Origin: Lysinibacillus fusiformis
GTDB lineage: Bacteria > Bacillota > Bacilli > Bacillales_A > Planococcaceae
Assembly: GCF_007362955.1 (NCBI RefSeq)
Contig: NZ_CP041696.1
Coordinates: 2,914,001-2,978,000 of the forward strand
Length of the DNA stretch: 64,000 nucleotides
Direction: 5' to 3'
Both the position numbers and the translations under genes were made by a program. Below, piece after piece: positions 1 through 64,000 of the stretch; the first letter of the stretch is position 1, and every line of letters begins with the position of its first letter. The notes beneath the pieces were generated by a model that saw only the letters and a program-made list of their open reading frames with translations, was not told the origin of the DNA and made no database searches.

Positions 1-1
1 A

Positions 2-2461
2 ATATGTTGTTTAGTCTTTGCACTTGCAGCACCCTATATTTTATTACCAATTAAAGAAGAACAGGTATTGTATTTAGTCGATCGCTCTGCTTCAATGAAG
101 GGTACAGAAGTGGAAATGGCTAGTTTTATTGAGGAAAGTTTACAGGCGAAAAAGGCTGAACAACTTGCAGGGATTTATTCTTTTTCTTCGACGCTACAAA
201 CTGAAACGATTTTATCTAATTCATTGAAGGAAGTACCGAAATTTACAGCTATGAAGGAAATGGATCAAACAAATATTGAGCAAAGCCTTCAATTAGCTAC
301 TGGTATTGTCAATCCGAAAAAAGCTACAAGGCTGGTCTTATTAACGGACGGGAATGAAACAAAAGGTGATGCATTGGCGTTTGCTACCAAATTAAAAGGC
401 GCCAATATTAGCGTAGATGTTGTGCCATTCAGTCAGTCCGTTGCCAATGATGTATCGCTTAAAAGCTTTGTGACACCACAGGTTGCTTATGTAGGGGAAC
501 AACAGCAACTTGTTACTGAGGTGAATGCGACAGCAGCAGGGCAGGGAGAATTATTGCTGTACGAAAATGATGAGCTTATTCATCGAGAGGCAGTGGAACT
601 TGTAGAAGGATCGAATGTGTTTACGTATAAGCATACGGCAACAGCAGAGGGACTAGTCAAATACGAGGCACTTGTACAAGTTGGACAAGATGCAATAATT
701 GAAAATAATAAATTAACGAGTGTCACGATGGTACAAAGTGAGCCACACTTACTGATAGTGAACGGTTATGACACAACATCACCAATTGCCGCGGCACTGG
801 GTACGAAGTCAATTTCCTATGATGTAATAGATGCAAAAAGCTTGCCGAATGAGCTATCGAGTTATTTACAATATAATGCGATAATTTTTGATAATGTACC
901 AGGGCATTTAGTTGGTGAGGCAAAAATGAGCGTTATCGAGCAGGCAGTGAAAAATTTTGGTGTCGGTTTTACAATGGTTGGCGGTGAAAATAGCTTCGGC
1001 TTGGGCGGCTATTTTAAAACACCAATCGAAACATTGTTACCTGTTGAAATGGAGATCAAAGGCAAAGAACAATTGCCTTCTTTAGGTCTTGTTATCGTGC
1101 TTGACCGTTCAGGAAGTATGCATGGCACAAAGTTAGAACTTGCGAAGGAAGCGGCAGCACGTTCCGTTGAAATGCTGCGTGATGAGGATACGCTTGGATT
1201 TATCGCCTTTGACGATCGTCCTTGGGAAATTATTGAAACCGGACCGCTTGGCAATAAGGAAGAAGCAGTCGATACGATTTTATCGGTGACTCCTGGTGGA
1301 GGTACGGAGATATATAGTTCACTTGAAAAGGCTTATGAAAATTTAGCCGATCTAAAACTGCAACGTAAGCATATTATTTTATTAACTGACGGACAGTCAC
1401 AAGCAGGGAATTATGAGGATTTAATAGCAACTGGTAAAGACAACGGGGTTACACTATCTACGGTTGCAATTGGGCAAGATGCAGATGGCCATTTACTGGA
1501 ATCATTAAGTGAGATGGGTAGTGGACGTTACTACGATGTTATTGATGAACAGATGATACCTTCTATTTTATCACGTGAGACAGCGATGATTTCACGTACG
1601 TATATTGAAGACAATCCTTTCTATCCAACAATTTATCATGCATCGGGCTGGAATTCGTTATTTGCAAATGGTGTGCCACAAATGAATGCTTATATAGGTA
1701 CAACCGCGAAGCAGGGCGCTTCTGTAATCGCGCAAAGCGAGAAGGAAGATCCAGTGATAGCACAGTGGCAATATGGTCTTGGGAAAACTTTCGCATTCAC
1801 ATCGGACTCCACAGGAAAATGGACAGGAGACTGGGCAAGATGGCAGGAATGGGGCTCGTTTTGGCAAACGATCATTTCGCAAATGCTACCAAGCTATAAC
1901 GATGTTGCCTATGACGTACGTCTAGATACGGATGGTTCTTTTGTGATTACCGACCCGACAAATGAAGCTGCATTTTTAGATATCGTCGCTGTCAATGAAG
2001 CGGGTGAAGAGCTGGAGATGCAATTAGAAACAGTATCTGCCTCGCAAGTTCGTGCAACGGTTCAAGCAGAACCAGGTCTTATCTTCTTCCGTATTGCCGA
2101 TGAAGAACAGGCGATTTATCAGGCAGGTCTAAGTGTACCGTATAGTGCTGAGTATGAATTACGACCTGTCAATGAAAAACTAGTGGAAGAACTTACAAAG
2201 CAAACTGGTGGCAATGTGTTAGAGGAACCGCAGGAAGTCTTCCGCGATTTCACACAAAAAGGAGCAGAGCGCCAAAATATTGCAACCTGGCTCCTTTTAG
2301 CAGGGATGTTACTATTCTTCATCGATATTACAATCCGTCGTTTTGGCTGGAGTTTCTTAACAAAAGCGAAACAACAAGAGAAGATGGCAGAGGATATACC
2401 AAAGCAAGTAGAGGATACAAACGTAGCACAGCTGTTAAAAGGCATGAAGAAACGACATTAA
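2..2461 (+). CDS. VWA-domain membrane protein with two MIDAS sites (5' partial)
   Basis: The reading frame is open to the left edge, so the true start lies outside the window; the first TTG at 68 is not a credible start because the frame upstream encodes a hydrophobic segment (ICCLVFALAAPYILLPI) that looks like a transmembrane helix. The visible part holds a first von Willebrand A domain (MIDAS DRSASM, later TDGNE), an intermediate domain resembling the glutamine-amidotransferase-like region of such proteins, a second VWA domain starting about 1096 (LDRSGSM, TDGQS), and a C-terminal transmembrane helix at about 2278-2350 followed by a basic tail. Large membrane VWA proteins of this type are usually encoded beside MoxR ATPase and DUF58 genes, which would lie to the left. 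The exact role is unknown. It ends just before a strong terminator. Confidence 0.85.
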   Translation: MCCLVFALAAPYILLPIKEEQVLYLVDRSASMKGTEVEMASFIEESLQAKKAEQLAGIYSFSSTLQTETILSNSLKEVPKFTAMKEMDQTNIEQSLQLATGIVNPKKATRLVLLTDGNETKGDALAFATKLKGANISVDVVPFSQSVANDVSLKSFVTPQVAYVGEQQQLVTEVNATAAGQGELLLYENDELIHREAVELVEGSNVFTYKHTATAEGLVKYEALVQVGQDAIIENNKLTSVTMVQSEPHLLIVNGYDTTSPIAAALGTKSISYDVIDAKSLPNELSSYLQYNAIIFDNVPGHLVGEAKMSVIEQAVKNFGVGFTMVGGENSFGLGGYFKTPIETLLPVEMEIKGKEQLPSLGLVIVLDRSGSMHGTKLELAKEAAARSVEMLRDEDTLGFIAFDDRPWEIIETGPLGNKEEAVDTILSVTPGGGTEIYSSLEKAYENLADLKLQRKHIILLTDGQSQAGNYEDLIATGKDNGVTLSTVAIGQDADGHLLESLSEMGSGRYYDVIDEQMIPSILSRETAMISRTYIEDNPFYPTIYHASGWNSLFANGVPQMNAYIGTTAKQGASVIAQSEKEDPVIAQWQYGLGKTFAFTSDSTGKWTGDWARWQEWGSFWQTIISQMLPSYNDVAYDVRLDTDGSFVITDPTNEAAFLDIVAVNEAGEELEMQLETVSASQVRATVQAEPGLIFFRIADEEQAIYQAGLSVPYSAEYELRPVNEKLVEELTKQTGGNVLEEPQEVFRDFTQKGAERQNIATWLLLAGMLLFFIDITIRRFGWSFLTKAKQQEKMAEDIPKQVEDTNVAQLLKGMKKRH

Positions 2462-2481
2462 CAATTTAATATGCAAAATTT

Positions 2482-2524
2482 AAAACGCAGTGCAAAATTT
2501 AAAATCATTTTGCACTGCGTTTTT
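2482..2524 (+). terminator. Intrinsic terminator after the VWA gene
   Basis: A 17-bp stem (AAAACGCAGTGCAAAAT with its complement) and an 8-nt loop end in a T run, 20 bp after the stop codon. The A-rich 5' flank means it could also act on the other strand, for thiW. Confidence 0.85.
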
Positions 2525-2552
2525 GTGTTTAACAATAGACAAGTACTGTCAG

Positions 2553-3053
2553 CTAATAAAGTGTCATGTTAAAGCTTTTGATAAGTACGGTTTTACGTAG
2601 ACTGCTGGCAACGATAATTCCAAGGATTGCTCCAATAATACTTGACGTTAAAAAAGCTGGCATGAAAAATAATGCCGCAACAGATGTACCCATTAAAAAA
2701 TGTGCGTAGGGAACTGCTACGAGAGATGCAAGGATACCTGTCCCAAGTATTTCACCAACACCTGCTAACCAGGCCTTACCACTGTATTTATAGAAAAGTG
2801 TTGCGCACAATGCGCCGATGACACTACCTGGAATAGCTAAAAGAGAGCCTGTTCCTGTAAGAATACGAATAATAGCTGTGACAAAGGCAACCATGATGGT
2901 AGGTACTGGACCTAGTAAAATGGCACCGATAACATTAATGGCATGTTGTACAGGATAGGCTCGCGCAATCCCTGTTGGAATCGAGACAAAGGCAGAGCCT
3001 GCTACAGCAATTGCGACGAATAAAGCCATGATGGTTAATTTTCGAATTGACAT
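2553..3053 (-). CDS. thiW: ThiW, S component of a thiamine-related ECF transporter
   Basis: This 166-residue, very hydrophobic protein has about five or six membrane helices and the N-terminal pattern of the ThiW family (MSIRKLTIMALFVAIAVAGS, then IPTGIARAYPVQHAINVIGAIL). ThiW is taken to be the substrate-binding component for a thiazole or other thiamine precursor, working with a shared ECF energising module that is not in this window. I chose the ATG at 3053 because AAAGGAGTG precedes it at good spacing; a longer in-frame reading to 3158 runs through repeats and has no ribosome site. A TPP riboswitch and a terminator lie upstream, so expression should fall when thiamine pyrophosphate is abundant. 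That regulation supports the function independently. Confidence 0.9.
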   Translation of the reverse strand: MSIRKLTIMALFVAIAVAGSAFVSIPTGIARAYPVQHAINVIGAILLGPVPTIMVAFVTAIIRILTGTGSLLAIPGSVIGALCATLFYKYSGKAWLAGVGEILGTGILASLVAVPYAHFLMGTSVAALFFMPAFLTSSIIGAILGIIVASSLRKTVLIKSFNMTLY

Positions 3054-3075
3054 ATTTTTCACTCCTTTTATAGAA

Positions 3076-3150
3076 ATCGCTGATGGACTGTAGAACATCG
3101 CTGATAGACAGCAGAAATCGCTGATAGACCACGGAATATAACTGATAGCA
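3076..3150. repeat. Tandem 20-21 bp repeat array in the thiW leader
   Basis: The word ATCGCTGATRGAC begins at 3076, 3097 and 3117, and a degenerate copy (ATAACTGATAG) begins at 3138, giving spacings of 21, 20 and 21 bp. The array lies between the riboswitch terminator and the thiW ribosome site, so it would be part of the thiW mRNA. The period equals two helical turns. A second array with the same period and a related GATAGA word is at 26724-26786. Confidence 0.75.
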
Positions 3151-3170
3151 CTCTCCATCGCAAATAATCA

Positions 3171-3204
3171 AAAAAACCGCTTCCTCAAAACATAAGGAAG
3201 CGGC
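3171..3204 (-). terminator. Riboswitch-controlled terminator ahead of thiW
   Basis: On the minus strand CCGCTTCC and GGAAGCGG form a stem with a loop of about 11 nt, followed by seven Ts. It lies directly downstream of the TPP aptamer and 118 bp upstream of the thiW start, the expected place for an expression platform that terminates when TPP is bound. Confidence 0.85.
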
Positions 3205-3227
3205 ATTGCATTTATATTAAAAAAAGC

Positions 3228-3325
3228 AAGTGTCGTCACTTCCCTACGCTAGTGTGAACTAGATCAGGTTCGAAGGGTCCGTGTATACATACACATCTCA
3301 GTCTTAGAAAGACTCCCCTAGTGGT
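3228..3325 (-). promoter_or_regulatory. TPP riboswitch (THI element)
   Basis: Read on the minus strand, the conserved TPP aptamer words occur in order: CTAGGGGAGTC, ACTGAGATG, GACCCTTCGAACCTGATCT, then ACTAGCGTAGGGAAG. This matches the thi-box consensus (CUGAGA, ACCCUU-GAACCUGAUCU, AGCGUAGGGA). It precedes thiW and its leader terminator, so it most likely controls thiW by premature termination. Confidence 0.95.
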
Positions 3326-3449
3326 TTGGAAACGATTTAATTTTTAAAGTATAAATATTTCATCTAAATCTAGTCATTCATTCACATGCGAATGCGCTTT
3401 TCACCTAATAATGTACCATACTACTAAAAATAGTCAATAACTATGCCGA

Positions 3450-4646
3450 CTATTTCAAATCAGGTTGCATAAGATGTGGTGCTTTTTTCAATGTCCAGAT
3501 AAGGGCAAGGAAGAAGCATGCCAATAAAATAATTGCCCCAAAAATATAAGGGCTGTTCATATTCCAATCGAATAATACACCTGCTAGTGCAGGTCCAATC
3601 ATATTACCCAGACTCATATATGCATTATTAAGACCAGCGGCAAAGCCTTGTTCAGTTTCCGCAAGCTTAGAAATTAGCGTGTTGACAGCTGGTCGAATCA
3701 AAGTTGTCGCCGTTGAGAAAATTGTTGCTACAAGTAAAATAAGTGCAAAGCCAGATGCAAATAAAATTAAATAGATTGAAACGGATGCAATAAATAAATT
3801 GACTAATACAACCTTCATTTCACCGTAGCGATTAAAGAGAGGTGTAATAATGAACATTTGTACAACAACACCGAAAGCACCGCCTACCACTAATAGTATG
3901 GCAATATCTCCAGGAGTGTAATTAAATTTTTCCGTAACAAACAGTGATAATGTCGTTTGGAAATTAGCGATTCCGAACGAGAACACAAGCATAATAATAA
4001 GCATTACAAAGTAAGGCATTTTGACGGAACGTACCATTTGTTTCGCAAGATTATCTTGTTTTTGCGCCTTTTGAGATGTACTTGGTTTTGTTGAAGGTAA
4101 AAGAAAGAATGAGAGAATAGCTGCTATAATAGCTGCAGCACCAGCCGTATAGAATGGGAAGTGCAGACTAACCTTCGCTAAAAAGCCCCCTATACCCGGT
4201 CCAATCATAAAGCCAAGAGACATAGCCGCTCCTAACATACCCATCCCCTTGCCTCGTTCTTCGTATGTTGTAACATCAGCTACAAAAGCCATAATAGGAG
4301 GTGCGATGAAGGCAGAACCTAAACCTCCGAAAAAACGCGCGAGAAAGAGCATCCAAATATCCGTTGAAAGCCCAAACGAAATTTGTGCAAGACCAGTTAC
4401 GATAAGACCAAAAATAATTAGATTTTTTCGCCCATACTGATCAGAAAGATTCCCAGCAATTGGAGAAAATACAAACTGTGCCAAGGCGAACGTTGCAATA
4501 AGCATGCCAAGAACTTGTCCTGCAGCACCAAATATTTTTAAATACTCAGGCATAACAGGAATAATAATACCAATACTCCCCATTGCGATAAACATATTAA
4601 ACATTAAAATATACAAAGCCGCCTTATTCGACTTCTGCTGGGTCAT
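3450..4646 (-). CDS. MFS drug transporter of the NorA/Bmr type (DHA1)
   Basis: This 398-aa protein has 12 predicted helices. The loop after the second helix carries the MFS motif A (GNLSDQYGRKNLI), and the motif C-like stretch GAAMSLGFMIGPGIGG typical of drug/proton antiporters is also present. The overall pattern (SIGIIIPVMPEYL near the N-terminus) is that of Bmr, Blt and NorA multidrug pumps. Substrates cannot be read from sequence. A run of G residues precedes the ATG at 4646 as ribosome site. Its promoter region carries an inverted repeat (4685-4700), suggesting a dedicated regulator that is not adjacent. Confidence 0.85.
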   Translation of the reverse strand: MTQQKSNKAALYILMFNMFIAMGSIGIIIPVMPEYLKIFGAAGQVLGMLIATFALAQFVFSPIAGNLSDQYGRKNLIIFGLIVTGLAQISFGLSTDIWMLFLARFFGGLGSAFIAPPIMAFVADVTTYEERGKGMGMLGAAMSLGFMIGPGIGGFLAKVSLHFPFYTAGAAAIIAAILSFFLLPSTKPSTSQKAQKQDNLAKQMVRSVKMPYFVMLIIMLVFSFGIANFQTTLSLFVTEKFNYTPGDIAILLVVGGAFGVVVQMFIITPLFNRYGEMKVVLVNLFIASVSIYLILFASGFALILLVATIFSTATTLIRPAVNTLISKLAETEQGFAAGLNNAYMSLGNMIGPALAGVLFDWNMNSPYIFGAIILLACFFLALIWTLKKAPHLMQPDLK

Positions 4647-4674
4647 CCATTAGCCCCCCTTTTTCAATTCAAAT

Positions 4675-4703
4675 ATACTACAGTCTAACATAAAGGTTAG
4701 TAA
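4675..4703 (-). promoter_or_regulatory. Candidate promoter with internal dyad for the NorA-like pump
   Basis: On the minus strand TTACTA (4698-4703) and TAGTAT (4675-4680) are separated by 17 bp. An inverted repeat CTAAC-N6-GTTAG (4685-4700) fills the spacer and reaches into the -35. Dyads placed this way are typical operators for MerR- or TetR-type regulators of multidrug pumps, but no regulator gene is next to it. Confidence 0.45.
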
Positions 4704-4728
4704 GATTCTATCAACCTAATGACTGAAA

Positions 4729-4758
4729 AAAACCGTTCGCATATAGCAAACGGTTTTC
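4729..4758 (-). terminator. Terminator of the pot operon
   Basis: On the minus strand AAAACCGTTTGC and GCGAACGGTTTT form a stem (one wobble pair) with a short loop, followed by a T run. It lies immediately after the potD stop codon. Confidence 0.85.
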
Positions 4759-4761
4759 CAA

Positions 4762-5835
4762 TTATCGAATACTCATTTTGAATTCTAAAAATAATTCATT
4801 GTATTTGCCTAAATAATCAGGTCCTAGGTTTTTATATACTTCTAACGTGTCACGCTGTTCTTCGGAAGGGTAGTAGCGTTCATCCGTTACCACTTCTTCA
4901 TCCATTAAATCCATAGCCGCAGTATTAGGCGTCGAATAACCTACATAATCGGCATTGGCAGCTGAGGAGTCAGCATCCAACATAAAGTTAATAAAAGCAT
5001 GAGCGCCATCAATATTTTTTGACGTTTTTGGGATAACCATATTATCAAACCATAAGTTAGAGCCTTCTTCAGGTACAGCAAAGTCTAACTCTTCATTTTC
5101 GTACATCATATCCGCTGCTTGACCAGACCAAGTAAGGGCAACAGCCGCTTCATTATTAATCATTAGTGGCGTGATTTCATCTCCAATAATTGCTTTCACA
5201 TTTGGCGCAAGTGTTATCAGTTTATCAGTAGCCTGACGGAGTTCGCTATCTTCCAAAGAGTTTAAAGAGTAGCCGAGGCTGTTTAAGCCCATACCAATTA
5301 CCTCGCGTGCACCATCTACTAAAAAGACTTTACGCTTTAATGAAGAATCCCATAGATCTTCCCAAGAAGAAAAGTCTAAATCACCGACAAGACTTGGATT
5401 ATAGACAATACCGACTGTTCCCCAGAAATATGGAACAGAATATTTATTGTTATCATCAAATGGTAAATCTAAAAAATAGGGGTCGATATTTTTAATATTA
5501 GGGATTTTCGTTTTATCTAAAGGTATGAGTAAATCTTCTTCTTTCATTTTTTCAATCATGTATTCGGAAGGTACTGCAATATCGTAAGCTGTTCCACCTT
5601 GCTGAATTTTTGTCATCATGGCTTCATTCGAGTCAAAAGTTTCATAAATGACATGGATGCCTGTTTCTTTTTCAAATTGCTTCAATAAATCAGGGTCAAT
5701 ATATTCTCCCCAGTTAAAAATGGTTAATGTATCTTTCCCACTTTTCCCACCACCAGCACTCATTGCATCAGCAGCATACATTAACAGGGCGGAAACGACA
5801 AGGATCGCGATAGTAGCTTGAATTAACTGCTTCAT
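4762..5835 (-). CDS. potD: Spermidine/putrescine ABC transporter, substrate-binding protein
   Basis: This 357-residue extracellular solute-binding protein of the PotD/PotF family binds polyamines and delivers them to PotBC. Typical family stretches are LTIFNWGEYIDPDLL, KFEKETGIHVIYETFDSNEAM-like sequence and SVPYFWGTVGIVYNP. The N-terminus has one hydrophobic helix (IQATIAILVVSALLMYAAD), but there is no lipobox cysteine, so it is probably held by an uncleaved signal anchor or released rather than lipidated. It is the last gene of the xre-potABCD operon, overlaps potC by 4 bp and is followed by a terminator. Confidence 0.92.
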   Translation of the reverse strand: MKQLIQATIAILVVSALLMYAADAMSAGGGKSGKDTLTIFNWGEYIDPDLLKQFEKETGIHVIYETFDSNEAMMTKIQQGGTAYDIAVPSEYMIEKMKEEDLLIPLDKTKIPNIKNIDPYFLDLPFDDNNKYSVPYFWGTVGIVYNPSLVGDLDFSSWEDLWDSSLKRKVFLVDGAREVIGMGLNSLGYSLNSLEDSELRQATDKLITLAPNVKAIIGDEITPLMINNEAAVALTWSGQAADMMYENEELDFAVPEEGSNLWFDNMVIPKTSKNIDGAHAFINFMLDADSSAANADYVGYSTPNTAAMDLMDEEVVTDERYYPSEEQRDTLEVYKNLGPDYLGKYNELFLEFKMSIR

Positions 5836-6629
5836 TGTTGTCCCTCCGTTCTTTTACTAGCACGGCTTGTGATGAAATAATAGCCGATAACGACGAAAAC
5901 AGTGACGAAGAACACTAATCCTGAAATAGCGTTTACTGTTAAGGAGATGCCAGCACGTGCCATCGAGTAAATTTCAACAGATAATGTACTGAAGCCGTTA
6001 CCTGTCACGAAAAATGTCACCGCAAAGTCGTCCAGTGAATACGTTAAAGCGAGGAAGAATCCTGCAAAAATACCAGGTTGAATATACGGTAAAATAACGC
6101 GCATCATGATATCTTTTTTCGTCGCGCCAAGATCTAAGGCAGCATCGATTAACGATTTATTCATCTCTAACAATTTTGGCAGGACCATCAGTACAACGAT
6201 TGGTACACTAAATGCTACATGTGCCAATAACACAGAAGCAAAGCCTAATTTAATGCCAACCATTGTAAATAATATTAAAAAACTTGCACCGATAATAACG
6301 TCTGGGCTGACGATCAATACATTATTTAAAGAAAGTAATGTATTGCGCATTTTTGCATCTTTTACTGTAACAATCCCAATTGCACCTAATGTGCCGATGA
6401 TTGTAGAGATCAACGCAGAAAGCAGAGCCACAATAACTGTATTAATTAAGATGACAAGAAGTCTTGAATCCTCAAAGACTGCTTTATAATGCTCTAAAGT
6501 AAAGGATTCAAAGCTATTCATCGAGCCACCACTGTTGAACGAGTAAAAGACCAAGTAAAAAATAGGTGCATACAAGACAATAAAAACCATTGCTAAATAG
6601 ACCTTTGCTGATGTAGATAGTTTTGTCAT
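5832..6629 (-). CDS. potC: Spermidine/putrescine ABC transporter, permease PotC
   Basis: This 265-aa inner-membrane permease has about six helices. It contains the binding-protein-dependent transport signature near residues 165-185 (AALDLGATKKDIMMRVILPYIQPGI), which contacts the ATPase. In the Pot system PotC pairs with PotB to form the channel. The gene overlaps both neighbours by 4 bp (ATGA-type junctions), showing tight translational coupling in the operon. Confidence 0.93.
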   Translation of the reverse strand: MTKLSTSAKVYLAMVFIVLYAPIFYLVFYSFNSGGSMNSFESFTLEHYKAVFEDSRLLVILINTVIVALLSALISTIIGTLGAIGIVTVKDAKMRNTLLSLNNVLIVSPDVIIGASFLILFTMVGIKLGFASVLLAHVAFSVPIVVLMVLPKLLEMNKSLIDAALDLGATKKDIMMRVILPYIQPGIFAGFFLALTYSLDDFAVTFFVTGNGFSTLSVEIYSMARAGISLTVNAISGLVFFVTVFVVIGYYFITSRASKRTEGQQ

Positions 6630-7450
6630 CGTACGCGACCTCCTTTATCCTTTTGACCTGTAATTAACATAATGATGACCATAAATAAAATTAAGAATAC
6701 AGCAATTGTTGAGCCCATACCCCAGTTTTGTGTCACAAGGAATTGCTGTTCAATCGCTGTACCAAGTGTAATCACGCGGTTCCCTGCGATTAAGCGTGTA
6801 ATCATGAAAAGCGATAATGCTGGGATAAAGACAACTTGAATACCCGATTTAACGCCATCCAATGTAAGGGGTAACACGACACGACGGAAAGTTGTAAAGG
6901 CAGAAGCCCCTAAATCACGTGCTGCATAAATCAATGTTGGATTTAAACGATCCAATGAATTGAAAATCGGTAATATCATAAAAGGAATGAAAATATAAAC
7001 GGATACGAACACAAAGCTAATATCTGTGAAAAGCATCTGTTGTGGATCAAACCCAAAAACCTCTATAAATGCATTAAGGGGACCATATAAACCGAAAATC
7101 CCGATAAATGCATAAGTTTTAAGCAAAAGATTAATCCAAGATGGAATGATGATGAGTAATAGCCAAAGTTGCTTATGCTTTGTTTTCGTTAAAAAATAAG
7201 CAGTCGGATATGAAATTAATAATGTAAAGAATGTAATTAAAAACGCATACCAAAACGAGCTAAGTGTCATTTTTAAATAGACAGAAGTAAAGAATGCTTT
7301 ATAGTTATCCAGTGTGAAATTGCCATGTAAATCGAGTAGGGAATAGTAAACGACGAGGGCAATCGGCGCAATAACGAATAATGCGATCCATAAGACATAT
7401 GGAAATAACGCAGATTTTGATGTCTTAGTTTGCATCTTCGTCGTCTCCAT
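6626..7450 (-). CDS. potB: Spermidine/putrescine ABC transporter, permease PotB
   Basis: This 274-aa permease has about six membrane helices and the EAA-type loop ([25 protein letters not shown]) expected of the PotB subunit. It forms the membrane channel together with PotC. The start lies within the end of potA (26-bp overlap), so translation of the two is probably coupled; the downstream junction with potC is a 4-bp overlap. Confidence 0.93.
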
Positions 7451-8531
7451 AAGCTTCTAAACGTTTATCGAATTCTTCCTCTGTTTCATTTAAGCGCATG
7501 ACATGGATTGCTTCCGGATCAAAGTCCAAACCGATTTCTGTCCCTACTTCAGCTTTTTTCAATGAATGTACAAGCCACTCATTTCCATCTTTATCGTAAG
7601 TAGACAACTCATAATGTACCCCGCGGAATAATTGAGTATCTACTTTAACGATTAATTTCCCTTTATCGACTGTTGTCATTTCCAAATCCTCTGGACGGAT
7701 GACGATATCGATTTTTTCATTTGGTCTCATACCTTGGTCAACACATTCAAAAACCTTCCCAGTAAACGCAACTTTAAAATCTTCAATCATTACACCAGGC
7801 ACGATGTTTGATTCTCCGATAAAGTCAGCAACAAAGCGGTTAATTGGCTCGTCATAAATGTCTACAGGTGTACCCGATTGTTGAATCTGACCTTCACTTA
7901 GCACGAAAATTTCATCACTCATTGCTAAAGCTTCCTCTTGGTCGTGTGTGACGAACACAAAAGTTTTACCAAGACGTTGCTGTAACTCACGTAGCTCATA
8001 TTGCATTTCTGTACGTAGTTTTAAATCTAAAGCAGACAGTGGCTCGTCGAGTAAAATAACCTCTGGATCATTGACAATGGCACGGGCAATTGCAACACGT
8101 TGGCGTTGACCACCCGACATCTCAGAAATCTCACGGTTCCCATAGCCCGCTAAGTTGACGAACTTTAGGGCTTCTGCGACACGTTCCTTAATGTCATTTT
8201 CATGTAGCTTTTTTATACGTAAACCAAAAGCTACATTTTCAAAAACATTCAAATGTGGGAATAATGCATAATCTTGAAATACTGTATTAACTTGGCGTTC
8301 GTTTGCTGGTACAGCATTGATTTTTTTATCGTGAAAGAACACATCACCTGTTGTTGGTTCTGTGAATCCAGCAATGATACGTAAAATTGTTGTTTTACCA
8401 CAACCAGATGGACCAAGTAATGTATAGAACTTTCCTTTTTCAAGCTCTAGGTTAATATTTTTTAAGACGACAGTGCCGTCATTATAGGATTTAGAAACAT
8501 TTTCAAAGCGGATAATTGAATTCGTTGTCAT
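7425..8531 (-). CDS. potA: Spermidine/putrescine ABC transporter, ATP-binding protein PotA
   Basis: This 368-aa ATPase carries Walker A at residues 40-47 (GPSGCGKT), the ABC signature [13 protein letters not shown], Walker [13 protein letters not shown] and an H-loop VTHDQEEAL, then a C-terminal regulatory (TOBE-like) domain as in PotA/CysA-type ATPases. It powers polyamine import through PotBC. It follows the regulator gene by 17 bp and overlaps potB. Confidence 0.94.
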
Positions 8532-8548
8532 TGATGCGCCTCCTTAAG

Positions 8549-9085
8549 CTATAAGTATGAATCCGTTGCGACGAGTAAAATTTTCGTTTCATCGTCATGT
8601 GCGTTAAAAATTTGATGATGGTCTGATGCGTCAAAATACAGAGCATTACCTTCACTAGCTATATATTGTTCTTTCCCTAAAACGAGACGAATACGCCCCT
8701 TGACAATATAAATAAATGTTTCCGATAACGAGGGTTCGAATTGTTTGAATTCACCGCCGGCTACTAGTGTTAGGAAAATAGGCTCCATTTCTTTTTCGTT
8801 GGATGTTGGAATAAGCCATTGAATTTCATATTTTTCGTCAGTGTATATGGATTGATCTTCTTCGGTATATACAACCTTTTGCTCAGGCGATTCATCATCG
8901 AAAAATTCCTTAGGTGTTGAACCTAAAACTTCTAATAATGAAAATAGCGTTTCTATAGAAGGTGAGTTTAAATCACGCTCCAATTGTGAAATGTAGCCTT
9001 TACTCAAATCTGTACGTTCTCCAAGTTCTTCTTGGGTGAGACCTTTTTTCAAACGAAGTGCTTTAATTTTTCCTCCAATTTGCAT
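8549..9085 (-). CDS. XRE-family regulator with C-terminal cupin, probable pot operon repressor
   Basis: The 178-aa protein has an N-terminal helix-turn-helix (residues about 5-60; GLTQEELGERTDLSKGYISQLERD) and a C-terminal cupin domain (about 105-178; GRIRLVLGKEQYIASEGNALYFDASDHHQIFNA). This layout, seen in PuuR-like proteins, usually couples DNA binding to sensing of a small molecule, and polyamines are the obvious candidate here. It is the first gene of the operon, 17 bp before potA. Its own leader carries two 19-bp dyads with the same N7 spacing (9104-9153), which I take as likely autoregulatory operators. Confidence 0.85.
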   Translation of the reverse strand: MQIGGKIKALRLKKGLTQEELGERTDLSKGYISQLERDLNSPSIETLFSLLEVLGSTPKEFFDDESPEQKVVYTEEDQSIYTDEKYEIQWLIPTSNEKEMEPIFLTLVAGGEFKQFEPSLSETFIYIVKGRIRLVLGKEQYIASEGNALYFDASDHHQIFNAHDDETKILLVATDSYL

Positions 9086-9103
9086 CTTTTCCCTCCTAGA
9101 AGA

Positions 9104-9204
9104 AGTTTAGCAATCATAAACTTTCAGAAAATGAAGTTTACTTTAACGAAACTTTTAGTTTACTAAAAACATTACTATTATACATAATAATAAAAAATTT
9201 GCAA
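9104..9204 (-). promoter_or_regulatory. Promoter and candidate operators of xre-potABCD
   Basis: On the minus strand TTGCAA (9199-9204) and TATAAT (9177-9182) with a 16-bp spacer form a good sigma-A promoter. Downstream in the leader are AGTTTA-N7-TAAACT (9104-9122) and AGTTTA-N7-GAAACT (9135-9153), 31 bp apart, and a further dyad TTTTAG-N4-CTAAAA (9153-9168). Repeated half-sites with fixed spacing downstream of the start point suggest repression by the adjacent XRE protein. Confidence 0.6.
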
Positions 9205-9343
9205 TCATTTTTGGTGAAAAAAATAGGATAATTTTCATAAAAAAAAGGCATAAGATTTCTGCCTAAGATTTTCGTGTATTCCAGTATAAATTTGTAAAAA
9301 GTAGAGAATAAATAAGATGTGGGATGATTTTGTTTGGGGATTT

Positions 9344-9449
9344 GACAAATATTTGTCTACATCCTTGAAACGATTAGTATGGCGAAGTGCACTTCGTTGA
9401 AAAACTACGATTTCTTTGCTATCGTAGAAGACGAGTTCGCATGTGCGAA
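9344..9449 (+). promoter_or_regulatory. Four consecutive dyads upstream of the peroxiredoxin gene
   Basis: In order there are GACAAATATTTGTC (9344-9357, a perfect palindrome overlapping a TTGACA), CGAAGTGCACTTCG (9383-9396, a perfect palindrome), CTACGAT-N9-ATCGTAG (9405-9427) and TTCGC-N4-GCGAA (9436-9449). The last three would form consecutive stem-loops in the 5' untranslated RNA, ending about 30 bp before the ribosome site. I see no recognisable PerR box. The rest of the 9205-9343 stretch is AT-rich without genes. Confidence 0.6.
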
Positions 9450-9489
9450 TGGAATAGTTAACTACATATTTATTCGGAGGGATTTAACA

Positions 9490-10032
9490 ATGGCAGAACG
9501 TATGGTAGGCAAACAAGCACCTAACTTCACAATGGAAGCAGTACTTCCAGACAAATCTTTTGGTAAAGTATCTTTAGAAGAAATTAAAGCACAAGACAAA
9601 TGGACTGTACTTTTCTTCTATCCAATGGACTTCACATTTGTATGTCCGACAGAAATTACGGCAATGAGCGATCGTTATGATGAGTTCGAAGACTTAGATG
9701 CAGAAGTTATCGGTGTTTCTACTGATACAATTCACACACACTTAGCATGGATTAACACTGACCGCACTCAAAATGGTCTTGGCGATTTAAAATATCCATT
9801 AGCTGCAGATACAAACCACGAAATTTCAAAAGAATATGGTGTGTTAATTGAAGAAGAAGGTATCGCACTACGCGGTTTATTTATTATCAGTCCAGAAGGC
9901 GAATTAAAATACCAAACAGTATTCGATAATAACATCGGCCGTGACGTAGATGAAACTTTACGTGTACTTCAAGCTTTACAAACTGGTGGTCTTTGCCCAG
10001 CAAACTGGCGCCCAGGTCAAGCTACTCTTTAA
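9490..10032 (+). CDS. ykuU: Typical 2-Cys peroxiredoxin (AhpC/YkuU type)
   Basis: The 180-aa enzyme reduces hydrogen peroxide and organic hydroperoxides. The peroxidatic cysteine is C52 in FTFVCPTE and the resolving cysteine is C169 in GGLCPANW, the signature of 2-Cys AhpC/Prx1-type peroxiredoxins. I chose the ATG at 9490, 8 bp after a strong GGAGGG; an in-frame extension to 9379 would run through the hairpin-forming leader. The downstream partner is the thioredoxin-like ykuV, as in B. subtilis, and may supply reducing power. Confidence 0.92.
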   Translation: MAERMVGKQAPNFTMEAVLPDKSFGKVSLEEIKAQDKWTVLFFYPMDFTFVCPTEITAMSDRYDEFEDLDAEVIGVSTDTIHTHLAWINTDRTQNGLGDLKYPLAADTNHEISKEYGVLIEEEGIALRGLFIISPEGELKYQTVFDNNIGRDVDETLRVLQALQTGGLCPANWRPGQATL

Positions 10033-10051
10033 TCTTAAAGTTAATAGTAGG

Positions 10052-10088
10052 TCCCCACGACAAGTTTGTGGGGATATTTATTCTTTTT
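10052..10088 (+). terminator. Hairpin with T-rich tail after ykuU
   Basis: TCCCCAC (10052-10058) and GTGGGGA (10068-10074) pair around a 9-nt loop, followed by a T-rich but interrupted stretch. It probably terminates part of the transcription, leaving less message for ykuV. Confidence 0.55.
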
Positions 10089-10177
10089 TAGCCGAAATCC
10101 CGTCTCTTTGGAAGAGTCGAGGTTTTCTATTATACAGAGGGAATCTAACGTATCCCTAAGGAATAAAGCTAAGCCTC

Positions 10178-10258
10178 CGGCGGATGTTGCGAATTTTTTT
10201 AGAATTTATCGAGTAAAATCTATAAAAATCCGGATGCAATTACGCCGAGACCGTAATT
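10178..10258. repeat. Imperfect palindrome element between ykuU and ykuV
   Basis: The segment 10178-10247 folds back on itself: the arm beginning CGGCGGATGTTGCG and reaching TTTTTTTAGA pairs imperfectly with TCTATAAAAATCCGG through ATTACGCCG. A second small hairpin AATTACG-N7-CGTAATT (10238-10258) overlaps its end. It has no coding potential. The size and structure fit a dispersed REP/MITE-like intergenic hairpin, but only one copy lies in this window, so that identity is an inference. Confidence 0.5.
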
Positions 10259-10280
10259 GATACAAAAGGGAGGATTTTTG

Positions 10281-10733
10281 ATGAAACTTCGTGAACAAAT
10301 GCCTGAACTTGCAGGTGCAACAACTTGGTTAAATGGAGAAGTGACAAAAGCAGATTTAGTTGGCGAAAAACCAACGTTAATTCACTTCTGGTCAGTTAGT
10401 TGCCATTTATGTAAAGAAGCAATGCCAGACGTGAACAATTTCCGTGATCAGTACAAAGATGAACTAAACGTTGTCGCGGTGCATATGCCACGTTCTGAGG
10501 CAGACACTGATTTAGAATCAATCAAAGCAGTAGCTGCGGAACATGACATCGTGCAACCAATCTTTGTCGATAACGAAATGAAGCTTACAGATGCATTCGA
10601 AAACCAATACGTACCAGCGTATTTTGTATTCGATAAAGACGGTCAGCTTCGTCATATGCAGGCTGGTGGAAGCGGTATGAAAATGCTAGAAAAACGCGTA
10701 AATCGTGTTCTAGATGAAATGCGTAACGCTTAA
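10281..10733 (+). CDS. ykuV: Thioredoxin-like thiol-disulfide oxidoreductase (YkuV)
   Basis: The 150-aa protein has the thioredoxin fold pattern: FWSVSCHLCKEAMP with the redox pair C41-H-L-C44, and the cis-proline strand QYVPAYFVFDKDG. It has no signal peptide, so it acts in the cytoplasm. The ATG at 10281 follows GGGAGG at good spacing; the in-frame TTG at 10257 has no ribosome site. YkuV-type proteins are dithiol reductants, and the pairing with the YkuU peroxiredoxin supports a joint peroxide-reduction role. Confidence 0.88.
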   Translation: MKLREQMPELAGATTWLNGEVTKADLVGEKPTLIHFWSVSCHLCKEAMPDVNNFRDQYKDELNVVAVHMPRSEADTDLESIKAVAAEHDIVQPIFVDNEMKLTDAFENQYVPAYFVFDKDGQLRHMQAGGSGMKMLEKRVNRVLDEMRNA

Positions 10734-10749
10734 GCATAATATTTACGAA

Positions 10750-10779
10750 GGCGGGGATATTAAAATCCTCGTCTTTTTT
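10750..10779 (+). terminator. Terminator after ykuV
   Basis: GGCGGGGAT and ATCCTCGTC pair (two G-T wobbles) and are followed by six Ts. Confidence 0.8.
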
Positions 10780-10874
10780 AGTAAGATAAAATGATGCAAT
10801 TAACTATTAATGGAACTTTGAAGACGTCCTCACATACGATAAACGTCTGACCATTTCTATATTTTGAATGGAGG

Positions 10875-10911
10875 TTTTCTAACTAGAATGTCGAAAAGAC
10901 CAGTTAGGAAA
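10875..10911 (+). promoter_or_regulatory. Stem-loop in the region upstream of ktrC
   Basis: TTTTCTAACTAG and CCAGTTAGGAAA pair around a roughly 13-nt loop, and an ACGTC/GACGT pair lies just upstream. No known riboswitch consensus is recognisable in 10780-11003, so I report only the structure. Confidence 0.4.
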
Positions 10912-11003
10912 CTTAGATTGACGAATAGTCTCTTGTTTTGACGATACATATGATAAAGAATACGTTAAACTATAAATAATTGTAGTTTTCGGAGGGATTT
11001 TTA

Positions 11004-11669
11004 ATGATGAAAAAAGAGTTTGCTGTCATTGGATTGGGCCGTTTCGGTGGTAGCATTGTTCGTGAATTAATGAGCCAGGGTGCACAAGTAATGGCGATTG
11101 ACAACTCCTCAGAGCGTGTGGACGAATTTGCTTCGATTGCCACTCAAGCTGTCATTGCAGATTCAACGGATGAGTCCGTATTAAATTCATTAGGCATTCG
11201 TAATTTTGAACATGTCATAGTGGCTATTGGCGAGAATATCCAAGCAAGTATATTGACGACCATTATATTAAAAGAGCTAGGTGTAGAACAGATTACAGTA
11301 AAAGCTCAAAATGACTATCATGAAAAAGTGTTGCGAAAAATTGGGGCAGATTTTGTGGTCCACCCTGAGCGCGACATGGGTATTCGTATTGCTAATAACA
11401 TGTTATCAAATACAGTACTCGATTATCTAGAGCTTTCTGATGAGCATTCCATCATGGAGTTAAAAGCGAATGATGCAATTGCAGGCTATTCCATTATGGA
11501 TCTTGATATTCGTGCAAAGTATGGCATTAACATTGTTGGTATTAAGCGTGGTTCAGATATCATTGTTTCACCACAAGCGAGCGATAAAATTTTGTTAGGC
11601 GATATTATGCTTCTTATAGGTGCGGACGTTGATATTAATCGTTTTGTGAAAAAGGCGATGAGAGAGTAA
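11004..11669 (+). CDS. ktrC: Potassium uptake regulatory protein KtrC (RCK/TrkA type)
   Basis: The 221-aa cytoplasmic protein has an N-terminal RCK domain with the Rossmann glycine motif GLGRFGG at residues 10-16 and a C-terminal RCK_C domain (about 135-218). Such proteins form octameric rings that gate a KtrB/KtrD membrane subunit; in Bacillus they bind ATP/ADP and, through RCK_C, cyclic di-AMP. The membrane partner is not in the window, which is usual for ktrC. GGAGGG precedes the ATG at 11004; the adjacent ATG at 11007 is an alternative. Confidence 0.92.
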   Translation: MMKKEFAVIGLGRFGGSIVRELMSQGAQVMAIDNSSERVDEFASIATQAVIADSTDESVLNSLGIRNFEHVIVAIGENIQASILTTIILKELGVEQITVKAQNDYHEKVLRKIGADFVVHPERDMGIRIANNMLSNTVLDYLELSDEHSIMELKANDAIAGYSIMDLDIRAKYGINIVGIKRGSDIIVSPQASDKILLGDIMLLIGADVDINRFVKKAMRE

Positions 11670-11809
11670 AAAGAAGGTGGTGTTTTGTGGTTTTTCATAC
11701 AATACGCCATCTTATCAAGGCTTTCATATAGTTAAAGTTGTTATCATAAAAAAATTGGTGACATTTATGCTTTATTTTCAAGAAAGCAGACGGGGAGTAG
11801 GTTTAGCAA

Positions 11810-14338
11810 ATGTTCAGTTTTCGAAAAGAGCCAATTTTTAAATTATTAAAAATCCTATTTCCAATAGTACTTTTAACGATAGCTGTCTATGAAATTCAAA
11901 AAACGATTAGTGGTGTAGATGTTAATTTACTTCGCTATGAAGTGAGTCAATTGAAAATATGGGAACTCTTACTGATCTTTTTCATTACAATCTGTGCAAT
12001 CACTCCGATGTTTTTCTATGATATTATTTTAGTAAAGATTATGGGCATCAAAATAAGAAAAAGAGTTCTGCTAAAGAATTCGTTTATTGTAAATACCTTT
12101 TCAAATCTTATTGGATTCGGTGGACTTGTCGGAATTTTTCTTCGTAAATACTTCTATTCAAAGTCTAATGCAGATAAGGAAGGTTTGCTAAAAAGTATAG
12201 CTTCCGTTACACTCTTTTATTTAAGCGGCATCTCTTTATTAACATGGACAATGTTTATGTTCTATTGGGATTTTCCGATTCTACAAGAAATACGTTGGTT
12301 ATCGATTGCAGTAATTATTGTTAGTTTATATTTTCCTGTTTTTGTTGGTATGCACACTATTCGTTTTAAAAAAAGGAATTTATTGTCGGTAAATGCAAAG
12401 TATTCTATTCAATTGATTGCTACCTCAGTAGCTGAATGGCTAGCCGTCTTTTTAGTTATAGGGTTATTAACTTTTATATTGGAGATACCGATTGGATTTT
12501 CTGAATTGTTCCCTATTTTTTTAATAGCCTCCTGTGCTGGAATAGTCAGTATGATACCTGGAGGAGTGGGGTCATTTGACCTTGTTTTTCTGTGGGGGAC
12601 TCAAAGTGTAGGTATTGCTGATGGAAAAGTACTTTTTCTATTAATTTTGTATCGGGTTGGCTATTTTGTTCTGCCTTTTTTGATTTCCTCTCTTTTATTT
12701 ATAAAAGAATATTGGGAACGTTGGAATCAATCTTGGGATGACTTGCCAAATGTTATTTTTCAAAAGCTTAGTCATACACTATTAACAATTTTAGTATTTG
12801 TGTCTGGTATTGTGTTATTGCTATCGGCATCGGTTCCAGGTGTATTAAGTCGACTAAAAATTGTACAGGATTTTTTATCATTACCCATTATGAATGTTTC
12901 TCATCAGTTGACTGTTGCTGCAGGTTTTATCCTTTTGGGATTATGCAGGGGAATTAAATACGAAGTAAAAAGAGCCTATCAGCTTGCAATCATTGTCCTA
13001 ATAAGTGCAGCTCTGTTTTCTATTAGTAAAGGCTTTGATTATGAAGAAGCCATCTTTTTACTCATTGTAACAGGGTTACTTATAGCGTCAAAAAAACAAT
13101 TTTACCGTGAGAGTTATGTTTTAACATGGGGAATCGTGTTGTTTGACCTTGCTGCTGTAGCATTCATTACTTCAATGTATTTACTTATTGGGTATGTGAA
13201 CTTGCCCACTGCAAAAATACATTTTCCAACTGTCGTACAGGATTATATGATTACTGACTACCATGATTTATTTTTTAGTGCAATTATCGGCATAGTGATA
13301 GCGATTGTAATTTTTTATATCGGCTATTTTATCCGTACACCTAAGAAGATGGTAAAACTATTATCAATAGAGCAAGAAGAAAAAATCCAAAAGCACCTGA
13401 TGGCCTATAAAGGGACAGAATTTTCACATTTAATTTTTTTACATGATAAATTCGTTCACTGGAATAAAAATGAGACAGTACTGTTTTCTTATCAAATATA
13501 TGCAGATAAAATCGTTGTGCTTGGAGATCCAGTAGGAAAAGAGTCTGATTTTTCTTCAGCCATACAGGAGTTTTTGGAATTAGCAGATTGTCATGGTTAT
13601 ACACCAGTTTTTTATGAAATAAACAATAAAATTTTTCCCTCGTTACATGAACATGGTTATAGTTTTTTTAAGCTCGGTGAGGAAGCCTTTGTAGATTTAG
13701 AAAAATTCACATTTTCAGGAAAAGTGATGAAGGGATTTCGAGCAATCAAAAATAAATTTGAACGAGAAAACTATACGGTGGATGTATTGAGCCCTCCACA
13801 CTCATCGAAAGTAATGAATGAACTAGGAGCAGTTTCAACGAAATGGCTGCAAGGACGGGCAGAGAAAGGATACTCTCTTGGTTTTTTTGATGCAAACTAC
13901 TTGAATACGTCAAAAATTGCTGTGTTAAAGGGTACACAAGGAATCATTGGCTTTGCTAGTCTAATGCCAATGTATGATAATGGTGAAAAAATTTCCGCGG
14001 ATCTTATGCGTTACAATCCAGGAGCACCGTCTGGAACAATGGATTTCCTTTTACTATCACTATTCGAATGGGCAAAAGAAGAAGGATATCGTGTCTTCAA
14101 TTTGGGGATGTCTCCATTATCAAATGTTGGCCAATCTAGATATTCCTTTTTAAGTGAAAAAATTGCCGCACAAATATTTTTACATGGTCAGCACTTCTAT
14201 CATTTCAAAGGATTAAAAAACTTCAAATTAAAATACGCAGATATTTGGGAACCAAAGTATGTAGCATATCAAAAAAAATCATCGTTGACATTTACAATGG
14301 CGCAAATCACGCTATTGATTGGCAGTAAAAGAAAATAA
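11810..14338 (+). CDS. mprF: MprF, lysyl-phosphatidylglycerol synthase/flippase
   Basis: The 842-aa protein has the full MprF layout. An N-terminal membrane half with about 14 helices (to about residue 515) acts as the lipid flippase, and a soluble C-terminal DUF2156 synthase domain follows (HLIFLHDKFVHWNKNETVLFSYQ and VFNLGMSPLSNVGQ near the end). It transfers an amino acid, usually lysine, from aminoacyl-tRNA to phosphatidylglycerol and moves the product to the outer leaflet, lowering the negative surface charge and protecting against cationic peptides. A GGGGAG lies 12 bp before the ATG. It appears monocistronic. Confidence 0.93.
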   Translation: MFSFRKEPIFKLLKILFPIVLLTIAVYEIQKTISGVDVNLLRYEVSQLKIWELLLIFFITICAITPMFFYDIILVKIMGIKIRKRVLLKNSFIVNTFSNLIGFGGLVGIFLRKYFYSKSNADKEGLLKSIASVTLFYLSGISLLTWTMFMFYWDFPILQEIRWLSIAVIIVSLYFPVFVGMHTIRFKKRNLLSVNAKYSIQLIATSVAEWLAVFLVIGLLTFILEIPIGFSELFPIFLIASCAGIVSMIPGGVGSFDLVFLWGTQSVGIADGKVLFLLILYRVGYFVLPFLISSLLFIKEYWERWNQSWDDLPNVIFQKLSHTLLTILVFVSGIVLLLSASVPGVLSRLKIVQDFLSLPIMNVSHQLTVAAGFILLGLCRGIKYEVKRAYQLAIIVLISAALFSISKGFDYEEAIFLLIVTGLLIASKKQFYRESYVLTWGIVLFDLAAVAFITSMYLLIGYVNLPTAKIHFPTVVQDYMITDYHDLFFSAIIGIVIAIVIFYIGYFIRTPKKMVKLLSIEQEEKIQKHLMAYKGTEFSHLIFLHDKFVHWNKNETVLFSYQIYADKIVVLGDPVGKESDFSSAIQEFLELADCHGYTPVFYEINNKIFPSLHEHGYSFFKLGEEAFVDLEKFTFSGKVMKGFRAIKNKFERENYTVDVLSPPHSSKVMNELGAVSTKWLQGRAEKGYSLGFFDANYLNTSKIAVLKGTQGIIGFASLMPMYDNGEKISADLMRYNPGAPSGTMDFLLLSLFEWAKEEGYRVFNLGMSPLSNVGQSRYSFLSEKIAAQIFLHGQHFYHFKGLKNFKLKYADIWEPKYVAYQKKSSLTFTMAQITLLIGSKRK

Positions 14339-14420
14339 GTTATGAATAAAATGTTTTAAAAATCAAAGTGGACAAGTATTATGATATGTATTTTATGCAT
14401 GCTCAACAATAGTTTCTTAA

Positions 14421-14465
14421 GAAGAAGCGTCATCTTTTCCATGACGGCTTCTTCTTTTTTTTGAT
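14421..14465 (+). terminator. Terminator after mprF
   Basis: GAAGAAGC-GTCAT and ATGACGGCTTCTTC form a stem with one bulge, followed by seven Ts. Confidence 0.8.
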
Positions 14466-14595
14466 GAAATACCGACGAAATATAAAGTGACCTTAAGTTA
14501 ATTTTAGAACATATGACATAAAATTTGTAAATATAGATTTGATTTTCCATAATGGCTTTGTGATAATAAAGAAAATTAAAAATGTGAGGTTAACA

Positions 14596-15123
14596 ATGAT
14601 ATTTTCTAAGAACTGCAGGATTGAGCTATTGGAGCATGAGCATTATGACGACATTTACTCGCTTTATTCTAATAAGAGTGTCAGAACTTACCTTGGTGGT
14701 GTTCCAGAAAAAAACGAGATAGACGCTTCATTTAAAAGAATGTTATCTTCTCCAATTCCTAATACATTCTTCTATATTACGTTAAAGGCAACGAAAGAAT
14801 TTATTGGGCTAGTGTCTATTGATGAATATCATGAGAAAGAAATATATGAGCTATCTTATCAATTTTTACCACAGTATTGGGGCAAGGGGTATGCTTTTGA
14901 AGTTCTTTCCGAAGTAAGGGACTATGGGATTTATCGTTTGAAATTAACGCACTTGGTGGCAGAAACGCAGACGGCAAATATCGCGTCCTGTCGTTTACTT
15001 GAAAAATTGGGGATGCAAAAAATAAAGGAATTAGAAAGGTTCGGTCAAACTCAAGCCGTTTATGAATTAAGGGGAAATCTCTTTTATAAAGATTTAGAAC
15101 GAAAGGAGACCGAAATATGCTAA
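14596..15123 (+). CDS. GNAT-family N-acetyltransferase (RimJ/RimL-like)
   Basis: This 175-aa protein has the Acetyltransf_3 pattern: FIGLVSIDEYHEKEIYELSYQFLPQYWGKGYAFEVL, where the acetyl-CoA loop is Q-Y-W-G-K-G-Y-A, then NIASCRLLEKLGMQKI. It probably acetylates an amino group of a protein N-terminus or small molecule; the substrate cannot be predicted. The ATG at 14596 with a GTGAGG ribosome site is preferred to an in-frame start 57 bp upstream. It overlaps the next acetyltransferase gene by 7 bp, so the two are co-translated. Confidence 0.85.
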   Translation: MIFSKNCRIELLEHEHYDDIYSLYSNKSVRTYLGGVPEKNEIDASFKRMLSSPIPNTFFYITLKATKEFIGLVSIDEYHEKEIYELSYQFLPQYWGKGYAFEVLSEVRDYGIYRLKLTHLVAETQTANIASCRLLEKLGMQKIKELERFGQTQAVYELRGNLFYKDLERKETEIC

Positions 15124-15611
15124 TTAGAGAAGCGAGACTAGAAGACGCTGAAGGAATCATTACTGTGATGAAAAATGCGGAAGAATCTAATTTCATGTTA
15201 TTCAGTCCTGGCGAACGAAAGCTAAAACCCGAACAACTTGTTGTATTCATAGAAAAAATTAGTAAAAAGTTCAATTCGGCATTATTCATTGCTGAAGTAG
15301 AAAATAAAATTGTAGGTTATTTAATTGTTCAAGGAGATACTCCGTCTAGAATCGCCCATCGAGCTTATATTGTGATTGGTATCCACAGTGATTTTAGAGG
15401 TAGAGGAATGGGTACAGCATTATTTAGCAAATTAGATGACTGGGCAAAAGACAAGGCCATGCAACGTCTAGAACTTACGGTTATGGTAGAAAATACAGCA
15501 GGCATTGCATTATATAAAAAAATGGGCTTCGAGATAGAAGGGACAAAGCGGCATTCTTTACATGTCGATGGTAGCTATGTTGATGAATATTATATGTCAA
15601 AGTTACTGTAA
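15117..15611 (+). CDS. GNAT-family N-acetyltransferase
   Basis: The 164-aa protein has a clear GNAT fold: IAHRAYIVIGIHSDFRGRGMGTALFSKL holds the acetyl-CoA motif R-G-R-G-M-G, and VENTAGIALYKKMGFEIEGTKRHS is the motif B region. The family resembles PhnO/PA4866-like and general protein or small-molecule acetyltransferases. The ATG at 15117 lies inside the end of the preceding gene with AAAGGAGACC as ribosome site. The substrate is unknown. Confidence 0.87.
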   Translation: MLIREARLEDAEGIITVMKNAEESNFMLFSPGERKLKPEQLVVFIEKISKKFNSALFIAEVENKIVGYLIVQGDTPSRIAHRAYIVIGIHSDFRGRGMGTALFSKLDDWAKDKAMQRLELTVMVENTAGIALYKKMGFEIEGTKRHSLHVDGSYVDEYYMSKLL

Positions 15612-15661
15612 AATTAAGCGTAATGCTATAACAAAACCTGTAAGTTGTAGTTTAAGAAATC

Positions 15662-15707
15662 GCCCCATCAAGCTCTGTAAATACAGATTTTATGGGGCAA
15701 ATTTTTT
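15662..15707 (+). terminator. Terminator after the acetyltransferase pair
   Basis: GCCCCAT (15662-15668) and ATGGGGC (15692-15698) close a loop that itself contains a small CTGTA/TACAG stem. A run of six Ts follows. The rest of 15708-15898 has no gene. Confidence 0.75.
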
Positions 15708-15898
15708 CTATTAAAAAGTGAATAACGCTTATCTGTGGCGGATGTATCTTTTGTTGTTTTTGCTTTGTTTTTCTCATCCTTCACCTTGTCATTTAATTCT
15801 TCTTAGCTATCTTCAATCACCTCTTACCTATCACATTCACTCATTTCATAGAGTTTAAACATGCTAGATTAAGTAAATAGCAATAAAAGAACAATCTT

Positions 15899-17143
15899 TT
15901 AGTCGCTTGTATTATTTGAAGTCGGTTTACCAGCTGCGAGTAATACCTTACTACCAAGTAAGAAAAATCCTAGTATAAATAATAGTGCGCCTGTACCTAT
16001 AAGTAACCATTCAATAGCAATCATATCAGCGATTGGTCCAAAAATCAGCATCCCTAAAGGCATCATAGATGTTGAAATCATACCAAGCACACCAAAAACT
16101 CTGCCTAAATAATCACCCTCAATCTTTTCTTGTAGCAAAACTGTGGCAGGTGTATTGAAGATAGGCATTGAGATTCCTGTAATCGCCATAAAGACAAGGT
16201 ACAATGAAAAAACTGGAATGATACCAAGAACAACCGTGCAGGCACCAAATAATAATGTTGCAAATGTCATTGTATGCACTTTGTTTTTAAAGCCACCCCA
16301 TGAAGCCATTAATATGCCACCGATCAGCATACCCAAGGCAAATGTAATTTCGATAGCTGTTAAACGCCAAACATCATTACCAAAGCTACGTGTCACCTGT
16401 AATGGAGTCAAGAATGCGGCTGGTGCTGCAAGTATCATGAAGAATGCAAAAAATATAAAGAATTTTTTTAAGAAATTATGTTCTTTAATATACGTAAATC
16501 CTTGTTTCATATCACTAAAATAACCTGTAGTTTGCTTTTGTGCTGCTTTGGCATGGACTGGAATATGCAAAAAGAACAGCAATGTACTAATTGCAATTGC
16601 AGCTGTAATGACATCGATAAAGAAAATCGATTCGAGCGAAGCTTGCGTCAATAATGCGCCACTAGCCATCGGAGAGATAATCATCACAAACGCTTGAATA
16701 CTACCATTTGTGCCGTTTACTTTCATTAGTTTATCTTCAGGTACAATTTGTGGAAGAATTGCACCGACTGCAGGTGTTTGAATGCCAGCACCTATTGCGC
16801 GAATGGCAGATATGGTAAATAGCAACCAAAGTGAATCATAGCCCAATAAAAATAATATAGCTAACAGAAGTGTGGACAGGGCAATCATACCATCAGCCAA
16901 AATGATTAACCATTTGCGATTATAACGATCCGCCCAAACACCAGCAATTGGTGACAGGAAGAAAGTAGGTAAGAAACCGCAAATGATAGAAATTGTCATC
17001 ATGACACCTGATTGTGTACTTAACGTGATGTACCACGTGATGGCATATTGTACGAGGGAAGAACCAAAAAGTGAGATGGTTTGGCTTCCTAAAAAAAGGG
17101 TAATGTTCCTTTTCCAATTTTCCATTGCATTTGTTTGTGTCAT
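15899..17143 (-). CDS. MFS efflux pump of the Mef (macrolide efflux) type
   Basis: The 414-aa protein with 12 helices shares the Mef(A)-like framework: the opening ENWKRNITLFLGSQ, the loop SPIAGVWADRYNRKWLIILADG, LPQIVPEDKLMKVNG, and near the C-terminus LLQEKIEGDYLGRVFGVLG. Mef proteins are proton-driven exporters of macrolides, but family members export many drugs, so the substrate is inferred. I prefer the ATG at 17143 to the TTG one codon earlier; AAAGGA is 10 bp upstream. Between a good promoter (17562-17590) and the gene lies a leader of about 410 nt with a 13-codon peptide and two intrinsic terminators, the architecture of antibiotic-induced attenuation. Confidence 0.85.
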   Translation of the reverse strand: MTQTNAMENWKRNITLFLGSQTISLFGSSLVQYAITWYITLSTQSGVMMTISIICGFLPTFFLSPIAGVWADRYNRKWLIILADGMIALSTLLLAILFLLGYDSLWLLFTISAIRAIGAGIQTPAVGAILPQIVPEDKLMKVNGTNGSIQAFVMIISPMASGALLTQASLESIFFIDVITAAIAISTLLFFLHIPVHAKAAQKQTTGYFSDMKQGFTYIKEHNFLKKFFIFFAFFMILAAPAAFLTPLQVTRSFGNDVWRLTAIEITFALGMLIGGILMASWGGFKNKVHTMTFATLLFGACTVVLGIIPVFSLYLVFMAITGISMPIFNTPATVLLQEKIEGDYLGRVFGVLGMISTSMMPLGMLIFGPIADMIAIEWLLIGTGALLFILGFFLLGSKVLLAAGKPTSNNTSD

Positions 17144-17168
17144 CAAAAATCATTCCTTTCAGTTCAAT

Positions 17169-17195
17169 AAAAAAACACAGGGTATCTGCCTGTGC
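17169..17195 (-). terminator. Second attenuator terminator in the Mef-like pump leader
   Basis: On the minus strand GCACAGG and CCCTGTG form a stem with loop CAGATA or similar, followed by seven Ts. It ends just upstream of the pump's ribosome site, so it would block the gene unless read through. Confidence 0.85.
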
Positions 17196-17368
17196 TAAGA
17201 GTAAGTGGGGGAGGGCGCATGAAATTACCTAAATATGCTTATAAATTCAAAATAATCGGTCATTCAAACAAAAAATTTCATCTGAAATAAATTTGATCGA
17301 ACTTTTGTTGTTCAATCAAAAAATAGCCAGTTTAATTTTTTAACATTCATTTTAGATTTAAAGACAAC

Positions 17369-17398
17369 AAAAAAGAGGGTGATATTAGCCCTCTTTTT
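17369..17398 (-). terminator. First attenuator terminator in the Mef-like pump leader
   Basis: On the minus strand AAAAAGAGGG and CCCTCTTTTTT pair around an 8-10 nt loop. It lies about 90 nt after the leader-peptide stop codon. The A-rich other side makes it look bidirectional, but no plus-strand gene precedes it. Confidence 0.85.
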
Positions 17399-17486
17399 AC
17401 ATAAACGTAAAACGAAAATTTTCCTAAAAATAGGTAGACCAATCCCATTTACTCTGCACAGTAGGCAAAGCTTTGAACGTATTCAA

Positions 17487-17528
17487 TTAACGGTTCAAAT
17501 TACGGAATCGAAATCTACTTGGCATCAT
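17487..17528 (-). CDS. Leader peptide MMPSRFRFRNLNR of the Mef-like pump
   Basis: A 13-codon frame runs from the ATG at 17528 to a TAA at 17487-17489. GGAGG (17537-17541) sits 8 bp upstream, and the sigma-A promoter places the start of transcription about 30 bp upstream, so this is the first translatable unit in the leader. The peptide has Arg-Phe-Arg-Phe-Arg at residues 5-9. The Arg/Lys-X-Arg/Lys motif is the known signature of leader peptides that stall macrolide-bound ribosomes, as in ErmD leader peptide. The end of the frame (TTTGAAC) pairs with GTTCAAA just downstream, and TTTTCCTAA at its start pairs with TTAGGAAAA before the first terminator, so a stalled ribosome would alter leader folding. 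Confidence 0.75.
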   Translation of the reverse strand: MMPSRFRFRNLNR

Positions 17529-17561
17529 TAGGAAAACCTCCATTTCTTTAAAATCATAATA

Positions 17562-17590
17562 ATAGTAGCATGGTCTATAATTGTTGGCAA
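17562..17590 (-). promoter_or_regulatory. Sigma-A promoter of the Mef-like pump leader
   Basis: On the minus strand TTGCCA (17585-17590) and TACTAT (17562-17567) are spaced by exactly 17 bp. Transcription should start near 17555, only about 14 nt before the leader-peptide ribosome site. Confidence 0.7.
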
Positions 17591-17703
17591 ATAAAAACAA
17601 AAGAATGTTCAAGCAAATGTAGAGAATCGTTTTGTAATATCACTTTTGCGAGTGACTGTCTGGGTATAATATATATATTTTACTGAATTTGTCATATTTA
17701 ACG

Positions 17704-17733
17704 TTGTTATAGTGTTTTCAAAATTCGTATAAT
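17704..17733 (+). promoter_or_regulatory. Candidate promoter of the rightward MFS gene
   Basis: TTGTTA (17704-17709) and TATAAT (17728-17733) are spaced by 18 bp and lie about 50 bp upstream of the ATG at 17782. The -10 is perfect; the -35 is weaker. Confidence 0.5.
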
Positions 17734-17781
17734 TAGCTTAAGTATTAAGTAGATTATTCATTCTTCAAAGGAGAATAATAT

Positions 17782-18996
17782 ATGTTAAAAAAATATGGGC
17801 TGTTACTTGGTGGTTTTGGTTTTTCTTATTTTGGAAATTGGATTTATTTAATTGCGTTGAACTTGCTCGTTTTAGATTTAACAGGGTCTGCTGCAGCTGT
17901 TGCGGGTATTTTTATAGTTGGGCCAGTGGCACGTATTTTTACAAATATCTTTGCTGGTTCTATTATTGATCGTGCAAATAAGCGGAAATTAATGATGACT
18001 GCAGATATACTACGTGGTTTATTAGTTTGTCTTGTACCTTTCATGCATTCCATTTGGATTATTTATCTTATCTTATTTATATCAAATATGGCAGGAGCTT
18101 TCTTTGGGCCTAGTTCTACATACTATATTACAAAATATGTAGATGACGAAGATAGAAGAAAATTTAATGCTTGGCTAGGAATGATGAATTCAGGCTCCTT
18201 TTTAGTGGGACCTGCTCTTGCGGGCGTGTTAATTTTGATGATTGGGACACATTGGACAATTATCATTAATGGTTTGACGTTTTTCATTTGTGTATTTGCA
18301 ATCTATTTATTACCGGATATTGATGCTAATGCAAGGAAGGTTAAGGCGGTACGTGAAAAAATTACTCTTCGTACGATTTCGGAAGATTTCCAAGTAGTTA
18401 AACGTTTTATTTTAACAGATCGTATTTTTTTTAAAATATATGTAGCTTTTCAAGTGGCATTAATGATTGCCTTTGCCCTTGATTCACAGGAAGTAACATT
18501 TTTAAAACAAAATCTAGCATTGTCAGATCAGACATATGGATTTATGGTTAGTGTGGCTGGAGTGGGTTCGCTGATTGGGGCTACTGTGGCAGCAAACTTG
18601 ACGAAACGATTGTCATTAAAATCTTATGTTACGCTTGGCTTATTGTTAACAATGGTAGGCTACACGGCTTTCTACGCATCATTTAACTTTTGGTCTGCGC
18701 TATTAGCATTTATTTGTTTAGGATTCTTTGCGGCATTTAGCAATGCAGGATACGAGACTTTTTATCAAAAAAATGTGCCTACCGATATAATGGGACGGTT
18801 CGGCAGTCTAGCTTCCATGTTCCAAAGCATTCTTCAAATTATGTTTACGTTTTTGTTAGGCGTAAGTGCAGAACTGTTCACATTACAATACAGTGCGATT
18901 GTTTTTGGTTGTATCAGTATAGCCTGTACACTTGTATTATTGTTTGTGGTATATGCTAATAAAAGCACGAATCATTTTAAAGAAACACCAATTTAA
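17782..18996 (+). CDS. MFS transporter, MefA/YfiS-like
   Basis: The 404-aa protein has about 12 helices. Its N-terminal region (FSYFGNWIYLIALNLLVLDLTGSAAAVAGIFIVGP) and the loop AGSIIDRANKRKLMMTADILRG place it in the same broad MFS_3-type exporter group as the neighbouring leftward pump, though the two are clearly diverged. The substrate is unknown. AAAGGAG is well placed before the ATG. It is divergent from the Mef-like pump, and its own leader is short (about 40 nt) with no hairpin, so it does not share the attenuation device. Confidence 0.82.
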   Translation: MLKKYGLLLGGFGFSYFGNWIYLIALNLLVLDLTGSAAAVAGIFIVGPVARIFTNIFAGSIIDRANKRKLMMTADILRGLLVCLVPFMHSIWIIYLILFISNMAGAFFGPSSTYYITKYVDDEDRRKFNAWLGMMNSGSFLVGPALAGVLILMIGTHWTIIINGLTFFICVFAIYLLPDIDANARKVKAVREKITLRTISEDFQVVKRFILTDRIFFKIYVAFQVALMIAFALDSQEVTFLKQNLALSDQTYGFMVSVAGVGSLIGATVAANLTKRLSLKSYVTLGLLLTMVGYTAFYASFNFWSALLAFICLGFFAAFSNAGYETFYQKNVPTDIMGRFGSLASMFQSILQIMFTFLLGVSAELFTLQYSAIVFGCISIACTLVLLFVVYANKSTNHFKETPI

Positions 18997-19038
18997 CGAT
19001 TTAGTAGCCATTCGTTTGTTGCATATTTGGTAATAACT

Positions 19039-19078
19039 ACAAATGAGGTCGTTCCATTTACGGAATGACCTCATTTGT
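19039..19078. terminator. Long hairpin between convergent MFS and swrC genes
   Basis: A 17-bp stem (ACAAATGAGGTCGTTCC with its complement, one wobble) and a 6-nt loop lie between the two stop codons. There is no long T run on either side, so it may be a weak bidirectional terminator or an mRNA-stabilising hairpin. Confidence 0.55.
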
Positions 19079-19098
19079 ATGTTGTAGTCTAGATTTTA

Positions 19099-22000
19099 TT
19101 AATTTTCTTCCATATCTTTACGATTTTTCTTTAACATTTTTGATAGCATTTCATATACGATTGGTACAACTACCAATGTTAATAATGTTGAAGATAATAA
19201 TCCACCGATTACAGTGATGGCAAGGTCTTTTGAAATCAGACCACTACCGCCGCTTCCGAATGCCATTGGAAGCATAGCGCCAATTGTAGCAATGGCAGTC
19301 ATTAAGATTGGACGTAAACGAGTTGCGCCCGCTTCTAAAATCGCTTCACGCATTTGTAGGCCGTTACGTTCCATGTGGATGATGCGGTCTACGAGGACAA
19401 TAGCATTTGTGACAACAATACCAATTAACATTAAGAGACCCATCATAACTGAAACAGAAATTGTTTGACCTGTCACATATAGGCCAACAAATGCCCCAAT
19501 CACAGCAAATGGTAATGAGAATAGGATTGCGAATGGTGCTAAGCCTTCACCAAATGTTACAACAAGAATGAAGTAAACAATGGCGATTGCTGCTAGCATT
19601 GCTATACCAAGTTGCGTAAATGTTTCTGCCATATCAGCAGCAACACCAGCTACGCCAGTTGTTACACCTTTAGGTAAGTCTAATTCATCGATTTTTTTAT
19701 CTGCAGCAGATGAAGCTTTTGAAATGTCGTCGCCGATAATTGTACCGGAAACCGTTGCAAAGTATTCACCTTTTGAGCGAGATAATGAATTTAGTGTCGT
19801 ACCTTCTTCAACTTGCACTAATTCACCGATTGTCATTGTAGTGCCTAAAGCTGTTTTTATTTCAGTTGCTAAGACATCATCTAGTGATAATGCTGCTGCT
19901 TTTGCTTCACGTTGCACGATTACATTAATGTCCTCGCCATCGTGCTCAACCGTTGTTAAAACTTCTTGTGATGACGTAGTATTTAAAGCCATTACAATTT
20001 GTGCAGTTGTTAAACCATATTGTAAGACATTTTTTTGATCTACTTTTAAAATGTGCTCTACATATGGATCTTCGTTATCAGATTTAATATCTTCTAAACC
20101 GTCAACTTCTTTTAGTGCGCCTTCAACTTCGAGTACTGCTTTACGAAGATTATCTAGATTTTCACTATATAATGTGTAGCTCACTTCGTTTGAAGACATA
20201 GACATAGATGAGAAGTTTTGAGTTTTCCATTCACCTGATTGACCAATGTTAAATACATACTTTTCTACGTCTTCACGTGCGCCAGGGAAATCCTTCATAT
20301 CTGGGTCGAAGATCAGGTACATTAAAGCACCACCAGCACCGCCACCCATCATCATTGCGGCTGGATCTACGTTTGAAGCATCGGTAATTGATACCTGTAA
20401 AATATCAATGTCTTTACGTTTCATTAATTCTTTTTCAACTGCTGCAACATTTGCTTCTGTTTCATTCATTAGCTCACCAGTAGCAGGTGTATATGTTAAA
20501 TACATAACTTTTTCTTCCTGAGAACCCATGAAACTAAAGCCGATTAATGGCGTTAAAGCAAGAGATCCAACGAGCATTAAAATCGCAATAACAGAAGTAA
20601 TGAACTTATGATTTAATGCTTTTTCTAATACCCCTCTATACCAAGTAGCTAGTTTACCAACTTCTTTATGCTGGCTCTCTTTTTTCTCACCGTATAATTT
20701 CTTACGGAATAAGAAGTGAGATAGCGCTGGTACAATCGTAATCGCGACTAATAATGATGCGCCTAGAGCGAATGACATTGTTAATGCGAATGGCATGAAT
20801 AATTCACCAACCATACCACCTACAAAAATAAGTGGTGCAAATACTGCAACTGTTACTAATGTAGAAGAAAGGATTGGTTTGAACATTTCAATTGTCGCTT
20901 CACGAATAAGTGCGCGACCAGTCATTTTTTCTTCTTTTAAATGGATACGTCGATAAATATTTTCTACAACAACAATGGAGTCATCGATTACACGGCCAAT
21001 GGCAACTGTAATCGCCCCGAGTGTCATAATATTTAGCGTAATATCCATCCAGTTCAGTAAAAGTAGTGCCATAAATACAGAAACTGGGATTGAAATAATA
21101 GAAATGATTGTTGATTTAAAATCACGTAAGAATAGTAAAATGATTAATACGGCAATGGCACCACCGAACACCGCTTTTTCAATCATTGTAAACACTGAAT
21201 CTTCAATTGGAGCACCTTGGTCCAGTGAGATGTCAATTTTTAAACCATCAATTGTTTTTTCTTCATCTTTAATAAGATCTTTTACTGCATTGACAACTGT
21301 TACGGTATTGGCATCTTGACCTTTCACGATTTGAATTGCTATCGCATCTTTACCGTTTGTACGAGAAACAGATTGTACTTTACCTTCGACTTCAATCGTT
21401 GCAATATCACCTAAACGAACAAATGGGGAAGGTTGTGTTGCTGAAGGAGTCACTGGGATTAATAACTCTTTTAATTCTTCTATAGATTTAACTTTACCAT
21501 CTACGGAAACCGCTTGTTCACCGACAGTAAACTCATATAGACCAAGTGATAGCGCCATATCACTCGCTTGAATCATTTGTTTTACAGATTCCTCTGTAAG
21601 GCCAAGTGCAGCCATTTTTTCTTCATCGTATTTAAATGATACTTGCTCAATGTGCTGACCTGTAATGGTCGCTGAAGCAACACCATCAATTTTTTCGATT
21701 TTAGGAAGTAATATATCTTCTACTGTTGATGTTAGTTCAACAATATCTTCATCAGAGCTACTTGCTGATAATGCGATAACTGGCATCATGTTCATACTAA
21801 TTGCCATGATTGTAGGTTCTTGTGCACCTTCAGGAAGTTTCACATTATCTAAAGCAGATTCTAGCTGACGTTTTTTCTCATCCATATCGATGCCGTAGTC
21901 ATATTCAACTTGTACTTGTGCAACATTTGATGAGGAAGTTGAATAAACTGCCTTTACATCTTCTAAACTTTCAATAGATTTTTCAAATGGTATGGACAGT

Positions 22001-22188
22001 TCGTTCATGACTTGTTCAGGAGTTGCGCCAGGATAAACGCCCATAACAATTAAGTAAGGAATCGAAATATCAGGAATGGACTCCATTTTCATACGTGTAC
22101 CTGAATAAATACCTGAGACAGTGATGATAATTGTTAATAACCATACTGCGAGTTTGTTTTTTAATACGAAATTAACTAAACCTTTCAC
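19099..22188 (-). CDS. swrC: RND efflux permease, SwrC/AcrB family
   Basis: The 1029-aa protein has the RND layout: one N-terminal helix, a large extracytoplasmic loop (about residues 35-335), six helices with the GGMVGELFMPFAL and VIDDSIVVVENIYRRI stretches, a second large loop and six more helices (IGIVVTNAIVLVDRI). It is the single-component RND exporter type of Gram-positives, for which B. subtilis SwrC (YerP) gives surfactin self-resistance and is needed for swarming. The gene stands alone and is divergent from a tetR gene whose likely operator covers the swrC promoter. Its substrates here, probably amphipathic compounds, are inferred from the family. Confidence 0.92.
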   Translation of the reverse strand: MKGLVNFVLKNKLAVWLLTIIITVSGIYSGTRMKMESIPDISIPYLIVMGVYPGATPEQVMNELSIPFEKSIESLEDVKAVYSTSSSNVAQVQVEYDYGIDMDEKKRQLESALDNVKLPEGAQEPTIMAISMNMMPVIALSASSSDEDIVELTSTVEDILLPKIEKIDGVASATITGQHIEQVSFKYDEEKMAALGLTEESVKQMIQASDMALSLGLYEFTVGEQAVSVDGKVKSIEELKELLIPVTPSATQPSPFVRLGDIATIEVEGKVQSVSRTNGKDAIAIQIVKGQDANTVTVVNAVKDLIKDEEKTIDGLKIDISLDQGAPIEDSVFTMIEKAVFGGAIAVLIILLFLRDFKSTIISIISIPVSVFMALLLLNWMDITLNIMTLGAITVAIGRVIDDSIVVVENIYRRIHLKEEKMTGRALIREATIEMFKPILSSTLVTVAVFAPLIFVGGMVGELFMPFALTMSFALGASLLVAITIVPALSHFLFRKKLYGEKKESQHKEVGKLATWYRGVLEKALNHKFITSVIAILMLVGSLALTPLIGFSFMGSQEEKVMYLTYTPATGELMNETEANVAAVEKELMKRKDIDILQVSITDASNVDPAAMMMGGGAGGALMYLIFDPDMKDFPGAREDVEKYVFNIGQSGEWKTQNFSSMSMSSNEVSYTLYSENLDNLRKAVLEVEGALKEVDGLEDIKSDNEDPYVEHILKVDQKNVLQYGLTTAQIVMALNTTSSQEVLTTVEHDGEDINVIVQREAKAAALSLDDVLATEIKTALGTTMTIGELVQVEEGTTLNSLSRSKGEYFATVSGTIIGDDISKASSAADKKIDELDLPKGVTTGVAGVAADMAETFTQLGIAMLAAIAIVYFILVVTFGEGLAPFAILFSLPFAVIGAFVGLYVTGQTISVSVMMGLLMLIGIVVTNAIVLVDRIIHMERNGLQMREAILEAGATRLRPILMTAIATIGAMLPMAFGSGGSGLISKDLAITVIGGLLSSTLLTLVVVPIVYEMLSKMLKKNRKDMEEN

Positions 22189-22230
22189 CTTTACACCTAC
22201 CCTTTATTGACTTACTTGATTCAATTATTT

Positions 22231-22259
22231 ATAATAATGACTACTCGGTCATTTGTCAA
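22231..22259 (-). promoter_or_regulatory. swrC promoter with TetR-type operator in the spacer
   Basis: On the minus strand TTGACA (22254-22259) and TATTAT (22231-22236) are 17 bp apart. The dyad AATGAC-N6-GTCATT (22236-22253) fills the spacer almost exactly. The divergent tetR gene starts 35 bp away. A bound repressor here would exclude RNA polymerase, and tetR may be autoregulated from the same site. Confidence 0.75.
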
Positions 22260-22287
22260 TGAAATACGCTAGGAGAGAGTTAAAAAT

Positions 22288-23124
22288 ATGTTAAAAAAGC
22301 AACTTATTATGGAGAAGGCATTAGAATTGTTTTCTGAACAAGGCTTTGAAGCTACATCTGTTCAACAAATAACGGAACGTTGTGGGATTTCTAAAGGAGC
22401 TTTTTATTTATCCTTCAAAACTAAAGATGAACTTGTTTTCTCGATGGTGGACTACTTTTTACAGCAATTTATTACCGATATTGACCATGTAGTCAGAAGT
22501 TCGTTTACTAAAGAAATTTTACTAGTGGAATTCTATAAGAGTATTTTTCAAGCGTTCAAAAAGCATTCTGCATCTGCTCGCGTTTTTTTTAATGAAAAAA
22601 TTTTTGTCAAAAAGAAAGAATTGTTTCATAAAGTGAATACCTACGAATTAGACATGTCGAAGTCAATTGTCTATATGCTTGAACAGCTATATGGTGACTC
22701 ACTACAAAAAAATAAATATGATGTGATGTATTGTATAAAAGGGTTTATGAAAAGCTATGCTCAACTTTTTATTTTTTCTACTATTCCGCTAGACTTGGAT
22801 CAATTAGCTAAATCTCTAGCGGAAAAGACGGATATTATAGCACGCCATACAACGATCCCTTTTATTACAGAAGAACTCATTCAATTGGTAACTAAACCTC
22901 GCGAACAGGAATTAATTACCAAAGAATCATTGTACCAATTAATTGAACAGAGTATAGATATGTTAGAAGAGTCCATTGAACGTGAATCACTTGAGCTATT
23001 AATGCAACAAGTAGAGCACACAACATATAGTAGACCAATCATTAAAGGGTTGATTGAAAATATTCGTTTAAGGCAAGATTGTCAATGGGTTGCTTATGTA
23101 ATAAATAAATACTTCGAATTTTAA
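22288..23124 (+). CDS. TetR-family regulator, probable swrC repressor
   Basis: The 278-aa protein starts with a TetR_N helix-turn-helix (residues about 5-50: IMEKALELFSEQGFEATSVQQITERCGISKGAFYLSFKTKDEL) followed by a long ligand-binding region of about 220 residues, larger than the usual 190-200-aa TetR. The ATG follows GGAGAGAG. It is divergently transcribed from the RND pump, with a TetR-style dyad in the shared promoter region, so local repression of the pump and release by a pump substrate is the simplest model. Confidence 0.88.
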   Translation: MLKKQLIMEKALELFSEQGFEATSVQQITERCGISKGAFYLSFKTKDELVFSMVDYFLQQFITDIDHVVRSSFTKEILLVEFYKSIFQAFKKHSASARVFFNEKIFVKKKELFHKVNTYELDMSKSIVYMLEQLYGDSLQKNKYDVMYCIKGFMKSYAQLFIFSTIPLDLDQLAKSLAEKTDIIARHTTIPFITEELIQLVTKPREQELITKESLYQLIEQSIDMLEESIERESLELLMQQVEHTTYSRPIIKGLIENIRLRQDCQWVAYVINKYFEF

Positions 23125-23132
23125 ACTTTGGG

Positions 23133-23174
23133 ATAGAATTGCTCACTGGAGATGGTGAACAATTCTATTTTTTT
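23133..23174 (+). terminator. Terminator after tetR
   Basis: ATAGAATTG-CTCAC pairs with GTGA-ACAATTCTAT, followed by eight or nine Ts. From 23175 to 23381 I see no gene. Confidence 0.85.
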
Positions 23175-23381
23175 TGATAATCGCTTTTTGAAGTATTTGG
23201 TGATTCGGCATACATTTAACAAAAAAGTCTTAACACTGTTGTGGTATTTCTATATACGTAAAATAAATAAAGAGGTTTCGAAATTTTGGAAAAAATAAAT
23301 TTTTTCTTTAATACCACTTAAGCGTCCATATACAGTGAAAGTCTACGGTTGTATTCAACTATTCAACTATATTCAGTGTAG

Positions 23382-23431
23382 AAAAAAAGCCTGTAGACAA
23401 ACTCGAAATATTTCGAGTTTGTCTACAGGCT
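23382..23431 (-). terminator. Terminator of rpoY-rnjA, a 44-bp perfect palindrome
   Basis: The segment 23388-23431 is a perfect palindrome with arms starting AGCCTGTAGACAAACTCGAA; on the minus strand it is followed by seven Ts. It lies about 40 bp after the rnjA stop codon. Confidence 0.9.
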
Positions 23432-23471
23432 GAAGCTACGCTTATTTATCATAGCTTTTTAACATGATAGA

Positions 23472-25139
23472 TTATACTTCCATAATGATTGGTAAAATCA
23501 TTGGACGACGTTTTGTTTTTTCGAATAGATAAGGGCCTAAAACGTCTGTAATATTATTTTTTAGCTCTGTCCATTGTGGCGTTTTACCTTGGATTGTTTC
23601 ATTAAGATGACGATTTAGCATTTTTTGTGCTTCATTAATCATCGTACCTGATTCACGCATGTAAACAAAACCTCGTGAAATAATATCAGGACCAGAAACA
23701 ATTTTTTGATGCTCCATATCCACACTTACAACAACGATTACTAAACCTTCTTCTGAAAGAATTCGTCGATCGCGTAGTACGATATTGCCGATGTCTCCAA
23801 TACCATTGCCGTCAATATAGACATCGCCAGAAGGGATACGGCCAGCTACATGTGCTTCATTTGCACTTAGCGCTAGAACATCACCATTTTCCATAACGAA
23901 AGTATTTTCAAGTGGTACATCACAATTTTCAGCTAAATGCGTATGCATTTTTAACATACGGAATTCACCGTGAATCGGCATGAAGAACTTAGGTTTCATT
24001 AAACGTAACATCAGTTTTTGTTCTTCTTGAGAACCATGACCAGATGTATGAATATTATTAAGTGCACCATGAATAACTTCAGCACCTGCACGGAAAAGTA
24101 AATTGATGATTTTATTTACACTCACCGTATTACCTGGTACTGGTGAAGAAGAGAATATCACTGTATCACCTGGTTGAATCTGAATTTGGCGATGCGTACC
24201 ATTTGCAATACGCGAAAGGGCAGCCATTGGTTCACCCTGAGAGCCTGTACATAAAATCATTACTTCATTTGCCGGTAAGCGGTTAATGCTTTGGGCATCG
24301 ATAAATGTGTCTTTTGGTGCATTAATATAGCCTAATTCACGACCTATTGTAATGGCATTATCCATGGAACGACCAAAGACAGCGATTTTTCTTCCGTATT
24401 TTATTGCAGCATCAGTTGCTTGTTGTAAACGATGTATATTGGATGCAAATGTTGCAAAAATTATTCGACTATCAACCTTACGGAAGATTTCATCGATACT
24501 TTTTCCAACTGTACGTTCAGACATTGTAAAGTTCGGCTTTTCAGCATTTGTGCTGTCAGAGAGTAGGCAAAGTACACCATCACGTCCGATTTCAGCCATT
24601 TTTGTTAAGTTTGCAGGTTCACCTACAGGTGTAAAGTCGAATTTAAAGTCACCTGTATGCACGATGTTGCCAGGTGGTGTTTTTACGACAATACCGTAGG
24701 CATCTGGAATACTATGCGTTGTTCTAAAGAAGCTAACAGATGTTTTTCGGAATTTAATAACATCTTCTTCTTTTATTTCAATCAGTTTTGTCGTACGTAG
24801 TAAGCCGTGTTCTTCAAGTTTGTTGCGTAATAAGCCGAGTGCAAGCTTACCACCGTAAACAGGAACATTTACTTGACGTAGTAAGTAGGGAATACCGCCA
24901 ATGTGATCTTCGTGTCCGTGCGTAATAAATAACCCTTTGATCTTATCGACGTTACGTACTAAATACGTATAATCTGGAATAACATAGTCGATGCCGAGTA
25001 GATCATCTTCTGGAAATTTAATACCAGCATCAATTAAGATTATTTCATCCTGAAATTGAACGCCGTAAGTGTTTTTGCCGATTTCGCCCAGTCCGCCGAG
25101 CGCGAAAACAGCTGCTTGGTCATTTTTAACAAACTTCAT
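23472..25139 (-). CDS. rnjA: Ribonuclease J1
   Basis: The 555-aa protein is the metallo-beta-lactamase/beta-CASP nuclease RNase J1, a 5'-to-3' exonuclease and endonuclease central to mRNA decay and rRNA maturation in Firmicutes. The zinc-binding motif HGHEDH is at residues 74-79; later beta-CASP stretches include [17 protein letters not shown] and the C-terminal [17 protein letters not shown]. It is co-transcribed with rpoY (5-bp gap), an association conserved in Bacillales, and is followed by a strong terminator. Confidence 0.96.
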
Positions 25140-25144
25140 GTTTG

Positions 25145-25354
25145 TTAAATTTCCTCCAAGATGAAGTTCGGACTTGCTTGTTCATAGGCTAAATAATTAC
25201 CTTCAAGCAGTTGAACGAACTCAATGTTGTAATATCGGTCTTGCAACTTTTGACGTACTTCACGTTCTGAAGTAGCTTCAAGGTATAGACTTTTTGTGTT
25301 TTCGCGAACTGGAATCTCATTTGCATTTTCTTGATAATAAACTTTGTAAATCAT
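25145..25354 (-). CDS. rpoY: RNA polymerase epsilon subunit (RpoY)
   Basis: The 70-aa protein belongs to the YkzG/DUF1447 family, the small epsilon subunit of Firmicute RNA polymerase. The sequence [20 protein letters not shown] followed by [16 protein letters not shown] is typical. The ATG at 25354 follows AAAGGAGAG; longer in-frame readings lack a ribosome site. It is immediately upstream of rnjA, as in B. subtilis, linking transcription and mRNA decay functions in one operon. Confidence 0.93.
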
Positions 25355-25579
25355 AGTTTGCTCTCCTTTGATTGCGTACATTATTATTGCACCTTTGTCT
25401 ATTACCACACACGTACTACAAGAAAAAATCGCAAATTTCTAGTATACTAAAGAAGAAATGGGCGTTTGACCTTCTTGTATCTCAAAACTTCAATCTTGCA
25501 CTATTCATGAAAAGCAGTGAGACAGTGGTTGCGCATAGCCAAATAAATGCATTTCCTTTATATTATCACGCAGCTACTT

Positions 25580-25614
25580 TAAAATAAAGAAAAGCCCTTC
25601 AAATAATGAAGGGC
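25580..25614 (-). terminator. Terminator of the 23-aa peptide gene
   Basis: On the minus strand GCCCTTC-N7-GAAGGGC is followed by TTTTCTTTATTTT. It begins 6 bp after the small gene's stop codon. Confidence 0.85.
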
Positions 25615-25619
25615 AAATG

Positions 25620-25691
25620 TTAGGCAATTGATTTTTTTCCGAGTAGGCCGCGAAGTTGCTTCAACAATTTTTGCTTTAGTTTCTTCAGCAT
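25620..25691 (-). CDS. Small cationic amphipathic peptide, 23 aa
   Basis: The frame encodes a 23-residue peptide beginning MLKKLKQKLLKQLRGLLGKK. It is nearly all Leu and Lys/Arg/Gln, with leucines at positions 2, 5, 9, 10, 13, 16 and 17, so it should form an amphipathic, membrane-active or RNA-binding helix. AAGGAG lies 9 bp before the ATG. A near-consensus promoter (25713-25741) and an intrinsic terminator bracket it, giving a self-contained transcription unit of about 125 nt between rpoY and the Cof phosphatase. I do not recognise the family; phenol-soluble-modulin-like, type I toxin-like or small regulator-protein roles are all possible. Confidence 0.7.
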   Translation of the reverse strand: MLKKLKQKLLKQLRGLLGKKSIA

Positions 25692-25712
25692 GGCACATCA
25701 CTCCTTAGGATC

Positions 25713-25741
25713 ATTATAATTAAAAACGATGCTTGTGTAAA
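25713..25741 (-). promoter_or_regulatory. Promoter of the 23-aa peptide gene
   Basis: On the minus strand TTTACA (25736-25741) and TATAAT (25713-25718) are separated by 17 bp, close to the sigma-A consensus. The start of transcription would be about 15 nt before the ribosome site. Confidence 0.75.
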
Positions 25742-25786
25742 GTACTTAACCTTTGCAGGACTATACATAGTGAAAGGAATTATATA

Positions 25787-26557
25787 ATGAAAAAAATATT
25801 ATTTTTTGACGTAGATGGTACGCTTTACAACAGTGAGAAATTGTTACCTGCTTCTGCGAAAGAAGCGTTATTAGAAGCTCGGCGTAAAGGATATGAGATT
25901 GCAATTGCGACTGGACGTGCACCATTTATGATTCAATCTTTGCTAGAAGAGCTTGATATTCATACGTATGTGACATTTAACGGACAATATGTTGTCTATC
26001 AAGATGAGGTTGTCTATGCAAATGGTATTGCGCAAGAAGAATTAGAGAGTATTATTGCCTTTGGTGAAGCGCGCAATGAACCAGTTGTTTTTTTAGATGA
26101 CAAGCAAATGATTGCTTCGGTCGGAAATAATGATATGGTAGCGGCGAGCTTAAATACATTAAAGTATCCATACCCAGAATTAGACTCATCTTATTATATG
26201 CAGCACAATGTTTATCAAACACTGATCTTTATGGAAGAAAAAGATGAACCTTTGTATTGTGAGACATTCCCAAACGTACAGTTTGTACGCTGGCATCCAT
26301 ATTCTTGTGATATCTTGCCAAAAGGTGGGTCAAAGGCTGCGGGCATTGAAAAGTTACTTTCGAAAATGGGGCTAACATTAGATGATGCCATTGCTTTTGG
26401 AGATGGCATAAATGATATAGAAATGTTACAGGCTGTCGGTACGAGTGTAGCGATGGGGAATGGACATGAAAGAGCAAAGGCTGTTGCAACGCATATTGCT
26501 GAGCACGTAGATGAAGATGGACTTGCAAAAATGATGCAACTGTTAAAAATAATTTAA
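25787..26557 (+). CDS. Cof-type HAD-IIB phosphatase (YkrA-like)
   Basis: The 256-aa cytoplasmic protein has HAD motif I FFDVDGTL at residues 5-12, a threonine in IATGRAPF (motif II), a lysine in LPKGGSKAAGIEKLL (motif III) and FGDGINDIEML (motif IV), with a C2b cap between II and III. Cof-type enzymes dephosphorylate sugar phosphates, nucleotides or flavin precursors; the substrate here is open. The ATG at 25787 follows AAAGGA. Its place between rpoY-rnjA and def matches ykrA of B. subtilis. Confidence 0.88.
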   Translation: MKKILFFDVDGTLYNSEKLLPASAKEALLEARRKGYEIAIATGRAPFMIQSLLEELDIHTYVTFNGQYVVYQDEVVYANGIAQEELESIIAFGEARNEPVVFLDDKQMIASVGNNDMVAASLNTLKYPYPELDSSYYMQHNVYQTLIFMEEKDEPLYCETFPNVQFVRWHPYSCDILPKGGSKAAGIEKLLSKMGLTLDDAIAFGDGINDIEMLQAVGTSVAMGNGHERAKAVATHIAEHVDEDGLAKMMQLLKII

Positions 26558-26592
26558 TGATGCGTAGATATGGGTGCCGTTTTCTAAAATGG

Positions 26593-26638
26593 AAAAGCAA
26601 CTAGTCGAAGAGATTCTTCGAGCTAGTTGCTTTTTTTA
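26593..26638 (+). terminator. Terminator after the Cof phosphatase
   Basis: AAGCAACTAG-TCGAAGA pairs with TCTTCGA-GCTAGTTGCTT around a 3-nt loop and is followed by a T run. Confidence 0.85.
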
Positions 26639-26723
26639 GTACGTACTTATGAGTCAGTACTTACTTGAAGGCTTTTTTTATTGTCGGCAAATACTTCTTG
26701 TGATTTGGGGTATATAGATATTA

Positions 26724-26786
26724 GACGGATAGAAGTTAAAAAGTGATGGATAGAAGTCAGAAAGTGACGGATAGAAATAAAAAATG
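26724..26786. repeat. Tandem 21-bp repeat, three units
   Basis: Three consecutive 21-bp units start GACGGATAGAAG (26724), GATGGATAGAAG (26745) and GACGGATAGAAA (26766); the remainder of each unit is AT-rich and the third is the most degenerate. The array lies between the convergent Cof phosphatase and def genes and runs into the def terminator. Confidence 0.75.
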
Positions 26787-26808
26787 CAGCCTACAAAAGT
26801 AGGCTGCA
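26776..26808 (-). terminator. Terminator of def
   Basis: On the minus strand TGCAGCCTAC-N4-GTAGGCTGCA is followed by a T-rich run. It lies 9 bp after the def stop codon. Confidence 0.88.
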
Positions 26809-26816
26809 CGGCGCTT

Positions 26817-27374
26817 TTAGTCACGCTCATATGGTACAGAATTTGGAATATCAGCAAATGGATCTTTTTCGTTAATACGGTCGTAAAACATAACGCCGTT
26901 TAAATGATCTAATTCATGTTGGAATGCAATAGCGGCCAGGCCTTTAAGGCGCAATTTTTTTTCTTCGCCGTCAATTGTTTTGAACTTTACCGTAATACGG
27001 GCATAACGTGGCACATAACCAGGTACATTACGATCAACCGAAAGGCATCCTTCACCAGCAGCCATGTAAGTATTTTCTACAGAGTGGCTGACAATTTTCG
27101 GGTTAATCGCAGTGAAGCTCAATTGTTCGCCATTATCATCTTTCACATGAAGGGCAAACATGCGATGTAAACTATTTACTTGATTGGCAGCAAGTCCAAT
27201 GCCACCACGTAAATTATATTTTTCTGCAATTTCTGGATCTTGGCTGTTTTTTAGGTATTGAAGCATGTCTTCGGCAAGCTTTCTTGTTTCATCAGATAAA
27301 GGGAATTTAACTTCCTCAGCTTTTGTGCGTAAAGTGGGATGGCCTTCGCGAATAATATCATCCATTAAAATCAT
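26817..27374 (-). CDS. def: Peptide deformylase
   Basis: The 185-aa metalloenzyme removes the formyl group from nascent protein N-termini. All three motifs are visible: GIGLAANQV (I), EGCLSV (II, metal-ligand Cys) and QHELDHLNG (III, two His ligands). The length and the insertion pattern correspond to the type 2 deformylase of Bacillus (YkrB). AAAGGAAG precedes the ATG at 27374 at good spacing. It is monocistronic and convergent with the Cof phosphatase gene. Confidence 0.95.
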   Translation of the reverse strand: MILMDDIIREGHPTLRTKAEEVKFPLSDETRKLAEDMLQYLKNSQDPEIAEKYNLRGGIGLAANQVNSLHRMFALHVKDDNGEQLSFTAINPKIVSHSVENTYMAAGEGCLSVDRNVPGYVPRYARITVKFKTIDGEEKKLRLKGLAAIAFQHELDHLNGVMFYDRINEKDPFADIPNSVPYERD

Positions 27375-27670
27375 GTGTGAATCTTCCTTTCAATCACTTT
27401 GTATAGCTTTATTTACAAGTATACATCACGTTTCAGTACATTCACATGAAAAAACCATCATTTGATTAAACTTAAAATTATTTTTTGTTGTTATTAGATT
27501 GTTATGAACTAGGGTATTCTACTATTGATAATTATGTAGGAAAACGTTATATTAGTGCACTTAATTCAAGTTGTTGTAATACAGAAGTGATTTACAATAG
27601 ATACAGTATAGCACAGATTGGATATCTCTTTATGTTAGGAAAAATCTTTGTTTATAGCCGTAATATATGA

Positions 27671-27699
27671 TTGACCGACGATATTTTATTCAGTATACT
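27671..27699 (+). promoter_or_regulatory. Promoter of pdhABCD
   Basis: TTGACC (27671-27676) and TATACT (27694-27699) have a 17-bp spacer and lie 72 bp before pdhA. The rest of 27375-27670 is AT-rich with no gene; a frame at 27485-27670 lacks a ribosome site and looks spurious. Confidence 0.75.
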
Positions 27700-27767
27700 G
27701 AGTCCTGAGGATAAGTTGTATTAGTTGGAAAGTGATTTATTTTAATACAGTTGAAAGGGAGATGTGA

Positions 27768-28886
<1,119 letters not shown>

Positions 28887-28889
28887 CCT

Positions 28890-29867
28890 ATGGCACAAAT
28901 GACGATGATTCAAGCAATTACAGATGCACTTCGCACAGAATTAAAGAACGATGAAAACGTTCTTGTATTCGGAGAAGATGTGGGTGTCAACGGTGGGGTA
29001 TTCCGCGCAACTGAAGGCCTACAAAAAGAATTCGGTGTTGACCGCGTATTCGATACACCATTAGCAGAGTCTGGTATTGGTGGCCTAGCGATTGGTCTTT
29101 CTCTAGAAGGTTTCCGACCAGTTCCTGAAATTCAATTTTTCGGTTTCGTCTATGAAGTTATGGATTCAATCAGTGGTCAATTAGCACGTATGAGCTACCG
29201 TAGTGGTGGTGTATACAACGCTCCTGTAACAATCCGTTCACCATTTGGTGGTGGCGTACATACGCCAGAAATGCACTCAGATAGCTTAGAAAGTCTTATG
29301 ACAGCGCAACCAGGATTAACTGTTGTCGTACCATCTACACCATACGATGCAAAAGGCTTACTGATTTCGTCTATTCGTAATGATAATCCAGTAATTTTCT
29401 TAGAGCATTTAAAATTATATCGTTCGTTCCGTGAAGAGGTACCGGAGGAAGCATACACAATCCCATTAGGAAAAGCGGATGTAAAACGTGAAGGTAAAGA
29501 TTTAACAATCATTGCATATGGTCTAATGGTACATGAAAGCTTGAAGGCAGCAGAAGAACTAGAAAAAGAAGGTCACTCTGTTGAAGTGATTGATTTACGT
29601 ACAATTCAACCAATTGATATTGAAACAATCATTGCTTCAGTTGAAAAAACAGGTCGTGCAATTGTTGTTCAAGAAGCACAAAAACAAGCAGGTATTGCTG
29701 CGAATGTTGTAGCTGAAATTACAGAGCGTGCAATTTTAAGCTTAGAAGCACCTGTTCTTCGTGTAGCAGCACCAGATACAGTGTACCCATTCCCGCAAGC
29801 TGAAGGTGTTTGGTTACCGAACTACAAAGATGTAATGGAAACGGCGAAAAAAGTTTTAACATTCTAA
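28890..29867 (+). CDS. pdhB: Pyruvate dehydrogenase E1 beta
   Basis: The 325-aa E1 beta subunit has the transketolase pyrimidine-binding region ([21 protein letters not shown]; the glutamate activates ThDP) and the C-terminal domain [18 protein letters not shown]. It starts 3 bp after the pdhA stop codon with GAAGGAG as ribosome site, so equimolar co-translation is expected. Confidence 0.96.
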
Positions 29868-29914
29868 TGTAGCTTGCAAATTTGATGAATAGCAAAGAGA
29901 AAGGATGGGTACAC

Positions 29915-31249
29915 ATGGCATTTGAATTCAGATTACCTGATATTGGAGAGGGTATTCACGAAGGAGAAATCGTAAAATGGTTCGTTAAAGCTGGGGATAC
30001 AGTGAAAGAAGACGATATTCTTTGTGAAGTACAAAATGATAAAGCGGTTGTAGAGATTCCGTCACCAGTAGAAGGAAAAGTAGAGGAAGTATTGGTAAAT
30101 GAAGGTACGGTTGCTGTTGTTGGCGATGTATTAATTCGTTTAGATGCTCCTGGTTACGAAGATTTAAAATTAAAAGGTGACGACCATGCAGAAGCAAAAA
30201 CTGAAGCTCAAGTACAGGCGACTGCAGAAGCTGGTCAGGATGTAGCTAAAGCACCTGCTAAGGAAGAAACTACGGTAACAGAAGAGGCGACAGTAAAAGA
30301 ACAAACTCCTGATAGTACAAAACGTATCATCGCTATGCCTTCAGTACGAAAATTTGCTCGAGACAATGATGTAAATATTCGTGAAGTTGCAGGTACTGGC
30401 AAAAATGGTCGTATTCTAAAAGAAGATATCGAGAATTTCTTAAATGGCGGTGGAGCAATTCAAGCTGAGGAAGCACCAGCTGTGGCAGAAGAAGCTACTG
30501 CGAAACAAGAGATAGCGCAAGCAGCTCCTGTGGTTCTTGAAGGTGAATTCCCAGAGACACGTGAAAAAATGTCTGGTATTCGAAAAGCGATTGCAAAAGC
30601 GATGGTACACTCGAAACAAACGGCTCCTCATGTTACACTAATGGATGAAGTCGATGTGACAGCACTTGTAGCACATCGCAAAAAATTCAAAGATATCGCT
30701 GCTGAAAAAGGTGTGAAATTAACGTACTTACCATACGTAGTAAAAGCGCTTATTTCAACGTTACGCGAATTCCCAGAATTTAACCGCTCATTAGATGATG
30801 CAACACAAGAAATTATTCAAAAGCATTACTACAATATTGGTATTGCGGCAGATACAGAAAAAGGTTTACTTGTACCAGTTATTAAACATGCTGATCGTAA
30901 ATCAGTATTTGCAGTATCAAATGAAATTAATGAACTAGCGACAAAAGCCCGCGATGGCAAGCTTGCTCAACATGAAATGAAAGGTGCATCCATGTCTATC
31001 ACGAATATCGGCTCGGCAGGAGGACAATGGTTCACACCAGTTATTAATCATCCTGAAGTCGCAATTTTAGGTATTGGTCGAATTTCAGAGAAACCTGTAA
31101 TAAAAAATGGTGAAATTGTAGCTGCACCTGTGTTAGCATTATCATTGAGCTTTGATCATCGCATGATCGATGGAGCCACTGCGCAAAATGCTTTAAATCA
31201 CTTAAAGCGTTTGTTAAGTGAGCCAGAATTATTATTAATGGAGGCGTAA
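29915..31249 (+). CDS. pdhC: Dihydrolipoyl acetyltransferase (E2)
   Basis: The 444-aa E2 has one lipoyl domain (residues 1-80, lipoylated K43 in QNDKAVVE), an Ala/Glu/Thr-rich linker, a peripheral-subunit-binding domain (about 132-168, [15 protein letters not shown]), a second linker and the acetyltransferase core with catalytic DHRMIDGA. I chose the ATG at 29915, preceded by AAAGGATGG; an in-frame TTG at 29882 lies in the intergenic region. It forms the structural core of the complex. Confidence 0.95.
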
Positions 31250-31254
31250 CAAAA

Positions 31255-32670
31255 ATGGTAGTAGGAGATTTCCCAATCGAAACAGATACTCTTGTCATTG
31301 GTTCAGGTCCTGGAGGATATGTTGCAGCAATTCGCGCGGCACAAACTGGCCAAAAAGTAACAATCGTTGAAAAAAATGTAATTGGTGGTGTGTGCTTAAA
31401 CGTAGGTTGTATCCCATCAAAAGCATTAATTTCAGTAGGTCACCGTTTTGAACAAGCTAAGCATTCAGATGACATGGGTATCGTCGCTTCTGACGTGAAA
31501 TTAGACTTCGCAAAAGCACAAGCATTTAAAGACAGCGTTGTTAAAAAATTAACTGGCGGTGTTGAAGGCTTACTTAAAGGCAATAAAGTTGAAATTGTAC
31601 AAGGTGAAGCTTATTTCGTAGACGCTCATTCAGTGCGTATCATCAATGGTGAATCTGCTCAAACTTACACATTTAACAATGTGATTTTAGCAACAGGTTC
31701 TCGCCCAGTTGAAATTCCAACATTTAAATTCACAGATCGTGTACTAAACTCTACTGGCGCACTTTCTTTACAAGAAGTACCTGGTAAATTAGTCGTTATC
31801 GGTGGAGGTTATATTGGTACAGAGCTAGGCTCAGCTTTCGCTAACCTTGGTTCACAAGTAACAATTATTGAAGGTGGCAAAGATATTTTAGCTGGCTTCG
31901 AAAAACAAATGACACAAATCGTGAAAAAAGGCCTGAAAAAGAAAGGCGTTGAAATTGAAGTAAACGCATCTGCAAAAGGCGTTGAAGAAACAGAAAACGG
32001 CGTAGTGGTAACATATGAAGTAGGCGGAGAAGAGAAAAAAGTTGAAGCTGATTATGTATTAGTTACCGTTGGTCGTCGTCCAAATACAGATGAAATGGGT
32101 CTTGCTGAAATCGGTGTTGAATTCGGTGAACGCGGTCTTATTAATGTCGACAAACAATGCCGTACAAATATCTCAAACATCTATGCAATTGGTGATATCG
32201 TAGCTGGTCCTCAGCTTGCACATAAAGCTTCTTATGAAGGTAAAGTTGCTGCTGAAGCAATCGCTGGTGAAAAATCAATCGTTGATTATTTAGCTGTTCC
32301 TGCTGTATGCTTCACAGATCCAGAAATGGCTACTGTTGGTTACAATGAAGATCAAGCTAAAGCAGAAGGTATTGAATATACTGCAGCGAAATTCCCATTT
32401 GCAGCAAATGGTCGTGCTCTTGCATTGAACCAATCAGAAGGATTCGTAAAACTAGTAGCTCGTAAAGAAGACGGCTTATTAATTGGTGCTCAAATTGTTG
32501 GTGCTGGTGCATCAGATATGATCGCTGAAATGGGCTTAGCAATTGAAGGCGGCATGACTGCTGAAGATATTTCATTAACGATTCACGCTCACCCAACATT
32601 AGGTGAAATCACAATGGAAACTGCTGAAGTTTTACTAGGCAACCCAATCCATATTTTAACTAAAAAATAA
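31255..32670 (+). CDS. pdhD: Dihydrolipoyl dehydrogenase (E3)
   Basis: The 471-aa flavoprotein reoxidises the E2 lipoyl group with NAD+. It shows FAD-binding [13 protein letters not shown], redox-active disulfide [17 protein letters not shown]-binding [13 protein letters not shown] and the C-terminal catalytic HAHPTLGE. There is no N-terminal lipoyl domain. It starts 5 bp after pdhC with GGAGG upstream, and is the last gene of the operon before a terminator. The same E3 usually also serves 2-oxoglutarate dehydrogenase. Confidence 0.96.
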
Positions 32671-32679
32671 TAACTAACT

Positions 32680-32725
32680 AAAACCCTCTTATTTTATCGA
32701 GCATTCGATCAAATAAGAGGGTTTT
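32680..32725 (+). terminator. Terminator of the pdh operon
   Basis: AAAACCCTCTTATTT and AAATAAGAGGGTTTT form a 15-bp stem; the loop contains a smaller ATCGA/TCGAT stem. Confidence 0.88.
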
Positions 32726-32793
32726 GTATGTAAAAAATTATTTAATAATGTTTTCTAAGTTAAAAACCATTATCGGTATATGGAGATACCTAC

Positions 32794-32958
32794 ATGTTAG
32801 ATAAATTTAATACATATATCGTGCTAGCGCAAGATGAGCTTCCGCAACAAAATAATGGTAATATATGGTACGTGGTGAGGGCAGTCATTTTAATACTTGC
32901 TATCATACTCTATTACATGATGAACAAGAAAAATCAGGAGGCACAAAAAAGAGGTTAG
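32794..32958 (+). CDS. Small single-helix membrane protein, 54 aa
   Basis: A 54-codon frame from the ATG at 32794 to TAG at 32956-32958 encodes a short polar N-terminus with Gln/Asn (DELPQQNNGN), one strong transmembrane helix (VRAVILILAIILYYMM) and a basic tail (NKKNQEAQKRG). GGAGA lies 7 bp upstream, within a small GGTAT/ATACC hairpin. It sits between the pdh terminator and another terminator at 33034, which fits a real small gene. No family is recognised. Confidence 0.55.
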   Translation: MLDKFNTYIVLAQDELPQQNNGNIWYVVRAVILILAIILYYMMNKKNQEAQKRG

Positions 32959-33033
32959 TTGAGAAGTCAAAAGTTAGTGATAGTTGCCGAAAATGGATTA
33001 CATTTAACATAAGTTTCGTGACTGTTGTCACAT

Positions 33034-33075
33034 AGGGGGTGCCTTTCAAATGATTTTTGAGACACCTCCTTTTTA
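33034..33075 (+). terminator. Terminator upstream of the SDR gene
   Basis: AGGGGGTG near the start pairs with CACCTCCT, with an inner TCAAA/TTTGA stem, followed by five Ts. It shares 19 identical bases in its core with the terminator at 48374-48416. Confidence 0.75.
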
Positions 33076-33156
33076 TGTTGGATAAGACATAAAATTCAGG
33101 AAATTATGTAACAGATACTATATAATAGAAATGAATCGTATATTTGGAGGTAGAGT

Positions 33157-33939
33157 ATGGAACTTAATTTAAATGATAAGGTTGCTATTATTACTGGCTC
33201 TAGTAAAGGAATTGGCTATTATACTGCGATGCAGCTTGTTAAAGAAGGAGCGAAGGTTGTCCTTTGTGCAAGAGGCGAGAAGCAATTACAAGTAGCAGCA
33301 GGTTGTATTAAAAACGAAACGGGCGAGGATGTTTTATTCGTGCCGACTGATATTACAAAAGAAAAAGATTGTAAAAATCTGATTGATCGTACGATTGAGC
33401 ATTATGGGCGTATTGATATTGTCATTAATAACGCTGGTACAGCATCAGCAAATCCATTTGAAGATGTTAGCAGTGAAGTATGGCAGTCTGATTTAGACTT
33501 AAAGGTGTTTGGTGCCATCAATTGTTCGAAATATGCCGTGCCCCATATGCGTAAAGTCGGTGGGGGGGCAATTGTTAACGTAACAGCTGTTATGGCAAAA
33601 ACGCCACCAGCTAGTTCGCTTCCGACCACTGTCAGTCGTGCAGCAGGACTTGCGCTAACGAAGGCTATGAGCAAAGACTTAGGAAAAGATAATATTCGTG
33701 TAAATTCGGTTTGTATTGGCTTAATTCGCAGTGATCAAATCGAGAATCGATGGAAAAGCGAAGCGTCTAATCTATCATGGGACGATTATTCTCGGAAGAT
33801 TGGCCAATCGATTCCACTGGGGCGTGTCGGCGATACACAGGAAGCAGCAAATGTTATTACTTTTTTAGTATCAGATGCTGCGAGCTATGTGACAGGAACG
33901 TCTGTTAATATCGATGGTGGTTCGGGACACGCATTATAA
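33157..33939 (+). CDS. SDR-family protein with substituted catalytic tetrad
   Basis: The 260-aa protein has a full short-chain dehydrogenase fold: cofactor loop TGSSKGIG (residues 13-20), NNAG near 90, and a C-terminal VTGTSVNIDGG. It is nearest to FabG-like 3-oxoacyl reductases by general layout. The active site is unusual: the normal Tyr-x-x-x-Lys is Thr157 and Arg161 (LPTTVSRAAG), the catalytic Ser position is Ala144 (NVTAV), and the Asn of the tetrad appears to be Lys. Cofactor binding should persist, but ordinary SDR chemistry should not. It has a good GGAGG ribosome site and looks intact, so it is not a decaying gene. Confidence 0.8.
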   Translation: MELNLNDKVAIITGSSKGIGYYTAMQLVKEGAKVVLCARGEKQLQVAAGCIKNETGEDVLFVPTDITKEKDCKNLIDRTIEHYGRIDIVINNAGTASANPFEDVSSEVWQSDLDLKVFGAINCSKYAVPHMRKVGGGAIVNVTAVMAKTPPASSLPTTVSRAAGLALTKAMSKDLGKDNIRVNSVCIGLIRSDQIENRWKSEASNLSWDDYSRKIGQSIPLGRVGDTQEAANVITFLVSDAASYVTGTSVNIDGGSGHAL

Positions 33940-33946
33940 AAATCAT

Positions 33947-33990
33947 AACCTACATAAAGAGACAATATTCTTCTTTGTGTAGGTTTTTTT
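33947..33990 (+). terminator. Terminator after the SDR gene
   Basis: AACCTACATAAAGA pairs with TTCTTTGTGTAGGTT, followed by a T run. Confidence 0.85.
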
Positions 33991-34067
33991 CTATTGTTTT
34001 TCTAAAATTATAATAGACAGAAAATTCCCGCACATGTAGAATGGACGTGGGGGGTGAAAAGTGGTAA

Positions 34068-34505
34068 ATGTTGAACGAAAATTTTACTGCTGTGTTAATG
34101 AGGGTTGTTCGAATTATTGTCCAGATAGGGATACTAAATATTTTTTATTATATGGGCGTTGGTATTGTGTCTTTATTGCATCTGCCTCTTCCTGGAAGTG
34201 TAATTGGGTTACTGCTATTAGCCCTTTCGCTCAATTTCAAAATCATTAAAGTAGAATACATTCAAGATGGCGCTGGTTTTTTAATTGGTATATTAACATT
34301 ATTTTTCATTCCCGCAACAGTAGGGGTGATTGACTATCCAGAACTTTGGTCAAAGACTGGTCTACTTATTATTTTAGCTGTTATCGCTAGTACATTAGTT
34401 TCTATTTATATTACTGGTTTGCTTTGCCAATTCATCGAGAAAAAAGAGGCGGCTAAAAAAGAAGCCATTGTAGAAGAGGGAGAGGGGGAATTAACCGTTG
34501 ACTGA
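34068..34505 (+). CDS. lrgA: CidA/LrgA-family holin-like membrane protein
   Basis: The 145-aa protein has four predicted helices and the CidA/LrgA family core LPLPGSVIGLLLLALSL. A charged tail (EKKEAAKKEAIVEEGEGE) ends the protein. Members act with LrgB partners either in control of murein hydrolases and cell lysis or, as shown for some Bacillus pairs, in pyruvate uptake. Given the pyruvate-linked genes nearby both readings are open. GGGGGG precedes the ATG. It overlaps the downstream lrgB-like gene by 8 bp. Confidence 0.85.
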   Translation: MLNENFTAVLMRVVRIIVQIGILNIFYYMGVGIVSLLHLPLPGSVIGLLLLALSLNFKIIKVEYIQDGAGFLIGILTLFFIPATVGVIDYPELWSKTGLLIILAVIASTLVSIYITGLLCQFIEKKEAAKKEAIVEEGEGELTVD

Positions 34506-35175
34506 GATAATTGTCGTATTGGGCACAATTGCTTTATTCTATTTGTTGACAAAACTTTATCAGCGTTTCCCATATCCTTACATGATTCCATTAGTAACGA
34601 CAACATTACTCAGTATAGTGATTTTATTGGTATTTGATATTCCATATGCTACGTATATGGAGGGGGGAGAATGGCTTCAGAAAATGTTAGGACCTGCTGT
34701 AGTAGCACTTGCTTATCCACTATACAATCAGCGTGCTATTATTATGAAGTACAAGATTTCAATTTTGTCGGGAATTGCCATTGCGATGGTAACAGGTTTA
34801 GTAACAATCTTTATGATGTTAAAATGGATTGGGGTTAGTGAAAGTTGGTTGTTAACGACATTGCCTAAATCTTTGACAACACCTGTTGGGATGCAAGTTA
34901 GTGAGACGATAGGTGGTATTCCACCACTAACTGCTGTGTTCGTAATGATAGCGGGATTTGTAGGAGCTATTATCGGACCATTAGTTATTAAATATGGCAA
35001 AATTGAATCATCTGTCAGTCGAGGCGTAGCAGTAGGAAGTGCCTCACACGGTGTAGGACTTGTCAAATTGAAAGATTACGGCGAGCAGGAATTATCTGTC
35101 GGATCCTTGTCAATGGGCTTAACGGCGATTATAGGGGCATTTTTGTGCCCACTCTTTGTTTATTTATTTATGTGA
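34498..35175 (+). CDS. lrgB: LrgB-family membrane protein
   Basis: The 225-aa protein has about six or seven helices and the LrgB hallmarks PKSLTTPVGMQVSETIGGIPPLTAVFVMIAG and GVAVGSASHGVGLVKL. It is the partner of the CidA-like protein. Translation appears to begin at TTG 34498, which overlaps the end of lrgA and has GAGGGGG just upstream; no in-frame ATG near the N-terminus fits the family length. Assignment to lysis control or pyruvate transport cannot be made from sequence. Confidence 0.88.
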   Translation: MTEIIVVLGTIALFYLLTKLYQRFPYPYMIPLVTTTLLSIVILLVFDIPYATYMEGGEWLQKMLGPAVVALAYPLYNQRAIIMKYKISILSGIAIAMVTGLVTIFMMLKWIGVSESWLLTTLPKSLTTPVGMQVSETIGGIPPLTAVFVMIAGFVGAIIGPLVIKYGKIESSVSRGVAVGSASHGVGLVKLKDYGEQELSVGSLSMGLTAIIGAFLCPLFVYLFM

Positions 35176-35218
35176 AAAAGGCTATATACAGAAGGGAATC
35201 TGTATATAGCCTTTTTTT
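35175..35218. terminator. Bidirectional terminator between lrgB and the methyltransferase
   Basis: AAAAAGGCTATATACAG and CTGTATATAGCCTTTTTTT form a 16-bp stem with T runs on both strands. Confidence 0.9.
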
Positions 35219-35813
35219 AACTTTTTTCTATAATAAATTGAATGGTATGAGCAAGCCCTGTATGCAAAATACCTTCATTTCTCACCTGCTCTCCTGTGAA
35301 AAAGTGCAAAATTTTATGCGATTGACACCAAGAAAGTACATCAATTGGGTCATATAAAAATTCTAGCTGATTGGGTCCACCTGATGCATAAGGAAGTTGA
35401 TATATAGAATATAATTCCATCATAATTAGCCCACCAGGTTTCACGGAATCAATGATACGTTTAAAAATGTCATGCTGATGTTCTACATGAAAATGACCAA
35501 AAACCATAATGGCAGCATCGAAGATTTCCACAGGTATTTCATCTTGGAGTAAGTCAGTGAGTTGTGTTTCCACAATAACGTCATGCCTTTTTGCAAGTTG
35601 TTGTGTTTTCTCGAGACCACTTTGTGCATAATCAAAGGCTGTAACAGTATGCCCCTCAGCCGCTAAAAAAACGGCATTGCGTCCTTCGCCCTCTGCATAA
35701 GCAGCTAAGTTTGGACAGTTTTTAAGGTAATCAGCATAATCTTTTATAAAGGTATTTGGCTGTTCACCGTATACATATTCTAAATTTTGAAATCGTTTAT
35801 CCCATGAATTCAT
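35217..35813 (-). CDS. Class I SAM-dependent methyltransferase (TehB-like)
   Basis: The 198-aa protein has the Rossmann-type methyltransferase pattern. The glycine-rich SAM loop reads YAEGEGRNAVFLA (residues about 37-51), followed by VTAFDYAQSGLEKTQQLA, FDAAIMVFGHF and the post-II stretch VKPGGLIMMELY. It resembles TehB-like or small-molecule methyltransferases; the substrate is unknown. It is a single gene on the minus strand convergent with lrgAB. Confidence 0.82.
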   Translation of the reverse strand: MNSWDKRFQNLEYVYGEQPNTFIKDYADYLKNCPNLAAYAEGEGRNAVFLAAEGHTVTAFDYAQSGLEKTQQLAKRHDVIVETQLTDLLQDEIPVEIFDAAIMVFGHFHVEHQHDIFKRIIDSVKPGGLIMMELYSIYQLPYASGGPNQLEFLYDPIDVLSWCQSHKILHFFTGEQVRNEGILHTGLAHTIQFIIEKS

Positions 35814-35918
35814 CCAATCACTCCTTTATCTTTATTGTAGGTAAAGTGTCCATTGAAATCGAGTTTTTTGTTCAATGCCAGATCAAGTAAGTTGGAATAT
35901 TTTATTTAAAAGGTTGGA

Positions 35919-35955
35919 TGCAACTTAGTTAGTAAGGTATGCAACCACTAGTTGC
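35919..35955 (+). promoter_or_regulatory. Repeated TGCAAC half-sites upstream of the XRE gene
   Basis: TGCAAC occurs at 35919-35924 and 35940-35945, 21 bp apart, with an inverted AGTTGC at 35950-35955. They lie about 85 bp upstream of the adjacent xre gene and may be its autoregulatory operators. Confidence 0.35.
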
Positions 35956-36039
35956 GAAATGGCAAACAATAACTTCTAGTGAAATATGTGTGGAAATTTT
36001 ATGATTTATTCAGGATCATAAAATATGGGGGGAAGTTCT

Positions 36040-36363
36040 ATGAATTTAGAAAATCGTTTAAAAGAATTGAGAGAACAACGACAATATACTCAAGATGATG
36101 TTGCGGAATTCTTAAATATTTCCAGACAATCTGTTTCTAAGTGGGAATTAGGAAAAGGTTATCCTGACATCGAGAACCTGATTAGACTAAGTGATTTGTA
36201 TGAGGTTTCATTAGATAAGCTTATTCGAGGAGAAGAAAAATACCAAAAAAAAGAGGTTATCAATCTTCCTAATAATGCCAATCGGAAATCAATTGGGGAT
36301 TTTTTATGGAACTATTGGTGGCTTATTTTCCCTGTATTAGGTATGCTATTTTTCCGATCCTAG
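36040..36363 (+). CDS. XRE-family regulator with C-terminal membrane helix
   Basis: The 107-aa protein has an N-terminal HTH_3 domain (residues 3-60: RLKELREQRQYTQDDVAEFLNISRQSVSKWELGKGYPDIENLIRLSDLY) and a C-terminal hydrophobic segment (FLWNYWWLIFPVLGMLFF), so it is probably a membrane-tethered DNA-binding protein. The ATG at 36040 follows a run of G residues; an in-frame ATG at 36025 lies inside that run and is less likely. No target gene is adjacent, since the neighbours on both sides are convergent or distant. Confidence 0.85.
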   Translation: MNLENRLKELREQRQYTQDDVAEFLNISRQSVSKWELGKGYPDIENLIRLSDLYEVSLDKLIRGEEKYQKKEVINLPNNANRKSIGDFLWNYWWLIFPVLGMLFFRS

Positions 36364-36382
36364 TAATAGTAGTTGAAGTATG

Positions 36383-36419
36383 AAAATAAGCTGTCTCATC
36401 ATTTGAGACAGCTTATTTG
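36383..36419. terminator. Bidirectional terminator between xre and speA
   Basis: AAATAAGCTGTCTCA and TGAGACAGCTTATTT form a long stem with a 4-6 nt loop between the two convergent stop codons. Confidence 0.85.
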
Positions 36420-36422
36420 TGT

Positions 36423-37892
36423 TTAAATGATAGCTCTGCGTTCTTTAATAACGCGGATTGTTTTTAAAGTTGTATCTTCTGGACCTTGAACAGGTAAACC
36501 AGCTTCAACATTCATTTGGATATAACGAATATTTTCCTCAGTAATTATTTCCCCGGGAATAAAAATTGGAATACCAGGTGGATATACCATTATGAATTCC
36601 GCACAAATACAATTATCTGCTTCTGCGAGTGGCACAACTTCTGTATCTGCATAAAAGGCATCTCGAGGTGACATTGCAAGTGCCGGAATTTCTGGCACAT
36701 TGACGACTGTTTCAGTAAAAGCTGCTTCTGAATCAAAAGCTTTAGACATACGACTTAATGCATTTATCAGGAGGTTAATTTCCTTTTTCGTATCAGCCAG
36801 TGTCACAAGACATAAAATATTGTATAAATCGGATAATTCAACCTCAATATTAGCATTGTGACGAAGCCATTCTTCGGCCTGGTGACCGGATATACCTAAA
36901 TCTTTTACACTAATTAACAGTTTTAATGGATCCATATCAAAAGTTGCAGATGAGTGTAATTTTTCTTTTCCTGCACATTTTAAATGTGGAATTTGGTTAA
37001 TGCGTTTACGGGCATCTTTTGCCAAACGAAGCGCATCGCCAATTAAATCATAGCCATGAATTGCTAGCTGACGACGTGCTGTGTCCAGCGAAGCAAGTAA
37101 TGGATAGGACGTCGAAGTTGTTGTTAGCATCGAGAATACGGCTTGTACACGCTTTGCAGAGACTAGCCCCTCACGCACATTTAAAATCGATGTTTGCGTC
37201 ATGGAGCCACCAAGCTTATGTACACTTGTCGCAGCCATATCGGCACCTGCTTCCATAGCGGAATAAGGTAGCTCGTCATGGAATTTAATGTGAACACCAT
37301 GAGCTTCGTCAACAACAACTGGAATATTACGACTATGGACAATTTCAACAATACGTTTTAAATCGGCTGAAAAGCCATAGTAAGTTGGGTTAATAACAAG
37401 GACAGCTTTTGCATCCGGGTAAGCATTTAATGCTTTTTCTACTGCTTCTGCCGAAATACCGTGAGAAATACCATACTCGCTATCCACCTCAGGGTGAATA
37501 AAAATTGGAATAGCACCAGCGAAAACAATCGCTGACATAATGGATTTATGAACATTCCGTGGTATTAGAATCTTATCACCTGGACCGACGACGGTCAGAA
37601 TCATCGTCATAATGGCGCCACTAGTACCTTGAACGGAAAAGAATGTATGATCAGCACCAAAGGCTTCAGCAGCAAGTGCTTGTGCCTCTTTGATCGCACC
37701 CTTTGGTGAATGTAAATCGTCTAGTGGAGCAATGTTAATTAAATCAATTGATAAAACGTTGTCGCCGACGAATTCTCGGAAAGCCGGATCCATACCGTGC
37801 CCTTTCTTATGACCTGGAATATGGAACTGAATTGGATGTCTATTCCGATGTTTTAGTAATACGTCGAACAATGGAGTCTCTAATTGTGACAA
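36423..37892 (-). CDS. speA: Arginine decarboxylase (SpeA)
   Basis: The 489-aa PLP enzyme belongs to the Orn/Lys/Arg decarboxylase class I family. IPGHKKGHGMDP near the N-terminus, SVQGTSGAIMT and the PLP-binding lysine in ATSVHKLGGS identify it as SpeA, which makes agmatine as the first step toward spermidine. I chose TTG at 37892 over GTG at 37904: GTGAGGTGG then sits 8 bp upstream and the protein begins MSQLETPLF, like B. subtilis SpeA. It complements the polyamine uptake operon at 4.8-9.1 kb. Confidence 0.92.
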   Translation of the reverse strand: MSQLETPLFDVLLKHRNRHPIQFHIPGHKKGHGMDPAFREFVGDNVLSIDLINIAPLDDLHSPKGAIKEAQALAAEAFGADHTFFSVQGTSGAIMTMILTVVGPGDKILIPRNVHKSIMSAIVFAGAIPIFIHPEVDSEYGISHGISAEAVEKALNAYPDAKAVLVINPTYYGFSADLKRIVEIVHSRNIPVVVDEAHGVHIKFHDELPYSAMEAGADMAATSVHKLGGSMTQTSILNVREGLVSAKRVQAVFSMLTTTSTSYPLLASLDTARRQLAIHGYDLIGDALRLAKDARKRINQIPHLKCAGKEKLHSSATFDMDPLKLLISVKDLGISGHQAEEWLRHNANIEVELSDLYNILCLVTLADTKKEINLLINALSRMSKAFDSEAAFTETVVNVPEIPALAMSPRDAFYADTEVVPLAEADNCICAEFIMVYPPGIPIFIPGEIITEENIRYIQMNVEAGLPVQGPEDTTLKTIRVIKERRAII

Positions 37893-38037
37893 CGCAGGTA
37901 CCACCTCACTTTTATAATATCTAAGAAAACAAATGAATTATAGCACCTAACGACATGAAAAAATAGACTTTAATTAAAAAATAAAGGGATTTTTTGATGA
38001 TTTCGAGAAGATAGTATCGTATGAAAGGGGAGATTTG

Positions 38038-38997
38038 ATGAATTGGGATACACGTATCACAGAACTTTTGAAGGTTAAATACCCAATTGTTCAGGGGGGA
38101 TTAGCTTATTTAGCATATGCCGATTTAGCAGCGGCAGTGTCGAATGCTGGGGGACTTGGACAAATAACTGCAATGAGCTTGCGTGATGCTGACTTATTAC
38201 GGGCAGAAATTCATAAGGTACGTACATTAACGGACAAGCCATTTGGTGTAAATTTTGCAATTGGCATGTATGGTACAGGTTATGAGGATATGGTACGTGT
38301 AGCAGTCGAAGAACAGGTGCCTGTTGTAACAATGACGGGCGGTAATCCTGCACCAATATTTGAGTTGCTTGCAGGCACGGACATCAAGAAATTAGTACTA
38401 GTTGCAGCACGTAGACAAGCTCAAAAGGCTGAAGAGCTTGGAGCAGATGCAGTCATGGTAGTAGGACAAGAAGGTGGTGGTCATCTTGGACGTGATGACA
38501 TTGGTACAATGGTGCTCGTACCGCAAGTTGTAGATAGCGTAAAAATTCCTGTCATTGCCTCTGGTGGTATTGGTGATGGACGTGGTTGGATGGCCGCACA
38601 TTCACTTGGTGCTGAAGGAATTGAAATGGGCACACGCTTTATTGCAACAAAGGAATGTATTGATGCATCAGAAGCTTATAAAGAGGCACTAATCGCAAGC
38701 TCTGAAGCAGATACAACGGTCATTAAACGCTCCATTGGTGCACCAGCTAGAGCGATACGTAGTGAATTTACAGAGAAAATTTTAGAGATTGAGCGAACAA
38801 CACCTACTTATGATGCATTGAAAGATTATATAAGCGGTACAGCGAATAAACGTTTTATCTATGATGGTGACAAGAATGCTGGTATTGGTTGGGCAGGACA
38901 AGTTACGGGGATGATTCACGATATTCCAACTGTGGATGAGCTGATAACACGAATGGTTGCAGAAGCGGAAAGTATCCGGGTAAAATGGGGACAGTAA
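38038..38997 (+). CDS. Nitronate monooxygenase-family flavoprotein
   Basis: The 319-aa TIM-barrel FMN protein has the NMO/2-nitropropane dioxygenase pattern: YPIVQGGLAYLAYADLAAAVSNAGGLGQI at the start, GGHLGRDDIGTMVLVPQVVD with the usual catalytic-His region, and IPVIASGGIGDGRGWMAAHSLGAEGIEMGTRF for FMN phosphate binding. FabK-type enoyl-ACP reductases have the same fold and cannot be fully excluded. The ATG at 38038 follows GGGGAG. It is 21 bp upstream of yktA and probably co-transcribed with it. Confidence 0.82.
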   Translation: MNWDTRITELLKVKYPIVQGGLAYLAYADLAAAVSNAGGLGQITAMSLRDADLLRAEIHKVRTLTDKPFGVNFAIGMYGTGYEDMVRVAVEEQVPVVTMTGGNPAPIFELLAGTDIKKLVLVAARRQAQKAEELGADAVMVVGQEGGGHLGRDDIGTMVLVPQVVDSVKIPVIASGGIGDGRGWMAAHSLGAEGIEMGTRFIATKECIDASEAYKEALIASSEADTTVIKRSIGAPARAIRSEFTEKILEIERTTPTYDALKDYISGTANKRFIYDGDKNAGIGWAGQVTGMIHDIPTVDELITRMVAEAESIRVKWGQ

Positions 38998-39018
38998 CGT
39001 AAAGGTGGTAATGTCCAA

Positions 39019-39306
39019 ATGGAATATTCTTATCCGTTTTCAATTGATTGGTCGACTGAAGAAATAGTTGATGTTATTAAATTCTTTGAAGGCATCGAGC
39101 AGGCCTATGAAAAGGGCATTAAACGTGAAGTGATGATGGCGAAATATCGTCGCTTTAAAGAGATTGTACCTTCGCAAGCCGAGGAAAAAACAATTTTTCG
39201 TGAATTTGAAGAAGCGAGTGGCTACGTGAGTTATCCGGTAGTAAAGCAAACAAAAGAGACAGCTGATGGTACAATCATAAAGGTTATTCCGAAGCAACGA
39301 CGTTAA
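39019..39306 (+). CDS. yktA: UPF0223 family protein YktA
   Basis: The 95-aa protein matches the UPF0223 family ([20 protein letters not shown], then [21 protein letters not shown]). The function is unknown; the family is a small helical cytoplasmic protein of Bacillales. AAAGGTGG precedes the ATG. It is close behind the nitronate monooxygenase gene and, as in B. subtilis, lies near speA and yktB. Confidence 0.9.
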
Positions 39307-39347
39307 AAAAGTGTGGATGTGAGAAATACTCACGTCCACACTTTTTT
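39305..39347 (+). terminator. Terminator after yktA
   Basis: AAAAAGTGTGGATGTGAG pairs with CTCACGTCCACACTTTTTT around a 6-nt loop. Confidence 0.88.
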
Positions 39348-39350
39348 GTC

Positions 39351-39843
39351 TTGCTTTTTTACAAAGAGTCAATAATGACCTAAAGAAAGTTTCGTTTAGC
39401 AATTATTTGGTGTGCATTAACGGATAATAATCAGTGTTAAATATCAAAATTTTGCATAAAATACATCAACAAAGACTTTTATGAAGTAAGCTTACCTCAA
39501 GTATGAAAGCCATCGAATTGTCAATTTGAAAATGATGAACTTATAATGTCACATAAGTTCTCACACTATACCTCTGTAGTTGTCATGTTCAATTCTCTAA
39601 TGAATTAGTTGCTTGGAAGGCTTTTAATTTTGCAGCTTCCTACAAGCACCTTTGAAGTATGAGCTTTGATCCTTCAGATATACCAAATGTTCGGTAATGA
39701 ATCACCCTCGATAAATTTTTGGCTGTGTCGTATATCCTACCATCATTTGAGATGATGGTGTTTTTTGTATCTGAAAATTTATTTTGAAATTAAACCAAGA
39801 AATCATATGAAATTAATCGTTTTCGTATGAAGCATTGTAATTT
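39351..39843. other. Gene-free region between yktA and yktB
   Basis: About 490 bp with no supported gene. The only clear element is a plus-strand terminator-like hairpin at 39739-39766 (ACCATCAT and ATGATGGT with six Ts). It follows nothing obvious, so it may be the end of a small RNA or a gene remnant. Confidence 0.5.
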
Positions 39844-40470
39844 TTATTTTCCTATGATGATGTTATAGATCGGCAGTAAGCTGCTGAAAGTATCTTCTGC
39901 TAATTGATGGAATTGACCGGAAGACAATTTTATAGCTTCATCGCGAGGAATATGTCGGCCTACTAAAAACTCACCTTTTTTAACATCGCGTAGTCGAATA
40001 AGTAACTCCTCCAGCTTCTCTTCTTTAGCCTCTTGAATGGAAAAAGCCAACGGGGACATGTGATCACCGGAAACAATGAAATCATTTGGAAGCTGTTGTA
40101 ACAATGATTTTTTTGTAAGTAGTCTTTCTGCCATCACACTTTTTTGCGGTGCTTCATAAATAATGGCTAATACGATGAATAAATGTGAGCTCCAAAGACC
40201 AATCTGAAAGTGAGGCAATGCTTTATAACCTCTTTTGTATGGAGCGAAGGCAACCCAGCTATCTTTTGGCGGATTGACTGTTCGTCGAGCATGTTTAGCA
40301 ACATGAGGGAAAAATTCTTCTCCAAGCTGACTAGAAAAGAAAGAGGAAAAATCTTCACCTAGTTTATTGAATTTTGGTCGTACACAGGAATTTAAAGCAT
40401 CCATTCTTTGTTCTAAACCATTTATTTGAAAAACATTGAAATCTTTGGTAGTCCATTTTAGTTTCGGCAT
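39844..40470 (-). CDS. yktB: DUF1054 family protein YktB
   Basis: The 208-aa protein matches the YktB/UPF0637 (DUF1054) family: FNVFQINGLEQRMDALNSCVRPKFNKLG, the central HPQIG-like FQIGLWSSHLFIVLAIIYEAP and the GRHIPRDEAIKL stretch. It is soluble and of unknown function. It stands alone on the minus strand between yktA and suhB, matching the Bacillus order. Confidence 0.9.
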   Translation of the reverse strand: MPKLKWTTKDFNVFQINGLEQRMDALNSCVRPKFNKLGEDFSSFFSSQLGEEFFPHVAKHARRTVNPPKDSWVAFAPYKRGYKALPHFQIGLWSSHLFIVLAIIYEAPQKSVMAERLLTKKSLLQQLPNDFIVSGDHMSPLAFSIQEAKEEKLEELLIRLRDVKKGEFLVGRHIPRDEAIKLSSGQFHQLAEDTFSSLLPIYNIIIGK

Positions 40471-40593
40471 TTTTAGTAACTCCTTTCGATTATAAGGTTT
40501 ATTTTAATAAGAAAATGGGAAAAAATCTTATAACAAGTACTTTAACGAAATCTGATAAGGTTTTGTAACAAAATAAAAAAGGACGTGATTTTT

Positions 40594-40791
40594 ATGAAAC
40601 AGATCGTAAAAATTATACGAAAAGTTGACATTGAAAAGCAATATGAACACATTTTACAATTAGAATTAGATTATGAATTAGCCTCCTTGTTCGCTGCTAT
40701 GAATGAGAAAAATGAGCTTGAAATTAAAAAAAGTAAAAAACGTCTGGCTGAAATTCAGATGGAGCTTGAAAGTTTACACGCCTATGCGTAA
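40594..40791 (+). CDS. Small coiled-coil protein, 65 aa (YkzI-like position)
   Basis: The 65-aa acidic/basic protein is probably one long helix or helical hairpin (IEKQYEHILQLELDYELASL, then ELEIKKSKKRLAEIQMELES). I prefer the ATG at 40594, with AAAGGA 10 bp upstream; the GTG at 40585 is too close to that site. It is divergent from yktB and upstream of suhB, the position of ykzI in B. subtilis, but I identify it by place only. Confidence 0.65.
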   Translation: MKQIVKIIRKVDIEKQYEHILQLELDYELASLFAAMNEKNELEIKKSKKRLAEIQMELESLHAYA

Positions 40792-40813
40792 AAAAAAATT
40801 CATACCTATTTAG

Positions 40814-40850
40814 AATCACTTGCTGAATATTCCGACAGCAGGTGATTTTT
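40814..40850 (+). terminator. Terminator after the 65-aa protein gene
   Basis: AATCACTTGCTG and CAGCAGGTGATT pair, followed by five Ts. Between here and 41202 I see no gene or clear structure. Confidence 0.8.
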
Positions 40851-41202
40851 GTTGTTATAAAGGGTAAAATAGACAATATATCATAATAGAAACTGTATTT
40901 GGTAAAGCTCTATTTTCAAGAAGTTACTGTTTAGCGTTGTTTAAAGATTGATGTCGCATGTTTGAGACGTTGTTTATTCTATTGGCTAACACTTGCGTTT
41001 AGTTCTACGACACACAAGGTAGCGATTGTATCTTATATGTAAGAGGCAGTGCTATACTTTGTGATTAGCATTGGAGACTTAGCGATGAAGACAGGTCTAC
41101 ATTTTGTGTGTAAGACAAGGCAGTAACATGATGATGTAAGGAAATTAAGGTTTTATTGATGGGCGTGAATGCGCTTTTCTTATATTCGAAGGGTGGGTTA
41201 TT

Positions 41203-41997
41203 ATGAGTTTACAACGTATCGATGAATTTGCGAAAAGTATTATTTTTGAAGCGGGTAAACGCATTAGAAATGCTTTTTCGTACAATTTAGTTATCGAAAC
41301 AAAATCTAATGCAAATGATCTTGTTACAAATATTGACCGTGAAACAGAATTATTTTTTATAGAAAAAATCAAAATGTTCGACCCGACCCATAAAATCTTA
41401 GGTGAAGAGGGGATGGGGGAGGAAGTCGAATCGTTAGAAGGTGTTGTTTGGATTATTGATCCGATCGACGGCACCATGAATTTTGTTAAGCAACATCGTC
41501 ACTTTATGATTTCAATAGGGATATTTATTGACGGTATTGGTAAGCTTGGTTACATATTCGATGTTATGCGTGAAGACTTATTCTATGCAGTAGCTGGCGA
41601 GGGAGCTTGGTACAATGATTCACCGCTACGTAAATTGCAGTCAGTCACAATTGAAGAATCAGTGATTGGAATTAATGCAAGTTGGGTAGCGCCAAATCGA
41701 CATATCCATCATGAAAAGGTAATTGAATTGATTCGGAAAGTTCGTGGTACGCGTTCATATGGCTCGGCAGCTATGGAAATAGCTTTTGTTGTGAGTGGTA
41801 AGCTTGATGCGTATGTATCCATGCGCCTCTCTCCATGGGATATTGGCGCTGGTACGATTATCGCTACGGAGGTGGGGGCAATTGCGACGAATTTACATGG
41901 AGAAGGTTTTGATTTCCTACATCAAGATACTTTCATCATAGCTAACCCTTCCATCCATAAAGAGTTATTAGAAAAATATATTGTGCCTTATCGCTAA
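41203..41997 (+). CDS. suhB: Inositol monophosphatase family protein (SuhB/YktC)
   Basis: The 264-aa phosphatase has the family motifs: GEEGMGEE (motif with the metal-binding Glu), WIIDPIDGTMNFVKQHRHFMISIG with the DPIDGT metal site, and SPWDIGAGTIIATEVGAIAT with the C-terminal Asp ligand. It hydrolyses inositol-1-phosphate or related sugar phosphates with magnesium. A GGGTGG lies upstream of the ATG. Confidence 0.92.
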   Translation: MSLQRIDEFAKSIIFEAGKRIRNAFSYNLVIETKSNANDLVTNIDRETELFFIEKIKMFDPTHKILGEEGMGEEVESLEGVVWIIDPIDGTMNFVKQHRHFMISIGIFIDGIGKLGYIFDVMREDLFYAVAGEGAWYNDSPLRKLQSVTIEESVIGINASWVAPNRHIHHEKVIELIRKVRGTRSYGSAAMEIAFVVSGKLDAYVSMRLSPWDIGAGTIIATEVGAIATNLHGEGFDFLHQDTFIIANPSIHKELLEKYIVPYR

Positions 41998-41999
41998 GA

Positions 42000-42034
42000 A
42001 AGGAGCTGTCCAAATAGTGGACAGCTCCTTTCCT
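42000..42034 (+). terminator. Terminator after suhB
   Basis: AAAGGAGCTGTCCA and TGGACAGCTCCTTT form a 14-bp perfect stem with a 5-nt loop. Confidence 0.88.
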
Positions 42035-42111
42035 ATATGGCGAAACTAAAAGTAATTTAGCAAACAAACGACTTATATACGCTGTGAGCTATATCGACAT
42101 TTGTTGTTACA

Positions 42112-42297
42112 TTAAAGTAAACCTTGTTCACGTAGTTTACGTTTCATTTTAAAGGCTGTCATGAAAATGACACAAGTAGCCACAATGCCTGCTAATATGC
42201 CAAATCCACTACCAGCTGCTACGGAATAACCGATAGCGCACATTGCTAATATAGCTGCCAATGCATAAATGGCCATTACGAATTTTGCACGATTCAT
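42112..42297 (-). CDS. ylaF: DUF5325 small membrane protein (YlaF-like)
   Basis: The 61-aa protein has two membrane helices (FVMAIYALAAILAMCAIGYSV and GFGILAGIVATCVIFMTAF) and a basic C-terminus (KMKRKLREQ). This matches the DUF5325/YlaF family. GGAGG lies before the ATG at 42297. It is divergent from typA, as ylaF/ylaG proximity in B. subtilis predicts. Function unknown. Confidence 0.82.
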   Translation of the reverse strand: MNRAKFVMAIYALAAILAMCAIGYSVAAGSGFGILAGIVATCVIFMTAFKMKRKLREQGLL

Positions 42298-42361
42298 AGC
42301 CGAGCCTCCTATATAAATTTTTGAAATAAAAATATTTTTTTAGAATGATAGAAATTCTAAT

Positions 42362-42392
42362 AAGGACAATTACGTCCTTCATGTGCTATAAT
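42362..42392 (+). promoter_or_regulatory. Candidate typA promoter with dyad
   Basis: A perfect TATAAT (42387-42392) is preceded by the dyad AAGGAC-N6-GTCCTT (42362-42379) where the -35 would lie. No good -35 is visible, so the dyad may be an activator site or chance. Confidence 0.35.
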
Positions 42393-42433
42393 ATCACAGT
42401 TAAACATACGAAAAAAGAATATGGAGTGGAATA

Positions 42434-44278
42434 ATGACAAACTTACGTCAAGATCTTCGCAATATCGCAATAATCGCCCACGTTGACCATGGTAAAACTA
42501 CTTTAGTCGACCAATTACTAAAACAATCAGGTACATTCCGTTCAAACGAACGTGTTGAAGAACGTGCAATGGACTCTAATGATATTGAACGCGAACGTGG
42601 TATTACGATTTTAGCTAAAAATACAGCAGTAAACTATGAAGGAACTCGTATCAACATCCTTGATACGCCTGGACACGCTGACTTCGGTGGTGAGGTAGAA
42701 CGTATTTTAAAAATGGTAGACGGCGTTTTACTAGTTGTCGATGCGTATGAAGGTTGTATGCCTCAAACACGTTTCGTACTGAAAAAAGCATTAGAACAAC
42801 GCTTAACACCAATCGTTGTTGTGAACAAAGTAGACAAAGATTCAGCTCGTCCACTAGAAGTAGTAGATGAAGTACTTGAATTATTCATCGAGCTAGGTGC
42901 AGATGAAGACCAATTAGACTTCCCTGTTGTTTATGCTTCAGGTGTAAATGGTACAGCTTCTTTAGACGCTGATCCATCTAAACAAGAAGAAAATATGAAA
43001 TGTCTATTCGAAAAAGTTATCGAATCTATTCCGGCACCAGTTGATAACTCAGAAGACCCATTACAATTCCAAGTAGCTCTACTTGACTATAATGACTTCG
43101 TTGGACGTATCGGAATTGGTCGCGTATTCCGCGGAACAATTTCTGTAGGTCAACAAGTTGCATTGATGAAATTAGACGGTACAGTGAAAAACTTCCGTGT
43201 AACGAAAATCTTTGGTTTCTTCGGCTTAAAACGTGAAGAAGTAGAGACAGCAAAAGCTGGTGACTTAATTGCCGTTTCAGGTATGGAAGACATCAACGTA
43301 GGTGAAACAGTTTGTCCTGTTGAACATCAAGAAGCGCTTACACCATTACGTATCGATGAGCCAACGTTACAAATGACTTTCTTAGTAAACAATTCTCCAT
43401 TCGCAGGCCGTGAAGGGAAATGGGTTACTTCTCGTAAAGTGGAAGAGCGTTTACGTGCTCAATTACAAACGGACGTATCTTTACGTGTTGAAGATACTGA
43501 TTCTCCAGACGCATGGACAGTTTCAGGTCGTGGGGAACTTCACTTATCTATCTTGATCGAAAATATGCGTCGTGAAGGCTTCGAATTACAAGTATCTAAA
43601 CCACAAGTAATCGTGCGTGAAATCGACGGTGTAAAATGTGAACCATTCGAACGCGTTCAAATCGATGTTCCTGAAGAAAATGTTGGTTCAATTATCGAAT
43701 CGATTGGTACACGTAAAGGTGAAATGCTTGATATGGTGAACAATGGCAGTGGCCAAGTTCGTTTAACATTCTTAGTACCGGCACGTGGATTAATTGGTTA
43801 TACAACTGAATTCATGTCGATGACAAAAGGTTTCGGTATTATCAACCACACGTTTGATTGCTACCAACCGCTATTACCAGGTAAAATCGGTGGTCGTCAC
43901 CAAGGTGTGCTAGTTTCAATGGAAACTGGTAAATCAACTACTTATGGTATGATGCAAATTGAAGACCGTGGTACACTATTCTTAGAGCCAGGTACAGATA
44001 TTTACGAAGGTATGATTGTTGGTGAAAATACACGTGACGCTGATATCACTGTAAACATCACAAAAATGAAACAAAAAACTAACATCCGTTCTGCAAATAA
44101 AGACCAAACGAATGTAATTAAAAAACCACGTATCTTATCTCTAGAAGAAGCACTTGAATATCTAGGTGATGATGAGTACTTAGAAATCACACCAGAATCT
44201 ATTCGCCTTCGTAAACAAATTCTAGATAAAAACGAACGTGAGAAAGCAGCGAAAAAATTACGTAACGCAGAACAATAA
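42434..44278 (+). CDS. typA: Ribosome-associated GTPase TypA/BipA
   Basis: The 614-aa translation-factor GTPase has G1 [11 protein letters not shown]2 RERGITI, G3 [10 protein letters not shown] and G4 NKVDKDSA, then domains resembling EF-G and the BipA-specific C-terminal domain. It binds ribosomes and supports assembly of the 50S subunit at low temperature or stress. The ATG follows GGAGTGG. It appears to be co-transcribed with ylaH 33 bp downstream. Confidence 0.97.
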
Positions 44279-44311
44279 TTTTCCGCTGGCATGAAAGGAA
44301 GAGGATGAACG

Positions 44312-44677
44312 ATGTTGAATTGGTTGTTACTCAACTCTATTCAAGCATCTGAAATGAGAGAAGGAACAGAGGCTGAAGTATTAGAAGATTTAACAGGTAT
44401 TAGCCGTTTCATTTATGAAAATGCACCGAATTATACAGTAGCAGGGTATATAGCTTTCTTCTCCGTATTTATTTTATGTGCAATTGTTTATCAATTAGGC
44501 TTTGCACGAAAATTAAATTTAAAGCAAAATATTGTTGTGTACCTCTGTTTATTTATTGGATGTATTTTTCTTACTTTCTTCGCTCTATCATTACCAATGA
44601 TGGAGGGGTTAATTGTTGCAGCATTATTTTTGGGTATTTATAAAATTCGCTTAGCTAGGGAAAATAAAGAAGCCTAA
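44312..44677 (+). CDS. ylaH: YlaH-like membrane protein
   Basis: The 121-aa protein has a polar N-terminus and three predicted helices (AGYIAFFSVFILCAIVYQLGF, IVVYLCLFIGCIFLTFFAL, LIVAALFLGIYKIRL), as in the YlaH family. AAGGAAGAGG precedes the ATG. It lies just after typA as in B. subtilis. Function unknown. Confidence 0.87.
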   Translation: MLNWLLLNSIQASEMREGTEAEVLEDLTGISRFIYENAPNYTVAGYIAFFSVFILCAIVYQLGFARKLNLKQNIVVYLCLFIGCIFLTFFALSLPMMEGLIVAALFLGIYKIRLARENKEA

Positions 44678-44690
44678 AGGTTAAAGATTA

Positions 44691-44742
44691 AACAAACCAG
44701 TTGGATGATGATGTGTCATCATTCCAACTGGTTTGTTTTTTC
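44691..44742 (+). terminator. Terminator of typA-ylaH
   Basis: AACAAACCAGTTGGA and TCCAACTGGTTTGTT pair, with an inner TGATGA/TCATCA stem, followed by a T run. Confidence 0.9.
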
Positions 44743-45010
44743 TGTTTGAATTTTTCTCCTATCTATAGTTCATTATATACTCTTCTATTACTCAAGATTA
44801 CCTCTATATTTATAGATTTTAACTAACTATATGCCACGTTTTACGAACTGTTTTAAATGACAATTTTAATTTCTCTCATAAGATAACACTCCTTGATTTA
44901 TACCAACTTTACTTTTTGAACTTACAACTTTATACGTATATAGAAGGTTGATTTGTTAGTTTTCTACAGCTGAAATGCTGCGATCTTCTGAAAATATTGA
45001 ATTAAACACT

Positions 45011-45051
45011 AAAACCACCATACAAAAATATTACTTTTACATGGTGGTTTT
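45011..45051. terminator. Inverted repeat in an AT-rich gene-free stretch
   Basis: AAAACCACCAT and ATGGTGGTTTT form an 11-bp stem with a 19-nt loop. It may end transcription of the secreted-protein gene on the minus strand. The region 44743-45152 is very AT-rich and holds no other supported feature. Confidence 0.5.
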
Positions 45052-45152
45052 AAGCTAGGAGGCCTAATTGAATGACTCCAAATTATACTAATGCAAGAGA
45101 TATATTATTTACTATAAATCCTAATTAATTAAGATTCCAGGTGAAGTGAGCG

Positions 45153-45524
45153 TTAGTTCAAAGAAATATTACCAGTTCCACTACATTTATTTGTATCACC
45201 AGTACAATACAAAGCTAACTTGTGCTTTGTATTACTATTTGTGTTAACCCATTTGCCAACAGCTTCTCCAGGTCTAATAGTGTAAGTATCACTGTCTAAG
45301 GCACCATTTGCATTATGAATTTGCCAAATGATATCTACAGATCCATAATTTTTAAGAAGAATAAAAACTTTAGAGGATGCATTGACTGAGTTCGAAGAAT
45401 TATAAGTAGTAGAAGAACTTACACTAACACCCTCCGATGTAGAAGCAAAGGCATTATCTGCATTATAAGTATAGAAAGACATAATAAGTACTAATGGCAT
45501 TACAAATTTTAATATTTTTTTCAA
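45153..45524 (-). CDS. Small secreted protein, 123 aa, unknown family
   Basis: The protein has a classic signal peptide (KKILKFVMPLVLIMSFYTYNADNAFAS, probable cleavage after AFA), then a Ser/Asn-rich stretch and a compact domain with KVFILLKNYGSVDIIWQIHN, a polar strand TYTIRPGEAVGKWV, and two cysteines near the C-terminus (YCTGDTNKC) that could form a disulfide in the secreted form. It starts with TTG at 45524; AAAGGAGAG sits 7 bp upstream. The local AT content is higher than in neighbouring core genes, suggesting acquisition. I do not recognise a family. Confidence 0.75.
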   Translation of the reverse strand: MKKILKFVMPLVLIMSFYTYNADNAFASTSEGVSVSSSTTYNSSNSVNASSKVFILLKNYGSVDIIWQIHNANGALDSDTYTIRPGEAVGKWVNTNSNTKHKLALYCTGDTNKCSGTGNISLN

Positions 45525-45820
45525 TTAATTTCTCTCCTTTAAAGATATTTTTTTAGGATAAATACAATATATGAATTTACTGTATATTTAAGTAAAAATA
45601 TAACCCTTGCATACTTAAATTACCATATATAAACATATTAGGCAAATGTATTTATATATAAAAATAATTCCTTTTTGTTTGTTTTTCTAGTGTTTCTCAT
45701 GAGACTTTAATTATTAATTGGAGTTGTACATTAACATTTATTTTTATTTCTGCACTCAAAACGCTATGTGTGAATAAGTTAATGTCGATAGGTAATTTCA
45801 TCAATCAAGGAGGAAATGGA

Positions 45821-46813
45821 ATGCGTTGGCTTAAAAAAGGTTTTTTATTTAGTGGAATTGCTTTGTTGCTCCTTTCATTGGCGGCGTGTAATAAAGCTGA
45901 GCTCGAAAAAGTCAAAGTTGGAGAAGTGACGCGCTCGATTTTCTATGCACCGCAATATGTAGCTCTTGAAAAAGGTTTTTTTGAAGATGAAGGTCTTTCG
46001 GTAGAGCTTCAAACAATAGCAGGCGGTGATAAGACGATGACAGCGTTACTTTCGGATGGCATTGATATTGCCTTAGTTGGCTCAGAAACATCTATATATG
46101 TAACAGCACAAGGCTCAAATGACCCGATTCAAAACTTTGCGCAATTAACGCAAACAGATGGCACATTTTTAGTTGCACGTGAGAAGATGGAGAACTTTTC
46201 GTGGGAAGACTTAAAAGGGTCAACCTTCTTAGGGCAACGTAAAGGTGGAATGCCACAAATGGCGGGTGAGTTTGTGTTGAAAAAACATGGCATTGATCCT
46301 TCAAGTGATTTAACACTCATTCAAAATATTGATTTTGCTAATATTTCTACAGCATTTGCTTCTGGTACTGGCGATTTTGTTCAGTTATTTGAACCAACTG
46401 CTAGTGTATTTGAAAAAGAAGGTAAGGGTTATATTGTTGCTTCATTCGGCACTGAATCAGGCCTTTTACCGTATACTTCTTTTATGGCGAAAAGCAGTTA
46501 TTTAGAGGATGATGCAAAAACAGTCCAAAGCTTTACAAATGCGCTGAAGCGAGCGCAAGATTTTGTGCAGGAAAAAAGTTCAGCAGAAGTGGCGAAAATT
46601 ATTCAATCCTATTTTGAAAATGTCGATGTAGCTTTAATTGAAACAGTTGTTGAGCGCTATAAATCTCAGGGCTCATATGCCACTGATCCAATTTTAGATG
46701 AAGATGAATGGGATAACCTACAAACGATCATGGAGGAAGCAGGTGAACTTCCCCAACGTGTAGATTATGAAGAGCTTGTTAATACAACTTTTGCTAAAAA
46801 GGCCGCAGAGTAA
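45821..46813 (+). CDS. NitT/TauT-type ABC transporter, substrate-binding lipoprotein
   Basis: The 330-aa protein has a lipobox (LLSLAAC; Cys about residue 23) and an SsuA/NMT1-like periplasmic-binding fold: VKVGEVTRSIFYAPQYVALEKGFFEDEGLSVEL and ALVGSETSIYVTAQGS. Family ligands include sulfonates, nitrate, taurine and pyrimidine precursors of thiamine; nothing here picks one. The ATG at 45821 follows AAGGAGG. It overlaps the ATPase gene by 1 bp (TAATG), forming a three-gene operon similar in layout to ytlA-ytlC-ytlD of B. subtilis. Confidence 0.85.
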   Translation: MRWLKKGFLFSGIALLLLSLAACNKAELEKVKVGEVTRSIFYAPQYVALEKGFFEDEGLSVELQTIAGGDKTMTALLSDGIDIALVGSETSIYVTAQGSNDPIQNFAQLTQTDGTFLVAREKMENFSWEDLKGSTFLGQRKGGMPQMAGEFVLKKHGIDPSSDLTLIQNIDFANISTAFASGTGDFVQLFEPTASVFEKEGKGYIVASFGTESGLLPYTSFMAKSSYLEDDAKTVQSFTNALKRAQDFVQEKSSAEVAKIIQSYFENVDVALIETVVERYKSQGSYATDPILDEDEWDNLQTIMEEAGELPQRVDYEELVNTTFAKKAAE

Positions 46814-47580
46814 TGGGATTTTTAGAGCTCGAGCATATTCACCATAGTTATTATTCAAGTACGCAGGCGAAAGAAGTTTTACGTGATATTAACTTAACTA
46901 TTCAAGAGGGTGAGTTTGTATCTTTTATAGGGCCAAGTGGCTGTGGTAAAACGACCCTATTGTCAATAATAGCTGGATTATTCCCATCCACGGAAGGTAA
47001 GGTATTTATTGATAAGGAGGAAATTTCTCCTCATAATCAGTCACTCATTGGCTATATGTTGCAACAAGATTATTTATTTCCATGGAAGACCATTGAAGAG
47101 AATGTCACAATTGGTTTAAAAATAATCGAACGTAACAAAAAATCACATAAGGTGACAGCGAATGCACTTTTACAAGAGATTGGTTTGCCGCATGTGGGCA
47201 GCTATTATCCGAGAGAGTTATCGGGTGGGATGCGTCAACGTGTAGCCCTAGCAAGGACACTGGCAGTTAATCCAAAAATCTTATTGCTAGATGAACCGTT
47301 TTCTGCACTTGATTATCAATCAAAATTAAAGCTTGAGGACTTAGTCGTTGAAACATTAAAGGCGTATCATAAAACAGCGATTCTCGTGACACATGATATT
47401 GGTGAGGCAATTGCAATGAGTGAACGAGTGTTTCTCTTTTCAGCAAACCCGGGTACTTTGCATAGAGTGTTTGAAATACCGACAGAATTACAAGAGTTAT
47501 CACCATTTGATGTAAGACAACATCCGGCATATTCAGAAGTATTCCAAACAATTTGGAAGGAGCTGGAGAGTCTTGGATAA
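46813..47580 (+). CDS. NitT/TauT-type ABC transporter, ATP-binding protein
   Basis: The 255-aa ATPase has Walker [13 protein letters not shown], signature [16 protein letters not shown], Walker [13 protein letters not shown] and an H-loop [10 protein letters not shown]. It belongs to the SsuB/TauB group. It is joined to the binding protein by TAATG and overlaps the permease gene by 8 bp. Confidence 0.9.
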
Positions 47581-48367
47581 CACACTATTTAAACAATATC
47601 TGCAATTGCTTAAAAAGGAAAAGCGTTTTGTTCGTTTATATCAACTTATCATCTTACTCGTATTTTTTGGCGGATGGGAGTTATTTTCAAGACTTGAATG
47701 GATTGATCGTTTAATTTTTAGTTCGCCGACTCGCGTGTGGCACACATTTATAGAAAAAGTGAGTGATGGTTCGTTAACATTACATGTCGGTGTGACGCTT
47801 ATGGAGACGATTATTGGCTTTATAGCGGGGACTTTACTAGGTACTCTAATCGCAACGGTACTTTGGTGGTCACCTATGCTTTCAAAGGTACTAGATCCAT
47901 ATTTAGTAATTTTAAACGCGATGCCAAAAGTTGCTCTCGGACCGATACTGATTGTCGCACTCGGTCCAGGATACTTTTCAATCATCGCCATGGGTGCACT
48001 GATTTCGATTATCATTACAACTATTGTTGTTTATACCGCCTTTAAGGGAGTTGACCCGAACTATAGCAAAGTTTTACAAACATTCGGAGCGACTAGATGG
48101 CAAACATTTAAAGAGGTCATTTTACCTGCATCATTTCCAACAATTATTTCAACATTGAAAGTCAATGTTGGGTTATCATGGGTCGGAGTTATCGTAGGAG
48201 AGTTTTTAGTGGCATCGAAAGGACTCGGCTATTTAATCATTTATGGCTTCCAAGTGTTTAACTTTAACCTTGTGTTAATGTCGTTGCTTATTATCGCTTT
48301 TTTTGCGACTATTATGTATCAAGTTGTCGAATTGATTGAGAGGGCAATTATAAAAAATAATGATTAA
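47573..48367 (+). CDS. NitT/TauT-type ABC transporter, permease
   Basis: The 264-aa permease has about six helices and the EAA-type loop [35 protein letters not shown], as in SsuC/TauC. Translation seems to begin at TTG 47573 inside the end of the ATPase gene, with AAGGAG about 10 bp upstream. It ends the operon just before a terminator. Confidence 0.88.
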
Positions 48368-48373
48368 TCAACG

Positions 48374-48416
48374 AAGGAGATGTCTCAAATGATTTTTGAG
48401 ACATCTCCTTTTTTTA
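48374..48416 (+). terminator. Terminator of the ABC transporter operon
   Basis: AAGGAGATGTCTCA and TGAGACATCTCCTT form a 14-bp stem that may extend through TCAAA/TTTGA, followed by a long T run. Confidence 0.9.
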
Positions 48417-48429
48417 TTCCCAATGAACC

Positions 48430-48633
48430 TTAAAACTCTTTATCCATATGTGGAGACGTACGATAGAAGCGGAAGTTACCCGTTTCTATTCGTGACATTG
48501 TATTTTGTTTAATACGATCATGGCATGTGTCGCACATATACGTATGAATCGGTCGATTGCGTAATTTTTTTGCTAACGGTAAATCATCATCTAACTGGTT
48601 AATTGTATCGCAAATGACACATTTTACGCGCAT
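48430..48633 (-). CDS. ylaI: YlaI, small zinc-ribbon protein (DUF2197)
   Basis: The 67-aa protein has two CxxC pairs (CVIC at the N-terminus and CDTC after residue 33), a treble-clef or zinc-ribbon arrangement, and matches the YlaI/DUF2197 family. It starts 12 bp after the upstream hypothetical gene and is likely co-transcribed with it. Function unknown. Confidence 0.87.
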   Translation of the reverse strand: MRVKCVICDTINQLDDDLPLAKKLRNRPIHTYMCDTCHDRIKQNTMSRIETGNFRFYRTSPHMDKEF

Positions 48634-48645
48634 AGCATACCCTCC

Positions 48646-49146
48646 CTATTCTGCACGAATGGCTAACACATTTTTAATAGGATTGTCTACATTTGTTCCG
48701 TCTCCGAACAACACATGAACAGGTCCATCATCATTTAATGGCTTACCGTCTTGGCTATATTTAAAAATAAGCGTATTTGCTTCTTCAATCGTAAATGTAT
48801 GTTCTTTATCTTCTTGACATTCGATGACGATTTTTGTCGCTTCTGGTTTAATTTCAGCATTTTTCAAAAAATGACTTAATTCGATGCCAAAAGTGCCCGT
48901 TTCCATCCCTTTACGGTCGAATTTTCGCTCGGATTTTAATGTTGGTGGGAAAGTAGCACCTTCCATAATTTCACGTGACCAGTGGGCACCAACCTCACGC
49001 ATATATTTTGTATCCGCATCTTCCTCGTCTTTTTTTGTGTGGAAGTATGTGTTTAAGTCTAGTTTACGGTCATCGAAAATCCAAACAGTTGGATCTAATG
49101 TAAGTTGAAATGATACTGCACCCTTGATAGGAATAATTGTTTCCAT
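48646..49146 (-). CDS. Conserved hypothetical protein, 166 aa
   Basis: A soluble protein with no signal peptide, containing FQLTLDPTVWIFDDRKLDLNTYF and GPVHVLFGDGTNVDNPIKNVLAIRAE. Related Bacillales proteins are sometimes labelled peptidyl-prolyl isomerase, but I see no FKBP, cyclophilin or parvulin motif here and leave the function open. I chose the ATG at 49146, preceded by GGAGG; the longer reading lacks a site. It is upstream of ylaI in the same direction. Confidence 0.75.
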   Translation of the reverse strand: METIIPIKGAVSFQLTLDPTVWIFDDRKLDLNTYFHTKKDEEDADTKYMREVGAHWSREIMEGATFPPTLKSERKFDRKGMETGTFGIELSHFLKNAEIKPEATKIVIECQEDKEHTFTIEEANTLIFKYSQDGKPLNDDGPVHVLFGDGTNVDNPIKNVLAIRAE

Positions 49147-49327
49147 AATAGAAATCCTCCTCAAATCTTGTATATCCATGAAATAGTATACCGCTAATGA
49201 CAGGGGATAATAAAGAAATATAATTCGAATTCTCTTTTTACAACGAAGACACTTGCATTTTTAACGACTAAAAGATAAACTTTATTAAGATAGAATCGAA
49301 GAAATATCAGATAATGGGGGCGTCCTC

Positions 49328-49609
49328 ATGGATACGAAATCACAAACTTCTTTTCAAGAGAAGGCTTTGGAGCTTTTAGTTGCTGATGCAGATAAAATTG
49401 CTCGCCTCATTCGAGTACAAATGGATCATTTAACCATGCCACAATGCCCTTTATATGAAGAAGTATTAGATACACAAATGTTCGGCCTTTCACGTGAAAT
49501 AGACTTTGCTGTGAAGCTTGGACTCATTGAACGCGAAAAAGGCAAAGAAATTCTCGACTCGCTCGAGAAAGAACTTTCTGTACTACATGACGCGTATACA
49601 GACAAATAA
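49328..49609 (+). CDS. ylaN: YlaN family protein (DUF1507)
   Basis: The 93-aa helical protein matches the YlaN family: [56 protein letters not shown]. In B. subtilis YlaN has been linked to iron and Fur regulation and to survival in iron-poor conditions. A GGGGGCG run precedes the ATG. It is followed by a terminator and then ftsW, conserved order. Confidence 0.9.
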
Positions 49610-49613
49610 AAAG

Positions 49614-49651
49614 AAAAAACTCAAACGCTCCTTGCGATTTGAGTTTTTTTT
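49614..49651 (+). terminator. Terminator between ylaN and ftsW
   Basis: AAAAAACTCAAACGC and GCGATTTGAGTTTTTTTT pair around a short loop. ftsW begins only 20 bp later, so its own promoter lies inside or before this element, or it depends on read-through. Confidence 0.8.
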
Positions 49652-49670
49652 CTAGAACGAGGTTTTCACA

Positions 49671-50852
49671 ATGAAACAATACTTAAAAAGGTATGCACAA
49701 AATTTTGATTATCCATTATTTTTTACGGTCCTATTGTTAAGTTTATTTGGCTTAGTGATGATTTATAGTTCAAGTATAATGGTGGCCATTGTACGAGAAG
49801 AACAAGCACCAGATTACTTTTATCAAAAACAGGTAACGAACTTAACTGTAGCATTTTTAGGATTCCTGGCAGCAGCTTTTTTCCCATACAAGCATTATGC
49901 GAATAAGAATATTATGCTGTTACTTACGATTGTGTTAGTGGTGTTATTTACATGGGTGAAAGTAGCTGGTCATGGTGCAGAGGATGTAGGGTCTCAAAGT
50001 TGGATTAAGGTGCCAGGATTGGGGAATTTCCAACCTTCCGAATATTCAAAACTATTTATAATTTTATATTTTGCCGCGGCTTTTTATCGAAAGGGGCAAA
50101 AGTATACGTTAGAAAAATTACAGCCTACGGAAATTTTTTATCCAATATTTCTTTGGATACTTGTTGTAGCAGGTGTAGCCTTTGAAACTGATTTAGGGGC
50201 TGTTATCATACTTTGCGGGATTGCTATGTCAGTGGTAGCAGCAAGTGGTATTCCATTTAAAACGTTCTGGAAGTTTTTTGGTGTGTTGGGAGCATTCGGC
50301 ACAGCCATTTTGGGGATGCTCTGGCTATTTAAAGGGAATTTGCTATCAGGAAACCGTAAAGGACGTATTCAATCTTATATAAATCCGTTCGATTATGAAG
50401 ATGGTTTTGGTCATCAGGTTGTGAATAGCTATTATGCCATTGGTGGTGGTGGTTTAGAAGGTAGAGGTCTCGGTCAATCGATTCAAAAACTAGGTTATTT
50501 ACCTGAACCACAAACAGATTTTATTATGGCAATTATCATGGAGGAACTCGGTATTTGGGGAGTACTAATCGTTTTAGGTGGTTTAGGATTTATTGTTTAT
50601 AAAGGATTTTCAATTGCTTTACGTACGAAAGATCCGCTAGCACGCATGATTGCGGCTGGAATAGCGAGCTGGATTGCATGGCAATCGTTTATTAATCTTG
50701 GGGGTGTAACAGGGATAATCCCGTTAACCGGTGTAACGCTACCTTTTATTAGTTATGGCGGGACATCTATAATTTTGCTATCTTTAGCTATGGGAATATT
50801 AGTGAATGTTTCCATGTTTGAAAAGGTAGCAAGGAAAAATTCACAATCATAA
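49671..50852 (+). CDS. ftsW: FtsW/RodA/SpoVE-family cell-wall glycosyltransferase
   Basis: The 393-aa SEDS protein has about ten helices and the family motifs: GKVPGLGNFQPSEYSKL-like sequence, the catalytic-region loop NPFDYEDGFGHQVVNSYYAIGGGGLEGRGLGQSIQKLGYLPEPQTDFIMAIIMEELG, and C-terminal PLTGVTLPFISYGGTS. With its position between ylaN and pycA it corresponds to FtsW (YlaO), which polymerises septal peptidoglycan with a partner class B PBP. Confidence 0.9.
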   Translation: MKQYLKRYAQNFDYPLFFTVLLLSLFGLVMIYSSSIMVAIVREEQAPDYFYQKQVTNLTVAFLGFLAAAFFPYKHYANKNIMLLLTIVLVVLFTWVKVAGHGAEDVGSQSWIKVPGLGNFQPSEYSKLFIILYFAAAFYRKGQKYTLEKLQPTEIFYPIFLWILVVAGVAFETDLGAVIILCGIAMSVVAASGIPFKTFWKFFGVLGAFGTAILGMLWLFKGNLLSGNRKGRIQSYINPFDYEDGFGHQVVNSYYAIGGGGLEGRGLGQSIQKLGYLPEPQTDFIMAIIMEELGIWGVLIVLGGLGFIVYKGFSIALRTKDPLARMIAAGIASWIAWQSFINLGGVTGIIPLTGVTLPFISYGGTSIILLSLAMGILVNVSMFEKVARKNSQS

Positions 50853-50863
50853 GGGGGATACCA

Positions 50864-53800
50864 ATGGAATCAATCAACAAAATACTTGTAGCAAACAGGG
50901 GAGAAATTGCAATTCGTATTTTCCGTGCATGTACGGAGCTCAATATTAGTACTGTCGCTATTTATTCGCGTGAAGATAGCGGAGCATTCCATCGCTATAA
51001 AGCAGACGAGGCATATTTAGTCGGTGCTGGTAAGAAACCAATCGATGCTTATTTAGATATCGAAGGCATTATGTCCATTGCCAAAGATGCAGGCGTTGAT
51101 GCGATTCATCCGGGGTATGGTTTTTTATCTGAAAACGTGGATTTTGCACGTCGTTGTGAAGAAGAAGGCATTGTTTTTATTGGGCCAACCTCACAGCACC
51201 TTGATATGTTTGGCGATAAAGTGAAGGCACGCGAACAGGCTGTGCGTGCAGATATTCCTGTGATTCCTGGGACGGATGGTCCAGTGGCGTCTGTTGAAGA
51301 AGTACTGGCATTTGGTGAGCAATTTGGGTATCCACTCATGATTAAAGCGTCCTTAGGCGGCGGCGGACGTGGTATGCGCGTTGTTCAGACGAAGGATGAG
51401 GCAACGTCAGCCTATGAACGCGCCAAATCAGAAGCCAAGGCAGCCTTTGGTTCAGATGAAGTTTACGTAGAAAAATGCATTTTACATCCTAAACATATTG
51501 AAGTACAAATTATCGGAGACAAGGAAGGCAATATCGTCCATTTATATGAACGAGATTGTTCGATCCAGCGTCGCCATCAAAAGGTAGTTGAAATCGCCCC
51601 ATCGCATTCGATTTCAGAACATCTAAGAAATCGAATTTGCGATGCGGCTGTGAAACTAATGAAAAATGTCTCGTACATAAATGCAGGGACAGTGGAATTT
51701 TTAGTCGCGGGAGAAGATTTTTATTTTATCGAGGTCAATCCTCGTATTCAAGTCGAGCATACGATTACGGAAATGATTACAGGTATCGATATTGTTCATG
51801 CACAAATCAAGGTAGCAGCGGGTTATGGCTTGCATAGCGAGGAAATTCATATGCCCGAGCAAGCAGCTATTCCGTTGTTTGGCTATGCGATTCAAGCGCG
51901 TGTCACAACAGAAGATCCTGCAAATGGTTTTATGCCCGATACAGGCAAGCTGATGGTGTATCGTTCAAGCGGCGGCTTTGGCGTACGCTTAGATGCCGGC
52001 AATGGCTTCCAAGGGGCCGTTGTCACACCGTATTACGATTCATTACTCGTGAAAATTTCAACATCGGGCATGACGTTTAAAGAAGCTGCGGCGAAGATGG
52101 ACCGCAATTTAAAAGAATTCCGTATTCGTGGTGTGAAAACGAATATTCCGTTTTTAAATAATGTCGTGACACATGAAAAATTTATCTCAGGGGCGTTTGA
52201 TACAAGCTTTATTGATACAACGCCTGAATTATTTAACTTCCCTGTGCGTCAGGACCGTGGAACAAAATTACTAAGCTATATCGGAAATGTCACATTAAAT
52301 GGCTTCCCAGGGGTAGAGAAAAAGGCCAAACCTATTTTCACGCAGCCTATTAAACCATTAGTAGACTTGCATGGACAACCTTTATCGGGCACAAAACAGA
52401 TTTTGGAGTCGCAAGGGGCAGAGGGGCTCGTAAGATGGATTCTTGCACAGGACGATGTCCTTCTTACAGATACAACGTTCCGCGATGCGCATCAATCATT
52501 ACTGGCTACACGTGTGCGTTCACATGATATGTTCCAAATTGCGGATGAAACGGCGCGTATGATGCACAACTTCTTCTCACTTGAAATGTGGGGCGGAGCA
52601 ACGTTCGACGTAGCCTACCGTTTCTTAAAAGAAGACCCGTGGGAGCGTTTAGCTAAACTACGTGCCCAAGTACCGAATGTGTTATTCCAAATGTTACTGC
52701 GTGGGGCCAATGCCGTTGGCTACACAAACTACCCAGACAATCTCATCCGAGCGTTCATTGCGGAATCGGCTGCATCAGGTATTGATGTCTTCCGTATTTT
52801 CGATAGCTTGAACTGGATAAAAGGTATGGAAGTGGCGATAGATGCAGCGCGTACTTCCGGCAAAGTGGCCGAAGCCGCCATCTGCTATACAGGCGATATT
52901 TTTGACGATGCGCGTGCGAAATACTCGGTGCGATACTACAAAGATATGGCGAAGGAGCTCGAGGCGGCTGGTGCGCATATTTTAGCGATAAAAGATATGG
53001 CCGGTTTATTAAAGCCAGAAGCTGCCTATCGTTTAATATCTGAGTTGAAAGAGGCAACGAACTTGCCAATTCATCTGCATACGCATGATACAAGTGGCAA
53101 CGGCATTTATTTATACGCAAAAGCGATTGAAGCAGGGGTGGATATTATTGATACAGCCCTCGGCTCAATGGCCGGTTTGACGTCACAGCCGAGTGCAAAC
53201 TCCTTGTACTACGCGATGAAGGGCGGCAAGCGAGCGGTTCGTGCTGATATCGAATCACTAGAAAAGCTATCGTACTACTGGGAAGATGTGCGTAAATACT
53301 ACAAAGATTTCGAAAGTGGCATGATGAGTCCGCATTCTGAAATTTATGTGCATGAGATGCCAGGCGGTCAGTATAGTAACTTACAGCAACAGGCGAAAGC
53401 AGTAGGACTCGGCGACCGCTGGGATGAAGTGAAACGCATGTATTCACGTGTCAATCTATTGTTTGGCGATATCGTGAAAGTCACACCGTCCTCCAAAGTG
53501 GTCGGCGATATGGCGTTATTCATGGTGCAAAATGATTTGGACGAAAACAATGTCCTGACAAAGGGGCAACAAATTGACTTCCCAGATTCCGTGATCGAGT
53601 TCTTCCAAGGCTACTTAGGGCAGCCCCATGGCGGTTTCCCACAAGCGCTACAACAGGTTGTCTTAAAGGATCGTGAAGCGATTACAGTGCGTCCAGGTGA
53701 GCTATTAGCGCCTGTAGACTTTGCCCAATTAGGCGCCGTACTGGAGGATAAATTACATCGACCTGTCACACAACAAGATATCCTCGCGTATGCCCTCTAT

Positions 53801-54298
53801 CCGAAAGTATTTGAGGAGTACGCGAAAACCGTAGAGTCTTTCGGTAATGTTTCGGTATTAGACACGCCGACGTTCTTATACGGCTTAAAACTAGGCGAAG
53901 AAATCGAAGTAGAAATTGAAAAAGGCAAGACGCTCATTGTGAAGCTCGTATCGATTGGTGAACCCCAGCATGATGGTACACGTGTGATGTATTTTGAGTT
54001 AAATGGCCAATCACGTGAACTCGTGATTCAAGATATGACTGTCGAAGTAGACGGCAGTATCTCGTTAAAAGCAGATCCAAGCAACCCGAACCAAATTGGT
54101 GCGACGATGCCAGGGACTGTGCTGAAGGTGGTCGTATCAAAAGGCAGCCCAGTCAAACGTGGGGACCACCTCCTCATTACCGAAGCCATGAAAATGGAGA
54201 CGACGGTACAAGCACCAAAGGATGGCGTGGTCAAAGAGGTGTACGCGACTGCGGGTGACGCTATTTCAACAGGAGATCTCTTAATTGAAATTGAATAA
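50864..54298 (+). CDS. pyc: Pyruvate carboxylase
   Basis: The 1144-aa biotin enzyme converts pyruvate, bicarbonate and ATP to oxaloacetate. Domains in order are biotin carboxylase (residues about 1-460; KASLGGGGRGMRVV and EVNPRIQVEHTITE), carboxyltransferase (about 530-800; LLTDTTFRDAHQSLLATRVR), the PYC-specific tetramerisation domain, and the biotinyl domain with modified K1110 in EAMKMETT. It begins 11 bp after ftsW. The second half looks richer in G and C at third positions than its neighbours. Confidence 0.97.
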   Translation: MESINKILVANRGEIAIRIFRACTELNISTVAIYSREDSGAFHRYKADEAYLVGAGKKPIDAYLDIEGIMSIAKDAGVDAIHPGYGFLSENVDFARRCEEEGIVFIGPTSQHLDMFGDKVKAREQAVRADIPVIPGTDGPVASVEEVLAFGEQFGYPLMIKASLGGGGRGMRVVQTKDEATSAYERAKSEAKAAFGSDEVYVEKCILHPKHIEVQIIGDKEGNIVHLYERDCSIQRRHQKVVEIAPSHSISEHLRNRICDAAVKLMKNVSYINAGTVEFLVAGEDFYFIEVNPRIQVEHTITEMITGIDIVHAQIKVAAGYGLHSEEIHMPEQAAIPLFGYAIQARVTTEDPANGFMPDTGKLMVYRSSGGFGVRLDAGNGFQGAVVTPYYDSLLVKISTSGMTFKEAAAKMDRNLKEFRIRGVKTNIPFLNNVVTHEKFISGAFDTSFIDTTPELFNFPVRQDRGTKLLSYIGNVTLNGFPGVEKKAKPIFTQPIKPLVDLHGQPLSGTKQILESQGAEGLVRWILAQDDVLLTDTTFRDAHQSLLATRVRSHDMFQIADETARMMHNFFSLEMWGGATFDVAYRFLKEDPWERLAKLRAQVPNVLFQMLLRGANAVGYTNYPDNLIRAFIAESAASGIDVFRIFDSLNWIKGMEVAIDAARTSGKVAEAAICYTGDIFDDARAKYSVRYYKDMAKELEAAGAHILAIKDMAGLLKPEAAYRLISELKEATNLPIHLHTHDTSGNGIYLYAKAIEAGVDIIDTALGSMAGLTSQPSANSLYYAMKGGKRAVRADIESLEKLSYYWEDVRKYYKDFESGMMSPHSEIYVHEMPGGQYSNLQQQAKAVGLGDRWDEVKRMYSRVNLLFGDIVKVTPSSKVVGDMALFMVQNDLDENNVLTKGQQIDFPDSVIEFFQGYLGQPHGGFPQALQQVVLKDREAITVRPGELLAPVDFAQLGAVLEDKLHRPVTQQDILAYALYPKVFEEYAKTVESFGNVSVLDTPTFLYGLKLGEEIEVEIEKGKTLIVKLVSIGEPQHDGTRVMYFELNGQSRELVIQDMTVEVDGSISLKADPSNPNQIGATMPGTVLKVVVSKGSPVKRGDHLLITEAMKMETTVQAPKDGVVKEVYATAGDAISTGDLLIEIE

Positions 54299-54311
54299 TG
54301 AATAAGTGAAG

Positions 54312-54354
54312 AAGGTTATTAGACGGCTATTTTAGTGTACTAATAACCTTTTTT
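54312..54354 (+). terminator. Terminator after pyc
   Basis: AAGGTTATTAG and CTAATAACCTT pair across a 17-nt loop, followed by a T run. Confidence 0.85.
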
Positions 54355-54439
54355 CTATTTTAAATTGATATTTTCATAAATCTTATTTTTGGATTAGGTA
54401 ATCAAAAAAATAATCAGATAATCAAAAAAGGTGGACTTT

Positions 54440-54508
54440 ATGCTAAATGATAAGAAGTCTTTTATTCAAGAGGCGAGAAAACCGCAAATTATTGAAGCGT
54501 CATTATAA
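54440..54508 (+). pseudogene. 22-codon remnant resembling a TetR N-terminus
   Basis: A frame beginning MLNDKKSFIQEARKPQIIEA then stops after 22 residues. The RKPQIIEA stretch is exactly how many TetR-family regulators begin, and AAAGGTGG with correct spacing precedes the ATG. Nothing after the stop continues the helix-turn-helix, so this is either a gene start left by a deletion or a chance short frame. Confidence 0.35.
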
Positions 54509-54537
54509 GACAGCAATGAAAGTAGAGGGGACGAAGG

Positions 54538-54732
54538 ATGCTTAAAAGTGTATTTAACTGGATACTTATTATAGGTTTATTATCATTAGCAGGGTGTATT
54601 ATTACAGCAATTTGTCGATTTTTCGACATACCATTTACTACATTTTTTACAGATTTTGCTCTTGTATCATTTGGAATTTTAATTGTAGGTGCGATGGGTT
54701 CAGAAGTAACGAAAGGGCAAATCGAGGCTTAA
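54538..54732 (+). CDS. Small two-helix membrane protein, 64 aa
   Basis: The 64-aa protein has two hydrophobic segments (FNWILIIGLLSLAGCIITAICRFF and FTTFFTDFALVSFGILIVGAMG) and a short charged tail. GAGGGG lies 8 bp upstream of the ATG and a bidirectional terminator follows, so it is probably real. LSLAGC resembles a lipobox but lies inside a long helix, so lipidation is doubtful. The family is not recognised. Confidence 0.6.
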   Translation: MLKSVFNWILIIGLLSLAGCIITAICRFFDIPFTTFFTDFALVSFGILIVGAMGSEVTKGQIEA

Positions 54733-54736
54733 GTAT

Positions 54737-54773
54737 AAAAAAGATTCGACACGTTATTGTGTCGAATCTTTTT
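54737..54773. terminator. Bidirectional terminator between the 64-aa gene and ctaA
   Basis: AAGATTCGACAC and GTGTCGAATCTT form a perfect 12-bp stem with a 6-nt loop; there are T runs on both strands. Confidence 0.9.
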
Positions 54774-54779
54774 CTATAA

Positions 54780-55715
54780 TCATTTACTTTTCTCATTAAA
54801 ATTACTACGTGCTACTAGCATAATCATATAGCACAGCAGACCGAATAATAGTGAAATAAACAAAGAATGCATTAAAGCGACCGTTAGATTTAATTTAGTA
54901 AGGACTACTAACATACCAGCTAAAACTTGTAGAATAACAATAATGAAGGCAATTATCCAACCATAGTAAATAACGCGTTGATTTTTGTATTCTTTTATAG
55001 CGTGCCAAGTTATGTATGTAACCCAAATGAAAATAATGAGTACTGCAAGCCGATGTCCCATTTGCACCCATTCGTACATATTGTTTGGTAGTGCAAACGG
55101 TGTTTCATTGTAACAAAATGGCCAATCAGGACATATCAGGCTCGAATCTGTATGGCGTACCAGAGCCCCTGTATAAACGACTAAATAAGAATAAATTGTG
55201 ACAGCAATCGTATGCCAACGTAACTTTTTGCCAATAAATACGTTATCAGCATCAAATTTTCGATCTACTTCAAATACAATCATAGAAAGAAGGAGAACCG
55301 CTGCAAAGGAAATAAGTGAAATCCCAAAATGCAGAGCAAGTATGAAATCTCCTTGTCCCCAAAGCACTTGAGCTGCACCGATAAAGGCCTGTGCGATTAA
55401 AAAGAACATTGCTAAGAAACCTAAAAATTTAACTTCTCGAATATGACCGAGTTTACGCCACGTCCAAATTGTTAATGCAAGAATTGAAATTGAAACGACT
55501 CCTGTAACAAGACGATGCGAGAATTCAATTAATACTTCTGGTGTTATTTCTTTGGGAATTAGAGAACCATTGCAATCGGGCCAGTTTCGGCCACAGCCTA
55601 AGCCACTATCTGTTTTTGTAACGAGCGCTCCTCCAAGTAAAATAAGGAGCATCCCCACAGTAGCAGCAACAGCAAACCACTTCATATACCTGTTGTGTTG
55701 CATAAAATGAGTCAC
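54780..55715 (-). CDS. ctaA: Heme A synthase (CtaA)
   Basis: The 311-aa protein has eight helices and oxidises heme O to heme A. Visible features are the paired-Cys loop GLGCGRNWPDCNGSL after the first helix, the heme-ligand histidines in IEFSHRLVTGVV, ILALHFGISLISF, and the second-half loop SLICPDWPFCYNETP with QMGHRLAVLIIF. It is divergent from ctaB, as in Bacillus, and its promoter region carries ResD-like TTGTGAA sites. Confidence 0.95.
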   Translation of the reverse strand: MTHFMQHNRYMKWFAVAATVGMLLILLGGALVTKTDSGLGCGRNWPDCNGSLIPKEITPEVLIEFSHRLVTGVVSISILALTIWTWRKLGHIREVKFLGFLAMFFLIAQAFIGAAQVLWGQGDFILALHFGISLISFAAVLLLSMIVFEVDRKFDADNVFIGKKLRWHTIAVTIYSYLVVYTGALVRHTDSSLICPDWPFCYNETPFALPNNMYEWVQMGHRLAVLIIFIWVTYITWHAIKEYKNQRVIYYGWIIAFIIVILQVLAGMLVVLTKLNLTVALMHSLFISLLFGLLCYMIMLVARSNFNEKSK

Positions 55716-55762
55716 CTACTTTATCTATCAACATTACATGAACGTAATGTTTCTGCTACTAG

Positions 55763-55868
55763 ATAATATCGAAAATACGTTTAAAAAACAACTTGTAATG
55801 AGGAGGGAGTATTAGATGTCGATTCCATTTCACAAATTGTTCATAATTTCGTGCTTTAACCTTCACAA
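55763..55868 (-). promoter_or_regulatory. ctaA promoter with ResD-like sites
   Basis: On the minus strand TTGTTT (55786-55791) and TATTAT (55763-55768) are 17 bp apart. Upstream, TTGTGAA occurs twice on the minus strand (55829-55835 and 55862-55868), resembling ResD binding half-sites, which activate ctaA in B. subtilis. The remainder of the ctaA-ctaB gap (to 56039) is AT-rich. Confidence 0.45.
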
Positions 55869-56039
55869 TTCATTTTAGAAAATGTTTTACTATAGATATG
55901 TTGTTTTTAATTATATTTCTAGACTAAGCTAATTTTTACAACTTCATCTAAATTTCACTAAACGTCTAGAAATCAATCGCAAATTTCGCTATAGTTATTG
56001 TTAGCGGAATATGCTTACAAAAATGAAAGGAGAGGTAAC

Positions 56040-56957
56040 ATGTCAAACGGTCGTACACTGACGGCTACTAGAAATACTGAACCAGAAACAACATCTGTTG
56101 TAAAAGATTTCTTAGCACTGATTAAAATTGGAATCGTTAACTCGAATCTTGTCACAACGTTTACAGGGATGTGGCTGGCATTTCAGTTTACTGGTAGACA
56201 TTTCTTGCAAGAGCTTGATGTCATATTTTGCACCATGCTGGGTGCGGCATTAATTATCGGTGGTTCGGGTGCGATGAATAACTTCATTGATCAAGATATT
56301 GACCCGATCATGAAAAGAACGAAAGCAAGACCGACAGTAACAGGTAGATTCAAGCCGAATTTTGTATTGACCATTGCCCTCTCATTTTTAATTGTAGGTG
56401 AAATTTTGTTATTTGCGGCATCATTTGCGGCCGGCATGTGGGGACTAGTAGGAATATTTGCTTATGTCGTTCTGTACTCAATGTGGTCAAAAAGGAAGCA
56501 TGTTAGTAACACGGTTGTAGGAAGTATTTCTGGCGCGATTCCACCAATAATCGGTTTCGCAGCAGTTGAACCTGCACTTGGTCCAGGGGCACTTGCTTTA
56601 TTTCTCATCATGTTTGCATGGCAACCACCGCATTTTTATGCACTTGCTATGAAACGTACCGAAGAATATCGTGCGGCTAATATTCCCATGCTACCTGTTG
56701 TAAAAGGATTTAAACGAACAAAGTACTCAATGGTTTTCTGGATTCTTTTATTATTTCCGTTACCGTTCCTTTTAACAGAGCTAGGAAATGGCTTCTTAAT
56801 ACTTGCGACTGCATTGAACTTGGGTTGGGTAATACTAGCTCTTAAGGGCTTTACCACAAAAGATGATATAAAATGGGCAAATAAAATGTTTATTTATTCG
56901 TTGAATCATATGACCATTCTATTTGTATCCATCATTATATTTGCGGTATTTAGCTAA
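56040..56957 (+). CDS. ctaB: Heme O synthase, protoheme IX farnesyltransferase (CtaB)
   Basis: The 305-aa UbiA-family prenyltransferase transfers a farnesyl group to heme B to give heme O. The first Asp-rich motif is NNFIDQDIDPIMKRTKARP and the second region is YRAANIPMLPVVKGFKRTK; about nine helices. I chose the ATG at 56040, after AAAGGAGAGG; the upstream extension lacks a site. It heads the cta genes and works before CtaA. Confidence 0.95.
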   Translation: MSNGRTLTATRNTEPETTSVVKDFLALIKIGIVNSNLVTTFTGMWLAFQFTGRHFLQELDVIFCTMLGAALIIGGSGAMNNFIDQDIDPIMKRTKARPTVTGRFKPNFVLTIALSFLIVGEILLFAASFAAGMWGLVGIFAYVVLYSMWSKRKHVSNTVVGSISGAIPPIIGFAAVEPALGPGALALFLIMFAWQPPHFYALAMKRTEEYRAANIPMLPVVKGFKRTKYSMVFWILLLFPLPFLLTELGNGFLILATALNLGWVILALKGFTTKDDIKWANKMFIYSLNHMTILFVSIIIFAVFS

Positions 56958-57058
56958 TGTTAGGAATTCTTTCTTTTCCCTAAAGAATTCATATAGACAG
57001 AACCAATGTCCTAGGTACACATGAAAATACAACAAAGAAAGAGGGGTTTAATTAAGCT

Positions 57059-58147
57059 ATGATGAAAGGGCTTAAAAAATGGCGTCTTTTTTCACTTCTA
57101 GCAGTGATGATGGTCTTCCTTTCTGGATGTGGTGAAGAATACATTTCTGCACTGAAACCATCTGGTGAAGTAGGTAAAGAACAATTGAATTTATTACTGT
57201 TAACTACAGGAATTATGACGCTAGTAGTAGTAATAGTATCAGTTATCTATTTACTTGCATTCGTTAAGTTCCGTCGTGCTAAAGTCGGCGAGAACGTTAT
57301 TCCTAAGCAAGTAGAAGGAAGTCACACTCTTGAAGTGATTTGGACAGTTATTCCAATTATCTTATTATTAATTATTGCTGTACCAGTTGTTACGGCTACT
57401 TATAAATTTGCAGATGTTGCTGCAATGGACGAAGTAGACGAAAACGGTAATAAAACTGCTCTTACAGTAAATGTAACTGCAAAACTATATTGGTGGGAGT
57501 TTGAATACCCTAACCAAGGTATCGTAACTGCACAAGAATTAGTTGTACCAACAGGCCAAAAAGTTTACTTTAACTTAAAAGCTGCCGATGTTAAGCACTC
57601 ATTCTGGATTCCTGCTGTAGGCGGTAAAATGGATACAAACGTAGAAAACTTAAACAAATTCTACCTCGTATTCGATAAAGAATCGAAAGACCTTAAAGAC
57701 GGCGTATTTTATGGTAAATGTGCTGAGTTATGTGGTCCTTCACATGCATTAATGGACTTTAAAGTAAAATCATTAAGCCCAGAAGCGTTTGATGCTTGGG
57801 TGGTTTCAATGAAAGCTACAGAAGGACAAACTGCCGACAAAGCATCTACAGATCTTGGTGAAGCAACATTTGCTAACAGTTGTTTAGCTTGTCATGCTGT
57901 ATCAGGCGTAGGCGGAACAGGTGGAGTAGGTCCTAACTTAACTACATTTGGTGATCGTAACCGTGTTGCAGGTTTCTTAGAGCACACTGAAGAAAACTTA
58001 CAAGCATGGATTAAGGATCCTGGACAATACAAACCAGGAAACTTAATGTTGAATCCAGATGGTACTGCACCAATCTATGGCGACTTATCTGACGAAGAAA
58101 TTCAAGCTCTTGCAACTTACATCATGGGCTTATCAGTAGAGAAATAA
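57059..58147 (+). CDS. ctaC: Cytochrome caa3 oxidase subunit II with fused cytochrome c
   Basis: The 362-aa lipoprotein (FLSGCGEEY lipobox) has two helices, the CuA domain with ligands CAELCGPSHALMDF, and a C-terminal cytochrome c domain with heme site CLACH and a distal Met near NLMLNP. The fusion marks a caa3-type oxidase, which accepts electrons directly from cytochrome c. GAGGGG precedes the tandem ATGs at some distance. Confidence 0.96.
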   Translation: MMKGLKKWRLFSLLAVMMVFLSGCGEEYISALKPSGEVGKEQLNLLLLTTGIMTLVVVIVSVIYLLAFVKFRRAKVGENVIPKQVEGSHTLEVIWTVIPIILLLIIAVPVVTATYKFADVAAMDEVDENGNKTALTVNVTAKLYWWEFEYPNQGIVTAQELVVPTGQKVYFNLKAADVKHSFWIPAVGGKMDTNVENLNKFYLVFDKESKDLKDGVFYGKCAELCGPSHALMDFKVKSLSPEAFDAWVVSMKATEGQTADKASTDLGEATFANSCLACHAVSGVGGTGGVGPNLTTFGDRNRVAGFLEHTEENLQAWIKDPGQYKPGNLMLNPDGTAPIYGDLSDEEIQALATYIMGLSVEK

Positions 58148-58188
58148 TTTTAAGTTTTATGTAACAAACTTTGAGGGAGGTAAAAGTT

Positions 58189-60075
58189 GTGAGCTCATAC
58201 ACACAGAAAAAGGGCTTTGGAGCAGCTGTCTGGGACTATATTACAACTGTTGACCATAAAAAGTTAGCAGTAATGTATTTATTAGCCGGTACATTGTTCT
58301 TCGCTATCGCTGGTTTTGAAGCGTTATTAATGCGTATTCAGTTAATGAAACCGAATAACGATTTCGTTTCAGCTGGTTTTTTCAATGAATTATTAACAAT
58401 GCACGGAACGACGATGTTATTCCTAGCTGCGACTCCATTATTATTCGCATTTATGAATATGCTTGTACCATTACAAATTGGTGCGCGTGACGTTGCATTC
58501 CCATTCCTTAACTCTTTAGGGTTCTGGTTATTCTTCCTAGGTGCAGTATTCCTTCACCTGTCATTCTTCATGGGTGGCGCTCCTGATGCGGGCTGGACTT
58601 CTTATGCATCATTATCTTTATATTCTCCAGGACATGGTATTGACTTCTATGTACTTGGTTTACAAATTTCAGGGGCAGGTACATTAATTTCGGGTCTTAA
58701 CTTCATCGTTACGATCATTACAATGCGTGCTCCAGGTATGACGTTCATGCGTATGCCATTATTCACATGGACAGCACTTGTATCAAGTGCATTAATCTTA
58801 TTCGCATTCCCTCCACTTACAATTGGTTTATTAATGATGTTATTTGACCGTATGTTCGGTGGTAACTTCTTTGACCATACAATGGGTGGTAACACAATTA
58901 TTTGGGAACACTTATTCTGGATCTTCGGACACCCAGAGGTTTATATCTTAGTATTACCAGCATTTGGTTTATTCTCTGAGATTATTCCAGCGTTTTCTCG
59001 TAAACGTTTATTCGGATACTCTTCAATGGTATTCGCAACAATCTTAATTGGTTTCTTAGGGTTCATGGTATGGGCCCATCACATGTTCACAGTTGGTCTT
59101 GGGCCAACAGCTAACGCAATCTTCGCTGTTGCAACAATGGCTATTGCCGTTCCAACAGGTATGAAAGTATTCAACTGGATCTTAACTATTTGGGGCGGAT
59201 CTATTAAAGTTACTACACCAATGCTTTATGCACTTGGTTTCATCCCGTCATTCGTTGCGGGTGGTGTTACAGGGGTAATGCAAGCATCTGCACCTCTTGA
59301 TTACCAATTACACGATTCTTACTTTATCGTTGCTCACTTCCACTACGTAATCGTAGGTGGTATCGTAACAGCTTTATTCGGTTCAGCGCACTTCTACTGG
59401 CCAATTTTCTTCAACCGTATGTTAAACGAAACATTAGGGAAATGGACTTTCTGGGTATTCTTCATCGGATTCCATTTAACGTTCTTCGTTCAACACTTCT
59501 TAGGTTTAATGGGTATGCCACGTCGCGTATTCACTTACATGGAAGGTCAAGGTTGGGATCAGTTCAACTATATTTCTACAATTGGTGCATTAATGATGGG
59601 TGTTGGGGTTATCATGATGGTAATCAACTGCTTAATGTCTATCAAAGGTAAACCAGCAGGTCGCGATCCATGGGGCGATGGCCGTACATTAGAATGGGCT
59701 ATTCCACAGCCAATTCCGTTCTATAACTTCCGTCAAACTCCACTTGTGCGTGGATTAGACCCTTATTGGATTGAAAAACAAGAAGGTAACAAAGAAGGTA
59801 TGACATATGCTGAGCCACTTGGCGATATTCATATGCCAAACAACTCTGCAATTCCATTCGTTATTTCTTTAGGTATGTTTATCGCAGCATTCGGTGCACT
59901 TTATAATCCAGATGCAGATAAGCCATGGTCAATCTATGTACTAATCATTGGTCTTGCAATTACATTTGGTGCTATGATCGTTCGTTCTGTTAAAGATGAT
60001 CACGGCTTCCACTTACACAAAGAAGAAATTCTTGAAATCGAAGAACAACTTTATGGCAAAGGAGGAAATAAATAA
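58189..60075 (+). CDS. ctaD: Cytochrome c oxidase subunit I (CtaD)
   Basis: The 628-aa catalytic subunit has 12 or more helices, the low-spin heme region near TMHGTTMLFLA, the CuB/tyrosine site FGHPEVYILVLP, the HH pair WAHHMFTVG, and heme ligands in HDSYFIVAHFHYV. GTG at 58189 is chosen because GGGAGG lies 8 bp upstream; the in-frame TTG at 58171 would overlap that site. It overlaps ctaE by 1 bp. Confidence 0.96.
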   Translation: MSSYTQKKGFGAAVWDYITTVDHKKLAVMYLLAGTLFFAIAGFEALLMRIQLMKPNNDFVSAGFFNELLTMHGTTMLFLAATPLLFAFMNMLVPLQIGARDVAFPFLNSLGFWLFFLGAVFLHLSFFMGGAPDAGWTSYASLSLYSPGHGIDFYVLGLQISGAGTLISGLNFIVTIITMRAPGMTFMRMPLFTWTALVSSALILFAFPPLTIGLLMMLFDRMFGGNFFDHTMGGNTIIWEHLFWIFGHPEVYILVLPAFGLFSEIIPAFSRKRLFGYSSMVFATILIGFLGFMVWAHHMFTVGLGPTANAIFAVATMAIAVPTGMKVFNWILTIWGGSIKVTTPMLYALGFIPSFVAGGVTGVMQASAPLDYQLHDSYFIVAHFHYVIVGGIVTALFGSAHFYWPIFFNRMLNETLGKWTFWVFFIGFHLTFFVQHFLGLMGMPRRVFTYMEGQGWDQFNYISTIGALMMGVGVIMMVINCLMSIKGKPAGRDPWGDGRTLEWAIPQPIPFYNFRQTPLVRGLDPYWIEKQEGNKEGMTYAEPLGDIHMPNNSAIPFVISLGMFIAAFGALYNPDADKPWSIYVLIIGLAITFGAMIVRSVKDDHGFHLHKEEILEIEEQLYGKGGNK

Positions 60076-60701
60076 TGGATTTCAATACTAAATTTACTCC
60101 TCATACTTGGCCAGATCATCCTGAACAAGCAACGTTGGAAGGTAAAAATAAGGTCGTTGGTTTCTGGATTTTCCTTGCATGTGAAGTTGTACTTTTCGCA
60201 AGTTTATTTGCTACTTACCTAGCGCTTAAGAACAAAGGGCCAGCTGGCATGGAGTTCACAACACAAGATTTATTTGAATTACCATTAGCTTTTGCAATGA
60301 CGATGTTACTTTTAACATCTTCACTTACATCAGTTTATGCAATTTACCATATGCGTAACTTTAACTACAAAGGTATGCAAACTTGGTTAGCTATAACTTT
60401 ACTTCTAGGCCTTGGCTTCTTGGCCCTTGAAATTTACGAGTTCTATCACTATGTGCACCTTGGTTTTACTTTTAACCAATCTGCATTTGCCACTGCGTTC
60501 TATTCGCTAGTTGGTACACATGGTTTCCACGTAACTTTAGGGTTAGTTTGGATTACAACATTACTTATCCGTAACTCTAAACGTGGTCTTAACCTTTATA
60601 ATGCGCCTAAATTCTTCGTTGCTGCCCTTTACTGGCACTTTATCGACGTAGTTTGGGTATTTATCTTTACAGTAGTATACTTGATGGGAGTGATCGGATA
60701 A
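60075..60701 (+). CDS. ctaE: Cytochrome c oxidase subunit III (CtaE)
   Basis: The 208-aa protein has five helices (short subunit III type) with the conserved YSLVGTHGFHVTLGLVW and YWHFIDVVWVFIFTVVY. It starts in the TAATG junction with ctaD, with GGAGG inside the ctaD end, and is followed 1 bp later by ctaF. Confidence 0.95.
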   Translation: MDFNTKFTPHTWPDHPEQATLEGKNKVVGFWIFLACEVVLFASLFATYLALKNKGPAGMEFTTQDLFELPLAFAMTMLLLTSSLTSVYAIYHMRNFNYKGMQTWLAITLLLGLGFLALEIYEFYHYVHLGFTFNQSAFATAFYSLVGTHGFHVTLGLVWITTLLIRNSKRGLNLYNAPKFFVAALYWHFIDVVWVFIFTVVYLMGVIG

Positions 60702-60702
60702 T

Positions 60703-61047
60703 ATGTCATCACACGATACACCTGTAGTTGCTAAGTCTCAAGCGCAATACGAGTATGATCGTCATCATAATGCCGTTCATATGCGTAAACAAGTAATCAA
60801 CTTTGCGATCATGATTTTCTTAACATTCATCGCATTCGCAGTAGTTGCAGCTGATTTTTCTAAATACTTAATATTCCCGTTCGTTTTATTGCTTGCTGGT
60901 GTTCAAGTTGTTCTTCAACTTTACGCTTTCATGCACTTAGAAGACAAAAAAACTCACTTCGGTGGAGTAATTGGATTCTTCATGTGGATGGGTATATTAA
61001 TCGCATTTACATTCTTCTTAGCATTCTTAACAATCATTTGGTGGTAA
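60703..61047 (+). CDS. ctaF: Cytochrome c oxidase subunit IV (CtaF)
   Basis: The 114-aa protein has three helices, including VLLLAGVQVVLQLYAFMHLEDKKTH typical of the prokaryotic COX4/CtaF family. It is the last structural gene of the oxidase operon and precedes a terminator. Confidence 0.93.
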   Translation: MSSHDTPVVAKSQAQYEYDRHHNAVHMRKQVINFAIMIFLTFIAFAVVAADFSKYLIFPFVLLLAGVQVVLQLYAFMHLEDKKTHFGGVIGFFMWMGILIAFTFFLAFLTIIWW

Positions 61048-61056
61048 ACCAAAAAT

Positions 61057-61093
61057 GCACGTTCTCTACTTTTAGTAGAGACGTGCTTTTTTT
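61057..61093 (+). terminator. Terminator after ctaF
   Basis: GCACGT-CTCTAC pairs with GTAGAG-ACGTGC with one bulged T, followed by seven Ts. Confidence 0.88.
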
Positions 61094-61145
61094 CATTGGA
61101 TACTAGAGAAGACTAGGGAAGAGTAAATTGTTCACCTTTCGTTCA

Positions 61146-61174
61146 TTGCAGTTCAGCTGTAAGCGTTTTATAAT
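61146..61174 (+). promoter_or_regulatory. Promoter of ctaG
   Basis: TTGCAG (61146-61151) and TATAAT (61169-61174) have a 17-bp spacer, 34 bp before the ctaG start. So ctaG and the downstream gene form a unit separate from ctaC-F. Confidence 0.7.
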
Positions 61175-61207
61175 AGGAGTACTGAAGTTTAAAGGAGTGC
61201 GTACTGT

Positions 61208-62137
61208 ATGCCACTTAGTATATTTGGTTTCCAAGCTTTATGGAGCCCGTATTTAATAGGGGTTCTCGTTTTCATAACAATTATCTATTTTTTAGTAACT
61301 ACGAAATGGCGCAAAGATTTTAAAGTAAGTGAGCCATTGAAAAGAGGAGAGGCAATATACTTCGTATTGGCAATGGTAACGATTTATATTATTAAAGGAT
61401 CTCCTATAGATTTAATGGCACATATTATGTTTACAATGCATATGGTGCAAATGGCTATATTACTATTACTTGTGCCGATTTTCATTATTAAAGGAATTCC
61501 ATGGTGGGTATGGAAGGTTGCTATTGAGGCACCAGTTGTAAAACCTTTATTTAGAGTTTTAACATTACCGGTTGTTGCGATATTTGTATTTATCGGACTA
61601 TTTTCTTTTTATCACTTGCCATCAGTCTTAGACTACATTAAATTAAATGAGACATTACATAGTACATACACTTTTGTATTATTTGTTTCTTCTGTTTTAA
61701 TGTACTGGCCATTAATTCAAAAGATGCCAGAAAGTTCTCAAATGAAGCCTTTGTATAAGTTAGCCTATATTATTGCGAACGCGGTATTAATTACTCCTGC
61801 ATGTGCTTTAATTATTTTTGCTCCAAACGCGATGTATGAAACGTATACAAATGGTGACGCTTGGTTAAAAGCGATGGAGCTTTGTGTACCAGCTTCTACA
61901 TTGTCTGGTTTGTCTTTGTCGGGACCAGAGTTATTTACAGATATGAAACCTGTTGCGGATCAACAACTTGGCGGCGTTCTTATGAAAATATTGCAAGAGC
62001 TTATCTTTGGTGTTTTAATTGCCTCTATTTTCACAAAATGGTATCGCTCAGAACAAAAAGATCCTGATAAAATTACGGCAGATGCATTAAAGGCACACCA
62101 AAAGAAATGGGAAAGCGAACATCAACATCAGCTGTAA
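61208..62137 (+). CDS. ctaG: Cytochrome oxidase assembly factor CtaG
   Basis: The 309-aa integral membrane protein has about seven helices and the caa3_CtaG family pattern (MAHIMFTMHMVQMAILLLLVPIFIIKGIP, with His residues that may bind copper). It is required for caa3 assembly in Bacillus. GGAG precedes the ATG. The next gene starts 35 bp downstream. Confidence 0.93.
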   Translation: MPLSIFGFQALWSPYLIGVLVFITIIYFLVTTKWRKDFKVSEPLKRGEAIYFVLAMVTIYIIKGSPIDLMAHIMFTMHMVQMAILLLLVPIFIIKGIPWWVWKVAIEAPVVKPLFRVLTLPVVAIFVFIGLFSFYHLPSVLDYIKLNETLHSTYTFVLFVSSVLMYWPLIQKMPESSQMKPLYKLAYIIANAVLITPACALIIFAPNAMYETYTNGDAWLKAMELCVPASTLSGLSLSGPELFTDMKPVADQQLGGVLMKILQELIFGVLIASIFTKWYRSEQKDPDKITADALKAHQKKWESEHQHQL

Positions 62138-62172
62138 AAAGAGAAATTTACATTGTATAAGGAGTTTTGTGC

Positions 62173-62634
62173 ATGGAATTACAAATTTTGCCTACTATTA
62201 GTACGTCATTTATCGTCATTAGTGCGGTACTAGTAGCAATCGGTTGGGGCTTAATCATGAAGGGGAAAGTAGAAGCGCATAAAAAAGTAATGTTAGCTGC
62301 TGGTGCTGCTGCTCTTATATTCTTTATTATTTATGCTTCTCGTACAATCTTTATTGGGAATACTGCGTTTGGTGGCGGTGAGGATTTAAAACCGTATTAC
62401 ACATTCTTTTTAATATTCCATATTACGCTAGCGACAGTGGGAGCTGTATTCGGTATTGTAAGTATTATTTCTGGTTTGAAAACAAAGATTAAACTTCACC
62501 GTCGAATTGGACCTATTACGAGTATTATTTGGTTCTTCGTAGCCATTACAGGTGTTATGGTGTATATGTTATTGTATATCTTGTTTGAACCAGGTGAAAC
62601 AACGTCAGTTATTAAAGCAATTTTAGGATTTTAA
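62173..62634 (+). CDS. DUF420 membrane protein
   Basis: The 153-aa protein has four helices and three conserved His positions (EAHKKVMLAA, FFLIFHITLAT, KLHRRIGPI) typical of DUF420 (YozB-like) proteins found beside caa3 oxidase genes. AAGGAG lies before the ATG at 62173, which I prefer over a start 6 bp upstream. A role in oxidase assembly is inferred from context. Confidence 0.88.
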   Translation: MELQILPTISTSFIVISAVLVAIGWGLIMKGKVEAHKKVMLAAGAAALIFFIIYASRTIFIGNTAFGGGEDLKPYYTFFLIFHITLATVGAVFGIVSIISGLKTKIKLHRRIGPITSIIWFFVAITGVMVYMLLYILFEPGETTSVIKAILGF

Positions 62635-62636
62635 TA

Positions 62637-62675
62637 AATCTCCCTCCTTACTTTTGAGAAGGAGGGAGATTTTTT
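62637..62675. terminator. Bidirectional terminator overlapping the end of the AI-2E gene
   Basis: AAATCTCCCTCCTT and AAGGAGGGAGATTT pair with T runs on both strands. The right arm encodes the last residues of the convergent transporter gene. Confidence 0.88.
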
Positions 62676-63712
62676 AAGTCTGATTGATTAAATAGCGAAA
62701 GTACAACGACAACGAGTAAAGGTCCTATTAAAATACCGAGAAACCCAAATATCTTAAAACCGATAAACATCGCTATAAATGTTGAAAGGGAAGATAGCCC
62801 AATCTTATCACCGATAATTTTTGGTTCGATCATTCGGCGTACTAAAAAAAGTACAATCGTCAGTACAAGCAAGGAAATGGCATAAATATATTCTCCTGTA
62901 AATGCTTTGTAAATTGCCCAAGGTATAAGTAATATAAATGAATCTAAAAAAGGAATTATATCTAAGATAACGAGTAACAGTGCTAAAATAAAAGGAAATG
63001 GCGTTTTTAATAAAAAAAAGGCAGCTAAAGCGATTGTGAAAATACAAATACCGACAAAGAATTGAGCCTTCATAAATCCGAATAAAGCTATCTTCACTCG
63101 CTGACCGATAAATATTATTTTTTGTTGATGATGAAAGGGAATTGGAGCTAAAATCTTTTGATTAATAAAAGGTAATTCTAAAAGAAGCATATAGAGAACA
63201 ATCCAATAAACGAATATATCAAACAAACGTGAAGATAGATGTGTAATTAACGATGACCAAACATTTACATTTGTTATAGAAAAAGCGAATTTTTCAATGG
63301 ATGAAAGTGCACGTGCAATGATGAGCTGAATTTGTGCAACGAGTTCTAAAGGTAGATGATATGTGTAATTGGCTAGTTTTGATTGAACTTGAATCCAAAG
63401 TGCTGATAATTGATTGAGGTAGTCTGGTATATGGAGTAAAAAAGATGAAAATTGTTTCCAACTGATAAATGCTGCAAGAATACATAGGATAAGAGTTAGG
63501 AAAAAAAAGAATAAAAAGAAAATGGAAACGACAATTTTTCGCTTTTTTCGAAAACGCTTGCTGATACGGAAGATTACAGGTTCTAATAGTAGTGCCGTAA
63601 CGTAGGCAAGTATGACTGGTAAAGATAAGGACATGAACCACAGTATAATGATTCCAATAGCGATGACGACTATCGGATGTCGAAAAAAGGGCCTTTTGAA
63701 AAATTCTATCAT
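62648..63712 (-). CDS. AI-2E family membrane protein (YtvI/PerM-like)
   Basis: The 354-aa protein has about eight helices and the family motif near the C-terminus (FVRRMIEPKIIGDKIGLSSL), with ILDIIPFLDSFILLIPW in the middle. Members include sporulation protein YtvI and sodium/proton or autoinducer-2 exporters; the role here is undetermined. I prefer the ATG at 63712, 6 bp after AGGTG, over the GTG at 63721. Confidence 0.85.
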   Translation of the reverse strand: MIEFFKRPFFRHPIVVIAIGIIILWFMSLSLPVILAYVTALLLEPVIFRISKRFRKKRKIVVSIFFLFFFFLTLILCILAAFISWKQFSSFLLHIPDYLNQLSALWIQVQSKLANYTYHLPLELVAQIQLIIARALSSIEKFAFSITNVNVWSSLITHLSSRLFDIFVYWIVLYMLLLELPFINQKILAPIPFHHQQKIIFIGQRVKIALFGFMKAQFFVGICIFTIALAAFFLLKTPFPFILALLLVILDIIPFLDSFILLIPWAIYKAFTGEYIYAISLLVLTIVLFLVRRMIEPKIIGDKIGLSSLSTFIAMFIGFKIFGFLGILIGPLLVVVVLSLFNQSDLKNLPPSQK

Positions 63713-63780
63713 TAAATTCACCTACATCGATTTAAAAGATATAGTTAGTATGAGGAGAAAAAAATATTTTACTCAAAATA

Positions 63781-63805
63781 AAAAAGACTGGACCACCAGT
63801 CTTTT
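63781..63805 (-). terminator. Terminator of a gene entering from the right edge
   Basis: AAAAGACTGG-N4-CCAGTCTTTT is a perfect stem; on the minus strand a T-rich run follows. It would end the gene whose last codons lie at 63941-64000. Confidence 0.75.
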
Positions 63806-63940
63806 CAAAGCTTCTAGGTATTACACGCATATGGCCAACCTAATGTTGGAATACCATCTACTGAATTTTTATAAAAAATAGTTGATGATAACCATTTTTG
63901 CCGACATACGTATGAAATGTTTTGTCTATCCTACAATAAA

Positions 63941-64000
63941 CTAGACGCGAACTTCATAAGCTTCTAAATCTAATTTTACTTTTTTTAAGATTTCTTCACA
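63941..64000 (-). CDS. C-terminal end of a minus-strand gene (partial)
   Basis: From the right edge the minus strand reads CEEILKKVKLDLEAYEVRV then TAG at 63941-63943. The coding-like composition and a downstream terminator suggest the last 19 residues of a gene continuing out of the window. Too short to identify. Confidence 0.5.
   Translation of the reverse strand, partial: CEEILKKVKLDLEAYEVRV

Follow-up and report, generated by a model that had tools for sequence, protein, structure and literature searches.

Organization of the pump locus

The locus raises the question of whether a short R-F-R-F-R reading frame and two terminators ahead of an efflux pump gene form a drug-sensing attenuator, and whether one stalled ribosome could open both terminators. 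The window, meaning the full 64,000-nt stretch of DNA that was analysed and within which all positions are counted, carries on its minus strand (17590–17144) a promoter, a Shine-Dalgarno (SD) sequence, the short frame, a long-range helix, terminators T1 and T2 and the pump gene, in that order (Table 1). Re-reading of the sequence located every feature claimed in an earlier note on this DNA, each at the position given there, on the minus strand. Judged by its sequence, the pump is a Mef-like MFS protein; it scores 213 bits against the Mef(B) profile (curated cut-off 800) and 212 bits against the Mef(A) profile (curated cut-off 675), reaching neither curated NCBIfam cut-off for the Mef(A)/Mef(B) macrolide efflux transporters.

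Table 1. Features of the leader region and the pump gene within the window.
Feature	Position	Strand	Basis
Extended -10 promoter, TTGCCA-17-(TG)n-TACTAT	17562..17590	-	Promoter scan, TG before -10
SD of leader, GGAGG, within helix P1 5' strand	17537..17541	-	Sequence, fold
Leader frame M(M)PSRFRFRNLNR, conserved start at second ATG (17525)	17487..17528	-	Comparison with kin
P1 5' strand (SD and start region), proposed anti-antiterminator	17528..17546	-	Fold, covariation
P2 5' strand (codons of R-x-R stretch)	17502..17518	-	Fold, invariant AGA/UCU pairs
Hairpin H1, last leader codons TTTGAAC with GTTCAAA	17472..17499	-	Fold, pair counts
Hairpin H2	17451..17471	-	Fold, pair counts
Core segment complementary to T2 5' side, proposed 5' strand of second antiterminator	17437..17468	-	RNAduplex
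P2 3' strand ATGGGATTGGTCTAC, held by leader codons in predicted OFF state	17434..17448	-	Fold, alignment
P1 3' strand	17409..17427	-	Fold, covariation
Proposed T1 antiterminator, would sequester T1 5' arm	17390..17417	-	Pairing probabilities, weak
Terminator T1 hairpin, U-run forms end of 3' arm (CTCTTTTTT)	17370..17398	-	Hairpin scan, -11.0 kcal/mol
Core-complementary stretch including T2 5' arm	17187..17217	-	Duplex computations, co-variation
Terminator T2 hairpin GCACAGG..CCTGTGT, T-run to 17169	17175..17195	-	Two hairpin scans
MFS efflux pump, Mef-like, 414 aa	15899..17143	-	Profile scores

The leader and its occurrence ahead of pump orthologues

The leader frame in the window reads MMPSRFRFRNLNR. 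Only its second ATG is kept in the two closest kin (L008 and L009), where the leader reads MPGRFRFHNLNR, and the 12-codon form is therefore the likelier one by comparison. The R-F-R-F-R motif highlighted in the earlier note persists in part, as the first R-x-R recurs in relatives; the second R-F-R is not conserved, and the closest kin have RFRFH. A second leader frame lying over T2 (MRPPPLTLSTGRYPVFFY, 17220–17164) was rejected, its ATG being kept in neither L008 nor L009.

The 150 orthologue loci yielded 126 distinct upstream regions, which were scanned for a leader defined by an SD of at least 5, a length of 7–18 residues and [RK][LFI]R at residues 3–10. Such a leader is present in 64 of the 126 regions and absent by this definition from 62, while chance accounts for few (0 of 126 reverse complements; 1, 1, 2, 0 and 0 of 126 in five shuffles). 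In 53 of the 64 leader-bearing regions a TG precedes the -10 of the best promoter-like site, in a search that gave TG a bonus. A covariance model, R1, was trained on pump leaders only, so that its 25 seed rows match by construction. It was searched against 105 of the 126 regions, the other 21 being left out of R1 counts, and matches 64 of the 105; the window leader, itself in the seed, scores 121.9 bits. The earlier note had proposed a search upstream of orthologues, and the outcome is mixed: leader and RNA are missing in L025 and in the close kin L010 (88% identical) and L024 (81%), which have the same pump, a result that counts against the proposal by that note's own standard, yet of the 18 genomes of the genus that carry the pump, 16 have the RNA. 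At one further locus (L047) the RNA and T2 are present but an R-x-R frame is not.

Fold and covariation of the leader RNA

The minimum-energy fold of 17555–17362 has a free energy of -59.4 kcal/mol (z -5.8), with none of 200 shuffles as good. Both pairings described in the earlier note appear in it, TTTTCCTAA/TTAGGAAAA within a 19-pair helix and TTTGAAC/GTTCAAA as hairpin H1. The consensus that RNAalifold derived from 38 elements aligned with MAFFT was poor (17 pairs, four changed on both sides), in our view because the helix registers were misaligned, and a structure set by hand on 25 closer rows was used instead. In two alignments fitted to the covariance model, A3 and A4, 19 and 21 of 30 pairs respectively are changed on both sides, including 8 of 8 in helix P1 in each, and all 61 rows of A3 share the same AGA/UCU pairs in P2. 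At the level of aligned sequences, the helices of the predicted OFF state are thus conserved and co-varying.

Relation to ermD and other resistance-type genes

The Bacillus licheniformis ermD leader (plasmid record NZ_CP021671), which lies outside the seed, is matched by R1 with 89.1 bits (E 3.3e-17). By eye, terminators resembling T1 and T2 of the window can be made out in its leader region, and its core pairs with T2 at -33.2 kcal/mol, a value equalled by none of 402 other windows. Likeness to ermD/ermK thus extends to a homologous RNA, an R-x-R leader, T1 and T2, and the core-T2 pairing; the differences are that ermD controls a 23S rRNA methyltransferase gene and not a pump, and that its peptide has RLR where the window peptide has RFRFR. 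The attenuator of ermD/ermK in B. licheniformis was reportedly described by Kwak in 1991 and by Choi in 1997. Since R1 matches the ermD leader, whose region also has both terminators, the window element is very probably a ribosome-mediated transcription attenuator of the ErmD/ErmK type and a new member of that stalling group. The proposal of an ErmD-type leader controlling premature termination before a Mef-like pump gains from the recurrence of R-x-R and T1 and from this RNA homology. The earlier view that the double-terminator arrangement is undescribed does not stand, as two adjacent terminators are reported for ermK (PMC4335068) and the ermD copy has both T1 and T2. The ermD methyltransferase gene itself looks shortened in NZ_CP021671.

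Further searches with R1 matched 100 distinct places, 95 of which were read downstream; of the other five, four are pump loci already in the set (L012, L014, L023 and L134) and one (G336), at a contig end, was left unread. Genes of resistance-type families follow the RNA in 93 of the 95 copies; across bacteria they are of at least seven kinds, ABC-F, HflX (21 HflX-type genes), Mph, Erm, RlmA-like, LmrB-like and Mef-like. A list of 97 loci holds two repeats (L201 = L190 and L113 = L165), and the element tree was built on 100 chosen rows. No published report of this RNA ahead of these seven gene kinds was found in the literature searched. At gathering scores, Rfam 15 identified only a TPP riboswitch elsewhere in the window, and a search of nine element loci up to E 1 gave two matches only (E 0.70 and 0.74).

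These data bear on what the leader senses. In place of a 50S drug, the signal could be a general slowing of translation or too little of a charged tRNA, in the manner of amino-acid attenuators; AGA is the first Arg codon in 52 of the 56 distinct pump leaders, which would suit dependence on a single tRNA. This is nevertheless very unlikely, given that the second Arg codon varies between AGA, CGA, CGT and CGC among these motif-selected leaders, that resistance-type families dominate downstream, and that pairing with the invariant UCU of P2 accounts for the constancy of AGA as well. Least credible of all is an incidental frame, its R-x-R codons kept only for pairing with the core while another factor or ligand regulates the RNA. 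Pairing of leader codons with the core, the invariant AGA in A3 and the frameless RNA of L047 would fit such a case; against it, the second Arg codon changes synonymously while the residue is kept (in leaders selected by motif), the SD and start are kept, and the homologous ermD RNA encodes a peptide identical to the ErmK/ErmD leader.

Terminator T1 and a proposed local antiterminator

The T1 hairpin was called by the second of two scans and missed by a simple scan because its loop of 9 exceeds the limit of 8 set there. A T1 of the same kind is found in 47 of the 64 leader-bearing pump-orthologue regions. When the stretch from SD to R-x-R was hidden in the computation, pairing of the T1 5' arm rose from 0.10 to 0.58, with a rise above 0.2 in 45 of the 47 loci, and in the window from 0.24 to 0.64. 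In 46 of the 47 loci, at least 18 of 20 shuffled leader halves leave this arm less free than the real one does. For the antiterminator, the real spacer gave 0.58 vs 0.46 for shuffled spacers; it did better than at least 18 of 20 shuffles in 11 of the 47 loci, and in the window 6 of 20 shuffles were as good. Equilibrium folding with the leader half removed produced no switch, the T1 probability falling below 0.5 in only one of the 47 loci; since the T1 hairpin still wins at equilibrium, the switch would have to be kinetic. A local antiterminator of T1 is thus only tentatively proposed from these folding models. An AT-rich hairpin is also present between T1 and T2 (17320–17292).

Terminator T2 and its complementarity to the core

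The T2 hairpin was called by both scans. RNAduplex pairs the window core with the T2 5' side at -28.2 kcal/mol (1 of 500 shuffles as good), and no other window of the same locus pairs with the core as well (0 of 151). A T2-like hairpin occurs in 81 of 107 loci, a set that counts both repeats and leaves out L157, L158 and L160. Taken together, the cores fit their own T2 better than swapped cores do (0 of 5000 permutations as low) in a test that still contains relatedness between loci; swapping among the 13 pump loci alone discriminates nothing, the cores being too alike. By sequence comparison, the core of the leader RNA is complementary to the T2 5' side with co-variation, of which no published report was found in the literature searched.

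It may be that only T1 is under drug control and that T2 is a constitutive brake or insulator, the core-T2 match being a relic of descent or an alternative aid to T2 folding. T2 is found by pattern in only 13 of the 126 pump-orthologue regions; most leader-bearing pump loci show T1 and no T2 of that pattern, which would make T2 dispensable there. In addition, core-T2 pairing is unremarkable in some T2 loci (26 of 151 windows as good in L063, 15 of 151 in L048). This explanation is unlikely, as the co-variation of core and T2 spans families as unlike each other as HflX, Erm and Mph, and in 64 of the 81 loci the T2 segment ranks within the best 1% of windows in its pairing with the core.

Proposed mechanism and significance

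For control of both terminators by one ribosome, we infer a stall, a drug, read-through and an order of events as follows. Without drug, the ribosome would complete the leader and depart, the SD and R-x-R codons would pair with the downstream core (P1 and P2), and the free T1 5' arm would let T1 terminate most transcripts; those leaking through would meet T2, able to form since P2 and H2 keep the core occupied. An exit-tunnel drug, most likely of the macrolide class, would stall a ribosome at R-F-R, where it would cover the stretch from SD to R-x-R and free the 3' strands of P1 and P2, one of which could hold the T1 5' arm. By analogy with the RYR leader of tlrB, the predicted stall would have Phe5 in the P site and Arg6 in the A site of the 12-codon form. 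The freed core would pair with the T2 5' side, and the polymerase would reach the pump gene. A single stalled ribosome would open both gates, T1 by the antiterminator and T2 by the core.

On balance, we favour a widespread RNA module (R-x-R leader, core, T1 and often T2) without an Rfam family, in which one stalled ribosome would open T1 (local antiterminator) and T2 (core) in series. It would have been repeatedly exchanged between unrelated resistance genes (ABC-F, HflX, Mph, Erm, RlmA-like, LmrB-like and two Mef-like clades) as a plug-in drug sensor of Firmicutes, comparable to a riboswitch class. If so, the separately studied erm, mef-like, abc-f, hflX, mph and rlmA attenuators would be one searchable RNA class, and a covariance model could find resistance-type genes without knowledge of the protein, giving access to unknown members of the resistome and to prediction of inducers. 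It would also offer a testable reason for the two terminators of ermK and its kin, the second rechecking the same sensor; if both are gated, the second should cut leakage of costly genes. Copies of the RNA differ in the motif (R-L-R, R-F-R, R-V-R and K-L-R), and this natural variation would allow individual drugs to be matched to the motifs at which they stall the ribosome.

Comparison with other described attenuators

In streptococci, mef(E)/mel and mef(A)/msr(D) likewise combine an MFS pump, in their case one for macrolides, with transcription attenuation by a leader that has R-L-R (PMC4335068, PMC10314930), with an RLR leader and attenuation described for mef(E) (PMC4335068). The streptococcal mef leader, MTASMRLR, has a peptide start common to many leaders found here. 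Its last stem-loop, R7/R8, was found not to be a terminator (PMC4335068). The mef(A) leader of streptococcal phage, in two copies (L254 and L255), scores 8.6 bits with R1 (E 1.5) and is not a homologous RNA. By its published description, hflXr/rli80 of Listeria monocytogenes is similar in having a 14-residue RLR leader with a terminator, antiterminator and anti-antiterminator (PMC6310831). The tlrB (yxjB) gene of Bacillus subtilis, compared in the same way, shares an R-x-R leader (RYR) and a terminator, which precede an RlmA-type methylase. It differs in that its leader is stalled by tylosin and not erythromycin, in that no overlapping antiterminator was identified, and in that translation is controlled as well (PMC6851288).

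Leader region of the MFS pump

The region upstream of the MFS pump gene carries, on the minus strand, an extended -10 promoter, the SD of the leader, a short R-F-R-F-R leader frame and two terminators, T1 and T2, in the order given in the earlier note. The fold energy of positions 17555-17362 is -59.4 kcal/mol (z -5.8), a value equalled by none of 200 shuffles. The SD and leader start are predicted to pair with TTAGGAAAA and neighbouring bases (helix P1) and the R-F-R codons with ATGGGATTGGTCTAC (helix P2); two hairpins, H1 and H2, sit between the paired strands of these helices. The earlier observation is right and, judged from sequence, a ribosome-stalling attenuator is the likely mechanism; the locus joins an already known kind of attenuator. 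The nearest named resistance models to the pump are Mef(B) (213 bits) and Mef(A) (212 bits), both far under their curated cut-offs, so it is a Mef-like MFS protein and not Mef itself.

Features of the attenuated pump locus in the window
Feature	Position	Strand	Basis
Extended -10 promoter	17590-17562	minus	sequence
SD of leader	17541-17537	minus	sequence
Leader frame M(M)PSRFRFRNLNR	17528-17487	minus	sequence
Terminator T1	17398-17370	minus	sequence / hairpin search
Terminator T2	17195-17175	minus	sequence / hairpin search
MFS pump gene	15899-17143	minus	downstream of T2

An AT-rich terminator-like hairpin (17320-17292, minus strand) lies between T1 and T2 and belongs to neither proposed switch. 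A second MFS transporter (17782-18996, plus strand) is divergent from the attenuated pump and resembles Mef less closely (43 bits with Mef(B)). Elsewhere in the window are a large putative RND-type transporter (19099-22188, minus strand) adjoining a divergent TetR-like regulator (22288-23124, plus strand), both named from their frames, and a TPP riboswitch (3224-3329, minus strand, 81 bits).

Conservation upstream of pump orthologues

In the family, 70 of 261 genomes carry an orthologue of the pump (E up to 1e-100). Another 80 named loci came from the genome collection (the best 80 of at least 530), and the 150 together reduce to 126 distinct upstream regions. The leader criterion called for an SD and a frame of 7-18 residues, with [RK][LFI]R between residues 3 and 10, in a stretch of 620 bases. 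Such a leader is found in 64 of the 126 regions, compared with none of the 126 reverse complements and 0-2 of 126 in five shuffles. T1 follows in 47 of the 64, and between leader and T1 is a strongly conserved core, approximately GCAGAGTAAATGGGATTGGTCTGTCTATTTTTAGGAAA. The two closest kin (L037 and L038, filed under the names Lysinibacillus parviboronicapiens and L. sphaericus OT4b.31) have the leader MPGRFRFHNLNR, other Lysinibacillus copies have MTASIRLRFH..N, and Neobacillus and Psychrobacillus copies have LTASMRLR.... Set beside the peptides printed in PMC4335068, these leaders begin like that of streptococcal MefE (MTASMRLR) and are similar to that of ErmK, MTHSMRLRFPTLNQ.

R1, a covariance model of 140 positions and 30 pairs, was trained on 25 pump leaders and has a hand-set structure. 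R1 identified the window copy alone in its own genome (121.9 bits, E up to 1) and matched 64 of the 105 pump regions searched (of the 126), 60 in one search and four in another, the seed rows matching by construction. The model and the leader criterion agree at 60 pump regions; four have a leader and no RNA match (L032, L075, L111, L138), and four have the RNA and do not pass the leader criterion (L047, L059, L065, L068), the last three of which nevertheless contain an R-L-R frame. In L047 the RNA (2473-2611, 139.8 bits) and T2 are kept and an R-x-R frame is missing, which sets this locus apart from the closely related L048; its leader has perhaps decayed. Very short leaders (MTAAIRLR, MTNSIRLR and MSAFWRLR) lie close to the pump start in L088, L138 and L075 without the R1 RNA, perhaps representing a different attenuator with the stall motif in common.

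Of the 18 genomes of the genus that carry the pump, 16 also carry the RNA. Even with filters off, R1 did not find the RNA beside the same pump in L010 (pump 88% identical) and L024 (81%), nor in L025 of another genus (78%).

In the alignment of 61 matches (A3), 90.8% of cells are paired and 19 of 30 pairs have both sides changed; in a second alignment of 46 matches (A4), 40 of them not upstream of this pump, the values are 88.9% and 21 of 30. P1 has both-sided changes at all eight pairs in each. None of 500 shuffles and none of the slid controls reaches these pair counts, though both alignments had been fitted to the model. P2 is weak in part, with columns 54-56 paired in 69% of A3 cells. The RNA, searched in the window and nine element loci, matched no Rfam family.

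Relationship to known attenuators

On a plasmid of Bacillus licheniformis, a gene copy with the annotation ermD has the leader MTHSMRLRFPTLNQ and matches R1 (89.1 bits, E 3.3e-17). As in the window, T1 and T2 of the same kind are readable in its sequence, and its core is predicted to pair with T2 at -33.2 kcal/mol, which none of 402 windows equals. Two phage copies of streptococcal mef(A) gave no R1 match (8.6 bits, E 1.5); the leader read in one copy is MTASMRLR, and the RNA is not of the R1 type. These results place the window copy with ermD by RNA descent, while it resembles mef by gene type.

The double-terminator arrangement, which to the earlier note looked undescribed for a chromosomal MFS pump, has a precedent, since PMC4335068 credits ermK with two adjacent terminators; it also states that mef(E) is controlled by attenuation. 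MefAL and ErmDL are classed as +x+ leaders (PMC10314930), hflXr/rli80 has an RLR leader, antiterminator and anti-antiterminator, with RLR termed a signature of macrolide-resistance leaders (PMC6310831), and the tlrB leader contains RYR and is stalled by tylosin and not by erythromycin, with 180 leaders upstream of tlrB homologues (PMC6851288). Attenuators of this sort are reviewed in PMC5418344. An ErmK of Bacillus halodurans adjoins mphB in PMC9927578, a text in which the word "leader" does not occur, and "macrolide" and "efflux" are absent from the main text of a 2010 premature-terminator survey (PMC2965389).

Predicted switches at T1 and T2

For T1, 47 loci were folded with the RNA ending at the T1 5' arm, a stalled ribosome being represented by hiding the SD-to-RxR segment plus 15 bases. 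Hiding raised T1 5' arm pairing from 0.10 to 0.58 (0.24 to 0.64 in the window), with a rise above 0.2 in 45 of 47 loci. Shuffling of the leader half alone gave an arm pairing of 0.53. In 46 of 47 loci the arm is freer with the real leader half than with at least 18 of 20 shuffled ones, which argues that the modelled OFF helix is specific. With the spacer shuffled, pairing was 0.46 and at least 18 of 20 shuffles were beaten in only 11 of 47 loci; the window is not among these 11 (6 of 20 shuffles as good). The predicted T1 antiterminator is less certain than the OFF helix. In equilibrium folding with the leader hidden, T1 still wins in 46 of 47 loci, which argues that any T1 switch would have to act while the RNA is being made.

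T2 was identified by pattern in 13 of the 126 pump regions, with look-alikes outside the pattern in L080, L082 and L092. Upstream of T2 is approximately CCATTTACTC-TWARCACAGG, complementary to the core. The window core-T2 duplex (-28.2 kcal/mol) is equalled by 1 of 500 shuffles, and none of the locus's other 151 windows reaches it; over the 13 pump loci, between 0 and 39 of 500 shuffles do as well. Across all gene families, 81 of 107 loci (two repeats among the 107) have a T2-like hairpin. For core pairing, the T2 window ranks within the top 1% of windows in 64 of these 81 and first in 42; the pairing is not outstanding in some, such as L219 (32 of 316) and L063 (26 of 151). Own cores pair with T2 at -27.5 kcal/mol versus -22.5 for swapped cores, and beat the swapped mean in 69 of 81 loci (double-centred residual -4.98, a value reached in none of 5000 permutations, with relatedness still in the data). 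Swapping among the 13 pump loci alone makes little difference. Matched core/T2 changes include GTAAACGGG/CCCGTTTAC, GTAATCGGG/CCCGTTAC and GTAAATGG/CCATTTAC. In the predicted fold with no stalled ribosome, the core lies within P2 and H2; this position and its complementarity to T2 suggest that the core would be the T2 antiterminator, freed by the same stalled ribosome that would open T1.

Distribution among resistance-type genes

R1 gave 93 matches in 85 of 398 sampled Bacilli genomes (E up to 0.001 per genome) and matched 13 of 398 sampled genomes of the phylum, six of them common to the Bacilli sample; with rough E-values, about one false match is expected over both samples. The two samples yield 100 distinct places in all; at 95 of them the next downstream gene of at least 100 residues was read and grouped by blastp: ABC-F (22), HflX (21), Mph (18), Erm (17), Mef-like (7), RlmA-like (6), LmrB-like (2) and two in no group. 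The Mef-like genes comprise the window, two more of this pump and four of a second Mef-like clade. The gene read in L177 is 1.2 kb away, and frames look shortened in L168, L186 and L211. No account of one RNA family common to these gene classes was found in the accessible literature, which leaves most subscription papers and supplementary tables (such as that of RLR leaders in the hflXr paper) outside its scope.

HMM scans covered 20 proteins, 18 from the groups and two outside them. The ABC-F proteins scored as Msr-type (631-652 bits), which is below the cut-off for Msr (680) and above that for ABC-F protection proteins in general (380). HflX proteins scored 450-457 bits (cut-off 217), and Erm proteins 249, 235 and 234.5 bits (cut-off 212), with 177.9 for a shortened frame. 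The best Mph models gave 415, 517 and 313 bits against cut-offs of 610, 612 and 550, the L173 protein gave 304 bits for Mef(B) (cut-off 800), the LmrB-like proteins gave 512 and 392 bits for LmrB (cut-off 800), and the RlmA-like proteins are RlmA/Erm(32)-like and below cut-offs. By these scores the family is clear, and identity with a proven resistance gene mostly is not. The two ungrouped proteins had no NCBIfam match. A weak R1 match in L197 (41.6 bits) lies upstream of a protein without an NCBIfam match, being either a chance match or a novel gene kind.

Motifs in the 74 distinct leader frames beyond the pump are RLR (54), RFR (7), RVR (3), RIR (3), KFR (3), KLR (2), KSR (1) and RSR (1). 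The third residue is always Arg, written with four codons, though the pattern by which the frames were picked allowed Lys. A script did not find a leader in 10 of 97 loci. In L113 (titled Thermoactinomyces mirandus), the element (4318-4455) lies 3' of a Mef-like pump and 5' of an Erm gene, and no second R1 copy was found upstream of the pump in that locus.

The element tree was drawn from 100 elements and 140 columns, and 51 of its 97 inner branches are shown open. On it the gene-family label requires 29 changes; a single origin of each family would require seven, and shuffled labels require 63.5. Counting starred branches alone, the minimum is five changes for ABC-F, four for Erm and three for RlmA-like. 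Among the starred sets is one of 20 elements made up of ABC-F (6), Erm (5), RlmA-like (4), Mef-like (4) and one ungrouped gene. These label changes argue that the module has been exchanged between genes. On a wider, computational reading, a common two-gate drug sensor would be reused by many resistance genes, which, if true, is the interesting part of the finding. The window element falls in no starred set and is not nearest to the two other Lysinibacillus copies in the tree; its nearest neighbour is L074 (recorded as Desulfotruncus arcticus, same pump), at 81% identity.
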